Made by a program: the position numbers and the translations under genes | Notes under the pieces: model-generated | Database searches by the model: none | What the model was told of the DNA's origin: nothing | The model's input: only the letters and a program-made list of their open reading frames with translations | Virus record (IMG/VR): IMGVR_UViG_3300029868_000016 | Coordinates: 1-21,198 of that record | Origin: a virus | Length of the DNA: 21,198 nucleotides | Reading direction: 5' to 3' (one strand) | In this document: positions 1 to 21,198 of the stretch, in pieces | Position numbering within the stretch: the stretch's first letter is position 1 | Layout: every line of letters begins with the position of its first letter

Positions 1-1
1 C

Positions 2-169
2 CAGCTGGTCCACCTGGTCGACGTGGCCTCGGCCAGACCGGGCCTGGCGCCGGCGATCGACGGGCGGGAAGGGCGGTCCAGGCGGCCGCCGGCGCGTCCC
101 TACCACCATGAGCCAAGGGGAGCGCAAAAAATCCGTGGATTTCGCCCTGTTTTTTCATTAAGTCATTGA
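2..169 (+). CDS. Possible 3' end of an upstream gene (truncated by window edge)
   Basis: One + strand frame is open from the left edge to a TGA at 167-169. Over its first 100 bases it shows the GC-rich third-position pattern seen in the real genes of this window, with codons such as ctg, gtc, gac, gtg and gcc. The last 20 codons lose this pattern, and the stop lies just beyond a copy of the ATCCACGGAT motif. The translated tail resembles no family I recognise. The minus strand is also open over 1-111, so the strand is not certain. This is a weak call based on composition only. Confidence 0.2.
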   Translation, partial: QLVHLVDVASARPGLAPAIDGREGRSRRPPARPYHHEPRGAQKIRGFRPVFSLSH

Positions 170-495
170 TTATTCAGGAAATACCCTCCACAACTCCCCG
201 CTGTTTTTCCACGGATTCCGCCTCATTTCCCACTGCGCCGCCGCTGGCCCTTTATCTTTCTCTCTCTTATAAATTATTGAAAAGAAAGAAAGAAATAGCG
301 GGGAAAAGAAAGGCGGGGCAGGGCAGGGCATCCACAGGAAATTCCTCAAATCCACGAACTCACCACACATGCACAAGAAAGCATCCACGGATTTTGCGCC
401 CCCCCACAAGCCATTCCGTGGGACCATTTCAGCGTGTAGCCCTTGACTGGCTTGGCCTCGCTCCACCGAATAAGCCATTCCACACATCCACGGGT
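131..495. repeat. Cluster of six ATCCACGGAT-type repeats
   Basis: Copies or near copies of a ten-base motif lie at 131-140 (minus orientation), 207-216, 330-339 (ATCCACAGGA), 350-359 (ATCCACGAAC), 383-392 and 486-495 (ATCCACGGGT). Four of them are followed, after a T-rich gap, by a GCGC or CCGCC tail. A second direct repeat, AAGCCATTCC, occurs at 408-417 and 472-481. Similar clusters serve as binding sites for initiator, partition or DnaA-type proteins at plasmid origins; the core TCCAC resembles half a DnaA box. Which protein binds here cannot be told from the sequence. Confidence 0.55.
251..297. other. AT-rich polypyrimidine/polypurine tract, possible unwinding element
   Basis: A pyrimidine run (TTTCTCTCTCTT) is followed by TATAAATTATT and then a purine run (GAAAAGAAAGAAAGAAA). 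It is the longest AT-rich stretch in an otherwise GC-rich window and sits inside the ATCCACGGAT repeat cluster. The two arms are roughly complementary. Such tracts are common at DNA unwinding elements. A promoter is a possible alternative, since TATAAA could serve as a -10 box, but no good -35 box is visible. Confidence 0.35.
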
Positions 496-1013
496 TGCGC
501 TGCCCCAGGTCCTTCCTTTCCTGGTCTTGCTGTTCCTGGATTCCACTTCCAGAAAGGTGCATCAATGCCGAACGAAAACGCATGAAATCCAGGCAGACCG
601 AATCGGGCCGAAACCCGCGCAGTCCGGGGACCTGCCACAGATGCCCAGATGCACTAAAACAGTGCCCTTTAAAAGCGCCTCGGGCTCCGGGGGGTCTGAA
701 AAATTCGCCAGGGTGAGGCGCAACGGGTCAATTTATTATCAGTTTGATAATATTTGGTTTCGTTTTATTGCAGAAAGGCAACATTACGAGGCCACAGCCG
801 TCTCGGCGCGATATGCGGGCCTCTGAGGCGTTTATTTCCCCCTGGATGATCGCGGGGGCATCCGGACTGATTTAAACGCTCCTGCGCGTCCCTGGTGAAG
901 ATATGGGGCATTGAACAACGGAAGGGCGACAAGGCAGGACCGCGCAGCACCCGTTCAACTGGACAACAGCGGACGTTGCGACCTGGTTGCGCTTGTTCCT
1001 GGGCATGAGCGGT
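496..1013. other. Gene-poor stretch inside the putative origin region
   Basis: Open frames exist on both strands here, but none has codon bias, a ribosome binding site or recognisable protein content, so I call no gene. Visible elements are the AT-rich dyad at 734-752 (listed separately) and an octamer GCAACATT at 778-785 that recurs upstream of O and V. The remainder shows nothing I can interpret. Confidence 0.5.
734..752. promoter_or_regulatory. Perfect AT-rich dyad, candidate operator
   Basis: TATTATC (734-740) and GATAATA (746-752) form a perfect inverted repeat around a five-base centre, AGTTT, in GC-rich surroundings. The size and shape fit an operator for a dimeric repressor or another helix-turn-helix protein. 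No gene starts directly downstream, so its target is unknown. It could instead be a small cruciform within the origin. Confidence 0.4.
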
Positions 1014-1075
1014 TCCGCCGAAGGCGGATTCGGCGGTAGGGGCCGGGCCGGTAGGCCTTGCCCGCTTGCGGGCAA
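1014..1075. other. Two adjacent strong GC hairpins with alternative pairing
   Basis: CCGCCGAA (1015-1022) pairs with TTCGGCGG (1029-1036). A competing smaller stem, TCCGCC (1014-1019) with GGCGGA (1023-1028), uses the same bases. A second perfect stem follows: TTGCCCGC (1058-1065) with GCGGGCAA (1068-1075). Hairpins like these occur at plasmid single-strand initiation sites, in antisense or countertranscript control RNAs and in terminators. There is no T tract after them, so simple terminators are unlikely. Confidence 0.45.
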
Positions 1076-1159
1076 CCCCGTATCCCGCCGAAAGCATGTC
1101 CAGGCGTAGGGAGGTTGTGCATAGTGGGGGGGGGCTGGTCAGCGGCGTAGCCGCGTCTT

Positions 1160-1175
1160 GCCCCCCTCGGGGGGC
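1160..1175. other. GC hairpin, terminator-like
   Basis: GCCCCCC (1160-1166) is followed by TC and then GGGGGGC (1169-1175), a perfect seven-pair inverted repeat. On the + strand it is followed by CTGTTGTTTCT, a weak T-rich tail, so it could terminate transcription moving toward repL. With a two-base centre the real loop must be larger, or the element acts as a cruciform. Confidence 0.35.
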
Positions 1176-1220
1176 CTGTTGTTTCTCCTGGTTCAACGGG
1201 CAGAGAGGCACCCGCATCCC

Positions 1221-1286
1221 TATGGATAAGCCAGGGACATGGTGGATAACGCGCTGCGTTACCCACATGCCCCACGCTTACCCACA
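1221..1286. other. Cluster of four DnaA-box-like sites
   Basis: Four nine-base sites each match the DnaA box TTATCCACA at eight of nine positions: TATGGATAA (1221-1229, minus orientation), GGTGGATAA (1241-1249, minus), TTACCCACA (1259-1267) and TTACCCACA (1278-1286). The middle two are arms of a larger dyad, with GGTGGATAACGC and GCGTTACCCACA matching at 10 of 12 positions around GCT. Four such sites in 66 bases, upstream of AT-rich DNA, iterons and a replication gene, is the usual layout of a plasmid origin. Binding by host DnaA is inferred. Confidence 0.6.
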
Positions 1287-1334
1287 GGGAACCCTTGCGA
1301 CGTTCTGCCTACGGCCTGACGCGCTGCGCTTGCC

Positions 1335-1370
1335 CAATTTTTAAAAAAATTGAAACCCAAAAGTCAAAAG
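1335..1370. other. AT-rich block, candidate origin unwinding element
   Basis: CAATTTTT (1335-1342) and AAAAATTG (1345-1352) form a dyad with a two-base AA centre, followed by the A-rich stretch GAAACCCAAAAGTCAAAAGC. It lies about 50 bases after the last DnaA-like box and before the iterons, where an unwinding element is expected. Confidence 0.45.
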
Positions 1371-1520
1371 CAACCCCGCTTTTCAGGGAGTTTGCAAGGG
1401 CTGTGAAGGTAGATTCGTCAACAACCTAATAGGGCAAATATCGTGCTTGATCGGCTGGAAAGCCAGGAGGGAAGGGGCATAGCGCCGATTTTCTATTACG
1501 CGCCGTGCTGCGCAGTATTA

Positions 1521-1634
1521 CGCACGGCTGTGCGTAGTCGCTCGCACATTGGCGTAAAACCTACGCACGCAACTGGCTGTTCGTCAATTGCGCACGGTGG
1601 TGCGTAGTGGTCAGCACATTGGCGTAAAACCTAC
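1521..1634. repeat. Two 44-base iteron-like direct repeats
   Basis: The segments 1521-1564 and 1591-1634 match at 38 of 44 positions and are spaced 70 bases start to start. Each begins with a small hairpin, CGCAC to GTGCG, continues with GTGCGTAG and ends in GCACATTGGCGTAAAACCTAC's conserved half. The sub-motif GGCGTAA (1551-1557, 1621-1627) recurs inverted as TTACGCC at 1653-1659. CTACGCAC at 1561-1568 is the inverse of GTGCGTAG at 1530-1537. Repeats of this kind just upstream of a rep gene are typical initiator-binding and copy-control sites; RepL is the obvious candidate binder. The sequence CTACGCACGCAAC at 1561-1573 reappears exactly upstream of gene V. Confidence 0.65.
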
Positions 1635-1666
1635 CGTCGCGCATTTGCTGGGTTACGCCTCATATT

Positions 1667-1699
1667 GCGCAACCCATACGCCAATTATGCGCAACCCAT
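1667..1699. repeat. Paired GCGCAACCCAT repeats in the repL promoter region
   Basis: GCGCAACCCAT occurs at 1667-1677 and 1689-1699, 22 bases apart (two helical turns), directly upstream of a possible -10 box TATCAT (1702-1707) for repL. This spacing suggests two protein molecules bound on the same face of the helix, for example for autoregulation of repL. No convincing -35 box is visible, which would fit a promoter that depends on or is controlled by a bound protein. Confidence 0.45.
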
Positions 1700-1738
1700 G
1701 CTATCATAGCGCCATCAACAACCAGGAAGGGAAGCGCC

Positions 1739-2287
1739 ATGTCCAACAACGTCACACTGCCATCGGATCCAGAAAGCACGCCAGAAACGCGCGGCAACAA
1801 GTCCCAGGGCTGGCTGCAAACCGATAAGGCGGCGCACCAGGCCATGTGGAAGCTGGGGATTAAGCATCCGATGGCGCTTTCCGTTTTGCACTTCATGGTC
1901 TCGCAACTCTCACGCGGCACCAATGGCGTGGTCATCAGCGCGGCCGCTATGGCAAAGCGCATGGGCATCGCGCCTCGCACAGTGCAAAGCACCATCACGA
2001 TTTTGCGGGACTGCAAGTTCGTCCAGGTCCTGAAATCGGGCAATGCCAATATCTACATCATCAATTCGCGGGTGGCGTGGCAAGGCGAGCGCGGCATGCG
2101 GCATGCCTCGTTCAATGCTCAAATCCTGGTGGACGAATCGGAACAGCTCCAATCGGTGGATGAACTGATCGAACAGGCGGAAGAAATGCTGCCGGTCCCG
2201 GTCATGCACTTCAACGAAGAAATCCAGCTGGACGCGATCGACCCGCCGACAGGTGGACAGCAGGCCAGCTTGCTACCGGAAGACTAA
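1739..2287 (+). CDS. repL: RepL-family plasmid replication initiator
   Basis: This 182-residue protein looks like the RepL family (first described on Firmicute plasmids, also found on proteobacterial plasmids), whose members bind their own origin and start DNA replication. A helix-turn-helix covers roughly residues 65-93 (VISAAAMAKRMGIAPRTVQS). It is followed by the family's recognisable C-terminal stretch at about 102-136, with YIINSRVAWQGE and SFNAQILVDESEQ. The ATG at 1739 has a good ribosome site, GGAAGGGA at 1725-1732. Iterons and DnaA-like boxes lie directly upstream and a strong terminator directly downstream, so it is a one-gene unit. It is convergent with the phage portal gene. The fold and context support an initiator; a winged-helix transcription regulator is the main alternative. 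Confidence 0.8.
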   Translation: MSNNVTLPSDPESTPETRGNKSQGWLQTDKAAHQAMWKLGIKHPMALSVLHFMVSQLSRGTNGVVISAAAMAKRMGIAPRTVQSTITILRDCKFVQVLKSGNANIYIINSRVAWQGERGMRHASFNAQILVDESEQLQSVDELIEQAEEMLPVPVMHFNEEIQLDAIDPPTGGQQASLLPED

Positions 2288-2297
2288 ACCGACGACG

Positions 2298-2340
2298 AAA
2301 AAAGGGCCGGCACCAGGATTTCCCTGGGCCGGCCCTTTTC
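2298..2340. terminator. Bidirectional rho-independent terminator between repL and Q
   Basis: GGGCCGGC (2304-2311) pairs with GCCGGCCC (2328-2335), and inside it CCAGG (2313-2317) pairs with CCTGG (2323-2327), leaving loop ATTTC and one bulged A. The stem is flanked by six A on the left and four T on the right, so it can end the repL transcript on the + strand and the P-Q transcript on the minus strand. Confidence 0.9.
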
Positions 2341-2355
2341 CTTTTCTCCGTCCCG

Positions 2356-3390
2356 CTATGCCTTCGCAGGCGCCCCAGGAAGCTCATAGGGCGTGAATTG
2401 AACTACATCCATACCCATCCACTCATTGAGCTGTTTAAATCGCTCCTGGAGCGGTTGAATCTCGTTGCGGGCAAATACCTTTGCCGCCGTATCTGCCGCG
2501 CCGAATCCGCCCGTATTGCTCGGCACAACGCCAATGAGCTGGGGCGGTACGCGATGCGCGGCCAGCGTGTCGTCGCGCGTGATGTTTTTGATGTTGAAAA
2601 ATTCATCCTTCGCGGCCACCTCTGACACCGGAATAAGCTGCATCCCGTCTTTCTTTCCGCCGGGCGCGTAGTAAAACAAGTTTTTGAAATTGCCCGGCCC
2701 CTTGCTGTTCTTCAATGCATCGCGGATCGCGTCGACGTCTTCCTGCTTTTGTGCGGCGTCGGTCATGTACAAGATATACCCCGCATGGCTCCCGTTTTCA
2801 TAGTAGCGACGGCGGAACAGCGTCGCCGACTCATTGAGCCAGGCCGAATGCATGGCCGCCAGGTATTGAGGCAGGCCATAAAGCTCCTGGTTGATGTCCG
2901 GCTCCATCAGATGGAACACGGATCCAGGTTCAAACTCGCGCGTAACATCCCATCCATTGGTGAACAGATACCGTTTGAAATCGGTACGCCGGCGTACGTA
3001 TTTTGCCAGCGCCGGTACCAGGGAATGAGGCTTACCCAGGAGGTTGCGTTGCAGCTCCAGGTAGCCATTGCCAAACGTCAGGTAGTCCAACGCCCAGCGG
3101 CTAAATGCATCACGCGACAGCAGAGGGTGGGGGATAAAAGTGGATGCTAGAACATCGCGTTTGAAGAAGATCGCGGACGAATGGTGCGTGCCAGCTCGGA
3201 AAGACTTAGCCAGGCCAGTCCAACTTACTGGCGGTTCAAACCATTCCCCATTGGTCCAGCACTCGGCATAGTCCAGGATATCGGCCCGCTCCATGCTTGA
3301 TAGCGTGTCGTCAAAAGTGAAGGCCTGCGCACGGTCAGGGGAGGCAGGGGAGGGCGCTGGCGAATCGGCCAGGGCTTGAGAGTCAGACAT
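2356..3390 (-). CDS. Q: Portal protein (P2 gpQ-like)
   Basis: At 344 residues it has the length of P2 gpQ. It forms the dodecameric ring at one capsid corner through which DNA is packaged and to which the tail joins. Family features include the segment at about 75-115 with FFKRDVLASTFIPHPLLSRD and YLTFGNGYLE, a PDINQELYGLPQYLAA segment near the middle, and RVPPQLIGVVP with AAKVFARNEIQPL near the C-terminus. The first 25 residues are rich in Ala, Ser and Pro and probably disordered. Its ATG shares one base with the terminase stop (TAATG), so the two are translationally coupled. Its stop lies just before the bidirectional terminator. Confidence 0.95.
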   Translation of the reverse strand: MSDSQALADSPAPSPASPDRAQAFTFDDTLSSMERADILDYAECWTNGEWFEPPVSWTGLAKSFRAGTHHSSAIFFKRDVLASTFIPHPLLSRDAFSRWALDYLTFGNGYLELQRNLLGKPHSLVPALAKYVRRRTDFKRYLFTNGWDVTREFEPGSVFHLMEPDINQELYGLPQYLAAMHSAWLNESATLFRRRYYENGSHAGYILYMTDAAQKQEDVDAIRDALKNSKGPGNFKNLFYYAPGGKKDGMQLIPVSEVAAKDEFFNIKNITRDDTLAAHRVPPQLIGVVPSNTGGFGAADTAAKVFARNEIQPLQERFKQLNEWMGMDVVQFTPYELPGAPAKA

Positions 3391-5153
3391 TATGAAATCT
3401 CCAGGATGGATCTGTTTGCAACCGTCACGCCTTCCAGCGGTTCATTGGCAAGCGCGTGCATCGTTGCCCACGCAAGGTCGGCATGGCCTATTTCCTCGTT
3501 GTAGCTGGATTGGTAGGTCACTTTGCTGCCGCTGGGCGTGATGGATTTTTTAATTGCCAGGAAGGCGGCCACCAGGTCAGACCATCCGGCGTCGAACTCC
3601 AGACGGCCGTTGCTGATGACGGATAGGGCCTTGAGTACCAGCATGGTTTTGACCTCGGGCGAATAGTGGAACCCGCGCACGGACGGAAAGAACTGTTGAA
3701 CGAGCTGGTACACGCCCTGGCCGATACCAGTGGTATCAATGCCGATGTATTCCACCGTGTATTTCTCTGTCAGCTCCTTGATGGCCTGGGCCTGTTCCTC
3801 GAAATTCTTTTTACGGAACTGGATTTTCTCCAGAGTCCGAAACTTGCCACCAGGGACCAACGGCGGCGCCAGCACAACGCATCCTGCCGAGTCGCCCGAC
3901 AAGGCAGGGTCGTACCCGATCCAGACCGGACGGAATCCGTAGGGACGTGGCGCCAGGAATTTGACGTCTTCCCACAGGTCCCAGGTATCGACCATGCATC
4001 GCTGCAATTCGGAAAATGAGAACAGGGAGGCCGTGGCGTCGATAAACAGGCACATGAGCAAGTTATCGAACTCATCCGCGCTGTATTCCTTGCGTAACTG
4101 CTCCAGGTCGAACAGGTTGCAGCCGCCGGCCAGGGCGTCTATGACAGTCAGGATCTGGCGCCACTGGCCGTCCGCGCACAGCCGCCCATCCTTGAGTGCT
4201 GCATGAGTGATATCGACGTCGATATGTTCCGATCGAGGGCGGCCACGGTTGTAGTGCGCGCCGGTCCAGAACGGGTAAGCCTCATGCGTGGTGGTGGAGG
4301 GCGTGGAAATGTACGTCTTGCGCCAGCGGGCATGCATCGACATGCCGGACGCAACCTTGTTCAGCTCTTTGAATTTCGGGACCCAAAAATATTCATCGAA
4401 ATACAGGTTGCCGTGGTAACTCTGCGCCGTCCTGGAGTTTGTTCCCAGGAAGTAGAGCGCCGAATCGTTCGGCAAGATGATCGGCGAGCCGGTAATTTCC
4501 ACATCGGCCGCATCCTTTGCGAATGCCGCAATGTATTCCTTGAAGACGTGCGCCTGCGCTTTGCTGGCTGAAAGGAATATCTGATTGTTCTGTGGCTTGG
4601 CTAGAGCTTCCACCAGTGCTTCGCGGGCAAAGTACCAGGTAGCCCCTACCTGACGCGATTTCAACAGATTGCGGATGCGCTGGTCCCGGTTCTCATACCA
4701 GACCCGCTGATAGTCGAAAATCGTTTCCTGGAACGCTTCCTGGATGCGCTCGGCCTGTTCCGGGCTGAACTCGTTTTTCGTTCCCTTCCTGGGTCCCTTG
4801 TTGCGCTCTGCAAGATTGGGATTCAAGTCTGACGGCTTGCCCGTCTCCCCATATCGGCGGATCCGCGCAACCTTGTCCATCAAGCGGCCCAGGGCGTCAA
4901 TTTCCGCGTAGTCGTTATTCCCCTTTTTTTCCTTGTCAATCAACAGCATCAAGCGCACCTCAAGGCGGCTTTCTACGCGGTCAATAGGGGATGCCTTGTC
5001 CCATTCGTCGCGCTGCTTCCAGGATTCGATTGTCGCGCGCGGAATGTCCAACTCACGCGCGATTGCGGAAATTCGATAGCCCTTGAAATACAGGCCCTGC
5101 GCGTACTTACGGGGGTCGGAATCAAGAGAATGAGGAGTGGCAATTTCAGTCAT
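3390..5153 (-). CDS. P: Terminase large subunit, ATPase/nuclease (P2 gpP-like)
   Basis: This packaging motor of 587 residues (P2 gpP has 590) moves DNA into the prohead through the Q portal. An N-terminal helix-turn-helix (about 24-47, GYRISAIARELDIPRATIES) probably contacts DNA near cos. The ATPase has a Walker A-like loop KSRQVGAT at 165-172, of the divergent terminase type, and a Walker B LYFDE at 250-254. The C-terminal RNase H-fold region has acidic residues in IGYDPALSGD (Asp415), GIDTTG (Asp473) and HADLAWA (Asp559), fitting a two-metal nuclease triad. In P2 cos cleavage is attributed to gpM. It is transcribed with Q away from the O-T operon, from the divergent region 5154-5318. No strong ribosome site precedes its ATG. 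Confidence 0.95.
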   Translation of the reverse strand: MTEIATPHSLDSDPRKYAQGLYFKGYRISAIARELDIPRATIESWKQRDEWDKASPIDRVESRLEVRLMLLIDKEKKGNNDYAEIDALGRLMDKVARIRRYGETGKPSDLNPNLAERNKGPRKGTKNEFSPEQAERIQEAFQETIFDYQRVWYENRDQRIRNLLKSRQVGATWYFAREALVEALAKPQNNQIFLSASKAQAHVFKEYIAAFAKDAADVEITGSPIILPNDSALYFLGTNSRTAQSYHGNLYFDEYFWVPKFKELNKVASGMSMHARWRKTYISTPSTTTHEAYPFWTGAHYNRGRPRSEHIDVDITHAALKDGRLCADGQWRQILTVIDALAGGCNLFDLEQLRKEYSADEFDNLLMCLFIDATASLFSFSELQRCMVDTWDLWEDVKFLAPRPYGFRPVWIGYDPALSGDSAGCVVLAPPLVPGGKFRTLEKIQFRKKNFEEQAQAIKELTEKYTVEYIGIDTTGIGQGVYQLVQQFFPSVRGFHYSPEVKTMLVLKALSVISNGRLEFDAGWSDLVAAFLAIKKSITPSGSKVTYQSSYNEEIGHADLAWATMHALANEPLEGVTVANRSILEIS

Positions 5154-5318
5154 GCCGCAAGCGTATCCGCATCACGCGCGCGCGCGGGGCGCATGCATAC
5201 GTACCGAGCGCGGCAACAAACACGATTGATTGAGGCAGGGCGCACAAGCGAGCAACATTGAACTCACTTGAACACGTCGAAACACTTTGTTCCTTAACGA
5301 CCTTTACCCCATGGGGAA
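5154..5318. promoter_or_regulatory. Divergent late control region between P and O
   Basis: This 165-base gap separates the leftward P-Q genes from the rightward O-onward genes, the place of the paired late promoters of P2. It contains nearly alternating purine/pyrimidine tracts (5174-5186 and 5189-5204), GCAACA boxes at 5213-5218 and 5252-5257, and tandem TTGAAC at 5258-5263 and 5268-5273, spaced one helical turn apart. No clear sigma70 -35/-10 pair and no classical P2 Ogr site (TGT, 12 bases, ACA) is seen. This suggests dependence on a phage activator with different specificity, which is an inference. Confidence 0.55.
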
Positions 5319-6350
5319 ATGATGAAGAATTTGAAAATCAAACTGCTGTCTTTCGGTGCGGCCCTGATTGGCCTTGCACTGTCGAACGTCGCCAATGCGT
5401 CCCCCTTGCTGTTCGCCGCCCCGATCGCTGGCGGCGGTAGTCTGCTGGGCGCCTCTCTGCTGGGTAGCCTGGGCATTGGCCTGGGCATGGCCGGCATCGT
5501 CCCCGCCGGCGGTGGCGGCACCGAGAAGCATGCCAAATCCAAATGGTTCCGCGTGGCCCTGGAAGGCGCAACATCGGACGGCCGCGAAATCTCCAAAGAA
5601 TGGATTCAGCAGATGGCCGACAGCTACAACCGCGATCTTTACGGCGCCCGCATCAACATGGAACACATCCGAGGCTATACGCCTGACAGCTCATTCCGTG
5701 CATTCGGCGACGTGCTGGCCGTGGAAGCGCGCGACGTCGACGGCAAGCTGGGCCTGTATGCGCAAATCGACCCTACCGACGAACTGGTGGCGATGACGAA
5801 GGCCCGCCAGAAGATCTACACGTCCATCGAGGTCAGCCCCAACTTTGCCAAGACCAATGGCGCGTATCTGGTCGGCCTGGCCGTCACAGACAGCCCCGCC
5901 AGCCTGGGAACCGAAGTTCTCTCTTTCTCGGCTCAACATCCTGAATTCTTCGCCGGCCGCAAGCAGCACAAGGACAACCTCTTTACCGCTGCCATGGAAA
6001 CCGTGATCGAGTTCGAAGCGGCGGCGCCGTCACATGACAGCTTCTTCACCCGCATTTTCACCAGCCTGCGCGGCAACAAGGAAAAAGGCGAGGCTACCGC
6101 CGCCCGCGTGGGTGAAGTGGAGCAAGCGGTTGAGGAACTTGCGACATTTGCCAAAGAACAGGCTGACGGCAACGTGACCCGCGATCAGCAGTACGCCGCG
6201 CTCCAGAAGACGGTCGCGGAACTGTCCGCCTCCGTGCAGGCCAGCACTACCAATTTCAACCAGCTCAAGCAGGAATTGAGCAACACCACCGCCACCAAGC
6301 CGCGCGACCCTGCACCCGGCGGCAATGGCGGCCACGTAACCGACTGCTGA
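5319..6350 (+). CDS. O: Capsid scaffold and maturation protease (P2 gpO-like) with signal-like N-terminal extension
   Basis: From about residue 74 (SKWFRVALEG) this 343-residue protein follows P2 gpO, which scaffolds the prohead and cleaves itself and the capsid protein. The serine-protease triad is intact: Asp87 in SDGRE, His116 in NMEHIRG and Ser169 in YTSIEV, matching Asp19, His48 and Ser107 of P2. The C-terminal third is a helical scaffold region. The first 68 or so residues have no P2 counterpart. They begin like a signal peptide (KNLKIK, a hydrophobic core, then ANA before Ser28) and continue with a glycine-rich hydrophobic stretch to about residue 67. ATG 5319 or 5322 is supported by GGGG at 5313-5316. 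A start at Met57 (5487) would give a P2-like 287 residues but has no ribosome site. Confidence 0.9.
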   Translation: MMKNLKIKLLSFGAALIGLALSNVANASPLLFAAPIAGGGSLLGASLLGSLGIGLGMAGIVPAGGGGTEKHAKSKWFRVALEGATSDGREISKEWIQQMADSYNRDLYGARINMEHIRGYTPDSSFRAFGDVLAVEARDVDGKLGLYAQIDPTDELVAMTKARQKIYTSIEVSPNFAKTNGAYLVGLAVTDSPASLGTEVLSFSAQHPEFFAGRKQHKDNLFTAAMETVIEFEAAAPSHDSFFTRIFTSLRGNKEKGEATAARVGEVEQAVEELATFAKEQADGNVTRDQQYAALQKTVAELSASVQASTTNFNQLKQELSNTTATKPRDPAPGGNGGHVTDC

Positions 6351-6413
6351 ACCGTACCCGCTGCAATAGCGGCGGCCTGAACCGCCCCCGACTCAAGAGA
6401 GAGAGAAAGCAAG

Positions 6414-7424
6414 ATGGATAACCATACCCGCGTGGCTTACAACGCCCTGCTGAAGCAAATCGCCACCCTGAATGGCGTGACCGATGTTTCGAAGAAATTC
6501 AACGTCGCGCCTGCCGTTGAACAAAAAATGGAAGCCAAGATCCAGGCGTCCAGCGAATTCCTGAAACTCATCAACATCGCGCCGGTGAAGGGCCAGGAAG
6601 GCGAAAAGCTGGGCCTGGGCATGACGCAGACCATCGCCAGTACCACCGATACCACGACCAAGGACCGCGAAACCGTGGACCCGACTGGCATCGACGGCAC
6701 CCGCTACCGCTGCGAACAGACCAACTCGGACACGCATCTGCGCTATGCCAAGCTGGATGCATGGGCCTTGTTGCCCAACTTCCAGACCCTGTTCCGCGAT
6801 TCGATCCTGCAGCGCATCGCACTTGACCGCATCCTGATCGGCTTCAACGGCACCAGCCGCGCCGCCACGTCCGATCGCGCCGCCAACCCGCTGCTCCAGG
6901 ACGTGAACATCGGCTGGCTGCAATCCTATCGCGCCAACGCTGCCCAGCGCGTCATGTCGTCCGGCAAGACCGCCGGCAAGATCAAGGTGGGCAAGGGCGC
7001 CGATTGCGATTACCTGAGCCTGGATGCCCTGGTGTTCGATCTGGTATCGAGCATGATTGACCCATGGCATCAAGGCCGCACTGACCTGGTCTGCGTCGTC
7101 GGCCGCGAGCTGCTGCACGACAAGTACTTCCCCCTGGTGAACCAGGACCAGCCCAACACCGAAAAGCTGGCGGCTGATCTCATCGTCAGCCAGAAGCGCA
7201 TCGGCAACGTGCCTGCCGTCCAGGTTCCGGGCTTCCCGGCTAATGGCCTGATCGTCACGCCGCTGTCCAACCTGTCGATCTACTGGCAGCAGGGTTCCCG
7301 CCGTCGCAGCATCGAAGAAAACTCCAAGCGTGATCGCGTGGAGACCTACGATTCGACCAATGAAGCCTATGTGGTCGAAGATTTCGGCGCCGGCGCCGTC
7401 GCTGAAAAAATCGAGGTCGTGTAA
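6414..7424 (+). CDS. N: Major capsid protein (P2 gpN-like)
   Basis: At 336 residues (P2 gpN has 357), this is the shell protein of the icosahedral head, of the HK97 fold, and is expected to be trimmed at its N-terminus by the O protease. The opening segment with ALLKQIATLNGVTDVSKKF and the FLKLINIAPVKGQEGEKLGLG stretch are typical of P2-family capsids, as are DALVFDLVSS and the VVGRELLHDKYFPL segment. A purine-rich ribosome site (AGAGAGAGAAAG) precedes the ATG. The 63-base gap from O contains only a weak GGCGG/CCGCC stem at 6371-6386. Its TAA shares a base with the ATG of M. Confidence 0.95.
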   Translation: MDNHTRVAYNALLKQIATLNGVTDVSKKFNVAPAVEQKMEAKIQASSEFLKLINIAPVKGQEGEKLGLGMTQTIASTTDTTTKDRETVDPTGIDGTRYRCEQTNSDTHLRYAKLDAWALLPNFQTLFRDSILQRIALDRILIGFNGTSRAATSDRAANPLLQDVNIGWLQSYRANAAQRVMSSGKTAGKIKVGKGADCDYLSLDALVFDLVSSMIDPWHQGRTDLVCVVGRELLHDKYFPLVNQDQPNTEKLAADLIVSQKRIGNVPAVQVPGFPANGLIVTPLSNLSIYWQQGSRRRSIEENSKRDRVETYDSTNEAYVVEDFGAGAVAEKIEVV

Positions 7425-8125
7425 TGCCTAGCCCCGCCACGCTCCACTTCCAGCGCGTCAGCGCGGCCCTGGCGGCCGCCAAGGTGGATCCAGGCCAGTC
7501 CATGACCGGCCTGGGCATCTACGACACGCACCTGGTCAAGCTGCGCGCCGATCGCGCACGGCTCAAACAGTTTCAATCCATCGAAGCCAAGATCAAGGTC
7601 AAGCGCGAAATCCTGCCGGACTACCAGGAATACGTTGCTGGCGTGCTGGAAGCGGGACGTGGCGGGCAAGACGATGTACTCGCCACCATCCTGGTATGGC
7701 GCATCGACGTGGAAGACTACGCCGGCGCCCTGGATATCGCGCGGTACGTCATCCGGCACAAGCTCACGCTGCCGGATGAATTCAGCCGCACACCGGCCGC
7801 CATCCTGGCCGAAGAAATCGCCAAGGCCGCACAGAAGGCCATGGATACCGGCGGCAAGTTCGACCCGGACCAGCTCGGCCAGGTCCTGGAACTGATCGAC
7901 GGTCACGACATGCCCGACCAGGTGCGCGCCAAACTGCTCAAGGCGCTGGGCTATGCGCTGCTGAAGAAGTCCAAGAAACCGGCCAAGAAAGACCAGGCAC
8001 GCGCCCTGGAAGCCTGGCGCGAAGCCCTGCGCCTGGACAGCAATGTGGGCCTCAAAAGAACAATTGCCGACCTGGAAAAACAGGTCAGCATCAGCGCCGC
8101 CGGCAATTCCGCCGGCGGTGAATAA
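7424..8125 (+). CDS. M: Terminase small subunit/endonuclease (P2 gpM-like)
   Basis: This protein of 233 residues (P2 gpM has 247) is the terminase subunit that recognises and cuts cos in P2 and partners the P ATPase. The N-terminal segment with MTGLGIYDTHLVKLRADRARLKQ-type sequence and the VAGVLEAGRGGQDDVLATILVWRID-type region are characteristic of the family. The C-terminal part is Lys-rich (LLKKSKKPAKKDQ) and then has a short tetratricopeptide-like helix pair (ALEAWREALRLD). It begins on the overlapping TAATG of N. Identification rests on sequence character plus its exact position between N and L. Confidence 0.9.
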   Translation: MPSPATLHFQRVSAALAAAKVDPGQSMTGLGIYDTHLVKLRADRARLKQFQSIEAKIKVKREILPDYQEYVAGVLEAGRGGQDDVLATILVWRIDVEDYAGALDIARYVIRHKLTLPDEFSRTPAAILAEEIAKAAQKAMDTGGKFDPDQLGQVLELIDGHDMPDQVRAKLLKALGYALLKKSKKPAKKDQARALEAWREALRLDSNVGLKRTIADLEKQVSISAAGNSAGGE

Positions 8126-8224
8126 AGAGCCTCCCCCGGCCGTGGCGGCGCCGGCTGACGAATGCAACGCTTGACAGTACGCATTTCCGAAGCCGGCCCA
8201 CCGCCACACTACCTTTTCCCAGCT

Positions 8225-8701
8225 ATGAGCTTTGTTGCCACCGAGCCGGTCCCGGCCCCCAGCACACCCGACAGCGCCAAGGTGCGCAACGACGGCTTCT
8301 TCCCGGATATCGAGCTGGCGCATGTGCGCGCCACCGTACGCCTGGACGGCACCGTGACGGATGGCAGGCTGCGCGCTGCCCTGGTCGACGCCATCATCAG
8401 CGTAAACGGCGAGCTGGACACCTGGAAGGGCCTGCGGATCGCGTCCGGCGCCACCACCCTGGATGACGTGCCGTCCGTGAGGATCGACGGCGAGAGCGTG
8501 AAAACCGCGCATTACCGCACCGCCGTCTATCGCTGGGCAAAAGCCGACTTGACCGAGACTTACCGCGATATCGACAACACGAAAAGCGGTCACACCGAAG
8601 CCGACAAGCTGGAAGGCGGCGTGGATGACCACCGCCGCGCCGCTCGCTGGGCCATCAGCGCCATCCTGGGAATCCGTAGCAGTACCGTGGAACTGATCTG
8701 A
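8225..8701 (+). CDS. L: Head completion protein (P2 gpL-like)
   Basis: gpL is the head completion protein that stabilises filled P2 heads before tail joining. From ATG 8225 the protein has 158 residues (P2 gpL 169), with the conserved FFPDIELAHVRATVRLDGTV segment at about 25-44, then DDVPSVRIDGESVK and the C-terminal RAARWAISAILG. The same frame is open back to ATG 8162, giving 179 residues. I prefer 8225 because relatives I recall from Betaproteobacteria begin with MSF followed by a Pro/Ala-rich lead of this length, and the extra 21 residues look unlike the family. Neither start has a good ribosome site. Its TGA shares a base with the ATG of X. Confidence 0.9.
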   Translation: MSFVATEPVPAPSTPDSAKVRNDGFFPDIELAHVRATVRLDGTVTDGRLRAALVDAIISVNGELDTWKGLRIASGATTLDDVPSVRIDGESVKTAHYRTAVYRWAKADLTETYRDIDNTKSGHTEADKLEGGVDDHRRAARWAISAILGIRSSTVELI

Positions 8702-8907
8702 TGAAAGTCATTGCCGAGCAAGGGGATACGGTCGATGCGCTCTGCTGGCGCCACTACGGCCGCACGGAAGGCCTGGTGGAGCTGGTCCTGGAAATGAATG
8801 CCGGCCTGGCCGACTACGGCACCACCCTACCGCATGGCCTGGAAGTCACGATGCCAGAGCCGCCAACACAACAAGCCAAGGCGCAACTGGTGCAGCTTTG
8901 GGACTGA
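8701..8907 (+). CDS. X: Tail protein X (P2 gpX-like, LysM-type fold)
   Basis: This small protein of 68 residues (P2 gpX has 67) is needed for tail assembly. The sequence starts with VIAEQGDTVDALCWRHYG and continues LVELVLEMNAGLADYG, then a proline-rich MPEPP near the end. This is the usual pattern of a minimal LysM-like domain that in myophages links tail components. It is translationally coupled to L through TGATG. Confidence 0.93.
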   Translation: MKVIAEQGDTVDALCWRHYGRTEGLVELVLEMNAGLADYGTTLPHGLEVTMPEPPTQQAKAQLVQLWD

Positions 8908-8920
8908 GAGGAAAACGCAA

Positions 8921-9265
8921 ATGGCTGAACCCGCAAGCACTGTCTACCTTCCGCTGTCCGTCGCGGCCGCCTTCGCCAGCCTGTTCCCTGGCATCGACGG
9001 TAACGCCCTGATCGGCGCGTTTGCCGGCGCGGCGCTGATCGTCGTCACGTCCAAGGACCTGACGATTTTCAAACGCTTCGCGTACCTGGTCATTTCCCTG
9101 GTCATCGGCTACCAGGGCGGCCCGGAAATCATCAACGCCACGCCCATCAAATCGACGGGCGTTGCCTCTTTTTTCGCCGCTGCCATCGCTATCACCCTGG
9201 CCTTGCAGCTGGTCGAGAGGATCAAGGCGTTTGACCTACTTTCGCTTTTCAAGAAAGGAAGCTGA
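8921..9265 (+). CDS. Putative phage holin, class with several membrane segments
   Basis: The 114-residue membrane protein begins at ATG 8921, behind a good ribosome site AGAGGAAAA (8907-8914 region). An upstream in-frame ATG would lie inside X and is not favoured. Hydrophobic segments are visible at about 10-20, 28-42, 50-62 and 78-95, ending in a basic tail (LFKKGS). Position after X and before the endolysin matches holin Y of P2, although the sequence belongs to a different holin family common in betaproteobacterial P2-like phages. Role: timed permeabilisation of the inner membrane so the muramidase can reach the wall. Confidence 0.8.
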   Translation: MAEPASTVYLPLSVAAAFASLFPGIDGNALIGAFAGAALIVVTSKDLTIFKRFAYLVISLVIGYQGGPEIINATPIKSTGVASFFAAAIAITLALQLVERIKAFDLLSLFKKGS

Positions 9266-9269
9266 CGCC

Positions 9270-9560
9270 ATGATCGCCACGCACCTGGCCGCCTGCCCCT
9301 GGGCAGTCTGCGCGCTGCTCTGCTACCTGGCCGCGTCCCTGCGGCTGCTGATGTACCGCCGCGACGGAGCCCGGCATCGCCGGCACGTCTCCTGGATCGC
9401 CTGGGCCATGCTGGTCACGTTCGGCGCGTCCGTGGTGGAGCTGGCCCTGGCAGACCACCCCGCCGGCGTCATCGACGCGGCCCGCGCCCTGCTGTTCGTT
9501 TTCATCGTTTTCGGCGCGCGCGGCAATGTGGCGCGCATCCTGCGGAGCAACAACCCATGA
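9270..9560 (+). CDS. Second small membrane protein, putative three-segment holin
   Basis: The 96-residue product from ATG 9270 follows the ribosome site AAGGAAG (9255-9261). Three hydrophobic stretches lie at about 9-28, 42-60 and 70-85, separated by a basic loop (YRRDGARHRRH), the layout of the putative 3TM phage holin family. It follows the first holin after four bases and overlaps the endolysin start by ATGA. Two membrane genes in a row suggest a holin/antiholin pair, or a holin plus accessory protein; which is which cannot be read from sequence. Confidence 0.75.
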   Translation: MIATHLAACPWAVCALLCYLAASLRLLMYRRDGARHRRHVSWIAWAMLVTFGASVVELALADHPAGVIDAARALLFVFIVFGARGNVARILRSNNP

Positions 9561-10369
9561 TTCTCCAACTCATCCTTCGCCCTGGCGACCACGGCGACCA
9601 GGTATTAACCCTGCAAAAGCAGCTCAACGCCGCCGGCTTCCTGGTCGAGGTAACGCACCTGTACGACGATGCCACCGAGAAGGCCGTCCAGGCCTTCCAG
9701 AAGTCGCGCGGCCTGGTGGATGACGGCATTGCCGGCCCCAAGACCCAGGGCGCCCTGCGCGGCATCCAGAACCCGCAGCACCTCGGCACCGCCGACCTGG
9801 TGAAGGCCGCCGACCGCCTGGGCGTTCCCCTGGCGTCCGTGCGCGCCGTCAACGAAGTGGAGTCGCGCGGCCTGGGCATGCTCCCGGACGGGCGCCCGGT
9901 CATTCTGTTTGAACGTCATGTGTTTTGGGACCGCCTCAAGGCCCACGGCATCGACCCGGCCGGCCTGACTGCTGTATCCCGTAACATTCTGTCGCAAACG
10001 CCTGGCGGCTACGCCGGCGGCGCTGCTGAGTACGTGCGCCTGGCAACCGCTGCGCAAGTGCATTGGGCCGCCGCAGTGGAGGCAACCAGCTGGGGCGCCT
10101 TCCAGATAATGGGCCACCATTGGGACGACCTGGCTTATCCGTCCCTGGAAGCCTTCCAGGAAGCGATGGAACGCAGCGAGGCCGACCACCTGGACGCATT
10201 CGTGCGGTTCGTCCTGGCGGATCCTGCCTTGCTCGCCGCGCTCAAGGCCCGCAAGTGGGCCGCCTTCGCCAAGATCTACAACGGCCCGAACTACGCCAAG
10301 AACCTGTACGACGCCAAGCTGGCCCAGGCCTACGCCAAGTACGCGCCGCCGGCGAAGGCGGCGGCATGA
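9557..10369 (+). CDS. Endolysin: peptidoglycan-binding domain plus N-acetylmuramidase
   Basis: The enzyme cuts peptidoglycan glycan strands at lysis. Residues about 8-67 form a PG_binding_1 domain (LRPGDHGDQVLTLQKQLNAA, FQKSRGLVDDGIAGPKT). From about 75 to 260 is the N-acetylmuramidase domain formerly called DUF3380, with NEVESRG (Glu100 and Glu102, the latter the likely catalytic acid), ILFERHVFW and SWGAFQIMG at 178-186. No signal peptide or membrane anchor is present, so export depends on the holins. P2's own K lysin is a different, smaller type, so this is a lysis-module replacement. It is coupled by ATGA overlaps to the genes on both sides. Confidence 0.93.
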   Translation: MILQLILRPGDHGDQVLTLQKQLNAAGFLVEVTHLYDDATEKAVQAFQKSRGLVDDGIAGPKTQGALRGIQNPQHLGTADLVKAADRLGVPLASVRAVNEVESRGLGMLPDGRPVILFERHVFWDRLKAHGIDPAGLTAVSRNILSQTPGGYAGGAAEYVRLATAAQVHWAAAVEATSWGAFQIMGHHWDDLAYPSLEAFQEAMERSEADHLDAFVRFVLADPALLAALKARKWAAFAKIYNGPNYAKNLYDAKLAQAYAKYAPPAKAAA

Positions 10370-10800
10370 GTACGGGCGCCAAGCTCCTGGCCCTCCTGGT
10401 CATGGCTGGCGCCCTGGGCGGCGGCTACCTCTACATTCGCGCATTGCAAGCCGAGCGCACCGTGGCCACGAACGAGGCCAAGACCGCCAGGGATGACCTG
10501 GCGACCGCCAACACCACCATCAAGACCTTGCGCGCCGACGCCACTAAGCAAGCCGACCGCATCAGGACATACCAGCGCAACCAGGACGCGATCGCCACCG
10601 ACCTGGCCGAGAAAAACGACCAATACAACCGCCTCCTGGAGAGCAATGAACAAGCACGCATATGGGCTGCTGGCCGCCTTCCTGATGACGTTGCAGGCCT
10701 GCACCACCACCCCGTCCGAACCGGCGCCGCTGACTACCTTCGACAAGGAAGCGCCGGCGCTGACGCCGTGCGTACTGCCGGCGACGGCGCCCCGCAGTAA
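10366..10800 (+). CDS. lysB: Rz-like inner-membrane spanin (LysB position)
   Basis: This 144-residue i-spanin starts at ATG 10366, overlapping the endolysin stop by ATGA. An N-terminal transmembrane anchor (about residues 6-25, LLALLVMAGALGGGYLYI) is followed by a long charged helical, coiled-coil-prone stretch (about 27-95), the usual periplasmic part of an i-spanin. It pairs with the outer-membrane lipoprotein encoded inside it to fuse the two membranes at the last lysis step. The frame runs open upstream within the endolysin, but only this ATG fits an anchor. The segment after residue 95 lies in the overlap with Rz1 and is compositionally odd, as expected when two frames are read. Confidence 0.85.
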   Translation: MSTGAKLLALLVMAGALGGGYLYIRALQAERTVATNEAKTARDDLATANTTIKTLRADATKQADRIRTYQRNQDAIATDLAEKNDQYNRLLESNEQARIWAAGRLPDDVAGLHHHPVRTGAADYLRQGSAGADAVRTAGDGAPQ

Positions 10801-10906
10801 CGGCGATCTAAGCCGCGCCCTGAACGCGGCCGAGGCAGCATGGGCGACCTGCGCCGCCCAGGTAGACGGCCTCATCGACTACTACCGCAAGGACCCCGCG
10901 CCATGA
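10646..10906 (+). CDS. lysC: Rz1-like outer-membrane lipoprotein spanin, nested in Rz
   Basis: The 86-residue o-spanin begins at ATG 10646 in the +1 frame inside the Rz gene and extends 106 bases past its end. A lipoprotein signal is clear: MNKHAYGLLAAFLMTLQAC, with lipobox LQAC and the lipidated Cys at residue 19. The mature part is short and Pro/Thr-rich (TTTPSEPAP), typical of Rz1. TGGAGAG at 10637-10643 gives a ribosome site. Its stop overlaps the start of R (ATGA). The overlapped arrangement matches P2 lysB/lysC and lambda Rz/Rz1. Confidence 0.85.
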   Translation: MNKHAYGLLAAFLMTLQACTTTPSEPAPLTTFDKEAPALTPCVLPATAPRSNGDLSRALNAAEAAWATCAAQVDGLIDYYRKDPAP

Positions 10907-11334
10907 TGAAGCCAGCCAGCCTGCGCAAGGCCCTGGGCGATGCCATGCCCGAGCTGCGTAACGACCCCAGCAAATTCCAGGTACACATCGACGCCGGCAA
11001 CATCATCGCCACCGGCACGAAAGCCAAATCATTTCGATATCAATACGCTATTGAGTTGATATTAATGGACTTCGCCGGCGACTCAGACGCCCTGTTTTTC
11101 GCCGTAGTGGAATGGCTCCAGGTCAACCAGCCGGACCTGATGCTGAACACCGATAAGCGGGCCGATGCGATCGCCTTTGAGGTGGATATCCTGACCGATG
11201 ACACCTGCGATATCTCCATCAAGCTCCAGCTCACCGAAGACGTGGACGTGACTGTTACCGAGGGCGCCCCGTCCTTTTCTCATCGCCCCGAGAAGGTCCC
11301 CGAGTGGGCTACGGACGGCTACCCAGGCACATGA
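10903..11334 (+). CDS. R: Tail completion protein R (P2 gpR-like)
   Basis: From ATG 10903 (or 10906) the product has 143 residues (P2 gpR 155). Together with S it completes the tail so that it can join the head. Family features are MMKPASLRKALGDAMPEL, then FQVHIDAGNIIATG and the YQYAIELILMDFAGD-type segment with WLQVNQPDLM. It is locked between Rz1 and S by ATGA overlaps, so the lysis and tail genes form one transcript. A short AT-rich patch at 11030-11065 stands out but does not interrupt the frame. Confidence 0.9.
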   Translation: MMKPASLRKALGDAMPELRNDPSKFQVHIDAGNIIATGTKAKSFRYQYAIELILMDFAGDSDALFFAVVEWLQVNQPDLMLNTDKRADAIAFEVDILTDDTCDISIKLQLTEDVDVTVTEGAPSFSHRPEKVPEWATDGYPGT

Positions 11335-11798
11335 CCGACGATCTTTCCCTGGTTGAGGATTGGGCCGCGCATCTTCTTTCCCAGCTCCAGCCCCGGCAGC
11401 GCCGCGAATTGTCCAAGGAAATCGGGCGCGAGCTGCGCCGTAGCCAACAATCCCGGATCGCTGCCCAGCAGAACCCGGACGGCACGCCCTATGAGGCCAG
11501 GAAGCCGCGCAAGCAGAAGAATTTCAGGGGGAAGAAAGGGCGGATCAGGAAAGCCGCCATGTTCGCCAAGATCCGGGCGGCCAAGTGGCTGAAATTGGAG
11601 GCGGACGGCGACGGCGTGGCGCTTGGCTTTGCCGGCCGCGTTGCGCGGCTGGCGCGCATCCACCAGGAAGGGGAAACCGACCAGGTGGCGCCTGGCGGCC
11701 CCACCTATCGCTACCCGGTCCGCGAACTCCTGGGATTCACCCAGGAAGAACGCGACATGATCCAGGACAAGATCCTGGCGCACGTTACCAGGAAGTGA
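11331..11798 (+). CDS. S: Tail completion protein S (P2 gpS-like, phage virion morphogenesis family)
   Basis: The 155-residue product (P2 gpS 150) starts at ATG 11331, overlapping the R stop by ATGA. An in-frame ATG at 11304 inside R is less likely. Conserved parts are the opening helix with LLSQLQPRQRRELSKEIGREL, the RSQQSRIAAQQNPDGTPYEARKPR signature and a C-terminal FTQEERDMIQDKILAHV helix. It is very basic in the middle (KQKNFRGKKGRIRK). The stop abuts the stop of the methyltransferase on the other strand with no spacer, so no terminator separates the convergent genes. Confidence 0.92.
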   Translation: MTDDLSLVEDWAAHLLSQLQPRQRRELSKEIGRELRRSQQSRIAAQQNPDGTPYEARKPRKQKNFRGKKGRIRKAAMFAKIRAAKWLKLEADGDGVALGFAGRVARLARIHQEGETDQVAPGGPTYRYPVRELLGFTQEERDMIQDKILAHVTRK

Positions 11799-12665
11799 CT
11801 ACGCCGCCAGGCGGGCGCTGGCCTCCTGGTAGTACGTGTCATTGACTTCACATCCGGCCCAGCTCAAGCCCGCATCCTGCGCGGCCTTGAGGAAGGTCCC
11901 GGAGCCGGCGAACAAATCCACTACCACACCCCCAGGCGGCGCCAGGCGGACCAGCTCGCGGGCGATCGCCAGCGGCTTTTCCGTCAGGTGCAGTTTCGGC
12001 ATGCGGAGCTGTTCCGAGAAAACACCAGGCAAATACACATCATTGACCGGCATGGCGCCCTTGCTGGCCCATACGATGAACTCTGCCTGCTGCTTCATGC
12101 CGCCACGGCGCGGCCGACAGCGGCCCGTAGTCTTGTCCCATACCGCGATACCACGCAGCGTGAAGCCTGCGGCTTGCACCACGTCAGTCAACGCCGGCAA
12201 CTGGCGCCAATCAATGAAGCAGACCACCAAGCCGCCGGACTTCATGGCGCGGAACGATGCCGACAACCAGGAGTGACACCAAAACGCCCAGGAACGCTGG
12301 TCCATGTTGTCGAAATCAAAATCCTCATACTTCTTTTTCGTCGTCCCGTTGATGTATTTCGCTTGCGTGGACTGCACACGCGCCGAGCGATGCAGGCCGC
12401 CCGAACAATAGGGCGGATCGGTCAATAGGAGGTCAATGGATGCGGGAGGAAGTGAGCGCACAAAATCCAGAGCATCGACCTGGTGCAGCTTGTTTAAAAA
12501 TGGCGCGGCGATCGCGTCCGAGGATGGTGCAACGGTCTTCTTTTTCACGGCTAATAATCTGGATGGTTGATCGAAATTCGGCCGCAAGATAGTGCGCGAT
12601 ATCGGCAATATTTTGCGACCACCTACATTCTGCAAAGCCGCGCCCAGCGCGGCACGCGCGAGCAT
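11799..12665 (-). CDS. Site-specific DNA methyltransferase (N6-adenine or N4-cytosine)
   Basis: The protein has the motifs of an amino-methyltransferase: DPPY at residues 83-86 for catalysis and LFAGSGT at 251-257 for S-adenosylmethionine binding, with HLTEKP just before it. Catalytic motif first and SAM motif last is the beta-class order. The target site and the choice between adenine and N4-cytosine cannot be read from the sequence. With ATG 12665 it has 288 residues; a GTG at 12548 would give 249 and remove an unconserved-looking lead of 39 residues. Neither start has a clear ribosome site. It is the only minus-strand gene after P and sits between S and V, where P2 has its dispensable orf30. 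Likely role: protection of phage DNA from host restriction or control of nearby promoters. No cognate restriction enzyme is adjacent. Confidence 0.85.
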   Translation of the reverse strand: MLARAALGAALQNVGGRKILPISRTILRPNFDQPSRLLAVKKKTVAPSSDAIAAPFLNKLHQVDALDFVRSLPPASIDLLLTDPPYCSGGLHRSARVQSTQAKYINGTTKKKYEDFDFDNMDQRSWAFWCHSWLSASFRAMKSGGLVVCFIDWRQLPALTDVVQAAGFTLRGIAVWDKTTGRCRPRRGGMKQQAEFIVWASKGAMPVNDVYLPGVFSEQLRMPKLHLTEKPLAIARELVRLAPPGGVVVDLFAGSGTFLKAAQDAGLSWAGCEVNDTYYQEASARLAA

Positions 12666-12732
12666 GTGTAGCCGACGCGACTACGCACGCAACAAGGTGC
12701 ATCGCACGCGCGCGAAGGGCAACATTGCCTTC
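12549..12732. promoter_or_regulatory. Control region upstream of V, overlapping the methyltransferase 5' end
   Basis: V must be driven from here because the gene before it runs the opposite way. Visible elements are a dyad GTAGnCGnnnCGnCTAC (12668-12684), the 13-mer CTACGCACGCAAC (12681-12693) that is identical to 1561-1573 in the origin repeats, and the octamer GCAACATT (12719-12726) also found upstream of O. AT-rich patches at 12549-12560 and 12600-12613 lie nearer the methyltransferase. No classical Ogr box or clear -35/-10 pair is seen. Confidence 0.5.
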
Positions 12733-13398
12733 ATGGACGCAAACGAATTCACCCGCCAAATTCAGAACCTGATCCGACGCGGCACCATCTCCGCCGTGGA
12801 TCTGGACGCGCAAAAATGCCGCGTGAAATCCGGCGAGCTGGAAACAAACTTTATCGACTGGATGACGCTGCGCGCCGGCGCCGCCCGCACCTGGAACCCG
12901 CCGACAGAGGGCGAGCAAGTGCTGTTGCTGTCGCCTGGTGGCGATCCTGCCCAGGGCATCGCCTTGTGCGGCCTCTACTCGGAAGCAGCACCGGCCCCCA
13001 GCAACGCCGCCGGCGAGGATTCCACGCACTACCCCGATGGCGCCGTCATCAAGTACGACGCCGCCAGCTCCACCCTGGACGCCACCCTGCCCGCCGGCGG
13101 CAAGGCCAGCATCACCGCCCCAGGCTCCATCACCGTCAACAGTCCGGACGTTACCGTGAACGGCGAAACCGTCACGCTCAACGCCGAGAACACCATCTGC
13201 AAGGGCAATCTCCTGGTAGAGAAGCAGCTTGCATTCAACGGCGGCATGAAGGGCAAGGCAGGCGCCGGCGGCGGCGCCACGGCCGTCCTGGAGGGAACGC
13301 TGGAAGTTACCGAGGATGCCGTCATCGGTGGCAAGCCCTTCCTGCCGCACTCGCACCAGGAACAAGGCGACGGGAAGCCAGTGGGGCCAGTCCTATGA
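12733..13398 (+). CDS. V: Baseplate spike protein (P2 gpV-like)
   Basis: The 221-residue product (P2 gpV 211) forms the trimeric needle at the tail tip that pierces the outer membrane. An OB-fold region covers about 18-85 (VDLDAQKCRVKSGELETNFIDW and the GEQVLLLSPGGD segment), followed by the repetitive beta-helix stalk at about 100-165. At the end is PHSHQEQGDG with His206 and His208; in P2 an HxH near the tip binds an iron ion, and this pair is the likely equivalent. The ATG at 12733 has only a distant purine box (GAAGGG, 13 bases away). The stop overlaps the W start by ATGA. Confidence 0.93.
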   Translation: MDANEFTRQIQNLIRRGTISAVDLDAQKCRVKSGELETNFIDWMTLRAGAARTWNPPTEGEQVLLLSPGGDPAQGIALCGLYSEAAPAPSNAAGEDSTHYPDGAVIKYDAASSTLDATLPAGGKASITAPGSITVNSPDVTVNGETVTLNAENTICKGNLLVEKQLAFNGGMKGKAGAGGGATAVLEGTLEVTEDAVIGGKPFLPHSHQEQGDGKPVGPVL

Positions 13399-13751
13399 GC
13401 GGCATGAACGCGGCAACCGGCCGCCGCTTGAAGGGCCTGGCGCACATCGCGCAATCCATCGCCAAGATTCTGACAACGCGCATCGGGACCCGCGTGGCTC
13501 GCCGTCCGATCGGATCCGAGCTGCCCGACCTGATAGACGCCCCACACCACGACGCGACGCGCCTGCGCGTCTATGCCGCCACGGCCACGGCGCTGATGCG
13601 CTACGAGCCGCGCATCAAGGTAACGCGCGTCATCCTGGGCGAAGCCGACGCGACCGGCACCGCCCCCACTATCGACATTGAGGCCTACACCGTGGACGCC
13701 GGCGAATTCCTTTCGACCAGCGTTGCCCTGTCGGCCCGGAGTAGCAAATGA
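13395..13751 (+). CDS. W: Baseplate wedge protein W (P2 gpW-like, T4 gp25 family)
   Basis: At 118 residues (P2 gpW 115) it belongs to the T4 gp25-like family, a baseplate wedge part that nucleates the sheath. The N-terminal MSGMNAATGRRLKGLAHIAQSIAKILTTRIGTR-type helix and the following RRPIGSELPDLID signature are classic for the family, as are the C-terminal ILGEADATGTAPTIDIEAY strands. ATG 13395 overlaps the V stop; the same frame is open upstream inside V, but that part is out-of-frame V sequence. Confidence 0.95.
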   Translation: MSGMNAATGRRLKGLAHIAQSIAKILTTRIGTRVARRPIGSELPDLIDAPHHDATRLRVYAATATALMRYEPRIKVTRVILGEADATGTAPTIDIEAYTVDAGEFLSTSVALSARSSK

Positions 13752-14656
13752 GCGCCATCGACCTGAGCACCGTTCCTTTCCCGGCCGTGGTGGAAGTCAT
13801 TGACCGAGAAGCCATCCTGGCCGAGCGTAAGGCCGCCCTGGTGGCCCTGACCCCCGCCGAGGACCAGGCCGAAGTAGCGGCCACCCTGGATACCGAATTC
13901 GAGCCGGCAACCATCCAGCTCCAGGAGAACGCTACCCGCGAAGTCACCCTGCGCCAGCGCGTCAACGATGCCGCGCGCGCGCTGACCCTGGCCTATGCAG
14001 AAAAGTCCGACCTGGACCAGCTCGCCGCCAACTTCAACCTGGAGCGCCTGGTTGTCACGCCGGCGGACGATACGACCATACCGCCCACGGCGGCGGTCAT
14101 GGAAGACGACGAATCCCTGCGCGAACGCATCCAGCTCGCCCCGGAAGGTATGTCCGTTGCTGGCCCGAAGATGGCATATGTCAAGCATGCCCGCGATGCT
14201 GACGGCCGCGTGGCGGACGCCTCGGCCCTTTCTCCGTCGCCCTGCGTTGCCTTAATCACTGTTCTGTCCACCGAAGGCGACGGCACCGCCTCGGCCGATC
14301 TGCTGGCGAAGGTGGCAACTGCATTGAGCGATGAAGACGTGCGCCCGGTCGGCGATCGCGTCACGGTCCAGAGCGCCAGAATCGTCTACTACACCATCAA
14401 AGCGGTCTTGCACCTGAAACCAGGCCCCGAAGCCGAGCCGATCGTTGCCGAGGCCAACCGCCGCCTGGCGCTGTACCAGGCAGAGCGCCGTCGCCTGGGC
14501 CGCGCCATCAACCGATCGGCCATCAATGCCGCGCTGTTCGTATCCGGGCTGGCAAAGGTGGACGTGATCGAGCCGGCCAACGATATCGACATCAGCATGC
14601 AAGAGGCCGGGTTCTGCCTGGGCGCCGAGGTAACGCAAGGGGCCGAAAGTGTCTGA
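13748..14656 (+). CDS. J: Baseplate assembly protein J (P2 gpJ-like)
   Basis: At 302 residues it has exactly the length of P2 gpJ, the edge-of-baseplate wedge protein. It opens with the family's MSAIDLSTVPFPAVVEVIDREAI-type sequence and contains NDAARALTLAYAEKSDLDQLAANFNLERLV, the DESLRERIQLAPEGMSVAGP loop and a C-terminal INRSAINAALFVSGLAKVDV region. It is coupled to W (ATGA) and overlaps I by eight bases. Assembly partners are W and I. Confidence 0.96.
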   Translation: MSAIDLSTVPFPAVVEVIDREAILAERKAALVALTPAEDQAEVAATLDTEFEPATIQLQENATREVTLRQRVNDAARALTLAYAEKSDLDQLAANFNLERLVVTPADDTTIPPTAAVMEDDESLRERIQLAPEGMSVAGPKMAYVKHARDADGRVADASALSPSPCVALITVLSTEGDGTASADLLAKVATALSDEDVRPVGDRVTVQSARIVYYTIKAVLHLKPGPEAEPIVAEANRRLALYQAERRRLGRAINRSAINAALFVSGLAKVDVIEPANDIDISMQEAGFCLGAEVTQGAESV

Positions 14657-15275
14657 GCTGCTGCCCGCCAACTCCACGAAGCTGGAGCGCAACCTTGCCA
14701 CCGTGGGCGCGGCTATTGAGCGCATCCCGGTCCCTCTGCGAGATCTGTTCAACCCGGATCGCTGCCCCGTCGCGTATCTGCCTTTCCTGGCCTGGGCCAT
14801 GTCGGTAGACCGCTGGTCCGCAGACTGGCCGGAAGCGACCAAGCGCGCCGTCATCAAGTCGTCTTTCTTCATCCACCAGCGCAAGGGAACCATTGGCGCG
14901 CTGCGCCGCGTAGTGGAGCCGCTTGGCTTCCTGCTGCGCGTGACTGAGTGGTGGCAGACGGTCCCCGAGGGCGAACCCGGCACGTTCCGCCTGGATATCG
15001 GCGTGAGCGACCAGGGCATTACCGACGAAATGTACGACGAGCTGGTGCGCCTGATTGACGATGCCAAGCCGCTGACACGCCACCTCACCGGCCTGGCAAT
15101 CAACCTGGAAGTGAAAGGCACCGCCACCGTGGCGGTGGCGGCCTTCCTGGGCGACGAAACCACCGTGTACGCCTATTCGCCTGGCCCTGTCGAGGTCGAA
15201 CTGGCCGCCGGCTTCTACGCCCGGCTTCACCTGGTGGACACCCTGACAGTCAACCCAAGCACCACCCCCAACTGA
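14649..15275 (+). CDS. I: Tail protein I (P2 gpI-like)
   Basis: The 208-residue product starts with GTG at 14649, eight bases inside J, behind a purine-rich box (AAGGGG). P2 gpI has 176 residues; the family is the phage tail protein I group, which joins the J wedges to the tail fibres. Signature stretches are LLPANSTKLERNLA, PVAYLPFLAWAMSVDRW and the KSSFFIHQRKGTIGALRRVVEPLG segment, then EWWQTVPEGEPGTFRLD. The roughly 30 extra C-terminal residues past the P2 length form hydrophobic, strand-like sequence. Confidence 0.94.
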   Translation: MSELLPANSTKLERNLATVGAAIERIPVPLRDLFNPDRCPVAYLPFLAWAMSVDRWSADWPEATKRAVIKSSFFIHQRKGTIGALRRVVEPLGFLLRVTEWWQTVPEGEPGTFRLDIGVSDQGITDEMYDELVRLIDDAKPLTRHLTGLAINLEVKGTATVAVAAFLGDETTVYAYSPGPVEVELAAGFYARLHLVDTLTVNPSTTPN

Positions 15276-15282
15276 GGAAGAA

Positions 15283-17016
15283 ATGGCACAGACATTTTTT
15301 TGCGTCCTGACCGCTATTGGCGAATCGAAAGACGCCAACGCCAAGGCCCTGGGCATCCCGCTGCGCTTCACGGAAATGGCCGTGGGCGATGGTGGCGGCG
15401 TTGTCCCTACGCCTGACAAGAAATTGACCAAACTCATCAACCAGACCCGCCGCGCGCCGCTGAATCAGCTTTCCCGCGATCCGGTGAACACCAACCAGGT
15501 CATCGCTGAACAGGTCATTCCTGAGAACGTCGGCGGCTGGTGGATGCGTGAGCTAGGCCTATACGACGAAGACGGCGACCTGATCGCTTACGGCAACTGC
15601 CCTCCGACCTACAAGCCGCAACTTGCTGAAGGATCGGGCCGCACCCAGGTTGTCCGTATGGTCATCGTCATGTCCAGCGCGGCCAACGTGGAATTGAAAA
15701 TCGACCCCAGCGTGGTCCTGGCCACCAGGAGCTACCTGGAGAGCTACGCCGCGCAGAAGGCCCACACCCACAACCCAGCGGACGTGATCCCCGGCGGCCT
15801 GGTCGGCCAGGTCCTGCGCAAGAAGACCAACACCAGCGGCGACGTGGAGTGGGTGGACCTCACTGCGGGCGTGAAAATCAACGTCAACACGGTGGAAGAA
15901 TCGCAGATCCTGGCGGCCGGCCAAACCGTGGTGGACGTGACGAAAGTCACCACCAACGGCATGGTGGCCCATATCGGCGGCGCACGCCTCGACAAGGATG
16001 TTGATTTCACCATCAACACCATCGGCCGCTTTACGCTGGCGAAGGCGTGGCCGAAGGGGACTCGCATCACCATTTCGCAAAACGAAACGGCAGGCATGGT
16101 CGTTAATCCCCTGGATGCCAGCAAGAACCTGCAGGATGTAGCGGACGCGGCCACCGCGCGAAAGAATATCGGCGCAGCAGCGGCCCTGATGGGAACCGCC
16201 CTCATGTGGCCGACCCTGGATTGCCCGGCCTGGGCGCTGGTGCGCGATGGCAGCGCTTATCCGCGCGCCACGTATCCTGGCCTCTTCAACGTCCTGGCAC
16301 CGGTCAGGAGCGGCACCATTACACAAAACGCTGCCGGCGCCATTGTGAGCGGCCTTTCCCGCACAACAGACCTTTGGGTAGGGATGCCCTACGAGCACGA
16401 CACCGTTCCAGCAGGAACAACCATCAAGAGCATCGACAGCGCCAACCAGGTCACGCTATCGGCAAATGCCACGGCGAATACTGCGAACGCATCCGGGCGG
16501 TTCTTCCTTCACGGCTATGGCAATGGTGGCGGATCCACTACGTTTGGCGTCCCCGATGATCGCGGCCTGTTTGAACGTGGCCTTGACTTGGGGCGCGGCT
16601 ATGCCAGGACCTACGACAACGTGACCTTTACCGCCGGACAGAAGGTAATCACAGGCTTTACTTCCACGCGGGACTTGTATGTGGGGATGCCTCTAGCGAG
16701 TGGCGCGCTGCCGGCCGGCACCACCATTACCGGCATCACCGCCACCACCGTGACGACAAGCCAGGCTCACCTTTCTACCGTTGCCGGGATTTTGACCTCC
16801 ATTGGCGGCCAGATCGGCGGCGAGCGTAAGGACCACTTCACCGACCACAACCACAAGATCTGGGTCAGCGGCGGCTATGTGTACACCGTGAACACCGGCG
16901 GCTATCCGGCTGCTGTCTACAGCGAGTGGGGAACGGCCGGTGATGCCAGCGGACAAGGTGGCGGCCCCGAGACTCGCCCGCGCTATCGCAACTATCTCCC
17001 CATCATCGTCTATTGA
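15283..17016 (+). CDS. H: Tail fibre protein H with N-terminal baseplate domain and C-terminal collar domain
   Basis: This 577-residue receptor-binding fibre has an N-terminal DUF3751-type attachment domain (about 1-150, including ALGIPLRFTEMAVGDGGG and GGWWMRELGLYDEDGDLI) and a shaft from about 160 to 300. A tail-collar region starts at about 308 (MWPTLDCPAWALVRDGSAYPRATYPGLF-type). The collar motif is interrupted and resumes at about 411-440 with TFGVPDDRGLFERGLDLGRG. Two similar segments (about 344-396 and 447-499) share TTDLWVGMP/TRDLYVGMP and VPAGTTI/LPAGTTI. The end, ETRPRYRNYLPIIVY, is the usual closing strand. GAGGAAG just before the ATG is a good ribosome site. A run of seven T at codons 5-7 is a possible slippage site. 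Confidence 0.92.
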   Translation: MAQTFFCVLTAIGESKDANAKALGIPLRFTEMAVGDGGGVVPTPDKKLTKLINQTRRAPLNQLSRDPVNTNQVIAEQVIPENVGGWWMRELGLYDEDGDLIAYGNCPPTYKPQLAEGSGRTQVVRMVIVMSSAANVELKIDPSVVLATRSYLESYAAQKAHTHNPADVIPGGLVGQVLRKKTNTSGDVEWVDLTAGVKINVNTVEESQILAAGQTVVDVTKVTTNGMVAHIGGARLDKDVDFTINTIGRFTLAKAWPKGTRITISQNETAGMVVNPLDASKNLQDVADAATARKNIGAAAALMGTALMWPTLDCPAWALVRDGSAYPRATYPGLFNVLAPVRSGTITQNAAGAIVSGLSRTTDLWVGMPYEHDTVPAGTTIKSIDSANQVTLSANATANTANASGRFFLHGYGNGGGSTTFGVPDDRGLFERGLDLGRGYARTYDNVTFTAGQKVITGFTSTRDLYVGMPLASGALPAGTTITGITATTVTTSQAHLSTVAGILTSIGGQIGGERKDHFTDHNHKIWVSGGYVYTVNTGGYPAAVYSEWGTAGDASGQGGGPETRPRYRNYLPIIVY

Positions 17017-17020
17017 TCCT

Positions 17021-17488
17021 ATGCAAATCTTTCACTACAGCCATGAAACGGGCGAGCTGCTGTCCACCGACACGCCCCCCGGCTTTGTCAATCCACGCCA
17101 TGCGCTGGCCTATCTGGACGCAAACGGCATCCCGCCGGTGGACTACCGCGCCGGAGCCTGGCGCGAAGTTGCCGACTATCGCGGCCTCTACTGGCGCACC
17201 GACACGGGCAAGCAAGAGGAATTCACCCGCCTGGGCGTCACGCCCCAGGAAGCGGGCTTGACCGACCAGGAGCCGCCGAAGTTCGGCAAATGGAACGGGA
17301 AGGCCTGGGAGGTGGACCAAGCCGCCGCGAAGGCGGCCCACAACGCTGCTATCGCTGCGCAAATCGCTGCCATCGAGCAGCAGGAACAGCCAGCAGCACA
17401 ACGCACCTTTGCCCTGGACGGCGACGCCTCTGCGTTGCGGGCTATCCAGGAAAAGATTGACGCGCTCCAAGCGCAGTTCCAGGAGTAA
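17021..17488 (+). CDS. G: Tail fibre assembly chaperone (P2 gpG-like position)
   Basis: The 155-residue protein from ATG 17021 follows the fibre gene by four bases, where fibre chaperones lie in P2 and Mu. The N-terminal half (IFHYSHETGELLSTDTP, AYLDANGIPPVDYRAG) and the middle GLTDQEPPKFGKWNGKAWEVD resemble short tail-fibre assembly proteins; the C-terminal half is an Ala/Gln-rich helix likely to form a coiled coil. Its role would be to help H trimerise. An in-frame ATG at 16940 inside H is not favoured. Family assignment is by pattern and context. Confidence 0.75.
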   Translation: MQIFHYSHETGELLSTDTPPGFVNPRHALAYLDANGIPPVDYRAGAWREVADYRGLYWRTDTGKQEEFTRLGVTPQEAGLTDQEPPKFGKWNGKAWEVDQAAAKAAHNAAIAAQIAAIEQQEQPAAQRTFALDGDASALRAIQEKIDALQAQFQE

Positions 17489-17493
17489 CGCAC

Positions 17494-18111
17494 ATGAGCC
17501 AATTGGCAGACAGCATCATCACCGGCCCCCTGGTATTCCAGACCGTCCCGACCGAGAAAGCCGCCGCGCTGATCTATGTTCCCGGCCTGGGCTGGATGGA
17601 GTGGGCAGAAGTCACCGGTACGGGCGCATTCCAGGGCTACCGCACCCTTCGCTGCGGCGCGCTGGAGTTTGGCACCACGACCGCGCCGCGCTCCTATGAA
17701 GCCGACCTGGTAGGGGGCTTGGGGTCCAAGACCAGCCAGGCGTCCATATGGGCATGGGCGCAGCAGAACGGCCATGCCGTGGCCGCCGCTGCCTGGTCCA
17801 CAAAGGTTTTCAAGTTTGCTGATGTGGATGCAAACACCTTCCGTTTCCCGGATCTGCGCGATGTCTTTGCGCGCTTCGCTGGCACGGACGCCGACTCCGG
17901 CCAGGCGGTGGCCTTGGGCTCCTACAAGGCAGACACCCTGAAGGCCCACGCCCACGGCACCAACTATGGCGTCATCAGCCAGGGCGGCTATGGCACCAAT
18001 CAGGGCGGTACGTTCGCATCGGCCGGATACCCAGGGACCACAACCACCACGACCGGGTCGGCCGAAACTGCCCCGAAACATACCGCCTTTATGCCTCGCA
18101 TCCATATCTGA
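17494..18111 (+). CDS. Second, short tail fibre tip protein
   Basis: The 205-residue product has no N-terminal baseplate-attachment domain. The middle (RFPDLRDVFARFAGTDADSGQAVALGSYKAD) and the TLKAHAHGTNYG stretch are typical of fibre tips with a collar-like fold, with Gly/Thr-rich loops and a closing ETAPKHTAFMPRIHI that parallels the end of H. AGGAG at 17481-17485 is a strong ribosome site. It could be a separate tip subunit mounted on H, or an alternative receptor-binding module. The gene lies directly after G and is followed by its own chaperone-like gene. Confidence 0.75.
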   Translation: MSQLADSIITGPLVFQTVPTEKAAALIYVPGLGWMEWAEVTGTGAFQGYRTLRCGALEFGTTTAPRSYEADLVGGLGSKTSQASIWAWAQQNGHAVAAAAWSTKVFKFADVDANTFRFPDLRDVFARFAGTDADSGQAVALGSYKADTLKAHAHGTNYGVISQGGYGTNQGGTFASAGYPGTTTTTTGSAETAPKHTAFMPRIHI

Positions 18112-18113
18112 CC

Positions 18114-18419
18114 ATGACACCAGTTACCTGCTACCAGACCGATGACAGCGGCGTTTTCCGCCACGTAGTGGCCGCCTACCCCTTCCCGATGGAAGAACGC
18201 CTGAACGTTCCCTATCAGGCTATCCAGATAGCGCCGCCGGAAATCCCGGACGGCCACCTCGCCCGCTGGGTCTCCCCGCTCAAACCGGTGGAGCCCAACT
18301 ACGACACCGTGGGCGAGTGGGTCATCGAAGAAATCCCGGCGCCGCCGGCGCCCGAAGAACCCGCCGCCGAGGCCGAACAGCCCGTCGACGGCGACGCAAC
18401 CAACCAGGCCACCGCCTGA
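18114..18419 (+). CDS. Small protein paired with the second fibre, chaperone-like
   Basis: The 101-residue protein starts two bases after the second fibre's stop. It has no strong family signature. The sequence MTPVTCYQTDDSGVFRHVVAAYPFPMEERLNVPYQAIQIAPPEIPDG-type opening suggests a small beta fold that mentions no enzyme motif; the last 30 residues are Pro/Glu/Ala-rich and likely disordered (APPAPEEPAAEAEQP). Position right behind a fibre gene, repeating the H-G order, suggests a fibre assembly protein. This is inference from context, and a structural accessory protein is possible. Confidence 0.6.
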   Translation: MTPVTCYQTDDSGVFRHVVAAYPFPMEERLNVPYQAIQIAPPEIPDGHLARWVSPLKPVEPNYDTVGEWVIEEIPAPPAPEEPAAEAEQPVDGDATNQATA

Positions 18420-18443
18420 CACCTCAACCAGGAGAAACAGAAG

Positions 18444-19616
18444 ATGCCAACCGATTACCACCACGGAGTACGGGTCCAGGAGCTGAACGACGGCACCCGC
18501 CCCATTCGCACCGTCGCCAGCGCTGTCCTGGGCCTGATCGCCACCGGCAAGGACGCCGACCCCGAAACCTTCCCGCTGAATCGCCCGGTTCTCGTTACTG
18601 ACGTGATCGGCAAGGCCGGCAAGGCCGGCGACACCGGCACCCTGGCGCGCGCGCTGGAGGCCATTGGCTCGCAGTCCAAGCCCGCTGCCGTCATCGTGCG
18701 CGTGGCCGAAGGCGAAACCGATGCGGAAACCACCTCCAATGTGATCGGCACCACGACCGCGGGCGGCCAATATACCGGCATGAAAGCCCTGTTGACCGCC
18801 AAGAGCGTCCTGGGCGTTACCCCGCGCATCCTGGGCGCCCCTGGTCTGGATACCCAGGCCGTTACCGCGTCCTTTACCACCATCGCACAGAAGCTGCGCG
18901 CCTTCCTCTATGCCAGCGCCTACGGCTGCGAAACCAAGGAAGCCGTCAGCGCCTTCCGCCAGCAATTCAGCGCCCGCGAACTCATGCTGATCTGGCCGGA
19001 CTTCCAATCCTGGAACACCACCACCAGCGCCACCGAGAACGCACCCACGATCGCGCACGCAATGGGCCTGCGCGCCAAGATCGACAACGAGACGGGATGG
19101 CAAAAGACCCTCTCCAACGTGGGCCTGAACGGCGTGACCGGCATTTCCAAGGATGTCTTTTTCGACCTCCAGGACCCGGACACCGACGCCGGCTACCTGA
19201 ACGCGGCGGACGTTACCACCCTGATCCGCCAGGACGGCTACCGCTTCTGGGGTTCGCGCACTTGCTCGGATGACCCGCTGTTCGCCTTCGAGAACTACAC
19301 CCGAACCGCGCAAATCATCGCCGACACGATGGCCGAAGCGCATATGTGGGCCGTGGACAAGGATATGCACCCGTCCCTGATGCGCGACATTGTGGAAGGC
19401 GTCAACGCCAAATTCCGCCAGCTCATCAACGGCGGCTACCTCCTGGGCGGTGAGGCCTGGTTCGACCCGGACGCCAACGACAAGGACACGCTCAAGGCCG
19501 GTAAGTCCTTCATCGACTACGACTACACCCCGGTACCGCCGCTGGAAAACCTGAATTTCCGCCAGCGCATCACCGACCGCTACCTGGTCGATTTCGCCGC
19601 CCGCGTAAACGGCTAA
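18444..19616 (+). CDS. FI: Contractile tail sheath protein (P2 FI-like)
   Basis: This sheath protein of 390 residues (P2 FI has 396) polymerises around the tube and contracts during DNA injection. It shows the family's opening MPTDYHHGVRVQELNDGTRPI, then VASAVLGLIATG, the MKALLTAKSVLGVTPRILGAPG segment, and the C-terminal FDPDANDKDTLKAGKSFIDYDYTPVPPLENL region with ITDRYLVDF. AGGAGA at 18430-18435 gives a good ribosome site. The 24-base gap before it is too short for an obvious separate late promoter, although P2 has one upstream of FI, so here the gene may be read through from V. Confidence 0.97.
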   Translation: MPTDYHHGVRVQELNDGTRPIRTVASAVLGLIATGKDADPETFPLNRPVLVTDVIGKAGKAGDTGTLARALEAIGSQSKPAAVIVRVAEGETDAETTSNVIGTTTAGGQYTGMKALLTAKSVLGVTPRILGAPGLDTQAVTASFTTIAQKLRAFLYASAYGCETKEAVSAFRQQFSARELMLIWPDFQSWNTTTSATENAPTIAHAMGLRAKIDNETGWQKTLSNVGLNGVTGISKDVFFDLQDPDTDAGYLNAADVTTLIRQDGYRFWGSRTCSDDPLFAFENYTRTAQIIADTMAEAHMWAVDKDMHPSLMRDIVEGVNAKFRQLINGGYLLGGEAWFDPDANDKDTLKAGKSFIDYDYTPVPPLENLNFRQRITDRYLVDFAARVNG

Positions 19617-19658
19617 ACCAGGGCAACCCAAGCAACCATTTAACCAGGAGAAAACAAC

Positions 19659-20165
19659 ATGGGCATGCCCAGCGTTCTCAAGAATTTCAACGTGTTCAAC
19701 GATGGCGAAAGCTACATGGGCCAGGTTTCCGAAGTAGTCCTGCCCAAGCTGACCCGCAAGATGGAGGAATGGCGCGGCGGCGGTATGCAGGCGCCTATCA
19801 AGATCGACCTGGGCCAGGAAGCCATTACGATGGAAGCCACCTACGGCGGCATCATGCGCGGCATTTTCAAGCAGTACGGCTCGCTGGCGCATGACGGCGT
19901 GCAATTGCGCTTCGCTGGCTCCCTGTCTGCCGAGAACGGCACCGAGGAAGCCATCGAAGTAGTGGTGCGCGGCCGCCATTCGGAAATCGATCCTGGCAAC
20001 GCAAAGCCGGGCGACATGACCGCCTTCAAGGTCACGACCGAATGCAGCTACTACAAGCTGACCATTGCCAACGAGGTCCTGCTGGAAATCGATGTGCTGG
20101 GCAGCGTCTTCAAGGTCAACGGCGTGGACTTGTGGGAAACCACCCGCAAGAACCTGGGCCTGTAA
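19659..20165 (+). CDS. FII: Tail tube protein (P2 FII-like)
   Basis: This tube protein of 168 residues (P2 FII has 172) stacks as hexamers to form the inner tube. Family stretches are MGMPSVLKNFNVFNDGESY, VVLPKLTRKMEEWRGGGM and MEATYGGIMRGIFKQYGS, and the ending FKVNGVDLWETTRKNLGL is nearly invariant. A strong AGGAG ribosome site precedes the ATG, the same CCAGGAGAAA sequence as before FI, fitting the need for high expression of both. Confidence 0.97.
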   Translation: MGMPSVLKNFNVFNDGESYMGQVSEVVLPKLTRKMEEWRGGGMQAPIKIDLGQEAITMEATYGGIMRGIFKQYGSLAHDGVQLRFAGSLSAENGTEEAIEVVVRGRHSEIDPGNAKPGDMTAFKVTTECSYYKLTIANEVLLEIDVLGSVFKVNGVDLWETTRKNLGL

Positions 20166-20175
20166 CGACCACCAC

Positions 20176-20210
20176 GCGGGCCGACAAGCGCGGCCCGCCC
20201 TGAACCTTTT
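20176..20210 (+). terminator. Hairpin between FII and E, possible attenuator
   Basis: GCGGGCC (20176-20182) pairs with GGCCCGC (20192-20198) around a nine-base loop. A short TTTT follows at 20207-20210, eight bases after the stem, so termination would be weak. It could lower expression of E and T relative to the sheath and tube, or protect the 3' end of the FI-FII message. Confidence 0.4.
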
Positions 20211-20227
20211 CACCCTGAAAGAATGCC

Positions 20228-20536
20228 ATGAGCAAAGACAAGAACCCCAACACCGTCACCCTGGACACCCCGATCAAGCGCGGCACCTCGGAAATCAAGG
20301 AAGTCACCCTGCGCAAGCCGTCCGCCGGCGAGCTGCGCGGCACCAGCCTGTCGGCCCTGGTCCAGCTGGACGTGGACGCCCTCCACAAGGTCCTGCCGCG
20401 CATCAGCTCGCCCACGCTGACAGAACACGAAGTTACCGCCCTGGATCCGGCTGACCTGGTTCAAGTGGGGGTCGTGTTCGCCGGTTTTTTGACACCGAAG
20501 GCCGTGAAACCGAACACGGACTCCCCGAGCGCGTAG
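20228..20536 (+). CDS. E: Tail protein E (P2 gpE-like), unshifted product
   Basis: The 102-residue product (P2 gpE 91) is a tail assembly chaperone thought to help fold the tape measure, as lambda gpG does. It begins with NPNTVTLDTPIKRGTSEIKEVTLRKP and contains GELRGTSLSALVQLDVDALHKVLPRIS. It carries the slippery heptamer T TTT TTG at 20485-20491 near its end; ribosomes that do not shift stop at 20534-20536. The ribosome site is weak. Confidence 0.93.
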   Translation: MSKDKNPNTVTLDTPIKRGTSEIKEVTLRKPSAGELRGTSLSALVQLDVDALHKVLPRISSPTLTEHEVTALDPADLVQVGVVFAGFLTPKAVKPNTDSPSA

Positions 20537-20661
20537 AAGAAGCGATGGCGGATATTGCGGCCGTCTTTCATTGGCGGCCGCTGGACATGGAAGGCTTTTC
20601 CCTTTCCGAGCTGATGGCCTGGAGAGAAAGAGCCAGGGCGAGATACAAAGGCGGGAAATAA
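20228..20661 (+). CDS. E': E+E' fusion made by -1 ribosomal frameshift
   Basis: At TTTTTTG (20485-20491) a -1 slip moves reading to GAC at 20491, giving a 144-residue fusion (P2 E+E' has 142) that ends at TAA 20659-20661. The shifted part holds the typical E' sequence, including ADIAAVFHWRPLDMEGFSLS and ELMAWRERARARY. It has no separate need of its own start, although ATG 20545 lies in the frame. A possible stimulatory stem, CCGTG (20502-20506) with CACGG (20515-20519), follows. Its stop touches the start of T, like GT before H in lambda. Join: 20228-20491 and 20491-20661. Confidence 0.9.
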
Positions 20662-21198
20662 ATGGCAAGTAACGATCTGAAACTGCGGGTCCTGTTTGAC
20701 CTGATCGACGGCGCCACCAAGCCGTTGCGCAACATCATGTCCGGCAACCAGGACCTGGCGAAATCCTTGAAAGAGACGCGCGCCTCGCTCAAGGAATTGG
20801 GCCAAGCGCAAAAGGACGTTACTGCCTTCCGCGACATGAAAACCACCCTCGCCGGCACCAGCACCGAACTGGCGGCGGCACAGGCCAAGGTCAACACCCT
20901 GGCCGCCGCCATGAACGGCAGCACCAGCGCCACGAAAGACCAGGTGCGCGAGTTTGAACGCGCCAAGGCCGCCGCAGCCGCGCTGCGCACCCAGCACGAC
21001 CAGCAGGCAGTCAAGGTCCAGGAGCTGCGCACCAAGCTGGCCGGCGCCGGCATCGACACCGGCAACCTGGCACAGCATCAAATCGAACTGCGCAGCAGCA
21101 TGGCGGCCGCAAACGCCACCATTGCCCAGCAGCAGACTCAACTTTCCGAATTGGCCGCGCGCGAGCGCAAGCTGGCCGACGCACGCGAGAAGATGAAG
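20662..21198 (+). CDS. T: Tape measure protein T (P2 gpT-like), cut by window end
   Basis: The frame from ATG 20662 is open to the last base and gives 179 residues, so only the N-terminal part is present. It starts with ASNDLKLRVLFDLIDGATKPLRN, the usual opening of P2-family tape measures, and continues as long Ala/Gln/Lys-rich helix with heptad character. The full protein sets tail length and is injected or threaded through the tube. AAGGCGGG (20648-20655) is its ribosome site, inside the end of E', which couples the two. Confidence 0.93.
   Translation, partial: MASNDLKLRVLFDLIDGATKPLRNIMSGNQDLAKSLKETRASLKELGQAQKDVTAFRDMKTTLAGTSTELAAAQAKVNTLAAAMNGSTSATKDQVREFERAKAAAAALRTQHDQQAVKVQELRTKLAGAGIDTGNLAQHQIELRSSMAAANATIAQQQTQLSELAARERKLADAREKMK

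Follow-up and report, generated by a model that had tools for sequence, protein, structure and literature searches.

The interval to the left of the packaging genes is interpreted with high confidence as the replicon region of an Oxalobacteraceae phage-plasmid that is P2-like and of the KS14 type; it contains a RepL initiator and an origin with iterons and DnaA-like boxes, along with candidates for cos and for a partition site. The window analysed here is the entire IMG/VR record IMGVR_UViG_3300029868_000016, a stretch of 21,198 bp classed as a linear fragment. It opens with approximately 1.7 kb devoid of an obvious gene, which leads into repL, a hairpin and the P2-type genes Q, P, O and N, while lysis, baseplate and tail genes follow rightward in P2 order (Table 1). 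The window ends before parA and shows no circular closure. P2-like phages are usually regarded as integrating. The phage represented here, a phage of soil bacteria, is very likely maintained in its host as a circular plasmid. This reading is drawn by analogy with its close relatives, which have partition genes and a start site for plasmid replication in place of an integration enzyme. In this P2-like lineage, found in Burkholderia and Oxalobacteraceae, the integration route would have been replaced by a plasmid replicon seated at a fixed place.

Table 1. Features of the window, with coordinates, strand and supporting details.
Feature	Position	Strand	Remarks
Candidate partition site (parS-like)	118-500		TCCACGG-type motif, 5 copies; putative function
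Candidate cos core (weak)	683-709		FLC5/KS14 core alignment score within shuffle range; near the offset of the GGAGGCGNGGAGGGG-type cores of six relatives
59-bp block conserved in eight relatives	1034-1092		75-90% identity in G001, G002, G004, G005, G006, G007, G009 and G010
Origin arm, partly palindromic, with four DnaA-like boxes	1205-1340		boxes at 1221-1286
Invariant origin motif TAATAGGGCAAA	1427-1438	+	identical in 11 of 11 aligned members
Palindromic iterons	1497-1634		proposed RepL binding sites
RepL-family replication initiator	1739-2287	+	182 aa; PF05732
Bidirectional terminator-like hairpin between repL and portal gene	2300-2339		-33.5 kcal/mol on one strand, -35.4 on the other
P2-type portal protein (Q)	2356-3390	-	
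P2-type terminase ATPase subunit (P)	3390-5153	-	66% identical to FLC5, 65% to KS14
P2-type capsid scaffold protease (O)	5319-6350	+	
P2-type major capsid protein (N)	6414-7424	+	
P2-type tail sheath (FI)	18444-19616	+	

RepL proteins 73-81% identical to that of the window were found by tblastn in 10 virus records and two isolate genomes, and the nine close virus relatives examined below have a RepL 74-83% identical; one of the virus records is identical in sequence to one of the isolate contigs. The two isolate relatives are separate contigs of 34.7 and 35.1 kb. The search for partition and integration genes that the earlier note had proposed was carried out in these relatives, where ParA is encoded by all eight that cover the region and where neither a tyrosine integrase nor P2 gpA was found in any of the nine close virus relatives. 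ParA and a 120-aa partner lie on the far side of the non-coding stretch wherever this part has been sequenced. The gene for the 120-aa protein (for example, L027 10322-10684, minus strand) sits directly upstream of ParA in all covering Oxalobacteraceae-type relatives; the protein has no family match and is a candidate centromere-binding partner. Four relatives are circular assemblies, ending in an exact repeat of 127 bp as is typical of circular contigs when the assembler uses that word length, and a fifth has its parA split between the two contig ends; replicating phage DNA could be another source of such circular assemblies. One circular record corresponds to a 34,740-bp contig of the Duganella rivi FT55W isolate, in which tail gene D is followed by a serine recombinase, a CI-type repressor, an Ogr/Delta zinc finger and a Toprim protein, and then by ParA, the non-coding region and RepL, an order much like that of KS14. 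Together, the missing integrase and gpA, the ParA genes and the four circular assemblies of the relatives support the earlier proposal of a phage-plasmid, to which the window itself lends no support.

The window belongs beside Burkholderia phage KS14 (NC_015273, Kisquattuordecimvirus), whose prophage was identified as a plasmid by miniprep and digest in 2010 (PMC3091744). The earlier suggestion of an uncommon P2-like phage-plasmid lineage is supported as to the type of element, but the lineage was already known through KS14 (PMC3091744) and is more than a presumed rarity. Likewise, extrachromosomal maintenance in the lysogen was demonstrated for KS14, and for the RepL group we infer it. KS14 shares the P2 structural genes and a replication gene beside the portal gene with the window, and it shares ParA, a CI-type repressor, a primase-like protein, a small serine recombinase and the absence of both tyrosine integrase and gpA with the relatives of the window. 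The plasmid initiator adjoining the portal gene is RepL in the window and a Rep_3 protein (RepB) in KS14, in which no homologue of the small gene adjoining parA was found. At the DNA level, KS14 and the window are approximately 67% identical over about half of the window, and by genome-wide identity the window represents a related but separate group outside the genus Kisquattuordecimvirus. Enterobacteria phage P2 itself resembles the window in its packaging, capsid and tail modules, in their order and in the placement of cos left of the portal gene; it possesses gpA and an integrase and integrates, whereas the relatives of the window have neither.

It is improbable that RepL serves lytic replication only, as a replacement for P2 gpA, with the prophage persisting by other means such as an unseen integrase or pseudolysogeny. 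The absence of gpA does create a need for some lytic initiator, and the plasmid state is proven for KS14 only; however, the integrating relatives KS5 and KL3 are likewise without a gpA homologue and have a 931-aa CHC2 zinc-finger primase-like protein in common with KS14 (PMC3091744), so that gpA-free lytic replication seemingly needs no RepL. Moreover, tyrosine integrase is absent from all RepL and RepB phages, and ParA is present in most of them.

The RepL-like initiator recognised in the earlier note is borne out by a profile search against PF05732, in which its product scores 25.8 bits (E 8.5e-6), above the cut-off of 20.3, and the same profile is matched by all 11 aligned family members (the window and 10 relatives). 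Codon changes in repL between relatives fall mostly at the third position (74-88, versus 13-21 at position 2), which identifies it as a real gene. RepL homologues are found on 198 plasmid records; the homologue of the 3.1-kb plasmid pAerIII is its sole recognisable initiator, and that of the IncP-9 plasmid pWW0 (NC_003350.1) matches at E 2e-10. Proteobacterial RepL plasmids (pMOS6, pYAN-1, pAerIII and IncP-9 pWW0) resemble the window in having a PF05732-type initiator of approximately 175-190 aa with upstream repeats, and differ from it in the sequences of those repeats and in carrying no phage genes. In Paracoccus pMOS6, a RepL-family REP module with upstream iterons was reported to be sufficient for replication (PMC3832669), and the pBBR1 rep-oriV has been described as a distant relative of IncP-9 (PMC2885752). 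Some of the points that weigh against the favoured reading concern the protein: the profile score is modest, solved-structure searches with RepL and with a RepL profile gave no significant match, and the AlphaFold model is of low confidence (pLDDT 50.7). The predicted order of helices and strands is compatible with a winged helix. NCBIfam holds no model for RepL, for the small ParA partner or for the third initiator candidate described below.

Upstream of repL, a 48-nt direct repeat (1517-1564 and 1587-1634, 85% identical) contains two near-perfect palindromes of 18 bp (TRCGCAC-N5-TGCGTA; 1519-1536 and 1589-1606), and a weaker palindrome is present at 1497-1514. The iteron motif has seven matches in the window, compared with a mean of 0.98 after dinucleotide shuffling, and none of 100 shuffles reaches seven. 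The motif TRCGCAC is present in 3 to 8 copies within the 350 bp preceding repL in all 11 members, where simple shuffles predict approximately 0.1, and this enrichment is absent from FLC5, KS14 and FLC10. Palindromic repeats as such precede repL in 11 of 11 phages and, with other sequences, on small RepL plasmids. Sites within one mismatch of the DnaA-like sequence TTATCCACA number four in the whole window, an ordinary count, and their clustering is unusual: all four fall within the 66 bp at 1221-1286, and four boxes within 70 bp arose in none of 300 Markov simulations. Both the iteron-like repeats and the DnaA-like boxes that the earlier note had placed before repL thus withstand statistical examination.

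G002 has the DnaA-box block (1205-1340) at 90% identity, FLC5 has half of it at 84%, and in a Collimonas arenae plasmid DNA 83% identical to it precedes repL. Since the RepL of this plasmid is only 34% identical to that of the window, conservation or exchange has preserved the block better than the initiator. Beyond the window, G002, the Collimonas plasmid and, in part, FLC5, the RepL relatives have at most a single box within 700 bp of repL, and the four-box arrangement is not universal among them. A promoter scan upstream of repL found none. On the other side of repL, the hairpin at the position of the formerly proposed shared terminator separates the convergent RepL and portal genes, and the portal and terminase genes lying beyond it are of P2 type, as had been claimed.

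That the repL product is a winged-helix transcription regulator and no initiator is very unlikely. Such a role could accommodate the modest PF05732 score, the weak matches of helix-turn-helix families to some members and the many homologues annotated merely as helix-turn-helix proteins; it accords poorly with the iterons and DnaA-box block upstream of the gene, with the standing of its homologues as the only recognisable initiator on small plasmids, with the sufficiency of the pMOS6 module (PMC3832669), and with the use of Rep_3 initiators by sister phages in the same slot beside the portal gene.

Farther left, all five copies of the scanned parS-like motif set in the window fall at 133-494, and the segment 127-299 is conserved with KS14, FLC5 and FLC10. 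The iterated core left of cos is phage-specific, reading CCACGG in the window, CCTCGG in the Burkholderia phages, CCATGG in a Massilia element and CCCCGG in Duganella; such retention of position with divergence of sequence is consistent with a binding site that coevolves with its protein. For the iterated motif at 118-500 the likeliest role is that of a putative partition site. In FLC5, mapping placed cos between parA and repL, at position 1 of the record (PMC7815583), in agreement with the earlier remark that cos lies left of Q. Cores of the GGAGGCGNGGAGGGG type occur in six relatives at an offset similar to that of FLC5, and a search for the P2 cos sequence allowing up to five mismatches found nothing convincing.

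In the proposed scheme, RepL would bind the palindromic iterons that precede repL and, together with host DnaA at the box cluster, may open the origin, so that the repressed prophage would replicate as a circular plasmid of approximately 34.6 kb. ParA and its small partner, encoded just past the left end of the fragment, would partition this plasmid, probably through the iterated motif at 118-500, and upon induction the phage would package from cos, located between par and ori. The scheme draws on the observed RepL membership, the origin anatomy, and the gene content and circular assembly of the relatives. The lineage also provides a RepL replicon that is small, packaged in nature and equipped with a conserved origin.

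The P2-type portal, terminase, scaffold, capsid and tail genes, arranged in P2 order, place the window within the Peduoviridae. The chance that the region reflects a defective element, a satellite or the artificial joining of plasmid and phage sequence during assembly is negligible: the window is indeed an incomplete linear fragment, but the same junction recurs in 11 other distinct records from different samples, including two isolate genomes, and in phage FLC5, and the P2 structural complement is complete and collinear. Among these genes, near those for tail completion and the baseplate, a DNA methylase gene (PF01555; 11799-12665, minus strand) opposes the direction of the structural operon, and DNA resembling it occupies a collinear position in RepL relatives.

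The Burkholderia phage FLC5 (NC_055722) carries a RepL 40% identical to that of the window in the same slot, along with half of the DnaA-box block; it differs in lacking the TRCGCAC iterons, in the annotation of its RepL as hypothetical and in its host family. The slot holds Rep_3 in KS14 (gp37) and FLC10 (gp2), and RepL in the window group and FLC5 (ORF44). FLC5 matches KS14 and FLC10 at 90-92% identity toward the portal gene and at 81-91% toward par, and its 1.1-kb initiator and origin cassette (30164-31259) has no match to either phage. This likeness on both flanks of an unmatched cassette indicates replicon exchange at a single fixed site adjoining cos. Of 80 P2-like portal loci surveyed, four have RepL in the slot and eight have Rep_3, and three more have a further protein family there. 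The proteins of this family are approximately 200 aa in length and encoded on the minus strand (L073:7021-7668, L057:7331-7939 and L066:7010-7615); the two that were scanned have no Pfam match above cut-off, the L057 protein being weakly RepL-like (13.2 bits), and they are candidates for a third initiator family. Additionally, a different ParA type adjoins the RepL cassette at L097 and the Rep_3 cassette at L102, which suggests that partition genes move independently of the initiator cassette.

Among 47 records tested, those with an initiator in the slot have neither gpA (0 of 21) nor a tyrosine integrase match (0 of 21), compared with 17 and 8 of the 26 records without one (one integrase match being below the family cut-off); many of the 47 are fragments, and these counts are indicative only. 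We tentatively propose, as a possibility with somewhat less than even odds, that KS14-type phages have a dedicated replicon-exchange site beside cos. Initiator-plus-origin cassettes (Rep_3, RepL or the third type) would be swapped there, and partition cassettes separately, with little change to the rest of the phage, perhaps allowing the coexistence of related prophages in one cell through evasion of plasmid incompatibility. Exchange of the replicon between close relatives makes a change of incompatibility group by cassette exchange testable in phage-plasmids. The RepL replicon variant and the exchange at this slot seem to be new, as no description was found in a literature search of incomplete coverage.

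Other P2-like elements combine phage and plasmid features differently. The Arsenophonus nasoniae plasmid paPv10 (NZ_CP123514, L176, 33,818 bp) is circular and encodes a RepA-type initiator and an AAA-family ATPase besides P2-like phage genes; unlike the window group, it retains a gpA-like replication endonuclease and has its initiator elsewhere in the genome, and it is a separate P2-like phage-plasmid, probably of separate origin. Eleven P2-like records (L068, L071, L078, L081, L088, L100, L101, L112, L118, L120 and L127) encode gpA as well as an oppositely oriented ParA and gave no tyrosine integrase match; no terminal overlaps were found at their ends, and they are either proviruses cut off short of the integrase or members of a second P2-like phage-plasmid lineage. 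Outside the P2-like phages, the phage-plasmid paPv11 of Arsenophonus nasoniae (L175, 31,588 bp) has a RepL-like gene (17173-17694) among its tail genes and a second initiation protein beside the terminase.
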